A DNA stretch of 64,000 bases from Oscillospiraceae bacterium (lineage in GTDB: Bacteria > Bacillota > Clostridia > Oscillospirales > Ruminococcaceae): NCBI GenBank assembly GCA_009777635.1, contig WRLK01000005.1, positions 1 to 64,000 on the forward strand, written 5' to 3'. Shown in pieces: positions 1 through 64,000 of the stretch. Every line of letters starts with the position of its first letter. Positions within the stretch are counted from its first letter, which is position 1. The notes under the pieces are model-generated. The model made no database searches and was not told where the DNA came from. It saw nothing but the letters and a program-made list of their open reading frames with translations. A program made the position numbers and the translations under genes.

Positions 1-187
1 TAAGCGCCGAGTTCGGCTTCTTAGGCGTTGCTGTCCTGATTGCAGTGCAGACGCCGCGCTTTTGCGGGGAGTTCTGGTCGGTGAGAATCCTCTTCTTCGA
101 GTTTAAGTTCTTAAGCAGCGCCGGAGCTGTGGATTTCTTCGTCATGACTTCCCTGCCCTTGCGTACAAGCTGGTTAAAGGTTGGCAT
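1..187 (-). CDS. rpsL: 30S ribosomal protein S12, N-terminal part (truncated by window edge)
   Basis: Reverse-strand translation [62 protein letters not shown] matches S12; located downstream of rpoC. Confidence 0.96.
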
Positions 188-312
188 ATGGCACCTCCAT
201 TCTATAATAAGATTTATTCTTCATGGCCTATAAAGCCATGTAAAATACAGGAAATTATCACCCAAATGTGGATTTTACCATTATCTTCGCGATTTGTCAA
301 TGATATTTTTTT

Positions 313-3300
313 CTAATACGGTCCCGATTCATAGACAATATCGTTTTTGAGCGCTTCATATGCGGCGGAATAATCCGCGGTATCGGCATAATCCACGGCG
401 TCGGCGAAGTCGCTTTTAATCTCCGCGCGCTCTTTTTTATATTTGTTGTAGACTACAGTACCCGTACCCGCCGGAATAAGCTTGCCGATGATGACGTTTT
501 CTTTTAGTCCGACAAGCGGGTCGATCTTGCCCATGATGGCAGCTTCGGTGAGCACCCTTGTGGTCTCCTGGAACGCGGCGGCCGACATGAACGATTCCGT
601 TGCAAGCGACGCTTTCGTAATGCCCAAAAGCAGCGGCGTCTTCGTCGCGAGCCTGCGCTCACCGCCGTCCTGCGCGTTTAGTTCGGCTATCCTTGCGTTT
701 TCCGCTTCAAATTCATGCTTTGCGACAGTCGAGCCTGAAATCAGATGTGTGTCGCCCTGATCGTCGACCTTGATTTTGCGCATCATCTGCCTTACTATGA
801 CCTCGATATGCTTGTCGTTGATGTCAACGCCCTGCGTGCGGTAAACGCGCTGGACTTCCTGGATAAGATAATCCTGTACGGCAAGCTCGCCGTTTACCTG
901 CAATATCTCGCTCGGCTCTGCGCTGCCTTCAGTGAGGTGCGTGCCTTTTTTGACGGTATCGCCCTCCGAAACCGAAAGGGTGGAGCCGTAGATGACCTGC
1001 TTTTCATAGGTTTCGCCGGTTTCGTTGTTCGTAACGACGACAAAGTCGTTGCCTTTCGCATCCTTATCAAACGAAATTATTCCGTCGATGTGGCTGATAA
1101 TCGCTGAATTCTTCGGCTTTCTCGCCTCGAACAGCTCCTCGACGCGCGGCAGGCCCTGGGTGATGTCGCTTGCCGACGCGATACCGCCGGTGTGGAACGT
1201 CCGCATTGTAAGCTGTGTTCCCGGCTCGCCGATCGACTGCGCCGCGATAACTCCGACAGCTTCCCCGATTGCCACGGGCTGTCCGTTCGCAAGGTTTGAG
1301 CCGTAGCATTTTGAGCATATGCCGTTTTCGGCGTTGCAGTTTAAAATAGAGCGTATCTTAAGCGATTGGATACCGCTGTCAACGATTCTCTGCGCGTCCA
1401 TTTCGCCCATCATCTTGTCTTTTGCAACGACGATTTCGCCGGTTTCGGGATGCAGTACGTCCTCGACGGGATAACGTCCCAAAAGCCGCTCGGAAAACTC
1501 CTCGATGATCCGGCCGGAGTCCAGTATCTCCTCCACCACGACGCCCTCTGTCGCACCGCAGTCGTCGCTTCTGATGATGACCTCCTGGGATACGTCGACA
1601 AGCCGCCTTGTAAGGTAGCCGGAGTCGGCTGTCCTAAGCGCCGTGTCGGCAAGGCCTTTTCGGGCGCCACGCGACGAGTTGAAATATTCAAGGACGTTTA
1701 GCCCCTCGCGGTAGTTCGCGCGAATCGGTATCTCAATCGCCTTGCCCGAGGTGTTTGCGATAAGCCCGCGCATACCGGCAAGCTGGCGGATTTGGTCCAT
1801 GCTTCCGCGTGCGCCCGAGTCCGCCATCATAAAGATGGGGTTGTCACTCTTAAAGCTGTCCTGAAGCGACGCCTTGACCTTATCCGTCGTCTCGTTCCAT
1901 GTCCTTATCACGCGCTCATACCGCACGTCCTCGGAGAGAAGACCGCGGTCGTACCGGCGCTGTATCTCGTCGATTTTCAGCTCGGCTTCATCGAGGTACT
2001 TCGGCTTCTCAGGCGGTATTACCGCGTCAATGACGGCGACGGTAATCGCCGAACGCGTGGAGTACTTAAACCCGAGCGTCTTGATTTTGTCAAGCACCTC
2101 GGCGGTTTTTGTCGTCCCGTGGCGCGCAATGCAGCGGTCGATGATTTTCCCAAGCTCCTTCTTGCGGACTAAAAACGATATTTCAAGGTCGAACTGGCTG
2201 TCCCTGTCATTTCGGTCGGCAAATCCCAAATCCTGCGGTAACGGCTCGTTGAACAAAATCCGCCCGACGGTCGTTTCAATGATTTTATATTTTTTATACC
2301 CGCCGATTTCGCGCGTGATGCGAACCTTTATCGGCGCGTGGAGCCCGATTTCCTTCTCGTGGTAAGCCATAATGGCTTCCGCAGGGTCGCGGAACGCTTT
2401 GCCGGCGCCATTTTCTTTCTCGCGCAGCATCGTGAGGTAGTACGCGCCGAGAACCATGTCCTGGGTTGGAACGGTGACGGGCCGGCCGTCCGACGGCTTT
2501 AACAGGTTATTCGCCGCAAGCATAAGGAACCTCGCCTCAGCCTGCGCCTCAGCCGAAAGCGGCACGTGGACTGCCATCTGGTCGCCGTCAAAGTCCGCGT
2601 TATACGCCGTGCAGACAAGCGGGTGCAGCTTGAGCGCACGCCCCTCGACTAAAACGGGCTCGAACGCCTGGATACCAAGACGGTGGAGTGTCGGTGCGCG
2701 GTTTAGCAGGACCGGATGGTCCTTGATCACGACTTCAAGCGCGTCCCAGACTTCTTTCGAAGTCGCGCGCTCGACCATTTTCCTTGCCTGTTTTGCGTTT
2801 TGCGCGTCTTTGTTGTCTACAAGCCGCTTCATTACGAATGGCTTGAACAATTCGATCGCCATCTCTTTCGGCAGGCCGCACTGATACAGCTTCAGCTCCG
2901 GCCCGACTACGATGACGCTGCGCCCTGAGTAGTCGACGCGCTTGCCGAGAAGGTTCTGACGGAAGCGCCCCTGCTTGCCCTTGAGCATATCCGAAAGGGA
3001 TTTAAGCGGGCGGTTATTAGGCCCCGTGACCGGACGCCCGCGGCGGCCGTTGTCAATGAGCGCGTCGACCGCCTCCTGAAGCATACGCTTTTCGTTTCGC
3101 ACGATTATATCCGGCGCGCCCAAATCGAGCAGCTTGTTCAAGCGGTTGTTGCGGTTTATCACGCGGCGGTAAAGGTCGTTTAGATCGCTTGTGGCGAAGC
3201 GTCCGCCGTCAAGCTGGACCATCGGCCTGATATCCGGCGGGATGATCGGCACAACGTCTAAGATCATCCACTCCGGCCTGTTTCCGCTTGTTCTAAACGC

Positions 3301-3939
3301 TTCGACGACCTCAAGGCGCTTTAGCGTCTTTGCCTTTTTCTGTCCGGTAGCGGTTTTCAGCTCTTCCTTTAATTCATCAGAAAGCTCGTCAATGTTGATT
3401 TCCGCAAGCAGCTTCTGGACAGCCTCCGCGCCCATCCCGGCCTCGAAGTCGTCCTCATATGCCTCTTTCATCTCGCGGTATTCTTTTTCCGTCAGCAGCG
3501 TATATTTTTTTAAGTTTGTCATACCCGGGTCAATGACGATATACGCCGCGAAATAAAGCACTTTTTCAAGCAGCCGCGGCGACATGTTGAGCAGAAGCCC
3601 CATGCGGGAAGACGTTCCCTTAAAATACCAGATATGCGATACCGGCGCCGCCAGCTTGATATGCCCCATGCGCTCCCTGCGTACCTTTGACCGCGTGACC
3701 TCAACGCCGCAGCGCTCGCAGACCTTGCCCTTATAGCGTATGCGCTTATATCTTCCGCAATAGCATTCCCAGTCTTTTTGCGGGCCGAATATCCTTTCGC
3801 AGAATAAACCGTCGCGTTCCGGCTTTAATGTGCGGTAATTTATCGTTTCCGGCTTTTTGACTTCGCCGTAAGACCATTCCTCAATCGCCTCCGGCGAGGC
3901 AAGGCCGATTTTCATAGACTCAAAAACATTAAATTCCAA
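313..3939 (-). CDS. rpoC: DNA-directed RNA polymerase subunit beta'
   Basis: 1208 aa; [16 protein letters not shown] catalytic motif; zinc-binding [23 protein letters not shown]. Confidence 0.99.
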
Positions 3940-3964
3940 ACCATTACCCTGCTTTCTTATTCAG

Positions 3965-6900
3965 TTACTCGTCTTCATCATCGTCTATATCGCCGTTGTC
4001 AAGGCCGAGAAGCTCGTCGTCGTCATCGTCATCGTCCGAAATAGCGTCGTCTTCAAAATCGTCAAGGTCGGGCTGCTCGATTTCAAACCCCGCGCTGATC
4101 TCGGATTCAACCTCGACCGCTTCAAAAATTTCGTCGTCCTTGATGGAAAGCCCCATATTATCGTCGTCGAAGCTTTGCTTTAAGTCGATTTCAAGGTTAT
4201 CCTTGTCAAGCACCTTGACGTCGAGGCAAAGCGACTGGAGCTCCTTAATCAGGACCTTGAACGATTCCGGTATCCCCGGCTTCGGCACGTTCTGCCCCTT
4301 GATAATGGATTCATACGTCTTTACGCGCCCTACAATATCGTCGGATTTTACAGTCAGTATTTCTTGAAGCGTATATGCCGCTCCGTATGCTTCAAGCGCC
4401 CAGACTTCCATTTCGCCAAAGCGCTGGCCGCCGAACTGGGCCTTGCCGCCCAACGGCTGCTGCGTTACAAGCGAATACGGCCCCGTTGACCGCGCGTGAA
4501 TCTTGTCGTCGACAAGGTGGTGCAGCTTTAGGAAATACATGTAGCCGACCGTTACGCGGCTGTCGAACGCTTCGCCCGTGCGCCCGTCGTATATCAGGGA
4601 CTTGCCGTCCTCTTCAAGCCCGGCGCTGCGCAGCGTATCGCGGATTTCACTTTCATGCGCGCCATCGAAGACAGGCGTCATGATTTTCCAGCCCAAATGA
4701 TCGGCCGCCCTGCCCATATGGACCTCGAGCACCTGCCCGATATTCATGCGGCTCGGTACGCCAAGCGGGTTTAAAACGATGTCAAGCGGCCTCCCGTCCG
4801 GAAGGTACGGCATATCCTCCTGCGGCAAAACGCGCGATACGACGCCCTTGTTCCCGTGGCGTCCCGCCATCTTGTCGCCGACCGATATCTTTCGCTTTTG
4901 CGCGATGTAGCAGCGGACAACCATATTCACGCCCGGCGAAAGCTCCTCTGAGTTGTCGCGGGTAAACACCTTTACATCCACGATGATGCCGTACTCGCCG
5001 TGTGGAACCCGCAGGGACGTGTCGCGCACCTCCCGCGCCTTTTCGCCGAAAATCGCGCGCAGCAGGCGCTCCTCCGCGTTAAGCTCGGTTTCGCCCTTCG
5101 GCGTGACCTTGCCAACAAGGATATCTCCCGCGCGGACTTCGGCGCCGATGCGGATAATCCCGCGTTCGTCAAGCTCCTTTAAGACGTCCTCGCCGACGTT
5201 CGGGATATCGCGGGTAATCTCCTCCGGACCAAGCTTTGTATCGCGCGCCTCGATCTCATATTCCTCAATATGAATCGATGTAAATACGTCTTCCTTTACA
5301 AGCCTTTCGTTGATGAGGATGGCGTCCTCGTAGTTATAGCCCTCCCACGTCATAAAGCCGACAAGTACGTTCTTTCCAAGGGATATCTCGCCGTCGGCGG
5401 TGGCGGGGCCGTCGGCAATGACGTCGCCGGCTTTTACCTTGTCCCCGATTTTCACAAGGGGCCTCTGGTTTATGCATGTCCCCTGATTGGAGCGCAGGAA
5501 TTTTATAAGCCTGTATGAATTTTGGCGCCCGTTTTCGTCGCGCAGGATAATTTCCCTTGCCGAGACCTTTTCAACGGCGCCGTCTTCTTTTGCGATTACA
5601 ACGACGCCGGAGTCCATCGCGGCCTTATATTCCATGCCGGTGCCGACAATCGGGCTTTCCGGATTTAAGAGCGGCACGGCCTGCCGCTGCATGTTCGAGC
5701 CCATCAGCGCGCGGTTCGCGTCGTCGTTTTCTAAAAACGGTATCATCGACGTCGCGACCGATACGACCATCTTCGGCGAAACGTCCATAAAGTCGACGCG
5801 TTTGGCGGGAACCTCCTGGATTGTATCGCGGTAACGCACGGTTACGCGCCTGTCAACAAAGCAGTTGTTCTCGTCAAGCTTTTCGTTCGCCTGCGCGACG
5901 ACATAATCGTCCTCGACGTCCGCGGTCATGTATACGACCTCGTCGGTGACGAAGTGCGAATCTGGGTCGACGCGGCGGTACGGCGCTTCGATAAAGCCGT
6001 ACTCGTTAATCCGCGCAAATGTCGCAAGGTACGAGATAAGCCCGATGTTCGGCCCTTCAGGCGTCTCAATCGGGCACATGCGCCCGTAATGGCTGTAGTG
6101 TACGTCGCGCACCTCAAACGACGCGCGGTCCCTCGAAAGCCCGCCGGGACCAAGCGCGGAAAGGCGGCGCTTGTGCGTCAATTCCGCAAGGGGGTTCGTC
6201 TGGTCCATGAACTGGCTTAACGGCGACGAGCCGAAAAACTCCTTAATCGCCGCCATAACCGGGCGGATGTTTATGAGCGCCTGAGGCGTGATGACGTCCA
6301 TATCCTGGGTCTGTGTCGTCATGCGCTCGCGGATAACGCGCTCCATCCTTGAAAACCCGATGCGGAACTGGTTTTGCAAAAGCTCGCCGACGCTGCGTAT
6401 CCGGCGGTTGCCGAGATGGTCGATGTCGTCGGTCGTGCCGAGCCCGCGGTTTAAGTTGCACAAATAGTTGATGGACGCGAAGATATCGTCCTTTATAATA
6501 TGTTTCGGTATCAGCTCGTCTATGCGCGATTTTATGGCTTCGCGAACCGCCGCCTCTTCCGTGTTTTCCTCAAGTATCTCGCGGAGGACGGAAAACCGAA
6601 CCTTTTCGTTGACGCCAAGCTCAGCGCAATCGAAACCGACGAAATTTTTGATATCGACCATACCGTTTGACGAAACCTTCACTTCGATGTCCTTGACCAT
6701 GACAAACACGTTATCGACGCCGGATTTTTCAATCAGGAACGCTTTTGCGCGTGAAAGAACCTCGCCCGCATCGGCCATAAGCTCGCCCGTGAGCGGGTTG
6801 ATGACCGGCTGCGAGAGGGTCTGTCCGACAATCCTGCCGGAGATTGAAAGCTTTTTATTGTATTTATAGCGGCCCACACGCGACAAATCGTAGCGCCTCG

Positions 6901-7687
6901 GGTCAAAAAACAGGTTGTCGATATGGGTCTGGGCCGATTCGACCGTAGGCGGCTCGCCCGGGCGGAGCTTGCGGTAAACCTCAAGCAGCGCTTCCTCGAC
7001 GTTGTTGGTCCCGTCTTTTTCAAGGGTCGTCTTGACAAGGATGTCCTCGCCGAAAAACTCTTCAATCTGGGCGTTGCTGCCAAGCCCCAGCGCGCGGACA
7101 AACGTCGTCACCGGAAGCTTGCGGTTTTTATCGATCCTCACATAAAAGATGTCGTTTGAATCGGTTTCGTATTCAAGCCACGCGCCCCGGTTCGGGATGA
7201 TGGTGGACGAATAAAGCTCCTTGCCGGCCTTGTCCCGCGCTAAGGAATAATAAACGCCCGGGCTCCTTACAAGCTGCGAGACTACGACGCGTTCGGCGCC
7301 GTTTATGATAAACGTGCCGCTGTCGGTCATGAGCGGGAAATCGCCCATAAAGATATCCTGTTCCTTGATCTCGCCGGTTTCCTTATTATACAGGCTTGCG
7401 CGAACGCGAAGCGGAGCCGCGTAGGTAGTATCCCGCTCCTTGCACTCCTCGATTGAGTATTTCGGCGTTTTTTCCATCCTGTGGTCTATAAAGTTGAGCA
7501 CAAGGTTACCTTGATAATCTGTTATGGAGGATATATCGCGGAATACTTCCTTTAGCCCCTCTTCAATAAACCAGTTGTAGGAATTCTTTTGCACCTCGAT
7601 CAGATTCGGCATGTCCAAAACTTCTTGAATCCTCGAGAAGCTCATGCGGACATTGCTGCCTAGTTGCACGGGCTTTACATTCACCAT
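3965..7687 (-). CDS. rpoB: DNA-directed RNA polymerase subunit beta
   Basis: 1240 aa; [37 protein letters not shown]; acidic C-terminal tail. Confidence 0.99.
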
Positions 7688-7955
7688 AGGCGTAACATCA
7701 CTCCATTCAAATATTTGGGGCTTGAATCGCGCGTTTTTTTGTGATATAATATTTGCCGTAAAGCATATTTATCCATTTTGATACAGTATATTATTATATA
7801 ACTCATTCCACAATATGTCAATACATATTTTGTCGAATTGGTTATTTTTTTTATTTTTAAATTTTTTCTAAAATTTGTTAAAGTTTTATAGCTTGCTGAC
7901 GACAACATTTATAGGAGAACTGTATGCTCCAAGCATTACGAAGGAGGAACATAAA

Positions 7956-8534
7956 ATGGCAGTAAACGGAATGGGCGGTTATAATTACAAAAACTTTAGC
8001 GATTATACGACAAGCAAGAAAGCAAGCGGTAAAACGGAAGAAAGCGAAGAAAAAGCGAAAGCGGCGTCCGGGTCTGAAAAGGCGTCGGAAACAAAACAGC
8101 CGAAAGCTGAAACCTACAAGCCCGACCTTGATAAAATCAATTCCATGAAGGCGGACCTAAAAAACAACATCGCGGCGTTTAAGCAAATGGTTTTTTCGCA
8201 GGTTAAAAGTCAGGGCAACATGGCCGATAAAGCCGGCGGAATCAACATCCAAGATCTTCTTAAAAACATTTCGCCCGAAGAAGCGAAGGCGAACATTGCC
8301 GGCGACGGGTATTGGGGCGTCGAGCAGACCGCAAACCGCATACTGGATTTCGCAAAAGCGCTTTCCGGCGGAGACCCCTCCAAGATTGAGACTTTGAAAA
8401 ACGCGGTATTAAAGGGGTTTGAAGCCGCTGAGAAGCTTTGGGGCGGCAATCTGCCGTCTATCAGCTACGAAACAAAGCAAATGATACTTGAAGGATTTGA
8501 AGCCTGGGCGAACGAAAGCAAAGTGGAGGCCTAA
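7956..8534 (+). CDS. Hypothetical protein, possibly DUF5610-like
   Basis: ATG at 7956 preceded by AAGGAGG (7941-7947); Lys/Ser/Glu-rich N-terminus; C-terminal GDGYWGVEQTANRILDFAKALSGGDPSKIETLKNAVLKGFEAAEKLWGGNLPSISYETKQMILEGFEAW. Confidence 0.7.
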   Translation: MAVNGMGGYNYKNFSDYTTSKKASGKTEESEEKAKAASGSEKASETKQPKAETYKPDLDKINSMKADLKNNIAAFKQMVFSQVKSQGNMADKAGGINIQDLLKNISPEEAKANIAGDGYWGVEQTANRILDFAKALSGGDPSKIETLKNAVLKGFEAAEKLWGGNLPSISYETKQMILEGFEAWANESKVEA

Positions 8535-8708
8535 AGGAAATACGCTTCGTGAACGGGGAAAATACATCCTAACCTGCCCGTTGTACCGAGGCTTAAAACC
8601 GGCTTTGGGAAGCAGAAAAAAACGTTCTAACCGTTCTGCCTTATTCACCGGAACCGGAATTTTGAGAACCTGACCCGCCAACATAATCTAAGATTGTGGC
8701 TGGACCCC

Positions 8709-8764
8709 GGAACCTTGTTGTTCCAAAATAAAATGGACGTCCGATTGGGCGTCCATTTTATTTT
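8709..8764. terminator. Bidirectional Rho-independent terminator
   Basis: Perfect 15-bp stem AAAATAAAATGGACG / CGTCCATTTTATTTT (8725-8739 / 8750-8764), plus a small GGAAC/GTTCC hairpin just before; between convergent genes. Confidence 0.9.
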
Positions 8765-8848
8765 GCCATATATTGTCCTCATAGCCCAAAATACCGTTAC
8801 CGCGGAGATTTTTTTCGCAATTTCCCATCTATGGGCAGCTTCCTGATA

Positions 8849-11071
8849 CTATTCCCCGGTCTCTTCCTTTTCTTCGGGGGTAAACACGACGGTGACTTCT
8901 TCCGCCTCGTCGGCTTCAAGCGCGTCCGCCGCTTCCGTGAGCTTTTCCGCGACCGCCTGAGCCGCTTCCGCGATTTTTTCGGCGACCGCTTCTTTTACTT
9001 CGGCAGCTTTTTCCGCGACCGCTTCTTTTATCCCGGCGGCTTTTTCCGCGGCGTCATCGGCGACGCCTGCTGCTTCGGCAATCTTTGCGACGTCGGTATC
9101 GGGACCGGCTTCATAAGACCTCGGCGCTTCGTCTGCTTCAGGCTCAGGCTTTTTCTCCGCCGGTTCCATCAGCGCGCGCATGGAAAGGCTTACGCGCTTT
9201 TTATCAAAATCTATATCGGTAATTTTTACCAAAACTTCCTGCCCGACCGAAATCACATCCTCGGGTTTCGCGATGCGCTCGTTTGAAATCTGGCTTATAT
9301 GGATAAGCCCGTCAATACCCGGCAGAATCTGTGCGAACGCGCCAAATGCCGTAAGGGAGATGATTTTCGCCTTACACACGTCGCCAGCTTTATGCTCGCG
9401 CGAAAGAATCTCCCACGGGTTGTCCTCTGTTTTTTTGTATCCCAGCGAGATTTTCTTGGCTTCGGGGTCTAAATCCTTTACATATACTTCGACCATGTCG
9501 CCGACCTTCAGCACCTCGGACGGATGCTTCACGCGGCTCCACGAAAGCTCTGAGATATGGACCATACCGTCTATGCCGCCCAGATCGACGAACGCGCCGT
9601 AGCTTGTAAGAGACTTTACCGTACCCTTGTAGGTCTTGCCGACCTCAACGTCTTTCCAGAACTTCTCCTCGAGCTCCTTGCGCTGCTCCTTGAGCACGTT
9701 GCGTATTGAGCCCACCGCGCGGCGGCGCTGCCTGTTCGTCTCAAGTATTTTAAACCTGACCGGCTGCTTTAAGAGCGTTTCAAGCTCCTGGCCTTTGCTC
9801 GCGGTAGCGTGTGACGCGGGGATAAACACACGTACGCCGTTCGTAACCGCAATCACGCCGCCCTTAACGACGTCCACAACCGTACCCTCAAGGATTTCAC
9901 CGCTTTCCTCGGCCTGAACGACTTTTTCAAAGCCCGCGATGGCGTCAAGGCGTTTCTTCGAGAGCATCGCGGTGCCTTCGACGTCGTTTACGCGCAGTAC
10001 AATCAACTCGAGCTCGTCGCCGACCTTGACAAGTTCCTCAAGGTTTGCGTTCGGGTCGTCCGTAAACTCGTAGAGCGGCACGTAGCCGGACTGTTTTGTG
10101 CCGACGTCGACCGCAATCTCGTTCGGCGAAACATTTGTTACAACGGCCGTAACCTTCTCCCTGGAATTTATCGTTTTAAGAGATTGCTCAAGCATCTCCT
10201 CAAAGCTCTGGTCATCCTGCTGGTTTAGAATATCACTCATGGTTTCTGCTACCTCCTTAATAATAAACGCCGGGGTCGATGCACCTGCCGTAATGCCGAT
10301 ATTTTGGCTCTTTGCATAAGGGATATGATAAAGCTCGTCCTTTGATTCAATCACAAATGCCGGGCAACACTCTTTTGATATTTCGGCAAGCCTTGCGGTA
10401 TTCCCGCTGCCACGTCCGCCAACGACCAGCATAATATCGGATTTCTCCGCCAGCTTGGCGGCTTCCTGCTGCCTTAACATCGTAGCATTACATATTGTAT
10501 CAAATATATTGATATTTGTATACACATTTCTTACAAGAAATGTGTATTTTTTCCATAAAAGCGAATTAAACGTGGTTTGCGCAAGTAAAATATAGCTTTT
10601 TTCAACAGACATCTCATCGGCAAGAAATCTTTCCATCTGATCCAAGTCCGAAAAAACATGGCATCCGGCTTTGCAAAATCCGACGATTCCCTTCACCTCG
10701 GGATGGGCGGCGTCACCCGCGATAAGCACCGTCTTTTTTTTAGAGGATGCATCCGACGCGATTTTATGTATCTTTGCGACATACGGGCATGTGGCGTCGT
10801 AATACGGGATTCCAAGGCTGATAAGCTCGTCGTACACCCTTTCCGGCACTCCGTGCGACCGGATGACGACCTTGTAACCCTTTGGCGCTTCGCTTGGCTC
10901 ATTGATGATAACGGCGCCTTTTTTGCTGAACGCTCTGATAATCTGCGGATTATGTATAATCGGTCCAAGCGTAGCGATTTTCTCGCCGTTTAATAGCAGC
11001 TTATCCACCGCGCTGACCGCGCGCTCGACGCCGAAGCAAAACCCGGCGGTCTTTGCAATTGTTACAGGCAT
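8849..11071 (-). CDS. ispH: Bifunctional 4-hydroxy-3-methylbut-2-enyl diphosphate reductase / S1 RNA-binding domain protein
   Basis: N-terminal IspH (AKTAGFCFGVERAVS, TICNATMLRQQEAAKLA) followed by multiple S1 domains (GTVKSLTSYGAFVDLGGIDGMVHISELSW). Confidence 0.95.
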   Translation of the reverse strand: MPVTIAKTAGFCFGVERAVSAVDKLLLNGEKIATLGPIIHNPQIIRAFSKKGAVIINEPSEAPKGYKVVIRSHGVPERVYDELISLGIPYYDATCPYVAKIHKIASDASSKKKTVLIAGDAAHPEVKGIVGFCKAGCHVFSDLDQMERFLADEMSVEKSYILLAQTTFNSLLWKKYTFLVRNVYTNINIFDTICNATMLRQQEAAKLAEKSDIMLVVGGRGSGNTARLAEISKECCPAFVIESKDELYHIPYAKSQNIGITAGASTPAFIIKEVAETMSDILNQQDDQSFEEMLEQSLKTINSREKVTAVVTNVSPNEIAVDVGTKQSGYVPLYEFTDDPNANLEELVKVGDELELIVLRVNDVEGTAMLSKKRLDAIAGFEKVVQAEESGEILEGTVVDVVKGGVIAVTNGVRVFIPASHATASKGQELETLLKQPVRFKILETNRQRRRAVGSIRNVLKEQRKELEEKFWKDVEVGKTYKGTVKSLTSYGAFVDLGGIDGMVHISELSWSRVKHPSEVLKVGDMVEVYVKDLDPEAKKISLGYKKTEDNPWEILSREHKAGDVCKAKIISLTAFGAFAQILPGIDGLIHISQISNERIAKPEDVISVGQEVLVKITDIDFDKKRVSLSMRALMEPAEKKPEPEADEAPRSYEAGPDTDVAKIAEAAGVADDAAEKAAGIKEAVAEKAAEVKEAVAEKIAEAAQAVAEKLTEAADALEADEAEEVTVVFTPEEKEETGE

Positions 11072-11691
11072 TACGCGGGCCCGCCTTCGCAGGCTTCGTT
11101 AAACTTTAAAAACAATTCCTTTATATCCGCCATGATTGATTTTGAGGCAATCCTAAGCGTCGAGGGCGTATGTACGTCAATTTTAAGCTGATCGTTTTTA
11201 ATAAGCTTGCCGTAGCAAACCGTGACCTTACCTCGGAATTGCAGTTTTTTGTGGTAAACTATGGCGCATGGCAGAACATCGGCGCCGGTCTCCCCCGCAA
11301 TCATCGCAACGCCGCTTCGCGCGCGTTTTGGCACGCCGTCATTTGAACGCGTGCCCTCAATGAACATCCCGAGCACACCGCCGCCTGCAATCCTGTGTCC
11401 CGCTTCCCTTATCGCCGCGCCGTCGCCTTTTCCCCGGTCGACCGGAAACGCGTTAAGCCAACTTAGCACCCGCCCGAAAACAGGATTTTTAAAAAGCTCA
11501 ATCTTTGCCATAAAATGAATTTGAGGCTTGAGTCTTACTGCTAAAAAAAGCGGGTCAAATACGGAGATATGGTTGCTTGCCATAATAAATCCCCGGTCCA
11601 TAGGGATGTTTTCAAGCCCCTCGTACCGCATGCGGTAAAAGACGCTGACAAAAAAGTGGCATAATGCTTTTGCGAACGCATAAAAACTCAT
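11071..11691 (-). CDS. plsC: 1-acyl-sn-glycerol-3-phosphate acyltransferase
   Basis: NHISVFDPLF (NHxxxxD motif), FIEGTRSNDG; stop overlaps ispH start. Confidence 0.93.
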   Translation of the reverse strand: MSFYAFAKALCHFFVSVFYRMRYEGLENIPMDRGFIMASNHISVFDPLFLAVRLKPQIHFMAKIELFKNPVFGRVLSWLNAFPVDRGKGDGAAIREAGHRIAGGGVLGMFIEGTRSNDGVPKRARSGVAMIAGETGADVLPCAIVYHKKLQFRGKVTVCYGKLIKNDQLKIDVHTPSTLRIASKSIMADIKELFLKFNEACEGGPA

Positions 11692-12353
11692 ACCGTTTTT
11701 TCCTCAATGATTTTCATGATTTGATCTGCGGTTTCCTTACACGTCCAGCCCGTGTTGTCGATTAGAACGGCGTCCCCGGCTTGTTTCAGCGGAGCGATGC
11801 TTCGGTTCATATCGTTATAGTCGCGCTGTTTTATTTCTGTGAGAATATCATTATAGCTTACCTGCTCGCCTTTTGCAACATGCTCTTCAAAACGCCGCTT
11901 CGCGCGCGCTTCCGCGGAGGCGGTCAGGTAAATTTTAACCTTTGCGCCCGGCAGAACTACCGTGCCGATGTCGCGGCCGTCCATGACGACGTTTTGGCCT
12001 GCCGCCATGTCACGCTGCAAATCGAGCAGGAAATCCCTGACCTTGGGAATCGCCGATACGTTTGACGCAGCCATGCCCATTTCAGGCTTTCTTATATCGT
12101 CGGAAACGTCGCGCCCATTTAAAAAAACACGCTGCACGCCGTCCAAATAATCAAGCTTTATCCGGATTTCATGCAGCTTAGCAGAAATGCCCGCAGCGTC
12201 TGTCGTACCGATATTACGCTCCGACGCGAACAGGCCGATTGCCCTGTAAAGCGCCCCCGTATCAACGTAAATATAGCCCAGCTTCTTTGCTACGGCCTTC
12301 GCCGCCGTACTTTTGCCGACCCCCGCAGGCCCGTCTATCGCAACCGAAATCAT
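11688..12353 (-). CDS. cmk: Cytidylate kinase
   Basis: MISVAIDGPAGVGKSTAAKAVAKKLGYIYVDTGALYRA; DGRDIGTVVLP. Confidence 0.97.
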   Translation of the reverse strand: MISVAIDGPAGVGKSTAAKAVAKKLGYIYVDTGALYRAIGLFASERNIGTTDAAGISAKLHEIRIKLDYLDGVQRVFLNGRDVSDDIRKPEMGMAASNVSAIPKVRDFLLDLQRDMAAGQNVVMDGRDIGTVVLPGAKVKIYLTASAEARAKRRFEEHVAKGEQVSYNDILTEIKQRDYNDMNRSIAPLKQAGDAVLIDNTGWTCKETADQIMKIIEEKTV

Positions 12354-12367
12354 ACCTCTGTCTCCTT

Positions 12368-13603
12368 TTATACGTTCTGCGCCGCCAGAAAGCCCGTGGA
12401 AAAGGCAATCTGAAGATTAAAGCCACCGGTATAAGCGTCCGCGTCTATGACCTCGCCCGCAAAAAACAGCCCTGGCACAAGCTTTGACCCCATCGTCCTT
12501 GGGTTTATTTCCTTTACGCTGACGCCTCCACAGGTGACTACAGCCTCCTCAATCGGGCGCAACGCCACAGGCGTAAGATTCAACCGCTTTAGCAATCCCG
12601 CCAAAGCAAGCCGTTGCCCTTTTGTAATGCTGTTCACCTTTACATTCCCCGGAATCCCTGAGAGCCGCACAATTACAGGGATAAGTTTTCGCGGCAGCAA
12701 TTCCGAAAGGCTGTTTTGGAAGTCTTTGTTGAGATTTGCATGAAAGTCGCGCAAAATCCGCGCGTCAAGCTGGTCTTTAAGAAGCGCAGGTTTTAAGTCT
12801 ATCGAAAGCGTGTAGTCCGATATATCGCCGTCCATATGGGCCGACGCACTCAAGACGAGCGGCCCCGACACGCCGAAATGCGTGAACAAAAGCTCTCCGA
12901 GCTCTGAGAACACGGGCTTTGCCCTTCCCTTTTTGAATAGCGAAAGTATGCAGTTTTTAAGGGACAGTCCCGTCAAATCGCGGCAAAAATCCTCTTTTAT
13001 AACAACCGGTATCAGTGAAGGCCGAAGGGTTGTCACTGTGTGGCCCGCCTGTTTGGCGAGCGTATACCCGTCGCCGTCCGAGCCGGTCAGCGGGTAGCTT
13101 TTGCCGCCCGTCGCCACAACGATGCTGCCGGCGTAAAAATCCCCGGCATTTGTTTTAACACCCGCGACTCTACCGTCTGTAAATATAAGTTCTTTACAGC
13201 AAACGCCCGTCTTGACGTTCGACCCGCTCTTTTTTACAAACGATACAAGCGCGTCCACAATATCCACGGCTTTATCTGACGCCGGAAACACGCGCCCGCC
13301 GCGTTCCGTTTTAAGCGGAACATGCAAATCGTCCTTAAAAAGCCGCATCAAATCCTTAGGGCCAAACGCAGAAAACGCGCTGTAGAGGAATTTTCCGTTT
13401 GTTCTGACCGCCGCTAAAAGCTCCTCGCGGTTGCATTCATTCGTTACGTTACATCTGCCTTTTCCCGTTATCATCAGCTTTCTTGCAGGCCGCTCCATCT
13501 TTTCAAGCAGCAGAACGCGCTTTCCGCTTTTTGCTGCAAAGCCCGCGCAAAACAGCCCGGCAGCACCCGCGCCAATAATGATAACGTCCGTTTGATCCGG
13601 CAT
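12368..13603 (-). CDS. NAD(P)/FAD-dependent oxidoreductase, HI0933/BaiN-like flavoprotein
   Basis: IIGAGAAGLFCAGFAAKSGKRVLLLEKMERPARKLMITGKGRCNVTNE; FFAGEVIDADAYTGGFNLQIAFSTG. Confidence 0.92.
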   Translation of the reverse strand: MPDQTDVIIIGAGAAGLFCAGFAAKSGKRVLLLEKMERPARKLMITGKGRCNVTNECNREELLAAVRTNGKFLYSAFSAFGPKDLMRLFKDDLHVPLKTERGGRVFPASDKAVDIVDALVSFVKKSGSNVKTGVCCKELIFTDGRVAGVKTNAGDFYAGSIVVATGGKSYPLTGSDGDGYTLAKQAGHTVTTLRPSLIPVVIKEDFCRDLTGLSLKNCILSLFKKGRAKPVFSELGELLFTHFGVSGPLVLSASAHMDGDISDYTLSIDLKPALLKDQLDARILRDFHANLNKDFQNSLSELLPRKLIPVIVRLSGIPGNVKVNSITKGQRLALAGLLKRLNLTPVALRPIEEAVVTCGGVSVKEINPRTMGSKLVPGLFFAGEVIDADAYTGGFNLQIAFSTGFLAAQNV

Positions 13604-13813
13604 ACGCTGATAACACCACCAGTCATTTTACATGGTTTATACGGAAAATGCAAGTTGTGACGTGAACATCTGGAAATTGTGAATGGGTTTTCACTGCGGA
13701 GATGACCGCGCGAGGCATGAGACGCAGGTGAGCTTTCGCCCGGCAAGGACGGCAACGAAGCGATGGCGGTGCGGCAGTAGAAAAAACATCACAAAGACCG
13801 TCTGAACACGGCG

Positions 13814-15856
13814 CTAGTTCGGCCTGTCGCCCGCGGTTTCCATCATGGCGAGTACCGCCTGCTTAAGCGATTTTTGCCCGGATTTCCCGAGCTTCGGATC
13901 GGATTCTAAAATCCGTTTCGCAGCATCGCCTGCTGATTGCATAATCGCTATATCATCTGCAAAGCTTGCGACCTTTAATGCCGGAAGCCCATGCTGTCGA
14001 AAGCCGAAAAAGTCGCCCGGTCCGCGCTGCTTTAAATCATATTCCGCAATCTGGAACCCATCCGAAGTTTTTTTCATGACCGAAAGCCGCTCGCGCGTAC
14101 CCGCCGCCTTTGCGTCGCTCACAAGGATGCACCAGCTTTTATGCTCGCCGCGCCCCACCCTGCCGCGTAGCTGATGAAGCTGGCTGAGCCCGAACCGCTC
14201 AGCGTTTTCGATGAGTATGATCGTCGCGTTCGGAACATCCACGCCCACCTCGACAACGGTTGTCGATACAAGCGCCTGTATCTCGCCGTTTTTGAATTTA
14301 CGCATGACGCTTTCCTTTTCCGCCGGCTTCATCCTGCCATGCAAAAGCCCTGTTCTAAATCCTTTGAGCGTGGTCCCTGAGATATGCTTTTCATATTCGA
14401 TTGCGGGCTTTAACGCCGTTTCGGCTTCGCCCTGCTCAATCAGCGGACAGACGATATATGCCTGTCTGCCGCCGCTTATCGCGTCGCGCACAAACCCCAT
14501 CGCGCGCGCGCGCTTTTGGCCGCCGATGAGAAGCGTCTCCACCTTTTTTCGCCCCGGAGGCGATTCATCGAGCACCGAAAGCTTCAGGTCGCCGTAAATA
14601 ATAAGCGAAAGCGTGCGCGGAATCGGTGTCGCCGACATGACAAGCACATGGGCGCTTTCGCTTTTTTGCGACAGCTTCGCTCTTTGCGCCACGCCGAACC
14701 GGTGCTGCTCGTCGGTGACGACAAGACCCAGGTCAAAGAATTCGACGCCCCCGGACAACAGCGCGTGCGTACCTACCACACAACCGGTTTCACCGGTTAT
14801 TAGCCCGTTTCGGATTTCCCTCTTCTTTTTTGCAGTTGTGCTGCCTGTAAGTAATTCAACCTTTACACCAAATGCGCCAAGAAATGCCCGCATGGTATCG
14901 TAATGCTGTTCTGCGAGGATTTCCGTCGGCGCCATAACTGCGGATTGCCGCCCGTTTTGATGCGCAAACCAAATACAGGCGGCTGCAACAAGCGTCTTGC
15001 CTGAACCCACGTCTCCTTGGAGCAGCCGGTTCATCGGGGTTGACAGCCGCATATCGCCGATCGCCTCGCCTATACACCGGCATTGCGCATTCGTCGGACG
15101 AAACGGAAGATGCTTATAAAACCTTGCAACATCGCGCGCATCCATCGGCCTTACAGTTTTTCTTAAGTTTTCGGCGTTTAGCATTGAGAGTCCAAGCGAC
15201 AACAGTAGCAATTCTTCGAATACGAAGCGTTCCCGCGCCTTTTTCGCATCCTCTATCGTTAATGGAAAGTGTATATCCTTTACAGCAGTGCCGATACCTG
15301 CTAACCCGTATTGCGAAAGAATATCCGCGGGGATCGTTTCATCCGGCGGTCCGCACTCCGATAGGCATTGCTCAATGTTTGCCCTGATCATTTTCGATGT
15401 GATACCGGCAGTCTGCGGGTAAAGCGGCAATATCACGCGGTTTTTAGGTACCGGGTAAATATCCGGGGACGTCATCTCGCGCTTTAAAAGATTGCCCTGC
15501 GCCTTGCCGTAGAAGATGTACTCCTCGCCCTCTTTTAAGCCGTCAACCGTCCATCCGCAGTTGAACATGGTGATATCCAGCCGGCCCGTGTAGTCCTCCG
15601 CCACGAGCTTGAATATGGAAAGCTTCGCGCGTATGCGCTGTTCGCGGGACTTTCCCACAAGCCTTGCGCGTACGGCGCAAAGCTCAAATTCAGGCGCTTC
15701 CATAATGGAATAAGGCGCGCTCAAGTCAACGTACCCGCGCGGAAAATGGTACAACAAATCGCGCACCGTAAAAATACGCAGCTTTTTATAGAGGGCGGCG
15801 CGTTTTTCGCCCACCCCCTTTAGATACTGTATGCTTGTATCCAGTGTCGCCGCCAA
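13814..15856 (-). CDS. recG: ATP-dependent DNA helicase RecG
   Basis: 680 aa; LLQGDVGSGKT, VTDEQHRFGVAQR, GRVGRGEHKSWC. Confidence 0.98.
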   Translation of the reverse strand: MAATLDTSIQYLKGVGEKRAALYKKLRIFTVRDLLYHFPRGYVDLSAPYSIMEAPEFELCAVRARLVGKSREQRIRAKLSIFKLVAEDYTGRLDITMFNCGWTVDGLKEGEEYIFYGKAQGNLLKREMTSPDIYPVPKNRVILPLYPQTAGITSKMIRANIEQCLSECGPPDETIPADILSQYGLAGIGTAVKDIHFPLTIEDAKKARERFVFEELLLLSLGLSMLNAENLRKTVRPMDARDVARFYKHLPFRPTNAQCRCIGEAIGDMRLSTPMNRLLQGDVGSGKTLVAAACIWFAHQNGRQSAVMAPTEILAEQHYDTMRAFLGAFGVKVELLTGSTTAKKKREIRNGLITGETGCVVGTHALLSGGVEFFDLGLVVTDEQHRFGVAQRAKLSQKSESAHVLVMSATPIPRTLSLIIYGDLKLSVLDESPPGRKKVETLLIGGQKRARAMGFVRDAISGGRQAYIVCPLIEQGEAETALKPAIEYEKHISGTTLKGFRTGLLHGRMKPAEKESVMRKFKNGEIQALVSTTVVEVGVDVPNATIILIENAERFGLSQLHQLRGRVGRGEHKSWCILVSDAKAAGTRERLSVMKKTSDGFQIAEYDLKQRGPGDFFGFRQHGLPALKVASFADDIAIMQSAGDAAKRILESDPKLGKSGQKSLKQAVLAMMETAGDRPN

Positions 15857-16174
15857 TCAATCACCGTCCGCCGGTTTTTTATCGTGGCCTTCCACGTCTT
15901 CTGCCCGTACAACTTTGTATCCCATAGGCCCTATGAATCCGCTCGGGAGGTCTATATCGTCCTGCCTTCCGGTTTGACGGGAATAGGGGCTTGAGATCTG
16001 GCGCCGGTAAGTATATCTCTTGTTGAATTTTTTATGGTATTTCCGGCTTGTTCGCACAGCGACCATCATGATCAAAAACCCCATAAAGATGACGGCTACC
16101 GTATGCCCGAGGTTCAAAGGCTCAATATCCAGAACCTGCAAAGCCGGTAACATTCCTTTAAGCATCGGCGCCAC
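15857..16174 (-). CDS. Hypothetical single-TM protein
   Basis: Immediately upstream of recG; one hydrophobic segment then basic/polar tail. Confidence 0.6.
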   Translation of the reverse strand: MAPMLKGMLPALQVLDIEPLNLGHTVAVIFMGFLIMMVAVRTSRKYHKKFNKRYTYRRQISSPYSRQTGRQDDIDLPSGFIGPMGYKVVRAEDVEGHDKKPADGD

Positions 16175-16230
16175 AACCTCTCAATAGCAGGATATCGTCA
16201 ATGAATTATATTATACCACTTATACCACCA

Positions 16231-16611
16231 TCAGACAAGGTTTGTAAACGTCAGCCGTTCATTGTCTATGATATGCTCAATCTGACGTTTAATATTTGCG
16301 ACTTCCGCTGAAAACTCCCCGAATTCACCGCCCCGCGCAAGCTCCGGAAGCCTTGCGACACCGGTCGTAATCACGTCAAGGTGACTGTGCCGCACAAAAT
16401 GTATCAATCTGCTTTCTTGCTGGTCCCAGTAGCTTTCAAGCTCATCCGCGCGCATTCCGAGCGTCTCCTTGTCTTTTTCCGAAAGCGGCTGGGTAAAGGC
16501 TTCCATCCTCTCCTGAATGCCCTTTTCAACCTCCGTCACCTTGTAGTAGGAATAACAGCTCAACGAGATAGCGACCGCTAAAAGGACTGCGCAAATAATA
16601 ACACGCTTCAC
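16231..16611 (-). CDS. DUF4363-like small membrane-anchored protein
   Basis: GTG start at 16611 overlapping the DUF421 stop; VKRVIICAVLLAVAISLSCYSYYKVTEVEKGIQE; pairing with DUF421 seen in other Clostridia. Confidence 0.75.
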   Translation of the reverse strand: MKRVIICAVLLAVAISLSCYSYYKVTEVEKGIQERMEAFTQPLSEKDKETLGMRADELESYWDQQESRLIHFVRHSHLDVITTGVARLPELARGGEFGEFSAEVANIKRQIEHIIDNERLTFTNLV

Positions 16612-17303
16612 TTTTTGGCGCCTCCTTTTTTGTTTTTGACACAGAGATAATACTGCGCCCGGCGGTTCAGCGTCATAAGAAATACATCGCCAACCGTAAG
16701 GTTTTGCTTTTTGAGCTCCTGCTCGGCCCATTCCTGTTTGATGTTGCAGAAGTTAAACGCATCCGGCACAAATTTTCCGTCGGAGATAACAATCATCGAC
16801 GGCGAATCGCATTCGTTTTCGATCGGGATTTTCAGCATACCGGCCGTGGCCTCGCGGGACTCGAATTTCTTGAAGACCGAAAGCTTCCCGGATGTCTCCA
16901 CAATCGCGCACGAAACCTCGCCCACGTCAAAAATATTGGCAATACGAAGCTGGTCCACCAGGTCTTCAGTGGACCATCGAAGCTCGCTCATTACACGCTG
17001 GTCGATCATGCCGTCGCGTATTATAATACACGGGTTTCCCGTTATGATTTTTCGCATCGTATTGCTTTTCATCGTCAGCACCGATGCACCCACTTCGCAT
17101 GCCATCAGCGTGAATATCGGCAGGACGCTCACCAAAATCGGAACGTTCATGTCCTCGATCGAAAGTGTTGCGATGTTTGATACAAGTATGGTAACGACAA
17201 GCTCCGACGCTTGAAGCTCTCCGATTTGACGTTTGCCCATGACTCTCAGCGCGAAAATAATCAGGGTATATAAGACAATGGTCCTAAGTAATATAACTCC
17301 CAT
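16608..17303 (-). CDS. DUF421 (YetF-like) membrane protein
   Basis: MGVILLRTIVLYTLIIFALRVMGKRQIGELQASELVVTILVSNIATLSIED; ATG with AGGAG upstream. Confidence 0.9.
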   Translation of the reverse strand: MGVILLRTIVLYTLIIFALRVMGKRQIGELQASELVVTILVSNIATLSIEDMNVPILVSVLPIFTLMACEVGASVLTMKSNTMRKIITGNPCIIIRDGMIDQRVMSELRWSTEDLVDQLRIANIFDVGEVSCAIVETSGKLSVFKKFESREATAGMLKIPIENECDSPSMIVISDGKFVPDAFNFCNIKQEWAEQELKKQNLTVGDVFLMTLNRRAQYYLCVKNKKGGAKK

Positions 17304-17428
17304 GCGAAATCTCCTGAATTTTTGTAATATTATCTGCAAAAACAGGGCAATATATCCTTACTTTAAATTTCCAAACATAAAACCAAATCGCATGGGAAGA
17401 GTAAATATAACAATAATGGAAAGGAAGA

Positions 17429-17755
17429 ATGAATATGCGAAACTTCAAAAAAATAGCAAAAGCTTTTGTGGGTGCCATCCTTGTGTTTGTATTGGCATGT
17501 ATGCCTGTATACGCGGCGCTTGATACCGACCCGGATGCGTCTCACACCGCAAACGAAACGGCGCTCGAAAATGATGAAATTGACGTCAATGCGGAAGAAG
17601 GCGCGGCGGAAGACACGGCGCCCATGCCAATCAGCGGGGAGATAAACCCGGACACGGGACTTAAAAGCGTGGCGTTGCCCGGAGTTCTTGCATTGTTTTC
17701 AGCAGGCGCGGCGCTTGTCGTCATCGGAGATAAGCTCACAAAACGCAAAAAATAA
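17429..17755 (+). CDS. Small exported protein with sortase-like C-terminal sorting signal (NPDTG)
   Basis: Signal peptide (FKKIAKAFVGAILVFVLACMPVYA), acidic middle, NPDTG followed by hydrophobic segment and TKRKK tail. Confidence 0.75.
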   Translation: MNMRNFKKIAKAFVGAILVFVLACMPVYAALDTDPDASHTANETALENDEIDVNAEEGAAEDTAPMPISGEINPDTGLKSVALPGVLALFSAGAALVVIGDKLTKRKK

Positions 17756-17766
17756 ATAAGAGTAAG

Positions 17767-17803
17767 AATCCCCCCGGAAGCTTGAAGCCTCCGGGGGGAT
17801 TTC
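17767..17803. terminator. Rho-independent terminator between convergent genes
   Basis: AATCCCCCCGGA...TCCGGGGGGATT stem. Confidence 0.85.
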
Positions 17804-17842
17804 ATAAGATTCTCATAGTCTTTAGGGGGTGCCGACAATAGG

Positions 17843-18853
17843 TTAAATCGAGATTTCGTTTGCAACGCGCACAAGGTTTATGTCGATGGTTTTTTCCATC
17901 TTAAGCCCTTCAAGAATATCCACATCGGTAGTTGTTGAGCCTTGCCTTGTGACGATCCTGTTGCCGATGCCTTTCATCAAAAGCTCCACCGCGTAATGCC
18001 CCATTTCGGAAGCAATCACGCGGTCCCTCGCCGACGGGGAGCCTCCGCGCTGCACGTGACCGATTACCGTGGCCCGCGCTTCAACGCCTGTTTTCTCCTG
18101 TATATACGCCGCAATCCGCGCCGCGTCCATCGGCTCGTCTCCTTCAAACTTTGGGTCCGCCTGCGTCACGCCCTCCGCGACAATAACGATAAAATGGCTT
18201 TTTCCGGTGCCAAGCGTTGTGCGCATCTTATTGATGATGTCACGCTCAAGGTCATATTCGATCTCCGGCACGAGAAAAGATACGGCGCCGTCGCAAATCG
18301 CGGAACGCAAAGCGATATCGCCGCAGTTGCGCCCCATGACCTCTACGACGGAGCACCTATCGTGCGACTGCGATGTGTCGCGAAGCTTATCGATGTTTTT
18401 AACGACCGTGTTTATCGCCGTATCGTAACCGATGCTGTATTCTGTCGCTGCAATGTCATTGTCGATCGTGCACGGTATACCAATGCACGGCACGCCTTTT
18501 AGAGAAAGGTCCCGGGCGCCGCGGAAAGACCCGTCGCCTCCGCACACCACAAGCGCGTCGATTCCTGCTTTCTGGCATGCGAGCTTGCCCTTTTCAACGC
18601 CCTCGTCGCTATTGAATTCGGGACACCGCGCCGAATACAAACACGTACCCCCGCGCTCCAGAATGCCGCTTACGTCGCGCAATGTCAGGTTTTTCATATT
18701 GCCGCTCATAAGTCCGTTAAATCCTTTATATATCCCCTTTACATTGATTCCGTTAAACAAAGCCGTCCTGGTAACGGCGCGCACGGCTGCATTCATGCCG
18801 GGCGCATCGCCTCCGCTTGTCAAAATACCGATTGTTTTTATTTTGTGATCCAT
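17843..18853 (-). CDS. pfkA: ATP-dependent 6-phosphofructokinase
   Basis: MDHKIKTIGILTSGGDAPGMNAAVRAV; VVCGGDGSFRGA; PCTIDNDI. Confidence 0.97.
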   Translation of the reverse strand: MDHKIKTIGILTSGGDAPGMNAAVRAVTRTALFNGINVKGIYKGFNGLMSGNMKNLTLRDVSGILERGGTCLYSARCPEFNSDEGVEKGKLACQKAGIDALVVCGGDGSFRGARDLSLKGVPCIGIPCTIDNDIAATEYSIGYDTAINTVVKNIDKLRDTSQSHDRCSVVEVMGRNCGDIALRSAICDGAVSFLVPEIEYDLERDIINKMRTTLGTGKSHFIVIVAEGVTQADPKFEGDEPMDAARIAAYIQEKTGVEARATVIGHVQRGGSPSARDRVIASEMGHYAVELLMKGIGNRIVTRQGSTTTDVDILEGLKMEKTIDINLVRVANEISI

Positions 18854-18964
18854 GATTTTAGCTCCTATCCGCCGAAATTGCAAAGTTCTACAACTTTTCC
18901 CACATTACATTATATTCATATTCTTCATTAATTTCAAGTAGTAATTGAGAAAATCACAAGAAAA

Positions 18965-21900
18965 TCACAATATCTGTGTGATAAGGGCGACGCTTTGCTC
19001 GCCTAGCAAGCGCCTGAGTTCCCTGAGCATTACGTCGTTTACGCTTACCCAGTAGCTGCTCGGCGTCCTTACGTATTTCCCTGTATCCATATAGTAAAAG
19101 TAAACTGGCGTTGCGCCCTCGAATACCCTTAAAACATTTACCGCAAGCTCTACGTCGCTGCTGTCCTTGTCCTTGAATTTGAGATAAAGCCCGTGTTTTT
19201 TATTTTTTATGCCGGATTCGTTTATTTTCGCGGGCTGTTTGCCGCGAAGCCTATTAAGCGCTTCGTCCGGCAAAAGGATTTCCTCGCATATAATTTGCGC
19301 GTTTTCCTCCTCGGTCGTCTTGACCCTGCCCTTTGCGACAATCACGCTGCCGACGTTTAAAAGCTGCGAATACTCCTGAAAAGATTTCGGGAACACAATC
19401 ATTTCTATCGTCGCGGTTTTATCCTCCACGTCGATAAACGCCATCATGTCGTTTGCCTTTGTCGTTTTGAGCTTTTTCCCCGTCACGATGCCAAATATCT
19501 GCACTCTCGCGTCGTCCATAGACTTTGACGCGTGAATCTTTGATATGTCGACGGGCTTGAGCTTCACGGAAAGCTCATCGTGCTCCGAAAGCGGATGCCC
19601 CGAGATATAAAGGCCGGTCGTCTCCTTTTCGCCCGCCAGCATCTGAATGAGCGTGAACTCCTCCTGCCACGGCAGCGCGTATTCGCCGCCTCCGTTCCCG
19701 GATAACCCCCCGAACAAATCCATCTGCCCCGTTACGTTCGCGCGGTTTCTCGCTTCGATCTCTTCAAGCAAGCTTTCAAACCCGAGCAGCATCTCGCGCC
19801 TGTTATGCCCGAAACAATCAAATGCACCGCATTTTATAAGGCTTTCGATTGCGCGGCGGTTTAAGTCCTTGCCTGTCATTCGCTCGAAAAAATCAAGCAG
19901 ATTTTTAAACCTGCCGCCGTTTTTCCTCTCGCTTATCAGTGACGCGATAAAATTCCGCCCTAAATTTTTTACGGCAAGCAGACCGAAACGGATTTTGTCG
20001 CCCACGACCTCAAAACCCGAGCCGCTTTCATTTGCGTCGGGCGGCAAAACCTCAATGCCGAGCTTACGCGACTCCGAGATGTGGTCGATGACCTTGTCGG
20101 TCGAATCAAGCACGCTTGTGAGCAGCGCCGCCATATATTCGCGCGGGTAGTGAAGCTTCAAATACGCGGTCTGGTACGCGACCAAGGCATACGCCGCCGC
20201 GTGCGACTTGTTAAACGCGTATGACGCAAAGCTGCTCATCTCATCAAAAATATCGTTTGCGACGCCGGCGGGAACGCCGTTTGCGACGGCCCCCGCGCAT
20301 TCTACGCTGCCGTCGTCTTTTTTCGCGCCGTAAATAAAGTTATGGCGCTCCTTTTCCATGACGTCGTGTTTTTTCTTGCTCATAGCGCGGCGAACCAAAT
20401 CCGCCCTGCCGTAGGAATACCCGGCAAGCTCGCGGCAAATCTGCATGACCTGCTCCTGATACACGATACAGCCGTAAGTCACCTCAAGGATTGGCTTTAG
20501 CAGCGGCGTTTTGTACGTTACGATACCCGGGTTGTGGCGGCATTTCACATACCGGGGGATGGAATCCATCGGACCGGGGCGGTACAGCGATATGACGGCG
20601 ATGATGTCCTCCATATGCTCGGGCTTTAGCTGCACAAGCACGTTTTTCATACCGGCCGATTCAAACTGGAACACACCGTTTGTCTGACCCCTGCCGAACA
20701 TCTCGAACACGCTTTTGTCGTCAATCGGTATATCTTCAACCGTAAAACCGGGCTCATACCGCCGTATCATCTTTTCTGCGTCGCTTATGACGGTGAGCGT
20801 GCGAAGTCCTAAGAAATCCATCTTTAGAAGCCCAAGCTCCTCTAGCGTCGTCATCGGGAACTGCGTGATGATAGATGCGTCGCTTTTCTGGAGCGGCACA
20901 TACGTGTCGGCGGGCTCGCGCGTTATCACGACGCCCGCCGCGTGGGTTGACGCATGCCGCGGCATACCCTCGAGCTTTTGCGCCATGTCGACCAGTTCTT
21001 TTATCTCCGCGTCGCCGCTGTACATCTCCATTAAATCGCGGCTTGCCTCTTTCGCGCGGGTGATTGTCATACCGAGCTCGAACGGTATCAGCTTCGCGAT
21101 TGTGTCGACGCTCTGGTAGCTCATCCCGAGCGCCCGCCCGACGTCGCGGATAGACCCGCGCGCCGCCATCGTGCCGAACGTGATAATCTGCGCAACATGG
21201 TCCGAGCCGTATTTTTCAACCACATAATCGATGACTTCCGGGCGCCGCTCATAGCAAAAATCGATGTCGAAATCCGGCATGGATATCCGTTCGGGATTTA
21301 AAAACCGCTCAAACAGCAGGTTGTAGCGCATGGGGTCTATCCCCGTGATGCCTGTGATATACGCGCATATGCTTCCCGCGCCGCTTCCGCGCCCCGGCCC
21401 CACCGGTATCCCCTTTTCCTTTGCGTATGCGATAAAGTCGTGAACGATCAGAAAATAATCAATATATCCCATTTTTTCAATGACGGAAAGCTCGTACCGG
21501 AGCCGCTCTGTTTCTTCCCGCGCCGGATTGTCGCCGTAATATTTTTTTAGCCCCTCGTAACAGAGCGACCGGAAGTACTCCTTGTTGCCGCGCCCGTCCG
21601 GGGCTTTAAAATACGGCAGCTTTGTTTCGCCAAACGTAAAATCGAGATTGCACATACCGGCGATTTTCCCAGTGTTTTCAACCGCGCCGTCATACGCGCC
21701 GAAAAGAGCGCGCATCTCAAGCTCGTTTTTCAAGTAAAACTCCTCGGTCGAAAATTCAAGGCCGCTGCCCTCGTGCACCGTGCGGTTCGTCTGGATGCAC
21801 ACCAGTACGTTTTGCGCTTTGGAATCATCTTTCTCAACATAGTGGACGTCATTCGTCGCGGCAAGCGGAACGCCTGTATCGGCCGACAGCTTTACAAGCT

Positions 21901-22465
21901 CGGGAAGTATTCTTACCTGCTCTTCTAAACCGTGGTTTTGTATCTCGATATAATAGTTTCCGTCGCCGAAAAGGTTATTGTAATAAAGCGCGGTTTCCCT
22001 CGCCTTTTCATAGTCGCCGTTTAAAAGGTTTTGCGCGGCCTCGCCCGCAAGGCACGCCGACAGGCACACAAGCCCCTCATGGTGCTTTTCTAAAAGCTCG
22101 CGGTCGATCCTGGGCTTTGAGTAAAACCCGTCGATAAACCCGTATGACACGAGCTTTATCAGATTTTTGTAGCCCGCCTCGTCCTTGCATAAGAGGATCA
22201 AATGGTAAGGCGAAGAATCAATGTACTGCTGGCGGTCGAAGCGCGTGCGCCTCGCGACGTAGACCTCGCACCCGATGATTGGCTTTATCCCCTGCTTTTT
22301 GCATTCCCTGTAAAAATCGATAACGCCGTACATCACGCCGTGGTCCGTTATGGCAAGGCTGTCCTGCCCCTGCTCCTTCGCCGCCGCCACAAGCTTGTGA
22401 AGCCTGCACGCGCCGTCAAGCAGGGAGAACTCCGTATGGACGTGTAAATGCGTAAACGCGCTCAT
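18965..22465 (-). CDS. dnaE: DNA polymerase III subunit alpha
   Basis: 1166 aa; PHP domain FTHLHVHTEFSLLDGA; GPGRGSGAGSICAY; PDFDIDFCYERR. Confidence 0.98.
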   Translation of the reverse strand: MSAFTHLHVHTEFSLLDGACRLHKLVAAAKEQGQDSLAITDHGVMYGVIDFYRECKKQGIKPIIGCEVYVARRTRFDRQQYIDSSPYHLILLCKDEAGYKNLIKLVSYGFIDGFYSKPRIDRELLEKHHEGLVCLSACLAGEAAQNLLNGDYEKARETALYYNNLFGDGNYYIEIQNHGLEEQVRILPELVKLSADTGVPLAATNDVHYVEKDDSKAQNVLVCIQTNRTVHEGSGLEFSTEEFYLKNELEMRALFGAYDGAVENTGKIAGMCNLDFTFGETKLPYFKAPDGRGNKEYFRSLCYEGLKKYYGDNPAREETERLRYELSVIEKMGYIDYFLIVHDFIAYAKEKGIPVGPGRGSGAGSICAYITGITGIDPMRYNLLFERFLNPERISMPDFDIDFCYERRPEVIDYVVEKYGSDHVAQIITFGTMAARGSIRDVGRALGMSYQSVDTIAKLIPFELGMTITRAKEASRDLMEMYSGDAEIKELVDMAQKLEGMPRHASTHAAGVVITREPADTYVPLQKSDASIITQFPMTTLEELGLLKMDFLGLRTLTVISDAEKMIRRYEPGFTVEDIPIDDKSVFEMFGRGQTNGVFQFESAGMKNVLVQLKPEHMEDIIAVISLYRPGPMDSIPRYVKCRHNPGIVTYKTPLLKPILEVTYGCIVYQEQVMQICRELAGYSYGRADLVRRAMSKKKHDVMEKERHNFIYGAKKDDGSVECAGAVANGVPAGVANDIFDEMSSFASYAFNKSHAAAYALVAYQTAYLKLHYPREYMAALLTSVLDSTDKVIDHISESRKLGIEVLPPDANESGSGFEVVGDKIRFGLLAVKNLGRNFIASLISERKNGGRFKNLLDFFERMTGKDLNRRAIESLIKCGAFDCFGHNRREMLLGFESLLEEIEARNRANVTGQMDLFGGLSGNGGGEYALPWQEEFTLIQMLAGEKETTGLYISGHPLSEHDELSVKLKPVDISKIHASKSMDDARVQIFGIVTGKKLKTTKANDMMAFIDVEDKTATIEMIVFPKSFQEYSQLLNVGSVIVAKGRVKTTEEENAQIICEEILLPDEALNRLRGKQPAKINESGIKNKKHGLYLKFKDKDSSDVELAVNVLRVFEGATPVYFYYMDTGKYVRTPSSYWVSVNDVMLRELRRLLGEQSVALITQIL

Positions 22466-23364
22466 TGCTTCCCCCTTATCCCCGCCGCGAGCTTTGAAAT
22501 CCTGTCAAGCCGGTGAAACACCCCGGAACGGCTTAAGACCGGCGACGTTAAGCCGCCAAGCTCCTTAAGCGACATGTATGGGTTCTGAAGCCTTAGCTTC
22601 GCGATTTCCTGTAAATCCTCCGGCAGCGATTCGCTCCCGGCCGTTTCAAGCACAAGGCTGATATCTTTAATTTGGCTTCTCGCGGCGTCCACCATTTTAT
22701 CGATGTTCGCGGTTTCGCAGTTTGTCGCGCGGTTTGCGTTGTTGCGTGCGTTTTTCATCATCTCGACGTCAATCATCGCAAGGCATGATTTTGGCGCGCC
22801 CATCAGCGTCAGCAAATCCTCGATATAGGCGTATTCCTTGCCGTATATAACGCACGAGCCGCGCCGGTGCGTTGTCTTAGCGCCTAAAAGACAGGAATCG
22901 AGCACCGACTTTAAATCCTTGCACAACGCTTCGTCCTTTACGACAAACTCGATGTGATAGCTCTTTTCAGGATCGGTTATGTTGCCGCACGCAAGGTATG
23001 CCCCGCTTAAAAACGCGCACACATTCCCGTGACCTTTTAGAAGTTCTTTGTTGACGCCGGCTGTTTGTCCGAAAATATCAAGAAGCTTTTTCCTGTCGCC
23101 GGCGCCGTCAAGCCGCGCGGTGTAGACCGTCTTGTCGTTTCGCACTTTTTCGCCGGTCATGAGGCTTTCGGGGGGGGCGAGAAAATCATTTAAAAAGGAC
23201 AGGTACAGCTTAAATATTTCGTAGTTTTCAGTCGCGACTAAGACGGAGGATTCAGAAAAACCCTTCGCAAACAGGAACAAGCCGTATGCCTGCGCCTTTT
23301 TAAACCGGGCGCGCAACTGCTTGTTCTCAAGTATTTCCGTTTTTAACGCGGCGGAAAAAGACAC
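22462..23364 (-). CDS. whiA: DNA-binding protein WhiA
   Basis: 300 aa; LAGLIDADG-derived domain; C-terminal LPEDLQEIAKLRLQNPYMSLKELGGL...SRSGVFHRLDRI; adjacent to rapZ. Confidence 0.96.
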   Translation of the reverse strand: MSFSAALKTEILENKQLRARFKKAQAYGLFLFAKGFSESSVLVATENYEIFKLYLSFLNDFLAPPESLMTGEKVRNDKTVYTARLDGAGDRKKLLDIFGQTAGVNKELLKGHGNVCAFLSGAYLACGNITDPEKSYHIEFVVKDEALCKDLKSVLDSCLLGAKTTHRRGSCVIYGKEYAYIEDLLTLMGAPKSCLAMIDVEMMKNARNNANRATNCETANIDKMVDAARSQIKDISLVLETAGSESLPEDLQEIAKLRLQNPYMSLKELGGLTSPVLSRSGVFHRLDRISKLAAGIRGKQ

Positions 23365-23418
23365 GTTAATCCTCCTAAAGCTAAATCGGGTTAAAATAAG
23401 AACCTGCGGTCACAGGCT

Positions 23419-24291
23419 CTAATTCGCAAGCGTGATATGGCGGTGTCGCGTCACCGCGCGGATGCCCTGTCCGCTTAGATGCGACGCGATCAGCTCCGCG
23501 AAAACGACCGAGCGGTGCTTGCCGCCGGTGCATCCAACTACGATGACAAGATGGCTTTTCCCCTCCTGGACATAAAGCGGGACCAGATAATCAATCAGGC
23601 CGAAAAGCCTTGGCAGCAGCCCCGCCGCCTGAGGCGACGACAAAACATATTCACGGACTTCTTCGTCAAGCCCTGTTTTATCGCGCAGCTCCGGAACATA
23701 AAAGGGGTTCGGCAAACATCGCACGTCAAATAATAGATCAGCGTCGGGCGGCAGGCCGTGCTTAAACCCGAACGATACGCAGCTCACCGTCATCGTGTTT
23801 TCGCCGTTATTTGAAAAAAGTTGAGCAACAATGGACTTTAGCTGTGCGTCGGAGGCCTCCGACGTGTCTACGTCGTAATCGGCCGCGCTTTTCGCAAACG
23901 CAAGCATCGCGCGCTCTTCTTTTATCGCGTCCTCGATCGACGATATTTCCCCGGAAATCAGCGGATGCGTCCGCCTTGTCTGTTTATAGCGGCATATCAG
24001 CACGTGTCCGGCGCAGTCGAGAAACAATATTTTGAGCTTATACCCTTGCGCTTTGAGCTCGTCCAAGCAGCTTTTAAAATCGGAAAACATCTCGCGGCTT
24101 CTCACGTCCACGACGATTGCTATTTTGGAAAACTCGCCGCGGCTTTGCTTTGATAGCTCGGCAAAATTTTGCACAAGCGCAGGCGGTACGTTGTCAACGC
24201 AATAATATCCCAAGTCCTCAAGCGCGTCCGCTACATGCGTCTTCCCCGCGCCCGACATCCCGGTGACGATTAAAATATTGGTATGATCCAT
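23419..24291 (-). CDS. rapZ: RNase adapter RapZ / nucleotide-binding protein
   Basis: VTGMSGAGKTHVADALEDLGYYCVDNVPP; SFGFKHGLPPDADLLFDVRCLPNPFY; GCTGGKHRSV. Confidence 0.97.
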   Translation of the reverse strand: MDHTNILIVTGMSGAGKTHVADALEDLGYYCVDNVPPALVQNFAELSKQSRGEFSKIAIVVDVRSREMFSDFKSCLDELKAQGYKLKILFLDCAGHVLICRYKQTRRTHPLISGEISSIEDAIKEERAMLAFAKSAADYDVDTSEASDAQLKSIVAQLFSNNGENTMTVSCVSFGFKHGLPPDADLLFDVRCLPNPFYVPELRDKTGLDEEVREYVLSSPQAAGLLPRLFGLIDYLVPLYVQEGKSHLVIVVGCTGGKHRSVVFAELIASHLSGQGIRAVTRHRHITLAN

Positions 24292-24330
24292 ATACGCACT
24301 TCCTACCTAATCCGGGCATTTCAGATCGTG

Positions 24331-25242
24331 TTAACAGGCCCCGACCACTTTTACCTCGCAGCTTAACTCCACGCCTTTTTTCCGCATGACTTCCGCTTTT
24401 ATTACATCTATAAGCCCCAACACGTCTAAGCATGTCGCGCCGCCGGTGTTTACGATAAACCCCGCGTGCTTTTCGCTTACCTTAGCGCCCCCAACCGTTC
24501 TGCCCTTTAGCCCGCATTCATCGATAAGCGCCGAGGCGTATCCCGTAGCCGGCCGTTTAAAGGTGCTTCCGGCGCTCGGTATGTCAAGAGGCTGCTTTTC
24601 TCGCCGCCGTCTCATGAAATCGTCCATCTTGGCCGTGATTTCAGATTTATCGCCCTTTTTAAGCTTAAACACGGCGCTTGTGATGACAAACCCGCCTTTG
24701 CTGTATGCGCTGTGTCTGTAGCTAAGATCAAGCGCTTCGCCTTTAAACACGCCCATGTCGCCGTCCATCGTCAGATGCCTCACGCTTTTAAGGACGTCTT
24801 TCATCTCGCCGCCATACGCTCCCGCGTTCATGCAGACGGCGCCTCCCACGCTGCCCGGTATCCCGTATGCAAACTCAAGCCCGGAAAGACCGTGCTCTGC
24901 GGCAAACACGCACAATGATTTAAGCGACGCGCCGCTGCCCGCTTCAACGGTATCTTCTCCAATGAGCCGGATTGTGTGCAGCCCTTCCCCGATATGCAGC
25001 ACTAATCCGTCAAAGCCCTCATCCGAAAACAGGACGTTCGAGCCGTTTCCAAGCACGAAAACTCGCGCCTTAAACCTGGCGGCGGCTTTGAGAATCTTTT
25101 TGATTTCACTTTCGTCCTTAGCCTCGATAAACAATGCGGCGGGACCGCCGATTTTAAACGTGCAGCGGCTTTTCAGCGGTTCGTCCGTTAAAACCGCGGC
25201 GCCAAGCTCCCCGCAATATTTTGAAAGCTCTAAAAGGCTCAT
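24331..25242 (-). CDS. murB: UDP-N-acetylmuramate dehydrogenase
   Basis: FKIGGPAALFIEA; GSNVLFSDEGFDGLVLHI; GIPGSVGGAVCMNAGAYG; start chosen at MSLLEL. Confidence 0.97.
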   Translation of the reverse strand: MSLLELSKYCGELGAAVLTDEPLKSRCTFKIGGPAALFIEAKDESEIKKILKAAARFKARVFVLGNGSNVLFSDEGFDGLVLHIGEGLHTIRLIGEDTVEAGSGASLKSLCVFAAEHGLSGLEFAYGIPGSVGGAVCMNAGAYGGEMKDVLKSVRHLTMDGDMGVFKGEALDLSYRHSAYSKGGFVITSAVFKLKKGDKSEITAKMDDFMRRRREKQPLDIPSAGSTFKRPATGYASALIDECGLKGRTVGGAKVSEKHAGFIVNTGGATCLDVLGLIDVIKAEVMRKKGVELSCEVKVVGAC

Positions 25243-25253
25243 GTCACCGTCCC

Positions 25254-26216
25254 CTATTCGTCCCAATCGTGCGTTTTGCCTTCTTCAAGCGTTTCTTCCA
25301 GCATACCGAGCTTGTTTAAAAGCTCCTGCGCCGAGTTGAAGCCCATCTCTTTCTGGCGGTTGTTCATCGCGGCTACCTCGATGATGATGGCAAGGTTCCT
25401 GCCGGGCTTGACGGGGATCGTCACCGACGGCACCTTGTTCCCTAAAATATCGGTGTATTCGTTATCGATGCCCATTCTGTCATACAGCTTGTTCCTGTCC
25501 CACTGCTCAAGCTGGATGATCATATCGATCTGCTGGGTCACCTTTACGGAGCCGATGCCGAATATGCGGCGGATGTTCACAATCCCGATACCGCGCAGCT
25601 CCATAAAGTGGCGGATATTTTCAGGCGAACTGCCCACCAGCGTTTTTGACGAAACGCGGCGGATTTCGACCGCATCGTCGGCAATCAGCCTGTGCCCGCG
25701 TTTTACAAGTTCCATAGCTGTTTCGCTTTTACCTACGCCGCTCTCGCCAAGCATCAAGATTCCCTCGCCGTGGACCTCGACCAGTACGCCGTGCCTTGTA
25801 ACGCGCGGCGCAAGCTCGACGTTGAGCATGGAAATCAGCATCGCCAGGTATTCCGACGTTAAGATGTCCGTGCTTAAAATCGGGCATTTGTATTCCCGCG
25901 CAGCTTTCAGCATTTCATCGGGGATTTCCATGCTGCGCGCGACGATGACGGCAACCGGCTTATGCGAGAAAAATTCAAATACGCACTTTCTGCGTTCCCC
26001 TGGTTCAAACTGGCCGATGTACTCGATCTCGGTTTTGCCGAATATCTCAATGCGGGAATTGTCGAAAAAGTCAAAGAATCCTGTCAGGTGCAAGCCCGGG
26101 CGGCTCACCTCCATTGAGTAGATTTCAATCCCGGATGCGTCGCACGGCAGGTAGATTTCCGTTAAATTATGCGCCTTTATAATTTTTGAAAGCTTGACTG
26201 AAAATTGTTTTTGCAA
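25254..26216 (-). CDS. hprK: HPr kinase/phosphorylase
   Basis: GESGVGKSETAMELVKRGHRLIADDAVEI; ELRGIGIVNI. Confidence 0.97.
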   Translation of the reverse strand: MQKQFSVKLSKIIKAHNLTEIYLPCDASGIEIYSMEVSRPGLHLTGFFDFFDNSRIEIFGKTEIEYIGQFEPGERRKCVFEFFSHKPVAVIVARSMEIPDEMLKAAREYKCPILSTDILTSEYLAMLISMLNVELAPRVTRHGVLVEVHGEGILMLGESGVGKSETAMELVKRGHRLIADDAVEIRRVSSKTLVGSSPENIRHFMELRGIGIVNIRRIFGIGSVKVTQQIDMIIQLEQWDRNKLYDRMGIDNEYTDILGNKVPSVTIPVKPGRNLAIIIEVAAMNNRQKEMGFNSAQELLNKLGMLEETLEEGKTHDWDE

Positions 26217-26237
26217 GATATGTTCACTCCAAACTTT

Positions 26238-26399
26238 GAAGCTGTATTCAATAACGAGAAATGCTAGCGCGGCGAAGCGAAAATTTCGCAGTGCAAGGCA
26301 AATTTTTAAAGTAATGCTTTGTGCATTGCAAGAAAATTGAACGACGCAATGCGGAAATTTCGCCGCCGGGATGGCGTTTTGAGTATTGAATACAGCTTC
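26238..26399. repeat. 162-bp inverted-repeat (MITE-like) element, copy 1
   Basis: Perfect 16-bp terminal inverted repeats GAAGCTGTATTCAATA (26238-26253) / TATTGAATACAGCTTC (26384-26399); interior also largely self-complementary; termini shared with 60778-60847. Confidence 0.8.
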
Positions 26400-26448
26400 T
26401 TACATTCGTTCCATTTAAAATATACCATAATCCATATCATTTAACAAG

Positions 26449-26477
26449 TTGACAAACTTTTCCCGATTTACTATTAT
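26449..26477 (+). promoter_or_regulatory. Sigma-A-type promoter for the glycosyltransferase gene
   Basis: TTGACA (26449-26454), 17-bp spacer, TATTAT (26472-26477). Confidence 0.8.
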
Positions 26478-26546
26478 TAAGGGTATTATATCGGGTATCA
26501 TATCATATGTAGTAAAATGAATTATAAGAATGGCAGGAATAATCCT

Positions 26547-27749
26547 ATGAAAATAGCTTTATTTACAGAAACATATTTCCCTAGCGTAAACGGGGTCGCG
26601 GCCCATGTCAAGACGCTGAAAAACGGTCTTGAGAAGCTTGGCAACGAGGTTCTTATCGTCACGGCGGATAAACACTGCAAGCATCATTATATCGATGACG
26701 ACAATATCCTCCACTGCCCGTCTACCGAAGTAAAGCGCCTTTACGGGTTCGGGGCCGCACCGCCTTTTTCGTACAAACGCATGCGCCTGATTACAAAATT
26801 CGACCCGGACGTTATCCATATCCATCAGGAATTCGGCATCGGGCTGTCGGGGATACTCGCCGCGAAAAAGCTGAAGATACCGCTTGTATACACACTCCAT
26901 ACGGTCTATGACCAATATATCTACTACATCGCGCCGCCGCCGTTTATCCGCGCCGCCACCAAGATGTCGCACCATTACGAGCGGTTTATCGCAAGCCACG
27001 CGTCAGAGCTTACAGGTCCGTCGCAAAAATGCGAGGAGTATTTTAAAAAAATCGGTGTGCGAAAAGACGTAAACTTAATCCCCAACGCCATAGACCTTGA
27101 AATGTTCGATCCCGCCCGCGTAAAACAAAGCGATAAAGCCGAGTTCCTCAATAAATACGGGATTCCCATCGGCAAGCTGCTTGTCTGCTTTGTAGGCAGG
27201 CTCGGCAAGGAAAAAAGCGTGGATGTATTGCTTGAATACTGGGCGGAAACAATCACACGCAACGACGATATGCACCTTGTCATTATCGGCGACGGCCCGG
27301 ATAAGCGCTCGCTTGAGCTTTTGGCGGAAAACCTTAACATCAAGGATATGGTGACCTTCACGGGGATGATAAAGCACGACGCTATGCCGGTATGTTTTGC
27401 GGCGTGCGACGTTTACGCGACGGCGTCGCTTTCGGAGATGAACTCGATTTCCATGCTTGAGGGCATGGCAAGCGGGTTGCCGGTTTTGCAGCGTTATGAC
27501 GAAATGAACGCAAGCCAGATCGAGGTCGGCGTGAACGGCTACCTGTTTCACACCGCGCAGGAAATGGCAGGGCGCCTTCGTGATCTAAAGGCGCTTTCGC
27601 CTGAAAAGCGGGCCGGATTTGAGGAGCGTGTTATCGGCTCGGTCGTATCGCGCGGCGTAAACGAACTTGCCGAATATATGCTTGGCGTTTACAAAAAGGC
27701 ATTGAGCGAAAAACCGGATATCGGCGTAAAACGCAGGCTGCGTTTATAG
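26547..27749 (+). CDS. Family 4-type glycosyltransferase
   Basis: MKIALFTETYFPSVNGVAAHVKTLKNGLEKLGNEVLIVT; LVCFVGRLGKEKSVDVLLEYW; SEMNSISMLEGMASGLPVL. Confidence 0.92.
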   Translation: MKIALFTETYFPSVNGVAAHVKTLKNGLEKLGNEVLIVTADKHCKHHYIDDDNILHCPSTEVKRLYGFGAAPPFSYKRMRLITKFDPDVIHIHQEFGIGLSGILAAKKLKIPLVYTLHTVYDQYIYYIAPPPFIRAATKMSHHYERFIASHASELTGPSQKCEEYFKKIGVRKDVNLIPNAIDLEMFDPARVKQSDKAEFLNKYGIPIGKLLVCFVGRLGKEKSVDVLLEYWAETITRNDDMHLVIIGDGPDKRSLELLAENLNIKDMVTFTGMIKHDAMPVCFAACDVYATASLSEMNSISMLEGMASGLPVLQRYDEMNASQIEVGVNGYLFHTAQEMAGRLRDLKALSPEKRAGFEERVIGSVVSRGVNELAEYMLGVYKKALSEKPDIGVKRRLRL

Positions 27750-27799
27750 TGCAAAAACGGCGTATCGGCGCAAAGGAAACCGGTTTCTAAAATAAAAAC

Positions 27800-27834
27800 G
27801 CCATGCGAATTGTAACGCCTACAAATCGCATGGC
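27800..27834 (-). terminator. Terminator of spoVG
   Basis: GCCATGCGA/TCGCATGGC perfect 9-bp stem followed on the minus strand by GTTTTTATTTT. Confidence 0.8.
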
Positions 27835-27866
27835 ACTTAATATGTGGTTGGGCCCTAAGCTTCTTC

Positions 27867-28205
27867 CTAATCTAATTCATCGTTTTCGTCGTCGTCCGGC
27901 TCTTTTTCCGCCAGCGTAGCAGCCGTGCTGATTTCCGACGCCACCACGTTTTCAAGGTATTCATGGTATGCTGTAAGAATCTGCGACTCGATGAGCTTGC
28001 GCGCTTCAGGCGTAATTGGGTGCGCAATATCGCGGAATACCCCATTGTCGTCTTTGCGGCTGGGCATAGCTACAAATAATCGCTCAGGCCCTTCGATAAC
28101 CTTTATGTCATGCACGGCGAAAGCGTTGTCAAGCGTAATGGAAACAAGCGCCTTCAGCCTCATGTCTTGGTACGTCCGTCTGATTCTGATATCGGTGATG
28201 TTCAC
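27867..28205 (-). CDS. spoVG: Septation/sporulation regulator SpoVG
   Basis: MNITDIRIRRTYQDMRLKALVSITLDNAFAVHDIKVIEGPERLFVAMPSRK...DIAHPI. Confidence 0.98.
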   Translation of the reverse strand: MNITDIRIRRTYQDMRLKALVSITLDNAFAVHDIKVIEGPERLFVAMPSRKDDNGVFRDIAHPITPEARKLIESQILTAYHEYLENVVASEISTAATLAEKEPDDDENDELD

Positions 28206-28342
28206 GAGAAGTCCCCCTAGTTTATAATCTTTTTTATTATTTAAGTTATAAGAATAAATATACCTTGTTTCTTTTTTTAAATTTATGCAATATAATATGA
28301 AGCAGATATTATGATGCGCATCAGCGCTTAAAGGAGATTTTT

Positions 28343-29710
28343 ATGTTTAACGAAAAAATGCTTGAATCCGCCAAAAAGCTGCACTTCATAGGAATCGGCG
28401 GTTCGGGTATGTTCCCGATTGTACAAATCCTTGAAAGCCAAGGATACGAAATCACAGGCTCCGACAACAACGAAAGCGATACGCTTGAGCTTGTCAGGAA
28501 AATGGGTATCCCGGTATTTCTGGGCCACGACGCCGAAAATATCAACGGCGCCGATATGATTATTTATTCCGCGGCAATTTCCCCTGAAAACCCGGAGCGG
28601 ACAGAAGCCTTAAAGCTTGGGATACCGGCTGTCGAGCGCTCGGACGTCCTTGGGTATATCACGCGCCGGTACAAAAACAGTATATGTATTTCCGGCACCC
28701 ACGGGAAAACCAGTACTACCGCCATGCTTACGCATGTGCTTGTCAGCGCGGGCCTTGACCCGACCGCCGTAATCGGCGGAAAGCTCCCGCTCATCGGCGG
28801 ATATGGCCGCGCAGGAAAAAGCGATATCATGACGTGCGAGGCATGTGAATTTGTCGATACCTTTTTAAAGCTGTCAAGCGATATTTCAGTTATACTCAAC
28901 GTCGATGCGGACCATCTCGACTACTTTAAAACGCTTGATAACGTAATCGCCTCATTTAGAAAGTTTGCCGAAAACACAAGCCGTGTGGTGATTGTAAACG
29001 GCGACGACAAAAACGCAATGAAAGCCGTGGATAAAATTACCGGCAAAAAGATCGTGACGTTCGGGTTCTCGGATAAAAATGATTATTATCCCGAAAATAT
29101 CCGTAGGTCAGGGCCTGCCGGAAGCGCCTTTGACTTGATGTGCCGTGGAGAAAAACTAACGGAGCTTGAAATCGGGATTCCTGGTATCCACAATGTTTCA
29201 AACGCCGTGGCGGCGTTCATAGCGGCCCTTGAGGCAGGCTTAACGCCGGAGATGATGTCAAAGCATTTTCCCGGCTTTAGCGGCGCCGGCCGGCGGTTCG
29301 AGGTGCTTGGTAAACGCGGCGGCGTCACCGTCGTTGACGATTATGCGCATCATCCCCTCGAAATCGAGGCGACGTTAAAGGTAGCGAAAGCAATGGGCTA
29401 TAACGCTGTTTGGGCCGTGTTCCAGCCGTTTACCTATTCTCGCACAAAACTCCTCTTAGAGCAGTTCGCCGACGCGCTTAAAATCGCGGACCGCGTCGTT
29501 ATGTCCGAGATCATGGGCGGGCGGGAGAAAAATACTTACAATATCCACACATGCGATTTGGCTGAGCTGATTCCCGGTTCCGTCTGGTTCCCCGGGTTTC
29601 CCGAAATCGCAAAATACGTCATGGAAAACGCGTCAAAAGGAGATCTTGTCATCACGCTTGGCTGCGGCGATATTTATAAGTGCGCAAAAATGATGCTACA
29701 AGATAAATAA
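28343..29710 (+). CDS. murC: UDP-N-acetylmuramate--L-alanine ligase
   Basis: LHFIGIGGSGMFPIVQILESQGYEITGSD; ISGTHGKTSTTAMLTHVL; DDYAHHPLEIEATL. Confidence 0.97.
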   Translation: MFNEKMLESAKKLHFIGIGGSGMFPIVQILESQGYEITGSDNNESDTLELVRKMGIPVFLGHDAENINGADMIIYSAAISPENPERTEALKLGIPAVERSDVLGYITRRYKNSICISGTHGKTSTTAMLTHVLVSAGLDPTAVIGGKLPLIGGYGRAGKSDIMTCEACEFVDTFLKLSSDISVILNVDADHLDYFKTLDNVIASFRKFAENTSRVVIVNGDDKNAMKAVDKITGKKIVTFGFSDKNDYYPENIRRSGPAGSAFDLMCRGEKLTELEIGIPGIHNVSNAVAAFIAALEAGLTPEMMSKHFPGFSGAGRRFEVLGKRGGVTVVDDYAHHPLEIEATLKVAKAMGYNAVWAVFQPFTYSRTKLLLEQFADALKIADRVVMSEIMGGREKNTYNIHTCDLAELIPGSVWFPGFPEIAKYVMENASKGDLVITLGCGDIYKCAKMMLQDK

Positions 29711-29959
29711 TCCTCTTTTGTCGCTTATTATCATTGATGATATCATTTTACAAAAGATATTTCAAGTGCGATAATGTATCTTAATACAATTCATCTTATA
29801 TTTTTGCATTTAACGCCTGATAATTTGTACGAAAATCCTTATTATTTAGCAATTCTTATCTTATTAATTTACCAAACATTACCAGAAAAAAATAATAGGT
29901 CGCGGCAGTGCGTCAGATATTTCAGCGGGGTAAGCGCGATGGTTCGGGGAGATATGAAT

Positions 29960-29986
29960 AAGGCCGCCTGAAAGGCGGCCTTTTGT
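29960..29986. terminator. Rho-independent terminator
   Basis: AAGGCCGCC TGAAA GGCGGCCTT followed by TT. Confidence 0.85.
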
Positions 29987-30014
29987 AATGGGTTTATGCT
30001 ATATTACTTTCCGT

Positions 30015-31082
30015 TTACTGCTTTTCTTTTCCGCCCTGCGCGTCTTCGGGCGGCTGCGGCGATTGCTGCTGTGCCATGCGCTTTTTAATTTTTTTATCGG
30101 AACGCATTACAAAATAAACGATGATAAGCGTTATCGCGCCGATTAAAAGCAAAAACGGGAAAATCGACACCACGAATATGACAAACCCCTGCACAAAATC
30201 CGAGAAGTTTTCAATCGAGGTCGAAAACGCGTGTGAAATCCGCTCGCCGAACGTCGCCGGAGCATCCTTGACAGGATCGTATTTCACAACCTCTACCAAC
30301 GCGATGTCAACGGTGGAAAACTGCACGCTGCTGTCCATGCGGCGAAGCGCCGAGGTCAGGCTTTCAATCTCGTACCGAACGTTCATAATCTCTTTTTCAA
30401 CCTGAAGAAGATATTCAAGCTCCGAAGCGTTTTCGAGCATCGATAAAAGCCTTTCCTCCTGAATACGAAGCGAGTTTAGTCGGGCCCTGCTGTCGTAATA
30501 GTGCGCGGTGATGTCGTCGCTGTACTGGTCGCGGCTTATGATATTAAAGTCATTGTTTCCAAGGGAATGGATGAACGCGTCAATGTTTTCCGCCGGTATT
30601 CTCAGCGTAAACGAGGCGGTTCGCGTACCGCGCTCGCTGTACATGTCAAGCCCCGAAACGAAGCTTCTTTCAACGAACCCGCCGAAGCTGACGGCCGCTC
30701 CCGTGATAAATTCAACGCCCCTGTCAAAGGAAAGCGTCTGGATTTCAAGCCGCGCGTTTTTGATAATCTTGCGCGCGTCTATCACCGGTTCCGTTTCAGG
30801 CCCCGCTATGCCTCTTTCATCGGGCGGTAGCGGTTCCGGGCCGGCGGATTCCGCAACGTCTAAATCTTCATTCCACACTTCTTCCATAACCATATCTCTG
30901 TTTGCCGGCGCGGCCATACCCCCCAAATCCGATTCATAACCATAAGCGACGGCGGCCACCTCAGCCGTAGCCGGGGCGGATTGCGGTGCAGGCGAGTAAT
31001 CGTTTTGGGTAGAGGCGCCGCATCCCGCGATCAAGGACAAAACAATAGCAGCCGATAAAACAATTAAAAATCTTTTTTTCAT
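30015..31082 (-). CDS. DUF4349-like lipoprotein
   Basis: Lipobox SLIAGCG; coiled-coil LNSLRIQEERLLSMLENASELEYLLQVEKEIMNVRYEIESLTSALRRMD; C-terminal TM helix. Confidence 0.85.
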   Translation of the reverse strand: MKKRFLIVLSAAIVLSLIAGCGASTQNDYSPAPQSAPATAEVAAVAYGYESDLGGMAAPANRDMVMEEVWNEDLDVAESAGPEPLPPDERGIAGPETEPVIDARKIIKNARLEIQTLSFDRGVEFITGAAVSFGGFVERSFVSGLDMYSERGTRTASFTLRIPAENIDAFIHSLGNNDFNIISRDQYSDDITAHYYDSRARLNSLRIQEERLLSMLENASELEYLLQVEKEIMNVRYEIESLTSALRRMDSSVQFSTVDIALVEVVKYDPVKDAPATFGERISHAFSTSIENFSDFVQGFVIFVVSIFPFLLLIGAITLIIVYFVMRSDKKIKKRMAQQQSPQPPEDAQGGKEKQ

Positions 31083-31212
31083 AAATGCCTCCAAATGGTA
31101 ATATTTCTATAGTAATTAAGTGCGTCTGCCTTTACGTTTTTTTGCATGAATTTAAAACCGTAACCAAATATTAACTCCGGCGTAACAAATGAATCCGCTA
31201 TTGTAAAAATGG

Positions 31213-32466
31213 ATGACCTGTATTATGATAAATCCATTATGTATGATGGGAATGATGCACAGCATGGAACTTAAAAAAAAGGAAGCCTTGGCAAAAAATC
31301 ATATCATATTCATTATTTTAGCGTGTTGCGTGTATATTGTGTATGCGTTTTACTTAAACGGGTTCGGCACAAACGCTCCCGTTATGATGGCGTTTTACAG
31401 CATTACATCGGCGCAGCAGGGTTTTATTTTTACCATGCAGTCGATTGGCGCGCTTTTAATGTCGGTGTATCTCGCGCTTCACGGGGAGCGCTACAATAAA
31501 ATCAACGTATTCGCCGCGGGAACGCTGATGTTTACTGCCGCAAGCTTAGCCGTGGGACTTGCGCCCCCTTACATTCTGCTTATCGTTTTGGTAATGGCAG
31601 GCGGCGCCGGATACTCGGCCTTGGACATCATGTTAAACAGTATGATACCGGAGCTTTATCCGAACCAAAAAAACACGCTGCTTCCGATAGCGCACGCGTT
31701 TTTCGGCACGGGAGCAATGATCACGCCTATCCTGATCACAACGCTTGTAAACCCTGATATCCCGTCTTCGTTCTCAAAGCCGTTTTTACTTATCGGCGCG
31801 GTGGGCGCCGTCATATTCACCGCCTTTTTTATCGCAAGCAGGCGTGTAATCCCAGAAACGCCATACTACGATATGGCGGCTTTAAAAAATCATACGTCCG
31901 GCAACCAGGCGGAAATATTTAAAACAAAGAAAGCATGGATGTTCCTTATAGCAGGGGTTATGTTTTTTTCTTTCCAGCTTGGCATCGTAAGCTGGCTGCC
32001 CTCATATTGCCGGGAGATAGGGCTGGATTTCGCTTCGTCCGGCGCCATGCTGACCGCTTTCTTCGCAGGCTCGCTTGTCATGCGGTTTTGCGGGCCTATA
32101 ATCCTAAAGAAGATGACGGCGAGGAAAGCGTACATACTGTTTGGCCTGTTTTCAGCGGGAGCGGTCGCGGCTGCCCTGTTTACGGCAAACCACACGGCAA
32201 TGACGGTATGGATCGCCATAGGCGGGTTCATGCAGGGGTCGTGCGTTGCGTTTTTGTTTTTGATGTCCACCGGGGCGTTTCCGCATCGGGTAGCTTCCGC
32301 AAGCTCGCTTATAACCATCTCGGTAAACGCGGGGGCCATGACCGCGCCGCTTTGGATGGGCGGCCTCGCGGAGCTTACCGGCTTTCGCGCCCCTTTGCTT
32401 TTAGTCTGCGCGCTTATGGTTCTGTCCGTGCTTTTGATCGTCCGGGTTGGGGAACCTCTAGCATAA
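31213..32466 (+). CDS. MFS transporter
   Basis: About 12 hydrophobic segments; MFS-like organisation; start codon uncertain. Confidence 0.85.
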   Translation: MTCIMINPLCMMGMMHSMELKKKEALAKNHIIFIILACCVYIVYAFYLNGFGTNAPVMMAFYSITSAQQGFIFTMQSIGALLMSVYLALHGERYNKINVFAAGTLMFTAASLAVGLAPPYILLIVLVMAGGAGYSALDIMLNSMIPELYPNQKNTLLPIAHAFFGTGAMITPILITTLVNPDIPSSFSKPFLLIGAVGAVIFTAFFIASRRVIPETPYYDMAALKNHTSGNQAEIFKTKKAWMFLIAGVMFFSFQLGIVSWLPSYCREIGLDFASSGAMLTAFFAGSLVMRFCGPIILKKMTARKAYILFGLFSAGAVAAALFTANHTAMTVWIAIGGFMQGSCVAFLFLMSTGAFPHRVASASSLITISVNAGAMTAPLWMGGLAELTGFRAPLLLVCALMVLSVLLIVRVGEPLA

Positions 32467-33432
32467 AATTTTCCAGCCGATCAGGTATTCTATCGCGTCC
32501 ACGGCGGACAAAAAGCTTTCGGAAGCGCCCGATGCTTTTAATATGGACTTATCGGAACCGGTGTTGTTGCGCAGGCGGTATTCCGCCGGCGAACATCCAA
32601 GCCGCTCTGAAAACGCTTTCTGCAGGTATCGGTAATCCGAGTACCCGCTTTGAAAGCATACGTCTAAAAGGCTCATGTTTTTGTTTTCATCAAGCAGCCG
32701 CCTTGCCTGGTTAAAGCGCAGGTTCTTCACGTAATCCTGAAAGCTCTGGTTTATGTTTTCCCGAAAGAAGTGCGATAAGTAAGAAAGCGACAGGTTTTCC
32801 TGCTCGGCGATATCCGATAGAAGGATTTTATGCGTAAAATTTTCGTCGGCATAATTGAGTATCCTGCTCAGTCTGCTTGCCTTTTGCCCCTCCGCCTTTT
32901 TTTCCTCGTCAGTCAGGACATGGTACGGAATTAAACTGATGAGCTTTATGAAAAGCATATTCAAAGCCGACGCGCAGTAAAGCTCGTATAGGTGTTCCTT
33001 TCCGAAATAGTAAAGCCCCAGATCGATAAGCATATCTACAATCAAATCAAAATCCTGATTTTGAAGTACGGATTCCAGTATCGTGCAATCAAACGCGAAA
33101 TTTGAAATTGACGGGTATATATTTGCGAAAAACATCGGCGATATTTGAAACACCAGCAGCATTGGCGCATCCTCGCCAAGGGCTGTGAATTCATGCATTT
33201 CGTTCGTATTTAACAAGATCAGCGACGGCGCTTTCGCCTTGTAGCTTGCCTGCCTGAGCGACACCTCAATCTCCCCGTCAAGCATCAGGATTAATTCCAA
33301 ATCCCTGTGGAGGTGCTGGTTGCGGTAATCGACACTGTTCATAAATATGTTCAAATACTTCATCTGCGGGTATGACACTATCTCAAATTCGTTTTCCAAG
33401 GTTAGACCTCCTTGCTTATCAATTGTAAACAT
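32458..33432 (-). CDS. AraC-family transcriptional regulator with N-terminal cupin
   Basis: N-terminal YRNQHLHRDLELILMLDGEIEV; C-terminal HTH ILLSDIAEQENLSLSYLSHFFRENINQSFQDYVKNLRFNQARRLL...SGYSDYRYLQKAFSERLGCSPAEYR. Confidence 0.95.
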   Translation of the reverse strand: MFTIDKQGGLTLENEFEIVSYPQMKYLNIFMNSVDYRNQHLHRDLELILMLDGEIEVSLRQASYKAKAPSLILLNTNEMHEFTALGEDAPMLLVFQISPMFFANIYPSISNFAFDCTILESVLQNQDFDLIVDMLIDLGLYYFGKEHLYELYCASALNMLFIKLISLIPYHVLTDEEKKAEGQKASRLSRILNYADENFTHKILLSDIAEQENLSLSYLSHFFRENINQSFQDYVKNLRFNQARRLLDENKNMSLLDVCFQSGYSDYRYLQKAFSERLGCSPAEYRLRNNTGSDKSILKASGASESFLSAVDAIEYLIGWKILC

Positions 33433-33613
33433 GTTTTATAATTGCCTTTTTATTATATACCATAAAAGAAGACAGAACAAGTAAAACAGCAAAATTGTCG
33501 TAAAAATATAATAAAATAATCGATGTTACAAGTCGTTTTTTTATATATACTTTATTTCAAACCATTTTATAAATTGTAAAAATTTAGTAAATATGAATAA
33601 TGGGGAGGTTGCA

Positions 33614-34648
33614 ATGTCCAGATTCAAGTATTCGGCAGGTCCTTGGAACGTTAATACCGGCGCAGATTCTTATGGCCCCGCTACAAGGGATGAGATTCCT
33701 TTAGAAGAAAAAATCAAAAAATTTGCGGAGCTTGGCTTTTCCGCGGTTCAATTTCATGACGATGACGCTGTCCCCAACATAAACGACTTAAGCGAAGGCG
33801 ATATTAAAAATGAGGCCCGCAAGCTAAAAGCGGTGCTCGACAAATACAACATGGCCGCGGAGTTCGTCGCCCCAAGGCTTTGGTTCAATCCAAGAACCGC
33901 CGATGGCGGGTATATGTCAAGTTCGAATCAGGACCGGGAATACGCCATGTGGCGCTCATACCGCTCAATCGATATAGCAAACGAGCTCGGCTGCGACTTA
34001 ATCGTTTTGTGGCTGGCACGCGAGGGAACCTTGTGCGCTGAAAGCAAAAGCCCTATATGGGCGACGAAACGGCTGGTCGAATCCATCGACAAAATGCTTG
34101 AATATGACAAAAAAATCCGTATCGCCATCGAGCCTAAGCCAAACGAGCCCATCGACAGGAGCCTTTGCGGCACAATCGGGCATGCATTGGCGATTTCGGC
34201 GGCGACCATCGACCCGTCGCGCGTAGGCGGTAATGTCGAAAGCGCACACGCCGTTTTAGCCGGCCTTGACGCTACAAACGAGATGGGCTTCGCACTTGCG
34301 TTCGATAAATTGTTTACAGTCCATTTAAACGACCAAAACAGCATCAGGTTTGATCAGGACAAAGTTTTCGGCGTTGAAAACCTGCGTTCGTCGTTTAACC
34401 AGATTAAGCTTCTGTGCGAGAACGATTACGGCAAAAACGGCGAATATGTCGGCCTTGACGTCAAGGCCATGCGCACCACGAAAAACGAAGACCGCTACAA
34501 GCATTTGGAAAACAGCCTTAAAATCGCAAAAGCGTTGGAAGACAAAGCTATGCGGTTCGATTACGAGTTCCAGAAAAAATGCGTGGAAAACCGCGATTTT
34601 GAGGCTCTTGAGATGTATGTCATGAATTTGCTTATGGGGCTTGTGTAG
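33614..34648 (+). CDS. Xylose isomerase-like TIM-barrel protein (class I XylA-type)
   Basis: FHDDDAVP, EPKPNEP, NVESAH, HLNDQNSIRFDQDKVFG, LDVKAMR match xylose isomerase active-site and metal motifs; GGGGAGG RBS before MSRFKY. Confidence 0.9.
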   Translation: MSRFKYSAGPWNVNTGADSYGPATRDEIPLEEKIKKFAELGFSAVQFHDDDAVPNINDLSEGDIKNEARKLKAVLDKYNMAAEFVAPRLWFNPRTADGGYMSSSNQDREYAMWRSYRSIDIANELGCDLIVLWLAREGTLCAESKSPIWATKRLVESIDKMLEYDKKIRIAIEPKPNEPIDRSLCGTIGHALAISAATIDPSRVGGNVESAHAVLAGLDATNEMGFALAFDKLFTVHLNDQNSIRFDQDKVFGVENLRSSFNQIKLLCENDYGKNGEYVGLDVKAMRTTKNEDRYKHLENSLKIAKALEDKAMRFDYEFQKKCVENRDFEALEMYVMNLLMGLV

Positions 34649-34680
34649 CAGAAACTTACTGGGAAAGGAAGCTATGTTAA

Positions 34681-36165
34681 ATGAGTGAGCTGCTCCGGAT
34701 TGAAAACATATGTAAAAGCTTCCCCGGCGTAAAAGTGTTCGACGGCTTTGACTTTGACCTTATGTCCGGGGAAATCCATTGCGTATGCGGCGAAAACGGC
34801 GCGGGAAAATCGACGATGATCAAAATCCTGTCGGGCGCGTATAAGCCCGACAGCGGCACATATTACTTTGAAGGCAAGGACGTCGGCGCGCTTACCCCGC
34901 ACAGCGCGATAGAGCTTGGAATCCAGACGATTTACCAGGAACACAACCTTTGCCCGCAGCTATCCGTCGCCGAAAATTTGTTTATCGGCAAGGAAGTCCT
35001 GAAAGGCGGCTTTTTGATCGACCGCGCCTCAATGGTTTCACGTGCGAAGGAAGTGCTGGAATACTTAAACACCAGCATCTCGCCTTATGATATTGTAGGC
35101 AGCCTAGGCAGCGGCGCGCAGAAAACCGTTGAGATTGCGCGCGGGCTTGTACAGCAATCGAAGGTCATGATCCTCGACGAGCCGACCGCATCGTTTAACC
35201 GCGAGGAAAGCAACCATCTTCTCGAAATCGTGCGCACCCTGCGCGAAGCGGGCCTCGGCATCATTTACATATCACACCACCTGGAGGAAGTCTTCCAAAT
35301 CGCCGATCGGGTCACCGTTATCCGCGACGGCGAGAAAATAAATACGCACCCGATCGAAGGGCTGACGGAAGAAAAGCTGATCAAGGAAATGATCGGCCGT
35401 GACGTAAGCATGCTGTTCGACCGCGAGACGTTCGAGATCGGGGAAGAAAAATTCCGTGTGGAGAACGTATCAGGCAACGGCGTAAACGATATTTCGCTGC
35501 ATGTAAGAAAGGGCGAGCTGCTCGGCGTCGCCGGGATGGTCGGTTCCGGGCGCACGGAGCTGCTGGAGCTTTTATTCGGCTCAGCGCACATGTCCTCGGG
35601 GGAATGCTTCATTGACGGGGAGAAAGTCAAAATCAATTCCCCGAAGCAGGCGATTGCAAACCACATATGCTTTATTACGGAAAGCAGGCAGCGCACAGGG
35701 CTTTTCCTTGACCACACCGTGGTCGCGAACTGTGTGGTCGCAAGCTTTTCAAAAGGCCGCAAGGCTCTTGCCATGCCGGCGGAGGAAGTCAAGATTGCCG
35801 AGGAATACATAGACCGTTTAAGCATTAAGACGCCGAGCGCGCTGCAAAAGGCCGTGTTCCTTTCCGGCGGCAACCAGCAGAAGGTTGTGCTGGCAAAATG
35901 GTTTATCACAAACGGGGAAATCTTTTTCTTCGACGAGCCGAGCCGCGGCATCGACATCGGCGCTAAAGAGGAGATTTACGTCCTCATGTCGAACCTGCTT
36001 CGTGAAGGAAAAAGCATCGTCATGGTTTCGTCGGATATGCCCGAATTGATTTCCATGAGCGACCGGATTATGGTAATGAGGGGCGGCCGCTTTGTGGGAG
36101 AACTCTCCAAAGAAGAAATTTCCGAGGAGAACATACTGAAACATTCTATCGGAGGGGTCAAATGA
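34681..36165 (+). CDS. Sugar ABC transporter ATP-binding protein (RbsA/MglA type, two ABC domains)
   Basis: GENGAGKSTMIKILSGAYKPDSG; LDEPTASF; LSGGNQQKVVLAKWF. Confidence 0.96.
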   Translation: MSELLRIENICKSFPGVKVFDGFDFDLMSGEIHCVCGENGAGKSTMIKILSGAYKPDSGTYYFEGKDVGALTPHSAIELGIQTIYQEHNLCPQLSVAENLFIGKEVLKGGFLIDRASMVSRAKEVLEYLNTSISPYDIVGSLGSGAQKTVEIARGLVQQSKVMILDEPTASFNREESNHLLEIVRTLREAGLGIIYISHHLEEVFQIADRVTVIRDGEKINTHPIEGLTEEKLIKEMIGRDVSMLFDRETFEIGEEKFRVENVSGNGVNDISLHVRKGELLGVAGMVGSGRTELLELLFGSAHMSSGECFIDGEKVKINSPKQAIANHICFITESRQRTGLFLDHTVVANCVVASFSKGRKALAMPAEEVKIAEEYIDRLSIKTPSALQKAVFLSGGNQQKVVLAKWFITNGEIFFFDEPSRGIDIGAKEEIYVLMSNLLREGKSIVMVSSDMPELISMSDRIMVMRGGRFVGELSKEEISEENILKHSIGGVK

Positions 36166-37148
36166 TGGATAAGGGAAGTGGCCGTAATCTTGGCGAAAGA
36201 GTTTTAAGGCACGAGGTTACGCCTGTTTTTAGCGTACTGCTTGTTTTTATGATTGTCGTCAGCATCATGTCGCCTCATTTTATGAGGTTCCAGAATATCA
36301 ACAGCGTTTTCCAAAACCTGTCGATTGTCGGCATGGTCACGATGGGAATGGGGCTTGTAATGATTTCCGGCGGCATCGATTTGTCCGTCGGCTGGATGAT
36401 GAGCCTTTGCGGCAGCTCAGTTGCGTACATGATGGTAAACTTAGGGTTACCGGAGGGCCTCGCTTTCGTTTTGGGCCTTTTGCTGGGCATGGCGCTCGGC
36501 ACGATCATGGGCTTTATTATCGCAAGCACAAAAATTGAACCTTTCATCATTTCCCTTGGGTTTATGAGCGCGTACCAGGGAATTACATATATCATAACCG
36601 GCGCGCGTGAAATAAAGCTTCAGCCTGAAATGTTTACCGCTTTAGGAAAAACCCGAATATTCAACATCGGCTCGCCCGTTTACTTCTTTGTAATTTTAAC
36701 GGCGATACTATGGCTTCTTTTGAAGTATACCCGTTTCGGCCGCAGGCTTTACGCTGTGGGCGGAAACGCGGACGCCGCATATTTAGCCGGTATCAACGTG
36801 CGCCTGTTTAAGATGGGGATTTATACCATTAACGGTTTCATCGTGTCGTTTGCCTCTATGGTATACGTTTCACGCCTCGGGACAGGAAGCCCTCTCATCG
36901 GCCTCAACGCGGAGATAGACGCAATCGCGGCGGTTGTCGTCGGCGGCGTAGCGATGAAAGGCGGCAAAGGAAATATGTGGGGCGTGTTCATCGGCGTTGT
37001 GCTTTTGGCGTTTATATCGAACGCTTTAAACCTGATGGGGATTTCCCCATTCTACCAGTACCTGCTCAAGGGCGTCCTGATAGTAGGCTCGGTGCTAATC
37101 AGTTACTATGGCGGTATCAGAAGCCAGTCTTCCAAAAGCAAGGCTTGA
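36162..37148 (+). CDS. Sugar ABC transporter permease (RbsC type)
   Basis: MISGGIDLSVGWMMSL; YAVGGNADAAYLAGINV; GGVAMKGGKGNMWGVFIG. Confidence 0.95.
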   Translation: MMDKGSGRNLGERVLRHEVTPVFSVLLVFMIVVSIMSPHFMRFQNINSVFQNLSIVGMVTMGMGLVMISGGIDLSVGWMMSLCGSSVAYMMVNLGLPEGLAFVLGLLLGMALGTIMGFIIASTKIEPFIISLGFMSAYQGITYIITGAREIKLQPEMFTALGKTRIFNIGSPVYFFVILTAILWLLLKYTRFGRRLYAVGGNADAAYLAGINVRLFKMGIYTINGFIVSFASMVYVSRLGTGSPLIGLNAEIDAIAAVVVGGVAMKGGKGNMWGVFIGVVLLAFISNALNLMGISPFYQYLLKGVLIVGSVLISYYGGIRSQSSKSKA

Positions 37149-37202
37149 GCGCACTGCCTTTAGTAAAATAAACATCATGCATAATTAAAAGGAGGATACT
37201 CA

Positions 37203-38351
37203 GTGAAAAAGATTTTATCATTCATTTTGGCAACAGCACTTTTAGCAGTGATATTTGCGGCGTGCGGCGGCTCGCCCGCACCGACGGAGCAGGCCGCGGA
37301 ACAAGCTCCGGCGCCCGCCCCCGCTCAGGAGTCCCCGGTGATCGAGGACCTTGAGGAAGTAGCCGACACGGACGTACACGCAGGCAAGAGGGTTGCGTTT
37401 ATCAACGCGGGCCCCGACGATTATTACAAACAGTTCGGAGATGCTTTCGCCGCAATCGGCAGGCAGTACGGCTGGGACGTCACGGAAATCAACTCCGAGT
37501 ATGAGCCCGCGAAAGAGCTTGCCAACGTCGAAGACATGATCAACGCGGGTATGGACGCCATCGCCGTTATCACGGTTTCGATGGAAGCCGCGGGAGAAGC
37601 CTGCATCCTTGCGAACAACGCGGGCGTTCCGATTTTCTTCGTAGCAGGTACCCCTGACGAGTCGAGAGGCGCAAAACCCAACGGACACGTAACGGACAAC
37701 TTCCTTTACATGGGTTATCTTGTCGGCAGGTTTGTCGGTGAAAACTATCCCGATGAAACAGTTGCTTACACCATCGAAGGCTTCTTGGGGCAAGGCACCG
37801 CCGAAGCCCAGACCGAAGGCTTCAGAAGGGGTCTTGAGGCCACCTCCGGCGCCGAAGTCGTAAGCCTTGGCAGCGGCGAATGGCAAAGGACGCTTGCAAT
37901 CCCGATTATGGCCGACCTTATTACATCCGGCAGAGAATGGAACGTCATTTACGGCGCGAACGACGAAATGACCGACGGCATCCTCACCGCGATTGAAGAA
38001 GCCGGAATCGACGCCAAAGACAAAGTAGTCGTCTCCTCAAACGGCAAGGAGCTTGCTTGGCCGTGGCTGAAAGACGGCAGAGTAAAAGCCGACTCTCCGA
38101 ACCCGCCGTCCCTGAACGCCGACCTCAGCGTACAGCAGATCGTAGCGCATTTTGAAGGCAGGCCCTTCCCGCAAAAAATCCGCATTTACGCTCCCGCGGC
38201 GCTGACGGCCGACAACATTGACACCGCAATCCCGTGGGTCGTTTCGGACTATATTGCCGGACGCAACGCAGGTAACTTCCCATACCAGCTTGATTACTAC
38301 GAAAACCTCATGAAAGAAATGGAAGCCGAGAATCCCTGGCTTGTTGGTTAA
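37203..38351 (+). CDS. Sugar ABC transporter substrate-binding lipoprotein (RbsB type)
   Basis: Lipobox VIFAACGG; periplasmic-binding fold MINAGMDAIAVITVSMEAAGEACILANNAGVPIFFV. Confidence 0.93.
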   Translation: MKKILSFILATALLAVIFAACGGSPAPTEQAAEQAPAPAPAQESPVIEDLEEVADTDVHAGKRVAFINAGPDDYYKQFGDAFAAIGRQYGWDVTEINSEYEPAKELANVEDMINAGMDAIAVITVSMEAAGEACILANNAGVPIFFVAGTPDESRGAKPNGHVTDNFLYMGYLVGRFVGENYPDETVAYTIEGFLGQGTAEAQTEGFRRGLEATSGAEVVSLGSGEWQRTLAIPIMADLITSGREWNVIYGANDEMTDGILTAIEEAGIDAKDKVVVSSNGKELAWPWLKDGRVKADSPNPPSLNADLSVQQIVAHFEGRPFPQKIRIYAPAALTADNIDTAIPWVVSDYIAGRNAGNFPYQLDYYENLMKEMEAENPWLVG

Positions 38352-38379
38352 CCCGCTCATATAAATCCATGATCCCGAC

Positions 38380-38409
38380 GCCGGGCCGCTTAACGTTTCG
38401 CGGCCCGGC
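38380..38409 (+). other. Intra-operon stem-loop after the substrate-binding protein gene
   Basis: GCCGGGCCGC (38380-38389) / GCGGCCCGGC (38400-38409), 10-bp perfect stem, no downstream T-run. Confidence 0.75.
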
Positions 38410-38447
38410 TCATCAATAACCAAAATTACTTTAAGGAGTGAAGGCGT

Positions 38448-39581
38448 TTGTATATTCTGAAATACGGTATGGTCGGCGGAGGCGAGGGCGCTTTTATCGG
38501 CGACGCGCACCGCAAATCCATTAACCTTGACGGCAAAGCCAGGCTGATTTCCGGTTGTTTTTCCAGGAACTGGGATAACACTCTTAAAACAGGTGAAAAA
38601 TTAGGCGTCGACCCCGAGCGGCTGTATAAAGACTACGCTGAAATGGCGAAAGCTGAAGCCGCCAGAAGCGATAAAATTGATTTTGTTGTTGTAGTTACGC
38701 CTAACTCCTCACATTTTGCCGTTTGCAAGGCGTTTCTTGAAGCGGGAATCAACGTGGTATGCGACAAGCCGCTTGTGTTCGAGATCGCCGAAGCTGAGGA
38801 GCTTATGCGCATTGCTAAGGAAAAGGAGCTGCTCTTTGCCGTTACATACACCTATAGCGGACATATTACGTTCAAGCATGTGCGCGAAATAATCAAAGCA
38901 GGTGAGATTGGCGACGTCAGAATGGTTATGGGCGAATACGCGCAGGGCTGGCTGTATTCGGGCGACGGCGGCAAGCAGGGCTCGTGGCGTATCGATCCCG
39001 GGCAGTCCGGCATCAGCAACGCGCTTGGCGACATCGGCACACACGTCGAGAACTCCGTATCCATGATGACGGGGCTTAAGATTAAACGCGTGCTTGCCAA
39101 AATGGATGCCATAGTCCCCGGCAGGACGCTCGACGACAACAGCGTGGTTCTTGTGGAGTATGAGAACGGCGCGTCCGGTACATACTGGGTCAGCCAGTTT
39201 GCCATTGGCTGCGACAACGACCTTAAGGTGCGCATCTTCGGCTCCAAGGGCAGCATCGAGTGGAGCCAATTCGGAAGCGAGGACGTCTTCATCACCGGCG
39301 AGGACGGCATCCGTAAGCTTCTGCGACGCGGTTACGGAGCTATCGCGCCAAACGCCGCAAGATACGGGCGTTTGCCCGCCGCGCATAACGAGGGGTATCT
39401 AGAGGCGATGGCTAATATTTACTCAAACTTCTGCGACTGTGTAATCAAACAGTCCGAAGGAACGCTTGCTCCGGAGGATATAGATTATCCGGGACTTGAG
39501 GAGGGTCTTGACGGCGTCAAATTCATCCACAAATGCGTGGAAAGCTCAAAGAACGGAAATGTCTGGGTAGATTTTGATTAG
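38448..39581 (+). CDS. Gfo/Idh/MocA-family oxidoreductase
   Basis: YGMVGGGEGAFIGDAHRKSINLDG; VCDKPL; GDIGTHVENSV; TTG start with AAGGAG. Confidence 0.93.
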   Translation: MYILKYGMVGGGEGAFIGDAHRKSINLDGKARLISGCFSRNWDNTLKTGEKLGVDPERLYKDYAEMAKAEAARSDKIDFVVVVTPNSSHFAVCKAFLEAGINVVCDKPLVFEIAEAEELMRIAKEKELLFAVTYTYSGHITFKHVREIIKAGEIGDVRMVMGEYAQGWLYSGDGGKQGSWRIDPGQSGISNALGDIGTHVENSVSMMTGLKIKRVLAKMDAIVPGRTLDDNSVVLVEYENGASGTYWVSQFAIGCDNDLKVRIFGSKGSIEWSQFGSEDVFITGEDGIRKLLRRGYGAIAPNAARYGRLPAAHNEGYLEAMANIYSNFCDCVIKQSEGTLAPEDIDYPGLEEGLDGVKFIHKCVESSKNGNVWVDFD

Positions 39582-39603
39582 GGACTGTTTGGGAGGAAGC
39601 AAC

Positions 39604-40446
39604 ATGAAAGTCGGAATGTTTTTAGTAGTGGAGCCTTTAGCGCCGGTCAGCCGCCAGCTCGAGCTTGTGAAGTCCTTTGGATTTCACTGTGCGGACATCA
39701 CCGATACCCATGCGGGCGGAAGCATGTTTGCGTCGGCCGGGTTTTTGCCGAGCGTCAGCCTTGACGATAACCCCTTTGAGGTCGTCCGCATGTTTCGGAG
39801 CCTAGGCATTACGCCCACGACCGTATGCGCGCACGCGGCGCTTCTTGAGCCGAGCAGCCCCGCCGCCTACCAGACGGACGAAGTCATGAAAGCGATACGG
39901 TTTGCGGCGGCTGTCGGAATCAAGGAGGTCGTGACGACCGAAACCGAACCGCACAGCGACTGGGCGAAAAATCTCACCCACGAGCAGATGGTCTTTACCA
40001 TATGCGAAAAGCTGTATGTCCCGTGCCAAATGGCGGCCGATTACGGCGTCCGCCTGCTGATGGAGCCACACGGCCCGATCACAAGCAGTATGCAGGGGAT
40101 GCGCGACGTCTTCAGGTTCCTGGATAATCCCCAAGCGCTTGGCGTAAATATGGATACGGGAAACTCGTGGCTCGGCGGCGTCGACCCCGTGGAGATGGCA
40201 AAGGAGTTTAAAGATAAAATCCACCATATCCACTGGAAAGACTTGGGCGAGGAATGGATTCCGAAACGCGGGACAATGTTCGGCTGCGGTTTTTCGACCA
40301 TCGCGCTGGGCGACGGCGTGGTGGACGTGAAAGGCGTAATCGATGTGCTCAAGGACAAGGACATTGAGTATTCCACGCTTGAAATCGTGGGGAACGAAGA
40401 CATATTGCGGAAAAGCAAGGCGTTTGTTGAGAAGCACTGGAAATAA
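39604..40446 (+). CDS. Sugar phosphate isomerase/epimerase (xylose isomerase-like TIM barrel)
   Basis: LLMEPHGP, GVNMDTGNSW, IHHIHWKD, STLEIVG metal-ligand motifs. Confidence 0.88.
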   Translation: MKVGMFLVVEPLAPVSRQLELVKSFGFHCADITDTHAGGSMFASAGFLPSVSLDDNPFEVVRMFRSLGITPTTVCAHAALLEPSSPAAYQTDEVMKAIRFAAAVGIKEVVTTETEPHSDWAKNLTHEQMVFTICEKLYVPCQMAADYGVRLLMEPHGPITSSMQGMRDVFRFLDNPQALGVNMDTGNSWLGGVDPVEMAKEFKDKIHHIHWKDLGEEWIPKRGTMFGCGFSTIALGDGVVDVKGVIDVLKDKDIEYSTLEIVGNEDILRKSKAFVEKHWK

Positions 40447-40472
40447 AATAATAGATTGAAAGGATGAATACC

Positions 40473-41465
40473 ATGGCAAGACCCGTCACATTATTTACCG
40501 GCCAATGGGCCGACCTGCCGTTTGAAGAGGCGTGCAAGCTGATATCCGAAATGGGGTACGAGGGCGTTGAGCTTGCTACCTGGGGCGACCATCTGGACGT
40601 GCATAAAGCGGCGTCGGACACGCGTTATGTAGAGGAACGCAAGGCAATCCTTAAAAAATATAATCTTGGCTGCTGGGCGATCAGCGCGCATTTATCCGGC
40701 CAGTGCGTCGGCGATTTGTGGGACCCCCGCCTTGACGGCTTCGCCCCCGCAAGCCTTGCCGGAAAGCCTGAGGAAATCCGCAAATGGGCGATCGAAGAGG
40801 TCAAGGCGACGGCAAGAGCCGCCGCAGCTATGGGCTGCAAAATCGTCACTGGATTCATGGGAAGCCCGATTTGGAAATACTGGTACTCTTTCCCGCAAAC
40901 GTCCGAGGAAATGGTTGAAGCGGGCTTTGACGAGATTGTCGAGCTTTGGTCCCCGATTTTCGATGTGTTCGACGAAGTGGGCGTAAGGTTCGCGCTTGAA
41001 GTCCATCCTACCGAAATTGCGTTTGATTACTGGACAACCAAAAAACTCTTTGAAAAATTCAAAGACCGCCCGACCCTCGGATTAAACTACGACCCGAGCC
41101 ACCTGCTTTGGAATATGCTCGACCCCGCCGTTTTCGCAAGGGATTTCGCCGAGAAAATCTATCATGTACATATCAAGGACGCAAAGCTCAACCTTGACGG
41201 GCGCAACGGTATTTTGGGCTCCCACATCACATTCGGCAGCACACGCCGCGGCTGGAACTTCGTCTCGCCGGGACACGGCGACGTTGATTTCGATTCTGTC
41301 ATCCGCGAGCTTAATCAGGCAGGGTACACAGGCCCCTTGTCCGTTGAGTGGGAAGACTCCGGCATGGACCGGGTATTCGGCGCTACCGAAGCGTGCGAGA
41401 TGACAAAGCAAATCAACTTCAGCGCTTCTAATGTGGCTTTTGACAAAGCGCTTGCGACCGACTAA
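40473..41465 (+). CDS. Sugar phosphate isomerase/epimerase (xylose isomerase-like TIM barrel)
   Basis: ALEVHPTEIAFD, GLNYDPSHLLW, YHVHIKD, PLSVEWED. Confidence 0.9.
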   Translation: MARPVTLFTGQWADLPFEEACKLISEMGYEGVELATWGDHLDVHKAASDTRYVEERKAILKKYNLGCWAISAHLSGQCVGDLWDPRLDGFAPASLAGKPEEIRKWAIEEVKATARAAAAMGCKIVTGFMGSPIWKYWYSFPQTSEEMVEAGFDEIVELWSPIFDVFDEVGVRFALEVHPTEIAFDYWTTKKLFEKFKDRPTLGLNYDPSHLLWNMLDPAVFARDFAEKIYHVHIKDAKLNLDGRNGILGSHITFGSTRRGWNFVSPGHGDVDFDSVIRELNQAGYTGPLSVEWEDSGMDRVFGATEACEMTKQINFSASNVAFDKALATD

Positions 41466-41476
41466 AATTTCCCTTT

Positions 41477-41577
41477 GAAGAAAAGCTCTGTTGGCCCCGG
41501 TCAATCGGGCTTTTCTTCGCAGCATATAATCAAGCGCCCCGCAGCAAGCTACGGGGGGTATGAAACCCACGAGTGGG
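41477..41577 (+). repeat. Cluster of three stem-loops / REP-like palindromes
   Basis: GAAGAAAAGC/GCTTTTCTTC (41477-41486/41509-41518); CCCCG/CGGGG (41537-41541/41552-41556); CCCAC/GTGGG (41566-41577). Confidence 0.7.
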
Positions 41578-41601
41578 AATCAACCGAGGAGGATATATGA
41601 T

Positions 41602-43017
41602 ATGGCACAAAACAAAATCGCGATTATCGGCGCCGGCAGCATCGTATTTTCCAGCACGCTGTTAAACGATATATTTAACGTAAAGGAACTCGACGGCTTT
41701 CAGATCGCGCTGATGTCCCCTACCCTGTCGAAGATCGATCGCCTTAAGCATTACGCTGATAAAATCATCGCACAAAGCGGGCTTAAAACAAAAATTTATG
41801 CGACGACCGACCGCCGCGACGCGCTCAAGGACGCAAAATACGTCATCCTTCTCTTTCAAATCGGGGGGATGCAGGCATTTCGCTGCGACTATGAAATTCC
41901 GCTTAAATACGGCGTAGATCAGTGCATCGCCGATTCGCTGGGCCCCGGCGGCGTCTTCAGGCTGCTGCGCAGCGCCGCCGTCTTAAGGGATATCGATAAG
42001 GATATTCTTGAGCTGTGTCCCGGCGCCCATGTGCTCAACTACGTAAACCCGATGGGCGCCGTATGCACATATCTCGGGCGCTACACGAAGATGAATTTTG
42101 CAGGTCTTTGCCACGGCGTACAGACGACGATGGACCTGATCGCGGGATACACCGACACTCCAAAAGACGACATCGACTTCATAGCCGCAGGTATCAACCA
42201 CATGGCGTGGTTCTTAAAGCTTGCGCATAACGGCCGCGACCTTTACCCTCTATTACGCGAGCGTTTTGAGCTGCCGGAATATTACATGAACGAAAAGGTG
42301 CGCGGGGAAGTCATGCGCCACTGCGGATACTTCATGACAGAATCGACCGGCCACCTTTCGGAGTATCTGCCGTGGTTCCGCAAGAATAAGCACGCGCTTG
42401 ACACCTACTGCGACATGCCCGATTTCGGCGGGGCTTCCGGCGCTTACTACAAGTTCTCGGCGGCGATACAGGAAAAATACGAAAACAACGACGTCTTCGC
42501 ACTTGAAACCGGCAAGCTTGAACCTCGAAGCAAGGAATATTGCTCATACATCATCGAGGCGCTTGAGACCGGCAGGCCGTTTAAGCTAAACGGCAACGTT
42601 CTCAACCGCGGCTACATCACGAACCTGCCGGAGAATGCCTGCGTTGAAATACCGATGTTTGTCGACAGGCTCGGGCTTCATCCCACCGTCATCGGGGACT
42701 TACCGGCGCACCTTGCCGCGATGAACCAGTCGAACATCTCGGTCCAGTCACTTGCCGCCGACGGCGCGCATCTCGCCGACCCCGAGCTTGTCTTCTGGGC
42801 CGTCGCGATGGACCCTCTCACCTCCTCGGTTTTGACGCTTAGGGAAATCCGGGAGATGGTAGCAGAGATGTTCGAAGCCGAAGCCGAGTGGCTTCCGGAT
42901 TTTAAAGGCAAGAGCTTAAAGAAGCTAAGCGACATCCTGATACCCAATGGCACAAAACCCGCCGACGTTCCGGTCGACCCCGCCCTTGCCATCAACAGCC
43001 GCTTTGGAAAATTGTAA
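41602..43017 (+). CDS. GH4-family glycoside hydrolase (NAD/Mn-dependent)
   Basis: KIAIIGAGSIVFSSTLLNDI; LNYVNPMGAVCTYL; LCHGVQTT; GINHMAWFL. Confidence 0.93.
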   Translation: MAQNKIAIIGAGSIVFSSTLLNDIFNVKELDGFQIALMSPTLSKIDRLKHYADKIIAQSGLKTKIYATTDRRDALKDAKYVILLFQIGGMQAFRCDYEIPLKYGVDQCIADSLGPGGVFRLLRSAAVLRDIDKDILELCPGAHVLNYVNPMGAVCTYLGRYTKMNFAGLCHGVQTTMDLIAGYTDTPKDDIDFIAAGINHMAWFLKLAHNGRDLYPLLRERFELPEYYMNEKVRGEVMRHCGYFMTESTGHLSEYLPWFRKNKHALDTYCDMPDFGGASGAYYKFSAAIQEKYENNDVFALETGKLEPRSKEYCSYIIEALETGRPFKLNGNVLNRGYITNLPENACVEIPMFVDRLGLHPTVIGDLPAHLAAMNQSNISVQSLAADGAHLADPELVFWAVAMDPLTSSVLTLREIREMVAEMFEAEAEWLPDFKGKSLKKLSDILIPNGTKPADVPVDPALAINSRFGKL

Positions 43018-43036
43018 CGGAAAGGGGGATAACTGC

Positions 43037-43879
43037 ATGAAAATTGGCATGAACCTTCTGCTGTGGACCGACGAGCCCAGCTTTGAAAAGCACCTTCATC
43101 TGGTAGACAACATCAAGGAGATCGGATTTGACGGCGTGGAGCTGCATGTTGGGCTAATTTCCAAGGAGGAGTGCAGGCGCTTCGGCGACTACGCAAAATC
43201 CATCGGGCTTGAAACGACGGCGCTATCCGTTTTGAGCATGGACGGCAACCCGTTAAGCCCCGATAAAGGTATGCGGCAAAAATCCGTGGACGAATTCAAG
43301 GCATGCATCGATAAAGCCGCGGCGCTTCAATCGAAGATAATAGCGGGGCCGTTTTTCCAGTCGCTCGGGTATTTTTCCGGCGACCGGCCTACACAGGCGG
43401 AATGGGACTGGTCCCTTGAAACTGCAAAACAGTTTTGCGATTACGCAAAAGGCGCCGGCATCGACGTGTCGTTTGAGCCGCTCAACCGATTTGAAATATA
43501 CCTTTGCAACACGCTGGACAAAGGCGTTAAGTACATCAAGGAGCTTGGATGCGACAACGCCGGCCTGTTAATGGATACGATGCACGCGAACATCGAGGAG
43601 CTTGACATTGTAAAAAGCGTAGAGTCTGCGCTTGGATATATAAACCACGTGCATATCTCTGAAAACGACCGCGGTATCCCGGGAACAGGCCACGCGGTTC
43701 CGCCTGCGCTGTTCCGTGTGCTAAAGGACGGCGGCTATGACCGCTGGCTCACCATTGAGGCGTTCAACATGGGCACGCCGTCGCTTGCCGGGCCCCTGCA
43801 CCTGTGGCGCACCTTCGCGCCGAGCGACGATGCGCTCGCAAAACAGGGATACCGGTATATCAAAGACAATATGAATTAG
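43037..43879 (+). CDS. D-tagatose/D-allulose 3-epimerase-like TIM-barrel protein
   Basis: FEPLNRFEIYLCNTLDKGVKYIKELG; LMDTMHANIEE; HISENDRGIPGTGH; LTIEAFN. Confidence 0.88.
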   Translation: MKIGMNLLLWTDEPSFEKHLHLVDNIKEIGFDGVELHVGLISKEECRRFGDYAKSIGLETTALSVLSMDGNPLSPDKGMRQKSVDEFKACIDKAAALQSKIIAGPFFQSLGYFSGDRPTQAEWDWSLETAKQFCDYAKGAGIDVSFEPLNRFEIYLCNTLDKGVKYIKELGCDNAGLLMDTMHANIEELDIVKSVESALGYINHVHISENDRGIPGTGHAVPPALFRVLKDGGYDRWLTIEAFNMGTPSLAGPLHLWRTFAPSDDALAKQGYRYIKDNMN

Positions 43880-43893
43880 AAGGATGTGCTCAT

Positions 43894-45087
43894 ATGGCAT
43901 ATAAAACCCAAATTCAAGACGCGTTTACGAAAGGGAACGGCGTGCTCAAGTTCGCGCCAAGCTGGGTTCCGAGGCCGTTTAACAGGCCCGGGAAACGGCT
44001 GAAGCTACACCCCGACGACTACTACGCCTTTGGCATGAAGCACGGTGCGATCGTAGAGCGATGGTTTTCTTCGGTAACGAGCACCGCTATTGGAAACATC
44101 GGCGAAGGCTTTGGATTAAGCCAAGTCGACACCGACGGCACTCAGGGGGGAAAAGTGCCGTTCCCGGAAGCGCTTAAAGAATTGGGCGCGTCCTTGATCG
44201 GACAGGAGCTGTACTTAACATACGGCACATGGCCCATGTTCGCAAAGTTCTTTGACTACCAGTGGCCGCTGTTCCACCACCTGCATCAGGACGCTGAAGC
44301 CGCGGCTCTTGTAGGTATGAATGCAAAACCGGAGCACTACTTCTTCCCCGCCCAGTACAACAACCATCCGGGCGACTTCCCCGTCACTTATTTCGGCTTC
44401 GACCCGAGCGTCACAAAAGAAGAGGTCATGTACTGTATTCGAAATTATGACAATTTCGATACACGCATCACGCGGCTTTCCCGTGCGTTCAGGCTTGAAA
44501 TCGGTACCGGCTGGTATACGCCGCCCGCCGTCATACACGCGCCCGGCTCCCTTTTGACATACGAGCCGCAGTGGGCAAGCGACATCGCCTCAATCTGGGA
44601 AAACGTAGTCGCGGGCGAGGTAATGCCGCGAAAGATGATGGTCGGGAATATTCCAAAAGACAAGGCGGATGATGCAGACTTTATTTTCAGCTTGCTCGAC
44701 TGGGAGGTAAACACCTGCGCCGATTACCGCGAGAGGTATTTCCGGCCGCCGCTTAGCTCCGCAAAAGACCACGCGCACCATGAAAACTGGATTTGCTACG
44801 GCAACGAATACATCGGCGGCAAGGAACTCACCGTCTATCCCGGACAGACGATTGTATCAAAAGAAGAAGCCGCGTACGGCTGCGTCGTCGTTCAGGGATA
44901 CGGGAAATTCGGCGCATACCACTGCGAGGCTGCGAACATGATACGGTTCGGTCAGCTTTCCGCGGATGAATTCTTTGTCAGCGAGGACGCGGCAAAGCAG
45001 GGCGTTACAATCACGAATCACGCTGTTTACGAGCCCCTTGTCATCCTCAAGCATTTCGGGCCGAACTGCAAAATGCCGGCAGTTTGA
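43894..45087 (+). CDS. Phosphomannose isomerase-like cupin protein, function unknown
   Basis: LFHHLHQDAEAAALVGMNAKPEHYF resembles the PMI metal-site segment; TPPAVIHAPGSLLTYEPQ resembles the PMI second motif. Confidence 0.65.
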   Translation: MAYKTQIQDAFTKGNGVLKFAPSWVPRPFNRPGKRLKLHPDDYYAFGMKHGAIVERWFSSVTSTAIGNIGEGFGLSQVDTDGTQGGKVPFPEALKELGASLIGQELYLTYGTWPMFAKFFDYQWPLFHHLHQDAEAAALVGMNAKPEHYFFPAQYNNHPGDFPVTYFGFDPSVTKEEVMYCIRNYDNFDTRITRLSRAFRLEIGTGWYTPPAVIHAPGSLLTYEPQWASDIASIWENVVAGEVMPRKMMVGNIPKDKADDADFIFSLLDWEVNTCADYRERYFRPPLSSAKDHAHHENWICYGNEYIGGKELTVYPGQTIVSKEEAAYGCVVVQGYGKFGAYHCEAANMIRFGQLSADEFFVSEDAAKQGVTITNHAVYEPLVILKHFGPNCKMPAV

Positions 45088-45187
45088 TGTGAAAAAACAT
45101 GAATGCCGGTTCATGTGCAGTTCACACGCTTGCGAAGCAAGCCTGCACACACGGGCACGGCGCTTCGTTGCGTTAACCGCCTTATAC

Positions 45188-45244
45188 GCGTTCTACTATT
45201 TTCTATGCGTTCTACTATTTTCTATGCGTTCTACTATTTTCTAT
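45188..45244. repeat. Three perfect tandem copies of a 19-bp unit
   Basis: (GCGTTCTACTATTTTCTAT)x3. Confidence 0.95.
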
Positions 45245-45280
45245 TCTCTATTCTCTAACTACTATTTAGGAGGCTCTATC

Positions 45281-46171
45281 ATGAAAAAAGTTTCGATTGG
45301 CACCTGGGCGTTTACTTTCGGCGCGTATGCCGACAACCCCGTTTCCCTTGAAGAGCTGTGCAAAACATTGAGCGAGATCGGCTACGACGGCGTCAGCATG
45401 GGCGGCTTTATGCCGCATGCCCATCCTGATTTATACGACACCGAGGAAAAACGCGCGGAATTACAAGACATGCTCAAGAAGTATAACCTCGGCGTCGCGG
45501 ATTTCGCGGCGGACCTTTGGAGCGTGGATTCCCTCAAGCAGACGGACGAGTGGCTTGCGCTCTTCGACAAAAACTGCACCTTCTGCAAGCAGATGGGCTG
45601 GCCGATCATCCGCATCGATTCGGGCGCTCCGCCGATCCTGCCTGAGGGGAAAACATACGCGGAGATCAAGGAATTTTTCATTAAGACATTCAAAGACATG
45701 GCGCAGCGCGCGGCCAAAGACGGCCTTGAGATTGTTTGGGAGTTTGAGCCGGGCTTCATAATCAACGAGCCTAAAAACATCGTGGACGTCGTGAAAGCCG
45801 TAAACGAGCCGAACTTTAAACTTCTCTTCGATACATGCCACGGGCATATGGCGGCCGTCGTCGGCTCGCGCCATATTGATGAAGGCATGACGCTAAAGGG
45901 CGGGCTTGCCGAGTTCATCGGGATGTGCAAGGACCTCATCGGGATTGTGCACGTCATCGACTCCGACGGGACGTTAAACGACGCCGAGACAAGTACGCAC
46001 GCGCCCTTCGGCGTCGGCGAAATCGATTTCGATGAGGCCATCCCCGCTTTCTTAGAGGCAGGCTACAAGGCTGATTGGTGGGCCATCGATCTCTGCGAAT
46101 GGCCGGAAGCGCTCAAGGTGATGAAGGAAAGCAAGGAATTCGTCGACGGCTTTAATAAAAAATACTGTTAG
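45281..46171 (+). CDS. Sugar phosphate isomerase/epimerase (xylose isomerase-like TIM barrel)
   Basis: ATG at 45281 after TTAGGAGG; VWEFEPGF, LFDTCHGH, GIVHVIDSDG, WWAIDLCEW. Confidence 0.88.
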   Translation: MKKVSIGTWAFTFGAYADNPVSLEELCKTLSEIGYDGVSMGGFMPHAHPDLYDTEEKRAELQDMLKKYNLGVADFAADLWSVDSLKQTDEWLALFDKNCTFCKQMGWPIIRIDSGAPPILPEGKTYAEIKEFFIKTFKDMAQRAAKDGLEIVWEFEPGFIINEPKNIVDVVKAVNEPNFKLLFDTCHGHMAAVVGSRHIDEGMTLKGGLAEFIGMCKDLIGIVHVIDSDGTLNDAETSTHAPFGVGEIDFDEAIPAFLEAGYKADWWAIDLCEWPEALKVMKESKEFVDGFNKKYC

Positions 46172-46185
46172 GAGGGCTTGGGGTT

Positions 46186-47265
46186 ATGGCGGAAAAAATG
46201 AAAGCGCAAGTTTTATATGAACCGAACATCATGAAATTCGAGGAGATCGACGTTCCGGAGATCAGCGCCAATGAAGTACTGGTCAAGGTTAAGGCCGTCG
46301 GCATTTGCGGCTCCGACATTTCCTATTACTACGGTCACAGCCCGCTCGGGACGCCTGACGGAAAAGGCCCGCTCGTCATCGGGCACGAGTATTCCGGCGA
46401 GATCGCGGCTGTCGGCGACGTGCCGAAGTCCTTAGGGCTGTTTAAGGGCGGCGAGCGCGTGACCGTAAACCCCGTTATGCAGTGCAACGCCTGTCCCGCC
46501 TGCCTCAACGGCCAGTATAACGTATGCTCCTATTCGTCGGTTCCCGGCGTTACGGCAAACGGCGGTTTTGCGCAGTTCAGCAAGGTTAACTACACACACG
46601 TTTATAAAATCCCGGACAGTATTTCGTACGTTGACGCGGCCCTCACCGAGCCCCTTGCGTGCGCCGCTTACGCCGTCAAACAGCTCGACGTGGGGCTTGG
46701 GCAAACGGTTGTTGTCATCGGCCCCGGCGGCATCGGGCTGATGATGGTACAGCTTGCGAAGAGCCAAGGCGCGGGCCGGACCATCCTTGTCGGACGCCGT
46801 GATTTCCCGCTTCGGAAAGGCCTTGCAGTGGGCGCTGACCACGTTATCAACAGCGCTGATAAATCCTCCCCCTATTACGCTGAGAATCTTGCCGAAAAGA
46901 TAAAGGAGCTCTCCGGCGGCCCAGCCGAGCGCTGCATTGTTTCTACCAGCACGATGGACGCGCTGCAATCGGCTCTTGACATAACGGGCAACCGCTCCAC
47001 CATCGTCTATTTCGGGCTTCCCGGTCCGGACGATGAGCTTCGCGTCAACGTGCTTGAAGCCATCAACAAGGACAGGATTATCAAGTTCTCGTGGCTCGCG
47101 CCCGGCGTTTGGGACACGGCGCTCAAAGCGGTTGCAACGGGCAAGGTGAGTCTCGGCGATATTATCACGCATAAATTCTCGCTTGCCGATACCGAAAAAG
47201 GCATCAGGTTCATGAAGGAATCAAAGGAAGATAAAGTCAAGGGCGTTGTAATAGTAGACGAATAG
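46186..47265 (+). CDS. Zinc-dependent alcohol/polyol dehydrogenase
   Basis: GICGSDISYYYGHSPLG; GHEYSGEI; VNPVMQCNACPACLNGQYNVC; VVIGPGGIGLMMVQLAKSQGA. Confidence 0.93.
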   Translation: MAEKMKAQVLYEPNIMKFEEIDVPEISANEVLVKVKAVGICGSDISYYYGHSPLGTPDGKGPLVIGHEYSGEIAAVGDVPKSLGLFKGGERVTVNPVMQCNACPACLNGQYNVCSYSSVPGVTANGGFAQFSKVNYTHVYKIPDSISYVDAALTEPLACAAYAVKQLDVGLGQTVVVIGPGGIGLMMVQLAKSQGAGRTILVGRRDFPLRKGLAVGADHVINSADKSSPYYAENLAEKIKELSGGPAERCIVSTSTMDALQSALDITGNRSTIVYFGLPGPDDELRVNVLEAINKDRIIKFSWLAPGVWDTALKAVATGKVSLGDIITHKFSLADTEKGIRFMKESKEDKVKGVVIVDE

Positions 47266-47285
47266 CATAAAACCGGCAGCATTTA

Positions 47286-47324
47286 AAGAAACCGGCGGTT
47301 TGAAAATTGAACCGCCGGTTTCTT
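47286..47324 (+). terminator. Rho-independent terminator at end of the sugar operon
   Basis: AAGAAACCGGCGGTT / AACCGCCGGTTTCTT, 15-bp stem. Confidence 0.85.
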
Positions 47325-47403
47325 GCGCGTATGCTTTACAATTTACACCTGTTCTGTTAAAATGAATCCTGTATTCTAACCGGTCTAAGCTGGAGGGGTT
47401 CTT

Positions 47404-49218
47404 ATCAACACGCAACAAAAAAACGGTAAACTGAAGCTGATGTGGGAGCTTTTCTCCGTGAGCGGCAGGCTTCTGTATATCGGAAGCGTGTTTTTTATGG
47501 CGGCGTCAATTCTTGCGACATACGCGGTTCCGCAGATTATCCGGTTTGTCGTCGATAACCTTGTCGGCGGCCTGCCGCTTACTTCCAATGTTTTTGTCGC
47601 GGCTCTCGTCGAGCGGGCCGGCGGCGTGGAATATTTGCGCGCCAATATATTATCTGTCGGCGCGTTTACGCTTTTGGTGGCGGGAGCCGGCGGCTTATGC
47701 AATTTCATACGCGGCCGATTTCTTATTTTAGGCTCCGAGGGATTTATCAGGCGGCTTCGTGAACGGCTGTATTCGCATATCCAGAAGCTGCCGTATGCCT
47801 GGCACGTAAACGTTCAGGCAGGCGATATCATCCAGCGCTGCACGTCGGACGTCGAGGTTGTCCGCAATTTTATCGCAAGCCAGCTTATAGAGATGGCCCG
47901 GACACTGTTGCTGTTCGTGTTTGCGTATATCATATTATTCTCGATGAATGTGCCTATGGCTATGGCGTCGTTTGTTTTCCTGCCGGTCATAATCGGGTAT
48001 TCCTTCTTCTTTTTGCGCGGCGTCGGAAGCCGTTTTCTTGCGGCGGATGAAGCCGAGGGCCAGCTTTTATCCGTGGCGCAGGAGAATCTTACAGGCGTGC
48101 GCGTTGTCCGCGCGTTCGGGCGCGAGCGGTACGAGATCGACCGCTTCGAGCGTGAGAACAACAATTTCGCGAACCTCTGGGTGCGCCTTGGCAGCCTGCT
48201 TAGCTGGTACTGGGGCACAAGCGACATGATAACCGCACTGCAAATGATTATAACGTGCGTCGTCGGCGTGTACCAGGCAGTGGCGGGGAGCCTTACGGTC
48301 GGTGAGTTTATTGTATTTTTGTCGTATAATTCCATGATCATCTGGCCTGCACGCGGGCTTGGCAGGGTGCTTTCGGAAGCCAGCAAGACAAGCGTGTCGC
48401 TTGGCAGGATCAAGGAGATCCTCGACGCGCCGGATGAGCTTGACTTACCCGGTGCGTTTGAAATGCCGGTTGACGGCGACATCGTGTACGACGGCGTAAC
48501 GTTTTCATACGGCAACAAAAAGGTTCTTGACAACGTCTCCTTTACCGTGGAGAAAGGCACGACCCTCGGCATCCTCGGCGGCACCGGCTCCGGCAAAACG
48601 ACCGTCGCGCATTTGCTCTGCCGGCTGTATGATTTAGAGCCCGGAAACGGCAGCATCTCGATTGGCGGAGCAGACATCACGGAATTTAAGCGCGCGTGGC
48701 TTCGCCGAAATATAGGCATAGCGCTTCAGGAGCCGTTTTTGTATTCGCGCACAATCAAGGAAAACATTGCGTCGCTCATGCCGCGCTACACCATTGACGA
48801 CATACGTAAGGCCGCCGGAATCTCCTGTATCGGCGACGCGGTCGAGGCTTTCGCGAACGGATACGACACCGTCGTCGGGGAACGCGGCGTGACGCTTTCC
48901 GGCGGGCAGAAGCAGCGCGTGGCAATCGCCCGCGCCATACTCGGCAATCCCCCTATTATGGTGTTTGACGACTCGCTTTCGGCGGTCGACACCGAGACCG
49001 ACGCGAAGATACGCGCAGCACTTAACGAGCGCACAAGCGGCTCCACCGTGATTATCATATCCCACCGCATCACATCGCTGCTAAAAGCAGACAAGATTAT
49101 CGTGCTGGAGGACGGGCGGGTCATCGAGACCGGCTCACACCCGGAGCTTTTAGAGCAAGGCGGCGTATACAGCCGCGTATACGGCCTGCAGTCAAGCATC
49201 GAGGAGGCGGACGCTTAA
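47404..49218 (+). CDS. ABC transporter ATP-binding/permease protein (exporter type)
   Basis: GGTGSGKTTVAHLLCRLYDLE; TLSGGQKQRVAIARAILGNPPIMVFDD; first ATG in frame is 47440, but the best RBS points to ATC at 47404. Confidence 0.9.
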   Translation: MNTQQKNGKLKLMWELFSVSGRLLYIGSVFFMAASILATYAVPQIIRFVVDNLVGGLPLTSNVFVAALVERAGGVEYLRANILSVGAFTLLVAGAGGLCNFIRGRFLILGSEGFIRRLRERLYSHIQKLPYAWHVNVQAGDIIQRCTSDVEVVRNFIASQLIEMARTLLLFVFAYIILFSMNVPMAMASFVFLPVIIGYSFFFLRGVGSRFLAADEAEGQLLSVAQENLTGVRVVRAFGRERYEIDRFERENNNFANLWVRLGSLLSWYWGTSDMITALQMIITCVVGVYQAVAGSLTVGEFIVFLSYNSMIIWPARGLGRVLSEASKTSVSLGRIKEILDAPDELDLPGAFEMPVDGDIVYDGVTFSYGNKKVLDNVSFTVEKGTTLGILGGTGSGKTTVAHLLCRLYDLEPGNGSISIGGADITEFKRAWLRRNIGIALQEPFLYSRTIKENIASLMPRYTIDDIRKAAGISCIGDAVEAFANGYDTVVGERGVTLSGGQKQRVAIARAILGNPPIMVFDDSLSAVDTETDAKIRAALNERTSGSTVIIISHRITSLLKADKIIVLEDGRVIETGSHPELLEQGGVYSRVYGLQSSIEEADA

Positions 49219-51042
49219 ATGAACTATTTCGAGGAAGAAGAATATCTAAAGCCGTTCAGCTTAAAAGTATGGTCGAGTATGCTGCCGTATTTTAAGCCAT
49301 ACAAAAAAGAGCTTGTCATCGTTGCGCTCTTTATGCTTTACTGCGCGCTGATAGACGTTGCGATACCACTTTACCAAAAGCATATCATCGACAGCTTTAT
49401 AATCCCTAAAAGCACCGCCGGGCTTCTCCCCGTCGTTTTGCTGGGGGTATTCTTTGCGGCGACGGCAATGATCGCCGTCGTTTTCTTCACAAGGATTGCG
49501 ATAAAAATCGAGATGAAATTCTCCCGCGATTTAAAACGCGACCTGTTTAACCATTTGCAGACCCTCTCGCTTTCGTACTACAACACCACGCCCGTCGGCT
49601 ACATGATCGCCCGGGTGATGTCCGACACCGGCAGGATCGGCGAGATCGTGGCGTGGGGCCTTGTAGACGTGATGTGGGGATTCTCCTGCGCATTGTTCGT
49701 TCTCGTCGCCATGCTGGTTTTAAACTGGAAAATCGGGCTTATCATGTTGGCGCTTGTACCTGTCATGCTGCTTGTGACGATATGGTTTCAGAATAAGATA
49801 CTACACTATAATCGTCGTGTGCGCCGCGCAAACTCCCGTATCACAGGCGCGTTCAATGAGGGAATCCTCGGCGCTCGCACCTCAAAAACACTTGTAATCG
49901 AGGACATAAACTCCGCCGATTTTTCACGCCTTACAGGCGATATGCGAAGAAACTCCGTCAAAGCGGGAACGCTATCCGCAATTTACCTGCCGGTCATCCT
50001 GTTCATCGGCTCCATCGCGGTGACGGGCGTTCTCGTTTCCGGCAGCGGCTTTGTCATGAACGAAAGCATGCCCTACGGAACTTTTTCCGCAATGATTTCC
50101 TATGCAATCATCATATTCGAGCCTATCCAGCATATCGCGAGAATCTTCACGGAGATCGTTGCGACCCAGGCAAACATTGAGCGCGTGAACGGGCTTTTTG
50201 AGAAGAAACCCGAGATCACCGACTCCCCCGCCGTCATAGAAAAATACGGCGACAACTTTAACCCGAAGCGCGAAAACTGGGAGCCGATAAACGGCGACAT
50301 CGAGTTTCGGGACGTCACGTTCATGTACCCCGACGGGCACGAGAACGTGCTTGAGAATTTCAGCCTCACAATCCCCGCCGGTACGACAGTCGCGATTGTC
50401 GGCGAAACAGGCGCCGGGAAATCCACGCTTGTGAACCTTGTATGCCGGTTCTTCGAGCCGACAAGCGGCAAGGTTCTGATAGACGGCCGCGATTACAGGG
50501 AACGCTCGCAGCTTTGGCTGCACTCGAACATCGGATATGTGCTGCAAAGCCCGCATCTTTTTTCAGGCAGTATCAAGGAGAATATCCGGTACGGCAAGCT
50601 TGACGCGACTGATAAGGAGATCATAACCGCCGCAAAGCTTGTCTCGGCCGACCGCGTGATTTACAAGCTGCCCAACGGCCTTTTAAGCGACGTCGGAGAA
50701 GGCGGCGACAAGCTTTCCACCGGTGAGAAGCAGCTTATCTCGTTTGCAAGGGCAGTCATCGCCGACCCGCGTATTTTCGTCCTCGACGAGGCGACGTCCT
50801 CAATCGACACCGAGACGGAGCTTCTGATCCAAAACGCGATTTCAAATATCCTGAAAGGCCGCACGTCTTTTTTGATCGCGCACCGGCTATCGACCATCAA
50901 GATGGCGGATTTGATCCTTGTCGTGCGCGACGGAAAAATCATAGAGCACGGAACGCACCGCGAGCTAATCCGGCAAAAAGGGTATTACAAGCAGCTATAT
51001 ACCATGCAGTTCGAGGACGAGCTTGATCTTGCGGCTTTTTAA
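49219..51042 (+). CDS. ABC transporter ATP-binding/permease protein (exporter type), partner
   Basis: GETGAGKSTLVNLVCRFFEP; LSTGEKQLISFARAVIADPRIFVLDEATSSID; ATG directly follows the upstream stop. Confidence 0.95.
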   Translation: MNYFEEEEYLKPFSLKVWSSMLPYFKPYKKELVIVALFMLYCALIDVAIPLYQKHIIDSFIIPKSTAGLLPVVLLGVFFAATAMIAVVFFTRIAIKIEMKFSRDLKRDLFNHLQTLSLSYYNTTPVGYMIARVMSDTGRIGEIVAWGLVDVMWGFSCALFVLVAMLVLNWKIGLIMLALVPVMLLVTIWFQNKILHYNRRVRRANSRITGAFNEGILGARTSKTLVIEDINSADFSRLTGDMRRNSVKAGTLSAIYLPVILFIGSIAVTGVLVSGSGFVMNESMPYGTFSAMISYAIIIFEPIQHIARIFTEIVATQANIERVNGLFEKKPEITDSPAVIEKYGDNFNPKRENWEPINGDIEFRDVTFMYPDGHENVLENFSLTIPAGTTVAIVGETGAGKSTLVNLVCRFFEPTSGKVLIDGRDYRERSQLWLHSNIGYVLQSPHLFSGSIKENIRYGKLDATDKEIITAAKLVSADRVIYKLPNGLLSDVGEGGDKLSTGEKQLISFARAVIADPRIFVLDEATSSIDTETELLIQNAISNILKGRTSFLIAHRLSTIKMADLILVVRDGKIIEHGTHRELIRQKGYYKQLYTMQFEDELDLAAF

Positions 51043-51113
51043 TCATACTTTAATCATCTTTCTATTTATTTTTATTATGCATATTGTATTATATATAGAG
51101 GAGGCGATTATTG

Positions 51114-51329
51114 ATGGGCGGATTACTATATGTTTTGTTTGTATTTTTAATCATCGGATGCGTTTTGCAATTTGCGTTTACGATGATTCGGTTTTCATTT
51201 AAGCTTGTGTTTTGGATTTTAGGGCTTATCTTCGGTATCCTTGGCTGGGTTTTAGGATTTGGGTTCTTTATGCTCTTAGGGATTCTCGTCATCTTTGTCC
51301 CGATATTACTGATTATGAAAAAGCGGTAA
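51114..51329 (+). CDS. Small hydrophobic membrane protein
   Basis: 71 aa, two hydrophobic segments, basic KKR end; GAGGAGG upstream. Confidence 0.6.
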   Translation: MGGLLYVLFVFLIIGCVLQFAFTMIRFSFKLVFWILGLIFGILGWVLGFGFFMLLGILVIFVPILLIMKKR

Positions 51330-51388
51330 GAAGGCTGCGAACATGCCTGCCGCTTTATCTAAACGGCAGGCCTTATGCTGCTCCCCGC

Positions 51389-51420
51389 AAAACCCGCGGT
51401 TTTTCCGCGGGTTTTTATTT
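51389..51420 (+). terminator. Rho-independent terminator
   Basis: AAAACCCGCGG TTTTT CCGCGGGTTTTTATTTTTT. Confidence 0.9.
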
Positions 51421-51529
51421 TTTAGGGTAAACGTTTATATCTTTTCTTCTAATGTATTGACTAACGCATTACAACATTGTAAAATGAAACGCGACAGAAA
51501 CAAATGAAATGTAAGGATTGAATGAGCTG

Positions 51530-52207
51530 ATGAAAGTAAAAATCGCGCCGTCGTTAATGTGTATGGACATGTTAAACGTGAGAGAACAAATGAAAATATT
51601 AAACAAGGCGGACTACCTGCATATCGATATCCTCGACTGGCATTATGCGCGCAATCTTTGCCTTTCGCCCGCATTTATGCATCAGCTTAAAACCGTCACG
51701 GACGTCCCGATGGACGCGCACCTTATGGTTGACAACACGGACTTAGACCTTGTTGATTTATGTATCGCCTCGGGCGCGGGAATCATAACGCTTCCGTCGG
51801 ATGTCGTTCAAAACCGCGCGTTCAGGCTCATCGACCGCATCAAAAGCGCCGGGGTAAAGGCCGGTGCGCACATCAATCCGGCAATGCCGCTCGATATGGT
51901 GTCGCCGTATATCCACTTGCTCGATATGATTACTTTTATGACGGTCGACCCGGGTTTCGCGGGCCAGCGCTTTGTTGCGGAATCTCTTTCCAAGATAACT
52001 TTGTCCAAGCAATTGAAGCTCGAAAAAGGTTATGCCTTTGAGATACAGGTTGACGGCTGCTGCAACAAAAACACGTATAAACAGCTTTACGGCGCCGGGG
52101 CCGAGGTTTTTGTCCTCGGTTCAAGCGGACTTTTCAATAACGCCCCGCGTCTTGAAGACGCATGGGAGATTATGGAGCGCGAAATTGAAAAACAAACTGA
52201 AGAATGA
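51530..52207 (+). CDS. Ribulose-phosphate / D-allulose-6-phosphate 3-epimerase family protein
   Basis: KVKIAPSLMCMDMLNVREQMKIL; HIDILDWHYARNLCLSP; DAHLMVDN; MTVDPGFAGQRFV; FEIQVDGCCN. Confidence 0.9.
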   Translation: MKVKIAPSLMCMDMLNVREQMKILNKADYLHIDILDWHYARNLCLSPAFMHQLKTVTDVPMDAHLMVDNTDLDLVDLCIASGAGIITLPSDVVQNRAFRLIDRIKSAGVKAGAHINPAMPLDMVSPYIHLLDMITFMTVDPGFAGQRFVAESLSKITLSKQLKLEKGYAFEIQVDGCCNKNTYKQLYGAGAEVFVLGSSGLFNNAPRLEDAWEIMEREIEKQTEE

Positions 52208-53189
52208 CAAAACATCTAAAGACGCCGCCATTATCGGCGTGGATATCGGAGGCACAAACTTCCGCATCGGATGTGTCACATCGGCGGGGGAAATCAGCAA
52301 TGTAAAAATCGTGCCGAGTAATTTTTTATCGCGGTCGGGCGGCCCTGCGACAGACGTGTTGTCCGGTTTTATCAGTCGCTATATCGATGAAGCCCGCGTA
52401 AAGGATATTGCCTGCGTTTCGGTGGGGCTTCCGGCCACAATAGATAAAACGCGCAAAATTGCTTATTCCGTTCCGAATATCGTCGATGAGAACGGCGGTC
52501 ATGTACTAGACGGCTTAAACATCGTCGACAGCCTTCAAAGCGCGCTTGGAATCAAAACGCTTCTCGACAGGGATACCAACTTCCTGCTTGCTTACGACAT
52601 GCTCATGTATGACATTTTTAACGAGGAAACAATCGTCGGCTGCTACATCGGCACCGGTTTCGGCGGGAGTATCCGCATCGGCGGAAAGTACCTGATTGGG
52701 AAAAACGGGGTCGCCAACGAAATCGGGCACATCCCGTATTATAAAAGTGCGCTTTATTGCGCGTGCGGAAAGAAAGCGTGCGCGGAATGCTACGCATCGG
52801 GAAGGGCGTTGGAGCTTTTGCGTAGAAAGCATTATCCCGGCACGCCAATCACAGATATATTTGAAAAACACGGCAAAGACCAGGTTCTTATAGATTTTGT
52901 CGAGGCTTGCGCTTTGCCCGTCGCGACACAGGCTAACATATTCGACCCGGACTGCATCATAATCGGTGGCGGCGTTGTTAATATGCGCGGGTTTCCGAAA
53001 GACCGCCTAATCGAATATGTTTTGGAGCACACGCGAAAGCCTTTGCCTTTTGAAAACCTTAAAATTATCTACTCGCACCAATGCAAAGACATGGGCGTAA
53101 TCGGCGCCGCTATTTACGCGATTGAAACCCTGGGCGTCGGTTTCAGCAAGGATTTTACCGGTCGTATAAAGCATTACGCCGGCAATTAA
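52185..53189 (+). CDS. ROK-family sugar kinase
   Basis: AIIGVDIGGTNFRIGCV; NEIGHIPYYKSALYCACGKKACAECYASG zinc motif; TTG start at 52185 overlapping the upstream gene with GGAG upstream. Confidence 0.9.
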   Translation: MKNKLKNDKTSKDAAIIGVDIGGTNFRIGCVTSAGEISNVKIVPSNFLSRSGGPATDVLSGFISRYIDEARVKDIACVSVGLPATIDKTRKIAYSVPNIVDENGGHVLDGLNIVDSLQSALGIKTLLDRDTNFLLAYDMLMYDIFNEETIVGCYIGTGFGGSIRIGGKYLIGKNGVANEIGHIPYYKSALYCACGKKACAECYASGRALELLRRKHYPGTPITDIFEKHGKDQVLIDFVEACALPVATQANIFDPDCIIIGGGVVNMRGFPKDRLIEYVLEHTRKPLPFENLKIIYSHQCKDMGVIGAAIYAIETLGVGFSKDFTGRIKHYAGN

Positions 53190-53245
53190 GCGGACCGTTG
53201 CCGCCGTTAGGCTTAAAAAAATATTTTTCGAAAGGGGCAAAACAT

Positions 53246-54280
53246 ATGAAGCTGTGGGGGCAAACATATTCAAGAGAAGAATTGATGAAAAATATCGGGG
53301 ATATTTCGCAGGTCTGCGGCGTGCGCCGGTCGGTCCTTGACGACGGGCCGGGCCGCGGTATGCGGGTATTTGACGTCCGCACCGGCGGGGGGCTGTCCTT
53401 TTCCGTCCTGCCCGACCGCGGGATGGATATTTCATGGTGCAGTTACAACGATACGCCGATCGGGTTTATATCGAAGACAGGCGCGGTATCGCCGTTCCTG
53501 TGCGGATATGAGGATACAGGATTTTTACGCGGGTTTACAGCGGGGCTTTTGACGACATGCGGCTATACGCACATGGGCGCCGCGTGCAAGGATGAGGGCA
53601 AGAGCCTCGGGCTGCACGGACGCGCGAATTTCGCGGTTGCGGAACACGCGTCGTCCTATGAATGCTGGGACGGCGACGATTATCTGATCCGCATAAGCGG
53701 TGCGACGCGCGAAGCCGCCGTGTTTGGGGAAAACATACAATCCCGCCGCGAAATCAGCGTCAAGGCGGGAGAAAACCGCATTATGATCAAAGATACCGTG
53801 AGAAACTACGGGTTTGATACGCAGCCGCTTATGATGCTATATCATTTTAATTTCGGGCATCCGCTTGTGGGTCCCGGCACAAAGATGGTTTCTTCTAAAA
53901 GCACGAGCGCCGTCCCGCGTGACGAAACGGCTTCAAAGGGGCTTGAAGCTTGCCGTGCATTTCAGGCGCCGACCCACGGTTACGCGGAACAAGTGTTTTA
54001 CTATGATTTAACGCCCGAAAAAGACGGTACGGTTTTTGCGGGGCTTTACAATCCGCTGTTAAATGTCACGGCGTCGGTTACGTTTTATAAAAACGAGCTG
54101 CCGTATCTTATCCAGTGGAAGCAGATGGGCGAAGGCGATTATACTTGCGGCATTGAGCCTGCAACATGGAAGCCCGAAGGCCGGGCAGCCGCCCGGGAGC
54201 TGGGCGAGCTCATCATGATAGCCCCCGGTGAAGAGCGCGAATTTAGCTTGGAAGTCTCGGTAATAACGGGAGAAATATAG
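53246..54280 (+). CDS. DUF4432 / aldose-1-epimerase-like protein
   Basis: SFSVLPDRGMDISWCSYNDTPIGFISKTG; LLTTCGYTHMGA; LGLHGRANF; YHFNFGHPLV; QWKQMGEGDYTCGIEPAT. Confidence 0.85.
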   Translation: MKLWGQTYSREELMKNIGDISQVCGVRRSVLDDGPGRGMRVFDVRTGGGLSFSVLPDRGMDISWCSYNDTPIGFISKTGAVSPFLCGYEDTGFLRGFTAGLLTTCGYTHMGAACKDEGKSLGLHGRANFAVAEHASSYECWDGDDYLIRISGATREAAVFGENIQSRREISVKAGENRIMIKDTVRNYGFDTQPLMMLYHFNFGHPLVGPGTKMVSSKSTSAVPRDETASKGLEACRAFQAPTHGYAEQVFYYDLTPEKDGTVFAGLYNPLLNVTASVTFYKNELPYLIQWKQMGEGDYTCGIEPATWKPEGRAAARELGELIMIAPGEEREFSLEVSVITGEI

Positions 54281-54288
54281 CATATAAT

Positions 54289-54315
54289 GGGGGGCCGCAG
54301 TTCATATGGGGCCCC
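54289..54315 (+). terminator. Stem-loop sharing a conserved loop with 57921-57963
   Basis: GGGGCC GCAGTTCATATG GGGCCCC. Confidence 0.65.
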
Positions 54316-54325
54316 TTATACTTTT

Positions 54326-54356
54326 AGGGTCTGTTCACATAAAGCGAACAGACCCT
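54326..54356. terminator. Rho-independent terminator between convergent genes
   Basis: AGGGTCTGTTC/GAACAGACCCT perfect 11-bp stem, overlaps the stop codon of the nitrilase-like gene. Confidence 0.8.
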
Positions 54357-55392
54357 AATACAGCCTATCGATGTACTGTTTCATAAGCGTGGGGTTTTTA
54401 CCGTTTATATACGGGGTTTTTTTCTCAAGAATATCTAGGTTCAGCCGCGCGCATGCGATGTCGGGCTGCATCGAACCGGAGGTTTCTGCAAGTACGCCGT
54501 TTTTCCGCGCAAGAAATGCATTCGGTGCAAACGCGCGGCCCGCGCCCTTTGCCGTGAAGCCGAGCGCCGTGTCGCCGACAAGCACGCTTTGCACGCCGTA
54601 GACGCAAGCTTCCTGAACGCGCATGTTGATTCCGAGCGCCGTGTTGACAGCCGTTTGCCCGCGCGTAAAAACGTTCGGGTTTATGATGATTTGCGCGCCC
54701 ATATTCTTCGCGACCCTTGCAGTCTCAAAGTAGTCTGCGTCTTCACCGATAAGGATTGCAAGCTGGCCCAGCGGCGTGTCAAAAACTTTCAGCTCACAGG
54801 CGGGCCCGATTTCAAGCTCGCGTTCCAGCGCGTTTTGCGAAAGCTTGTCCTGAAAGCCGACAAGGTCGCCTTTATTGTTGAACAAAAACGACCGGTGAAA
54901 CAGCTCGTCCTTTTCAAAATAAACGGTCGATCCCGCCATAATGTAAACGCCGTGGCGCTCAGCAAGCGTTTCCATGGTGTGAAAATAGACGTCGAACACA
55001 ACATCCGAAAAATAGCTTAAGATATCGTTTAAATCCTCGATATCAGGCAGGCCCGTCGAGGCAATCGGGCGAAGCTTCGGCAGCACGGATTTAAACTGCG
55101 GTAAAAACGAAACGGGCAAAAGCCCGGTATACGCCGGGAAGCATACAAGCTGAGCCCGGCGGTTCACAGCGTCCGCCACATACAGGTTCATGTCGATTAT
55201 GTAATCCGCAAGCGACTGGTAATCCTTGCGCAAAACCTGAATGACGGCAACGCGTATATCCTCTGAAAAAATCCTTGAAAGGTTTCCGGCAGGTGAAATA
55301 TGAAGCCTGTCGGTAATTTTTTCAATCTCACCGGCTAAAGACTCGCCGCCCATCAAAAGCGCAAGGCTTGCCGTATTCTCAAAGCGGTTCAC
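54355..55392 (-). CDS. Carbon-nitrogen hydrolase (nitrilase) superfamily homologue with degenerate catalytic residues
   Basis: RAQLVCFPAYTGLLPVSF, DLVGFQDKLSQNALE, GQLAILIGEDADYFETARVAKNMGAQIIINPNVF. Confidence 0.82.
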   Translation of the reverse strand: MNRFENTASLALLMGGESLAGEIEKITDRLHISPAGNLSRIFSEDIRVAVIQVLRKDYQSLADYIIDMNLYVADAVNRRAQLVCFPAYTGLLPVSFLPQFKSVLPKLRPIASTGLPDIEDLNDILSYFSDVVFDVYFHTMETLAERHGVYIMAGSTVYFEKDELFHRSFLFNNKGDLVGFQDKLSQNALERELEIGPACELKVFDTPLGQLAILIGEDADYFETARVAKNMGAQIIINPNVFTRGQTAVNTALGINMRVQEACVYGVQSVLVGDTALGFTAKGAGRAFAPNAFLARKNGVLAETSGSMQPDIACARLNLDILEKKTPYINGKNPTLMKQYIDRLY

Positions 55393-55425
55393 GGTATCAC
55401 CTACTTGAAAAGGTTAGGGGGGGTA

Positions 55426-55989
55426 TTAACACTTTTCTAACAATACGCCAAGTGGTTTTTGCTTTTTCAGCGGATATAAAATAATCTGCGCAATTTCAAA
55501 GTCCACCATGCTGTGGACAATCGTTCCAAGCCCTACCAGCAATAAAACCGACATGAAAAATCCCTTTTCAAAATGAATGGCGCTTAAATTGCCGCCGAAG
55601 TAAAAGATACTGACGACAGCAAGCTCTCCCACAGCATGGGCTACCGCGATATAAAACGAGAATATCCTTAGCTTTACCGCGGAAAGCTTGCCCTTTGATA
55701 TTTTGCGCAGATACAATGACCCCGCGAATGCAAACACAATGTGGGTGGAAGCCCTAAGTACAACGATAATGGGAAACCCGCCGAAAAAGAAGCCGATTGT
55801 TGTTCCCGCGGCCACGGCCACGGCCACGACCGGCGAAATGAACATTGCGATAAAAATAGCCGCATGGCTTGCTAAGGTAAATGAAGCCGGTTCTAACAAT
55901 ATTTTAACAGGTGAAAACATAGGTATGATTAATCCGATTGCGATAAGCAAGCCTGCTATTGCAAGTTTCACGGTATTTTGGCTCTTCAT
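55426..55989 (-). CDS. niaX: ECF-type transporter S component, probable niacin transporter
   Basis: About 6 TM segments, KLAIAGLLIAIGLIIPMFSPVKI start typical of ECF S proteins; adjacent to niaR. Confidence 0.7.
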   Translation of the reverse strand: MKSQNTVKLAIAGLLIAIGLIIPMFSPVKILLEPASFTLASHAAIFIAMFISPVVAVAVAAGTTIGFFFGGFPIIVVLRASTHIVFAFAGSLYLRKISKGKLSAVKLRIFSFYIAVAHAVGELAVVSIFYFGGNLSAIHFEKGFFMSVLLLVGLGTIVHSMVDFEIAQIILYPLKKQKPLGVLLEKC

Positions 55990-56012
55990 AGAGAAATCCT
56001 CCCAACATCAAT

Positions 56013-56034
56013 TACACGTGTCATAACATATGTA
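56013..56034. promoter_or_regulatory. Candidate NiaR operator
   Basis: Imperfect palindrome TACACGTGT-CATA-ACATATGTA upstream of the niaX start. Confidence 0.5.
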
Positions 56035-56067
56035 AACAATACAGGATAATTCTAGTTTTGTCAAAGT

Positions 56068-56592
56068 TTAATTTTGATATAAATACCCGTTTGCTTCCAA
56101 TGAACGGCATACCTGTTCAAAATGAGATTTGTCGCGGCAAGCTATTGTGTGAAGATGCAATCCCATCGTGAGCTCAGACAGCAGCTTAACCTTTGATGAT
56201 TCAACTTGATTCATAAAGGCGTCAACATCAGCCCGCCCGTTGAGATTCAGGCTTCCTGTGATTTCTCCATAAATGTTATGCTCAACGATAGTATTTACAA
56301 CAATAGCTTCTAAATCCACTATTGTATAAAGCTCGGACTTCGTGTTTTCCGGTTTGTGGCAGCAAGCAACTTTGCCTAAATATTGATTCGCTTCCTTAAA
56401 TTTTGAAATCATATACCCTCTTGCAGTTGCAAGAATTTCATGTCCTTGTGCGCGCAGCAACGCAACGTCGCCAACAATAACCTGCCGGCTTACGCTTAGG
56501 GTTTTCGCTAATGATGAAGCGCTTACAGGCGCTTCTTCCCGATTGATTATATTTAGAATTTGCTCTCTGCGTAAATCTGCGTCCATAATCAT
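56068..56592 (-). CDS. niaR: Niacin-responsive transcriptional repressor (HTH + 3H domain)
   Basis: LRREQILNIINREEAPVSASSLAKTLSVSRQVIVGDVALLRAQGHEILATARGYMI; conserved His pattern (IVEHNIYGE, MGLHLHTI, KSHFEQV). Confidence 0.92.
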   Translation of the reverse strand: MIMDADLRREQILNIINREEAPVSASSLAKTLSVSRQVIVGDVALLRAQGHEILATARGYMISKFKEANQYLGKVACCHKPENTKSELYTIVDLEAIVVNTIVEHNIYGEITGSLNLNGRADVDAFMNQVESSKVKLLSELTMGLHLHTIACRDKSHFEQVCRSLEANGYLYQN

Positions 56593-56673
56593 TCCTTTCT
56601 TCGACGTACATTATTATAACACAAAGCGGGCTTGAAATAAACTTAAAAACCCTCTATAATTTAGGAGAAGGGT

Positions 56674-57183
56674 GTGATTTCATTGGATATGGATTTGAGA
56701 ACCGAAAAAATATACGATTATTACAAGGATCAATATGAGATAACCTACGATACGAAGGCGTTTGGTGTTTTCGTTCCGTATATTGCAAAAAGAAGCGACA
56801 GGCAGGAGAAAACAGTCCTGGGCTTTCGTATAGGCAAGGAGATATACGGGCCGGAAGCTTGCGAATATGTTTTCATTTTAAAATATGACGTTTTGACAAA
56901 AGACTTAGAAAAGCAGATTGAAGAGATGCTGGCTTCTGCTGAAAAGGGATATGTGAAGCCCGGTCCGGACCATGCGTTTACATTTTTGACAGCGATCATC
57001 GTTACGGATAAAATTGACGACGACGCCACTACATCCATAAAAAAATTCAAGCTAAGCCATAATCGCCAGAGGGACGGCTTTACAATGGCGCGTATCGCAG
57101 TACTTTTGCCGGACGGTAAGTGTATTTGCAGCAAGGACGGCAAAGATTTGCAGCGGCTGATTGAAAAAAAGATTATGAAGTAA
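56674..57183 (+). CDS. Hypothetical protein
   Basis: 169 aa ORF with AGGAGAAGG upstream of a GTG start; no family recognised. Confidence 0.6.
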   Translation: MISLDMDLRTEKIYDYYKDQYEITYDTKAFGVFVPYIAKRSDRQEKTVLGFRIGKEIYGPEACEYVFILKYDVLTKDLEKQIEEMLASAEKGYVKPGPDHAFTFLTAIIVTDKIDDDATTSIKKFKLSHNRQRDGFTMARIAVLLPDGKCICSKDGKDLQRLIEKKIMK

Positions 57184-57193
57184 GGAAAAAGAT

Positions 57194-57922
57194 ATGGATT
57201 TGAAATGTCGCCTGTACGATATATCCGGCATACCGAACATGCGGGATTTGGGCGGGTATGCGACAAAAGACGGCAGGTGCGTTGTGATGGGCAGGTTTAT
57301 CCGCTCCACAGCGCTCAATGACATCGGAAGCGACGCCGTTTTAAAACTAAAAGAGCTGGGCATAGATTGCGTGATTGACCTGCGCTCAAAACTGGAGCGC
57401 AAACGCGCGCCTGATATCATTGAAAACCATGACGGCATCCACTTTGTACATGTGCCGATGCTGGACAACATCCAGTCGAATTTTGTAAACGGGAATTTCA
57501 GCGGCGATTTCCCGGCGTCGATGACAGAGATGTACATCGGGCTCCTTGACAATTACAGCGATTTATTCAAAACCATTTTTGAGGTCTTCGCCGATAAACG
57601 GTTTTCACATTATCTGTTCCACTGCACGGCCGGGAAAGACCGCACCGGTGTTACTGCCATGCTGCTTTTGGGGCTTGCCGGAGTCCCTGCCGAAATCATC
57701 GCGGAGGATTATTCTTATACCCGTTTCCTGTTTGATCCCACGCCTGTTGAGGACTTTCCGTTTGAAATCCCGAAATATCTGTTTGAATCGGCGCCTCATA
57801 CAATGCTTGCTACCATCAGGCACATCGATGAAAGATACGGCGGGATAAAACAGTACCTTTCATGTATTGGAATAAGAGATGGGGATATGCAATCCGTTTT
57901 GGACAAGCTCTTAAAAGAATAA
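57194..57922 (+). CDS. Tyrosine/serine protein phosphatase (PTP fold)
   Basis: ISGIPNMRDLGGYATKDGRCV; HCTAGKDRTGVTAMLLL (HCxxGxxR signature). Confidence 0.93.
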   Translation: MDLKCRLYDISGIPNMRDLGGYATKDGRCVVMGRFIRSTALNDIGSDAVLKLKELGIDCVIDLRSKLERKRAPDIIENHDGIHFVHVPMLDNIQSNFVNGNFSGDFPASMTEMYIGLLDNYSDLFKTIFEVFADKRFSHYLFHCTAGKDRTGVTAMLLLGLAGVPAEIIAEDYSYTRFLFDPTPVEDFPFEIPKYLFESAPHTMLATIRHIDERYGGIKQYLSCIGIRDGDMQSVLDKLLKE

Positions 57923-57963
57923 AGGAAAGGGGCCGCAGTTCAATACGGCTCCATATCCTTTTT
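57921..57963. terminator. Bidirectional terminator
   Basis: AAAGGA..GGGGCCG CAGTTCAATA CGGCTCC..TCCTTTT stem-loop between convergent genes. Confidence 0.8.
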
Positions 57964-58720
57964 AGCTCTCCCATTGCGAAAGAATTTTACGCATCCACGC
58001 ATGAACGTCCATCGAATAAACGTCTTGAAGGTTACGGCGGCTAAGCACCGTTTCAGCGTCGCCCGCGGAAACGATGCGACCGTGGCTTAGCAGCATGACG
58101 TCGGTACCGTAGGCCCTTGCAAGGCTTAAATCATGCACCACCGATATGACCGCGCGTCCCGGCTGCTTCACCCATTTTCGCACTTGCTCAAATACCTGCT
58201 TTTGGTATACCAGATCAAGGTGGTTCGTCGGCTCGTCGAGGATTAGAATATTAGGGTCCTGGGCTAACGCCTGCGCTAAAAACGCGCGCTGCAATTCACC
58301 GCCCGACAGCGTGAGCACCGATTGGTTCTCCAAAGCCAGCATTCCCGTCATTTCAAGGGCTTTTTGAACGCTTTCCCTGTCTTTGCCGCTTGCCCGCTTG
58401 AAAATCCCTTGCGAATATGAATAACGGCCCATCCTGACGATCTCGCCTGCCGTAAAGGAATAGGCGACCGCGTTCGTCTGGCTTAAAGCCCCGATTTTTT
58501 GCGCCAAGACAGCCGGCTTCATACGGCTTACATCCTGCCCTTTATACAGTACATCCCCCGTATACGGAACGTTTTGCACAATGGCTTTAATCATACTGCT
58601 TTTACCTGAACCGTTAGGGCCCACTACCACAAGCCATCTGTTTTCATGAAGGGAAAAGCTTATGTTATCAACGATTGTGAGGGCTCCGTATTGAACGGTT
58701 AGGTTCTTGACTTCGAGCAT
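57962..58720 (-). CDS. btuD: Cobalamin/iron-type ABC transporter ATP-binding protein
   Basis: VGPNGSGKSSMIKAI; LSGGELQRAFLAQALAQDPNILILDEPTNHLD; cobalamin riboswitch upstream of operon. Confidence 0.85.
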   Translation of the reverse strand: MLEVKNLTVQYGALTIVDNISFSLHENRWLVVVGPNGSGKSSMIKAIVQNVPYTGDVLYKGQDVSRMKPAVLAQKIGALSQTNAVAYSFTAGEIVRMGRYSYSQGIFKRASGKDRESVQKALEMTGMLALENQSVLTLSGGELQRAFLAQALAQDPNILILDEPTNHLDLVYQKQVFEQVRKWVKQPGRAVISVVHDLSLARAYGTDVMLLSHGRIVSAGDAETVLSRRNLQDVYSMDVHAWMRKILSQWES

Positions 58721-58722
58721 TG

Positions 58723-59742
58723 CTATCTCACTTTCCTTGAAGTATAAAAGATATATACGAATACGACCGAGCCGATAAGCGAGGTTACGACTCCTAAGGG
58801 GAGCTCTAACGGCCGCAGCGCCGTGCGTCCTAAAAGGTCGGCGAGCATCAGGAATATCGCCCCCGAAAACATGGAAGCCGGAAGCAGCCGCTTATGTCCG
58901 GGACCTGAAAGCATGCGTGTCATATGCGGTATCACAAGCCCCACGAACGCAACCGTGCCGCCGATGGATACGCATACACCCATAAGCGCGGATACCGTAA
59001 GCATTACGTTGAGCTTTACTTTTTTCACATCAACGCCGATATTTCGCGCGTTGTCCTCACCTGTGGCAAAGGCGTCCAATTCCCGGGCATAACGGATGAG
59101 CACAGCGCCGAAAAACACAAGCGCTAAAAGCAGCGTCAGGGCGTTTTGGTAGCTGCTTTGCGCAAGGGAGCCCATCATCCAGAAGGTGATCGGGCGCAGC
59201 TTGTCGCCCGAAAACGTGATGATAAAGCTTATGATGCTGTTTGCAAACATGGAAAAGACGATGCCTATCAGTATTATTGTGTTTGTGGACAGCGAATAGT
59301 CCAATTTATATGCCAGTGACAATATGACAACCAGTGACAAAAAGGCAAAAAGCATGGCCATGATCATTGTTCCTGCAAGCGGTACGCCCGGTATCGTTAT
59401 GCCAAATCCGATGGATATGACCGCGCCCAGCGACGCGCCCGATGAAACCCCTAGCGTTGAGCAGTCAGCAAGGGGGTTTTGCAAAAGACCCTGCATCGAC
59501 GCGCCGCACAGCGAAAGCGCCGCGCCCACAAGCGCAACGCACAGCACGCGCGGAAGCCGCACCGACAGTATGATCGGAGCCGATACCCCGTCTAAAGCCG
59601 GCTGTGACGCAAACATGGACGCAATCGTTTGCAGCACCTCCGGAGCCGGGACATTGACGCTTCCGACGCAGACGCACAAAAGCGCGGCCAGAACGGTTGC
59701 AATACCGTAATAAAGGTATTGTAAATTGCTAAAAGTTTTCAT
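58723..59742 (-). CDS. btuC: Cobalamin/iron-type ABC transporter permease (FecCD/BtuC family)
   Basis: RLPRVLCVALVGAALSLCGASMQGLLQNPLADCSTLGVSSGASLGAV; GTVAFVGLVIPHMTRML. Confidence 0.88.
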   Translation of the reverse strand: MKTFSNLQYLYYGIATVLAALLCVCVGSVNVPAPEVLQTIASMFASQPALDGVSAPIILSVRLPRVLCVALVGAALSLCGASMQGLLQNPLADCSTLGVSSGASLGAVISIGFGITIPGVPLAGTMIMAMLFAFLSLVVILSLAYKLDYSLSTNTIILIGIVFSMFANSIISFIITFSGDKLRPITFWMMGSLAQSSYQNALTLLLALVFFGAVLIRYARELDAFATGEDNARNIGVDVKKVKLNVMLTVSALMGVCVSIGGTVAFVGLVIPHMTRMLSGPGHKRLLPASMFSGAIFLMLADLLGRTALRPLELPLGVVTSLIGSVVFVYIFYTSRKVR

Positions 59743-60665
59743 GTTACCCTCGTATATTCATACAGCGCTTCAGCCGCGTTTACAAGCCTTGGGCCCGGGC
59801 GGGCGACCTCGTCGTTTCCTATGACGAACACAGCTCCGTTTTTGACTGCCGTAATATTTTCCCATCCGGAGCGTGCCAAAATCTCATCCGCAGGCTCAGG
59901 TCCGTCGCCGAAGTACATTGTGATGGTGACGATATAGTCCGGGTCGCGCTGGATGATTTGCTCCTCGGAAATCTCGGCCCAGCCATCCACGTCGTCAAAG
60001 GCGTTGCGAAGCCCCAGCATCGCGGCAAGCTCGTCCATAAAAGTATTTTTACCCGCCGTCCAAAGCCCGTGTTCAAGCGGCGAAACCTCAAAGTATACGG
60101 TCTTTCCATGCGCTTCATAAGATTTCGACTCCATTTCGGCGAAGGACTGCTTCATGCTGTCAACAAGCTCCTTTGCCTGTGCTTCCCTGCCTGTAACCGC
60201 GCCGATAATCCCGATTGAGGCGTACACTCCGGCGATATCGGATGCGTTGTTTACGATCACTTTCACACCTGTGCTTTCTAAAGCGCGCACCTGTTCATTG
60301 CCATGATTCATTTGCGATATTAAAACCACATCCGGCAAAAGCGCCATGACCTGCTCGACGTTTAGGCTGTCGCCCGATTCCACGGACAGGACGTTAAGCG
60401 CCGCTTCGGGATAATCGCAATATATTCCGCGCCCGACTAGCAAGTCCCCCGCGCCAATGGCATACAGGATTTCAACGTCGGCCGGCATGATTGCGACAAT
60501 GCGGGCCGCGGGCTTTTCCAGCGTGATTTCGCGCCCCGCCATATCGGTCACGGCAATGGCGGAGGCATGCGCCGTCCCTGCGTTTTCCTGAAAAACGAAC
60601 GTGCCGCAGGCGGAAAGCGAAGCCAATGAGATGATCGCAAGTAATACAGCAATACTTTTTTTCAT
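59739..60665 (-). CDS. btuF: Cobalamin-type ABC transporter substrate-binding lipoprotein
   Basis: Lipobox SLSACG; VTDMAGREITLEKPAARIVAIMPADVEILYAIGAGDLLVG; directly downstream of the riboswitch. Confidence 0.85.
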   Translation of the reverse strand: MKKSIAVLLAIISLASLSACGTFVFQENAGTAHASAIAVTDMAGREITLEKPAARIVAIMPADVEILYAIGAGDLLVGRGIYCDYPEAALNVLSVESGDSLNVEQVMALLPDVVLISQMNHGNEQVRALESTGVKVIVNNASDIAGVYASIGIIGAVTGREAQAKELVDSMKQSFAEMESKSYEAHGKTVYFEVSPLEHGLWTAGKNTFMDELAAMLGLRNAFDDVDGWAEISEEQIIQRDPDYIVTITMYFGDGPEPADEILARSGWENITAVKNGAVFVIGNDEVARPGPRLVNAAEALYEYTRVT

Positions 60666-60680
60666 GGGAACCTCCGTGTT

Positions 60681-60723
60681 CTATAAAATAAAACGTGCGG
60701 GAGCAGCTGCTCCGGCACGTTTT
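60681..60723 (-). terminator. Intrinsic terminator of the riboswitch expression platform
   Basis: Minus strand AAAACGTGCcGGAGCAGCTGCTCCcGCACGTTTTATTTTAT. Confidence 0.88.
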
Positions 60724-60777
60724 AAGTACGACATACATAAACCGCATGCACCTTTTGAGTCCGAAAAGCTGCACTTT

Positions 60778-60847
60778 GAACCTGTATTCAATAATGAGAA
60801 AATCCGCAATGGCCTCCAGAACGGCGTTGATTATTGAATATGGGTTC
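60778..60847. repeat. 70-bp inverted-repeat (MITE-like) element, copy 2, inside the btu leader
   Basis: GAACCTGTATTCAATAATGA (60778-60797) / TGATTATTGAATATGGGTTC (60828-60847); termini match copy 1. Confidence 0.78.
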
Positions 60848-60852
60848 TTAAT

Positions 60853-61027
60853 CATACGGATGTGTTCTGACTTAAACATCAACACGGTTTTTCGCCTTCC
60901 CAAAATTTCTTTCAGTGGCTTTAAGAATCGGTGCAACTCTTAAAAAACCGCTCCGTTATTACAGCAGCGTTCCTGTGCGGGATTTCCACCCGGCTTCCTG
61001 TGCGGTGTTTCGCACAAAATCCGTATG
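60853..61027 (-). ncRNA. Cobalamin riboswitch
   Basis: Minus strand: 9-bp P1 CATACGGAT...ATCCGTATG (61019-61027 / 60853-60861); GGAAGCCGGGTGGAAATCCCGCACAGG core; GCCACTG...GGGAAGGCG; AAGTCAGAACACATCCG B12-box-like. Confidence 0.93.
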
Positions 61028-61047
61028 ACAATATGAAATTTGTAAAA

Positions 61048-61076
61048 ATCATAACATAAATGTCGCTTAACGTCAA
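61048..61076 (-). promoter_or_regulatory. Sigma-A-type promoter of the btu operon
   Basis: Minus strand TTGACG (61071-61076), 17-bp spacer, TATGAT (61048-61053). Confidence 0.8.
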
Positions 61077-61176
61077 TAGACCTTTTCGAGACTTCAGGGC
61101 AAGAGGTCCGCTCTTGCTATAAAGGCTTTTTTGATGTAATATTAGAATCAACGGTCAATACTGAAAGGGTGGTTTT

Positions 61177-62166
61177 ATGCTTAAAAGAAACGAATCTTAC
61201 CGCTTAGTAACAGCGGGACTTCTCACGGCGATCGGACTGATCCTGCCATATTTTACTTCACATGCTTTCGGCGTGCCCGGCACAATCCTTTTGCCGATGC
61301 ATATACCGATTTTATTGTGCGGTCTTCTGTGCGGGCCTAAATACGGCGCAATATGCGGGCTTATCGTCCCGGTAATATCAAGTGCGCTGACCGGAATGCC
61401 TCCGGCATACCCAATGCTGCCGATCATGGCGGTCCAACTGTTTGCAATGGGATTTGTAAGCGGACTGCTTTACCGCAAACTGAACATAAATCTTTACGCC
61501 GCCCTGATAGGCGGGATGATTACCGGGCAGGCGGTATACGGCCTTATGTTCTACGCGCTTTTATTTATCGGCAGCGGCGAGCTGCGCGCGTTATCGGTTC
61601 CGGCTGCAATCATGGCGGGGCTTCCCGGGCTTATCATCCAGCTTACGCTGATACCGGCTATTGTTTATATACTCCGGAAATACGCGGCAGTCCTTTTTGA
61701 AGACGCTAAGGCGCCGGCTAAAAAGGCGGACGCCGTAAAAGAAAGCGCTCTTAATTTAATCGCGGGCGGATCAGTATCCTGCGTCGTTATAAAAGACGGC
61801 GTAATTGCCCATACCGCGGACGGGCGCGGCGTTTCCCCTTTAATCAATATCTACGGCAGTGATTCCGGCCTGCTAAAGGACGCCTTTGTTGTAGATAAAA
61901 TTATCGGCAAGGCGGCGGCGATGATATTGGTTTTGGGCGGCGCAAAACGCGCGCATGGCTCAGTTATGAGCGCCTCGGGCCGCGCGTATCTTGAAAGGCA
62001 CGGCGTCATAGCCGAATACGGCCGCTGTGTGGACGTTATTTCAAACCGCGGCGGTAACGGAATTTGCCCGATTGAAAAATCAGTGATATCCATCGACGAC
62101 CCCGAGGAGGGGATGAAGGTTATCACCTCTACGATAGACGAGCTTAGAAAAGCGGCCGGCCACTGA
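61177..62166 (+). CDS. ECF transporter S-component fused to a DUF1893-like C-terminal domain
   Basis: N-terminal multi-TM S-component (LVTAGLLTAIGLILPYFTSHAFGVPGTILLPMHIPILLCGLLCGPKYG); C-terminal soluble SCVVIKDGVIAHTADGRGVSPLINIY...VVDKIIGKAAAMILVLGGAKRAHGSVMSASGRAYLERHGV. Confidence 0.82.
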   Translation: MLKRNESYRLVTAGLLTAIGLILPYFTSHAFGVPGTILLPMHIPILLCGLLCGPKYGAICGLIVPVISSALTGMPPAYPMLPIMAVQLFAMGFVSGLLYRKLNINLYAALIGGMITGQAVYGLMFYALLFIGSGELRALSVPAAIMAGLPGLIIQLTLIPAIVYILRKYAAVLFEDAKAPAKKADAVKESALNLIAGGSVSCVVIKDGVIAHTADGRGVSPLINIYGSDSGLLKDAFVVDKIIGKAAAMILVLGGAKRAHGSVMSASGRAYLERHGVIAEYGRCVDVISNRGGNGICPIEKSVISIDDPEEGMKVITSTIDELRKAAGH

Positions 62167-62177
62167 AAACGGCACGG

Positions 62178-63440
62178 TTAAATTTTAAGCAGCTTCAAAA
62201 CGCGCATGACCGTAAACCTTCGGCGGACAAACGGCGCAAGCATGAGGCTGTCTGGGATTATCCCGCTGTCAAGGCCGATGTCCTCCATTTTCGTCATGCA
62301 GCCCGCCGCCTGCATATGCGGCCTTAATTTCCGGGCGCTCGGTATGCTTGAAATGATTTTCTGCAGCTCGGGGAATTTTTCAAGCATGATCTCAGGCGTG
62401 ACGGATTTAAGCGGGTCCGGCTGGTTTTCTTTTAGGACGGACTCATACATCGGGCCGAATTTGCTTTTCATAACGGATTGCGGCATCCCTTCGTATCCCA
62501 GCATTTTCCGCTCTGGGTTTGCTATTTGCAGCGCTTTTTCGCAGTGCCGAAGCGCCGTTAAGAGGCCCACGCCGATTTTTTCCCCCTGAAGCGCGTTTGG
62601 CTTTTTGTTTACGACGCACATATCCCAAAACTGCACAAGCTGGCGCTCGCCGCCTGAAACAGGACGCGAATCGCCCCACATCTGCATGGAGATACCCGCC
62701 ATCAAAAGCGACAGCATCAGCGTTTCACATGCTTCGGCGTCGCCCGCGTGTATTGCGGGCAAATTTTCAAACACGCTGTCAACCGCGGTTTTTATAAGCT
62801 CGTATACGCGTTCGCAAAAAGGCTCGTTTAAGAAAATATTTCCGCATTTCCAGTCGGCAAGGGACATGTATTTACTCAAGGTTTCGGAGATTCCCGCCGC
62901 CGTGAGACGGTACGGCGCGTTTAAAAAAATATCGTTATCGGCAAATACGGCAAGGGGGGCAACCCCCGTAAACGTCTTGATATAGCCGTTCCACGACATT
63001 GTATTGACGGTTCCCGCAAAGCCGTCGGTTGCGGCGGCTGTCGGAACCGACACAAACGGGATTTTCATTTTGTTCGCCAAAAACCGCGTGATGGTATGCA
63101 CTGTGCCTGAACCGACCGCCGCAAGCCACGAAACATACGGCGAGATTTCGGCTTCCGCTTCCTGAACGCATTTGTCGGAGGCTTCAAGGCCGTCGGCCTG
63201 TAAAACAATCACGGGCTTGTGGATATAAAGGTTCGCGCTTATCTTTAGAGCCACGGCTTCGGCAAAGTCCTTGGTGTTTGTATCGCAAATAATGCAGCCC
63301 ATTGATTTAATCTCAAGGGCTTCCGTTACGTCTAATATTCTGTTGATCGCGCCGGGCTCCATGATGATTGTTTTTGTTGTTATAGCGTGATTTCTTCCGC
63401 ATTCGCAGCTGCCTTTAAGCTGTGCAAGATTGATTTCCAT
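62178..63440 (-). CDS. sn-glycerol-1-phosphate dehydrogenase (AraM/EgsA type)
   Basis: AAVGSGTVHTITRFLANKMKIPFVSVPTAAATDGFAGTVNTM; start at MEINLAQ with GAGGGGAAAG RBS. Confidence 0.9.
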   Translation of the reverse strand: MEINLAQLKGSCECGRNHAITTKTIIMEPGAINRILDVTEALEIKSMGCIICDTNTKDFAEAVALKISANLYIHKPVIVLQADGLEASDKCVQEAEAEISPYVSWLAAVGSGTVHTITRFLANKMKIPFVSVPTAAATDGFAGTVNTMSWNGYIKTFTGVAPLAVFADNDIFLNAPYRLTAAGISETLSKYMSLADWKCGNIFLNEPFCERVYELIKTAVDSVFENLPAIHAGDAEACETLMLSLLMAGISMQMWGDSRPVSGGERQLVQFWDMCVVNKKPNALQGEKIGVGLLTALRHCEKALQIANPERKMLGYEGMPQSVMKSKFGPMYESVLKENQPDPLKSVTPEIMLEKFPELQKIISSIPSARKLRPHMQAAGCMTKMEDIGLDSGIIPDSLMLAPFVRRRFTVMRVLKLLKI

Positions 63441-63673
63441 ATGCTTTCCCCTCTTGATTATTGCTTTTTTCATTATACCGCTTTCACAACATCAAATCAA
63501 GTTGAAGGCATAAAATATGTTAATATATCGCAAAATATCTTAAAAAACGTTATAATTAATAATTCATTCAATACTGCTTCATATTTTTAAAATAAAATAA
63601 AACTGCCATACTAATATAGTTATTGATAGGGATATAAGGGAAGCGTAGAAAATTTATATTAGTGGAGATTGAA

Positions 63674-64000
63674 ATGAAACTGAACGGGAGTATTTGTGTT
63701 AAGGGCGCTCATGAAGCGGTGGAGTTTTACAAGGAGGCTTTTGGACTTGTAACGGCACATCTTGGCTTAATGCCCGATGGAACGCTAGGCCATGTTGAGT
63801 TTTATAAAGATGAAACTTTCATCTTTTCAATGGCAGAATCAGACAAAGATAGTAGTAAGGCGCTTAACTTAATATTGTCTGGAGATGCGAACCCCGTTAC
63901 GAGCTTTAGTCTTGACTTTGAAACAGAAGCGGAAATTCACAAGGCATTTACTGTACTGTCAAAAGGCGGACGCGTTCTTAGCCCTATAGAAGCATTGCCG
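63674..64000 (+). CDS. VOC/PhnB-like glyoxalase-fold protein, truncated by window end
   Basis: MKLNGSICVKGAHEAVEFYKEAFGLVTAHLGLMPDGTLGHVEFYKDETFIFSMAE; open to window edge. Confidence 0.88.
   Translation, partial: MKLNGSICVKGAHEAVEFYKEAFGLVTAHLGLMPDGTLGHVEFYKDETFIFSMAESDKDSSKALNLILSGDANPVTSFSLDFETEAEIHKAFTVLSKGGRVLSPIEALP

Follow-up and report, generated by a model that had tools for sequence, protein, structure and literature searches.

The leader of a btuFCD-like operon in the window (the whole 64,000-nucleotide stretch of DNA that was analysed) carries a 70-bp MITE copy between the aptamer helix P1 and the expression-platform hairpin P13 of a cobalamin riboswitch. Judged from the letters, B12 control of this leader would be weakened with a bias to ON, the MITE being a passive cause or a passenger and not a regulatory part, a reading to which we assign a probability of about 60%. 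The leader may serve as a natural experiment on how far P13 can be moved from a cobalamin aptamer and may inform whether a self-folding mobile element inside a riboswitch is tolerated or uncouples the switch. If btuF were locked ON, small mobile elements would have an easy route to altering vitamin-uptake control.

Architecture of the btuF leader

As outlined in Table 1, the leader runs on the minus strand from the promoter through the aptamer, the letters AUUAA, the 70-bp element, the letters AAA, the P13 hairpin and the terminator to the RBS and btuF. With the covariance model RF00174 the aptamer scored 69 bits (E 6.3e-15, cut-off 31.5), and 7 nt of the element fall inside the Rfam envelope at its 60841 end, where they occupy unpaired model positions. 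Since a sigma-70-type promoter is placed upstream of the aptamer, the element lies within the leader RNA. An earlier note on this DNA had proposed a long hairpin at this place, and on the leader strand the element indeed folds at -22.8 kcal/mol (z = -4.3), which none of 200 shuffles equalled. The inverted repeats were rightly described as imperfect, but their length had been given as 20 bp; the arms comprise 18 bp each, of which 16/18 positions match (two mismatches), and are 34 nt apart. The 70-bp element is without its own gene. The intrinsic terminator that had been claimed between the element and btuF was recovered by folding, though a simple terminator scan missed it, probably owing to the C.C mismatch that its stem contains. 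At 61177-62166 the window furthermore holds a divergent gene for an ECF-transporter S component (PF12822) fused to a DUF1893 domain (PF08973).

Table 1 Coordinates of the features in the window
Feature	Position	Strand	Remarks
70-bp MITE copy with internal deletion, from a 162-bp family	60778..60847	.	Hairpin in btuF leader RNA
Left terminal inverted repeat	60778..60795	+	GAACCTGTATTCAATAAT
Right terminal inverted repeat	60830..60847	-	GAACCCATATTCAATAAT (reverse complement)
Left flank TTT	60775..60777	+	Presumed degraded TTA target-site duplication copy
Right flank TTA	60848..60850	+	Presumed target-site duplication
Empty site expected without element			ATTAAGTGCAGC (leader strand)
Second family copy, full-length 162 bp	26238..26399	.	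Flanks TTT/TTA, like the btuF-leader copy
Cobalamin riboswitch aptamer	60853..61027	-	P1 5' strand 61019-61027, P1 3' strand 60853-60861
Rfam RF00174 envelope of the aptamer	60841-61040		
Aptamer loop expected to kiss L13	60968..60972	-	Letters GAACG
P13 hairpin, expression platform	60746..60774	-	RNA GUGCAGCUUUUCGGACUCAAAAGGUGCAU; by fold, position compared with relatives
Predicted antiterminator, 5' half	60761..60772	-	GCAGCUUUUCGG; common to P13
Predicted antiterminator, 3' half	60703..60715	-	CCGGAGCAGCUGC; common to terminator
Intrinsic terminator hairpin	60690..60723	-	U-rich tail AUUUUAUAG at 60681-60689; by fold
Sigma-70-type promoter	61048..61076	-	TTGACG-17-TATGAT, TG-extended
btuF	59739..60665	-	Periplasmic-binding-protein family PF01497, 308 aa
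btuC-like (FecCD, PF01032) and btuD-like (ABC_tran, PF00005)	57962..59742	-	Downstream in btuF operon

The element starts 5 nt after the 3' strand of P1, just as the earlier note had it. For comparison, 48 other aptamers were drawn from relatives and from BtuF orthologues; measured from P1, the centre of the first downstream hairpin loop has a median distance of 17.5 nt (range 6.5-39) in this set. In the window the P13 loop lies ~92 nt past P1 with the element in place and, by sequence count, ~20 nt past P1 once the element and one duplication copy are taken out. Because this removal brings the loop to the distance typical of the relatives, the element is seen to occupy the P1-P13 linker, and as regards anatomy alone the earlier suggestion that it sets the aptamer apart from the expression platform holds. 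A family copy in this linker was found in 0/48 of the other aptamers. A covariance model of P13 gave no consensus structure, as MAFFT set the P13 hairpins out of register. Searching for an empty site, we found no leader from the same species, no close alignable orthologous leader (the nearest BtuF orthologues are ~45-62% identical) and no alignable btuF leader among the genomes of the genus, and for the closest in-genus BtuF orthologues (G003, G005 and G006; 47-51%) the sequence retrieved upstream of btuF contains no riboswitch.

The MITE family and its candidate parent

A search with the 18-mer end pattern, allowing up to 3 mismatches, returned 59 matches in this genome compared to 2 for the reversed control, which rules out a chance palindrome. 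Pairing of these ends resulted in 22 family copies, many of which are 161-162 bp long, while shortened forms measure 48-74 bp and few copies are intermediate. Identical 3-bp flanks, TAA or TTA, were observed for 15/22 copies of this genome and for 5/5 paired copies of the congener G009. The flanks of the btuF-leader copy differ at one of three positions, and with its middle lost and these TTT/TTA flanks the copy is probably old. The arms fall into subfamilies (TATTC, TCTTC, TGGTC and others) that differ between copies, yet within each copy they match; for example, arm position 9 was matched in 34/36 copies where 13.5 were expected. Such co-variation is what recognition by a shared transposase predicts and is indistinguishable from selection on the hairpin.

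The end motif is common in this genome, G009 and the congener G010, present in G004, sparse in the rest of the genus and near zero in 50 other genomes from the family and order, and among the 61 genomes the MITE family is essentially confined to the genus. A relative of 73% was detected on a Subdoligranulum variabile plasmid, and comparison of the MITE with phages revealed no match. In G010 (contig C25, L132 238-1143), inverted MITE ends surround an unrelated ORF of 231 aa for which Pfam gave no match, possibly a passenger-carrying relative of the MITE. This genome furthermore holds a 32-bp remnant (contig C48, L002 1493-1524), barely longer than two MITE ends, directly upstream of the RBS of a gene whose product resembles, by eye, alanine racemase.

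The candidate parent is an 837-bp IS of the congener G002 (contig C2, L256 1470-2306) with the ends GAACCTGTTCTCAATAA and the flanks TGA/TGA, whose end is alike to the MITE end at 15/17 positions. It matches DUF4096 (E 1.5e-21) and DDE_Tnp_1 (E 2.5e-6) in two reading frames, as is characteristic of an IS5-type element, and its transposase is split over these two frames. No autonomous element with matching ends was found in this genome, a draft assembly that may lack repeats. Taken together, the multiple copies, the target-site duplications, the 162-bp full-length form, the IS5-type relative and the 0/48 occurrence at the same site in other aptamers strongly support the view, already put forward as a MITE-like insertion, that the 70-bp repeat is a MITE. 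The family is uncatalogued here but conventional, and its biology is ordinary.

Only one other paired copy follows an aptamer at a distance of up to 450 nt. This full-length 162-bp copy of the congener G009 (L044 2400-2561; L044/L242) has TAA/TAA flanks and is located between the terminator and a btuF-like start; it is an independent insertion of the same family at a different place of a btuF riboswitch leader. With tens of copies per genome, two btuF leaders may have been struck coincidentally.

Coupling of the switch and competing explanations

When the isolated platform was folded as a function of transcript length, the best fold was P13 at 63-68 nt, the antiterminator at 72-78 nt and the terminator from 84 nt onwards. 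The antiterminator comprises 12-13 bp with energies of -16.5 to -25.1 kcal/mol (-25.1 at 78 nt). All three structures are downstream of the element and were obtained with or without it, and the probability of the closing pair of the element was 1.0 in every truncation tested. As the ends of the element pair with each other, it is computed to form a closed hairpin outside the switch.

In the history that we propose, a non-autonomous IS5-type MITE would have integrated into a TWA site of the P1-P13 linker in the btuFCD-like operon leader and would later have been shortened and eroded by mutation, presumably in this order. P13 is predicted to compete with the antiterminator, in which the P13 5' strand pairs with the terminator's 5' arm; in analogy to Priestia megaterium metE the B12-bound aptamer would stabilise P13 via a loop-loop contact and bring about termination. 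The insertion lengthens the chain between the aptamer and P13 by ~70 nt, and the aptamer loop that L13 should contact is mismatched.

Complementarity between this loop and L13 is typical of cobalamin riboswitches and lies outside the Rfam RF00174 model. The loop of the window reads GAACG, where NNCCG, CUCG or CCCAG are usual, and GAACG is absent from the relatives examined; the native L13, CGGACUC, suits with its CGGA loops of the type UCCG or GCCG and has no match to GAACG. In the relatives, CUCG occurs with CGAG and CCCAG with CUGGG, and the loop core matches L13 at a mean of 4.5/5 positions (mostly 4-5/5; permuted pairs 3.77 +/- 0.16), a figure which is supporting rather than decisive because the loop letters were chosen by eye and one bulge was allowed in a test devised after seeing the data. 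Furthermore, the consensus letters GAGACC close to the aptamer's 3' end, kept by most of the relatives shown, are altered in the window (AACAC-A), and so is the short core helix. The mismatch of GAACG with L13 and the changed GAGACC stretch suggest weakened B12 control. The coupling in the window is thus probably weakened and biased to ON, the bias being expected because in the standard logic a P13 without stabilisation would yield to the antiterminator. The 69-bit aptamer together with the intact antiterminator and terminator fits a switch that is still selected and counts against weakened control.

A possible, if less probable, explanation is that the self-folded MITE is a neutral spacer which lets P13 still reach the aptamer, leaving the riboswitch normal. 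In its favour, the element closes on itself through its paired ends and folds irrespective of its surroundings, the antiterminator and terminator are intact, and in the other cobalamin leader of this genome (L064) P1 and P13 are likewise separated by an additional small hairpin. The Streptococcus pneumoniae T-boxes, apparently functional despite a BOX element (PMC3049150), point the same way. The neutral spacer is, however, at odds with the mismatched kissing loop, the altered short core helix and the altered GAGACC stretch. A re-wired or locked switch in which the element supplies a surrogate L13 is very unlikely: its interior CGUUC could form a perfect 5-bp match with the changed loop GAACG, and the element emerges next to P1, the normal place of P13, but the match was found after the fact, is expected in 6% of interiors after shuffling (32% if bulges are allowed) and involves letters that, by prediction, are already base-paired within the element and would cost 4.8 kcal/mol to open.

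The earlier note had also suggested that the element may contribute to an antiterminator; more generally, it might replace a switching strand, and its position between aptamer and terminator is in keeping with such a role. This claim did not withstand the folding analysis: the duplexes of the element with the terminator arms, P13 and the P5 hairpin have energies equalled by 23-37% of shuffled elements, and with the element hairpin closed throughout and a complete antiterminator downstream we regard such a role as highly improbable. Although MITEs and IS elements sometimes bring their own promoter, which would here bypass the aptamer, the element has no promoter-like site on the btuF strand and is itself followed by the terminator, making this extremely improbable. 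That the repeat is a conserved structural part of a riboswitch subclass instead of an insertion might be read from its neat location at a helix junction, but dozens of unrelated sites carry this repeat with target-site duplications, and conservation with covariation at this site, which the earlier note had named as the refuting observation, was looked for and found in none of the 48 other cobalamin riboswitches; on present sequences it is ruled out, its probability being next to nil. We retain the reading of a passive MITE in a leader whose B12 control would be weakened.

Relation to known systems

Like IS5-family-derived MITEs of the IS1031/IS427 type, the family is short, non-coding and mostly intergenic, with 3-bp TNA duplications and terminal inverted repeats that resemble the ends of an IS bearing DUF4096 and DDE_Tnp_1 domains, but it is without a match to a named MITE family here; its placement in the IS1031/IS427 groups is presumptive and follows from their target sites.

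A mobile hairpin repeat in a riboswitch leader, expected to fold independently, is shared with S. pneumoniae, where, upstream of trp, a BOX element is flanked on both sides by T-box riboswitches (PMC3049150). There the BOX element separates two complete riboswitches, whereas the MITE of the window splits one, parting P1 from P13.

The closest counterpart of the switch itself is the repressing cobalamin riboswitch of P. megaterium metE, in which P13 follows the aptamer in the expression platform, L13 kisses the aptamer loop, and the logic of P13, antiterminator and terminator has been established by mutation (PMC10653944). Common to both leaders are the aptamer, a kissing-capable P13, the terminator and the mutual exclusion of P13 and antiterminator. 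They differ in that the 5' strand of P13 enters the antiterminator here, in contrast to the 3' side in metE, and in that the leader of the window has a 70-nt insertion before P13 together with a mismatched kissing loop.
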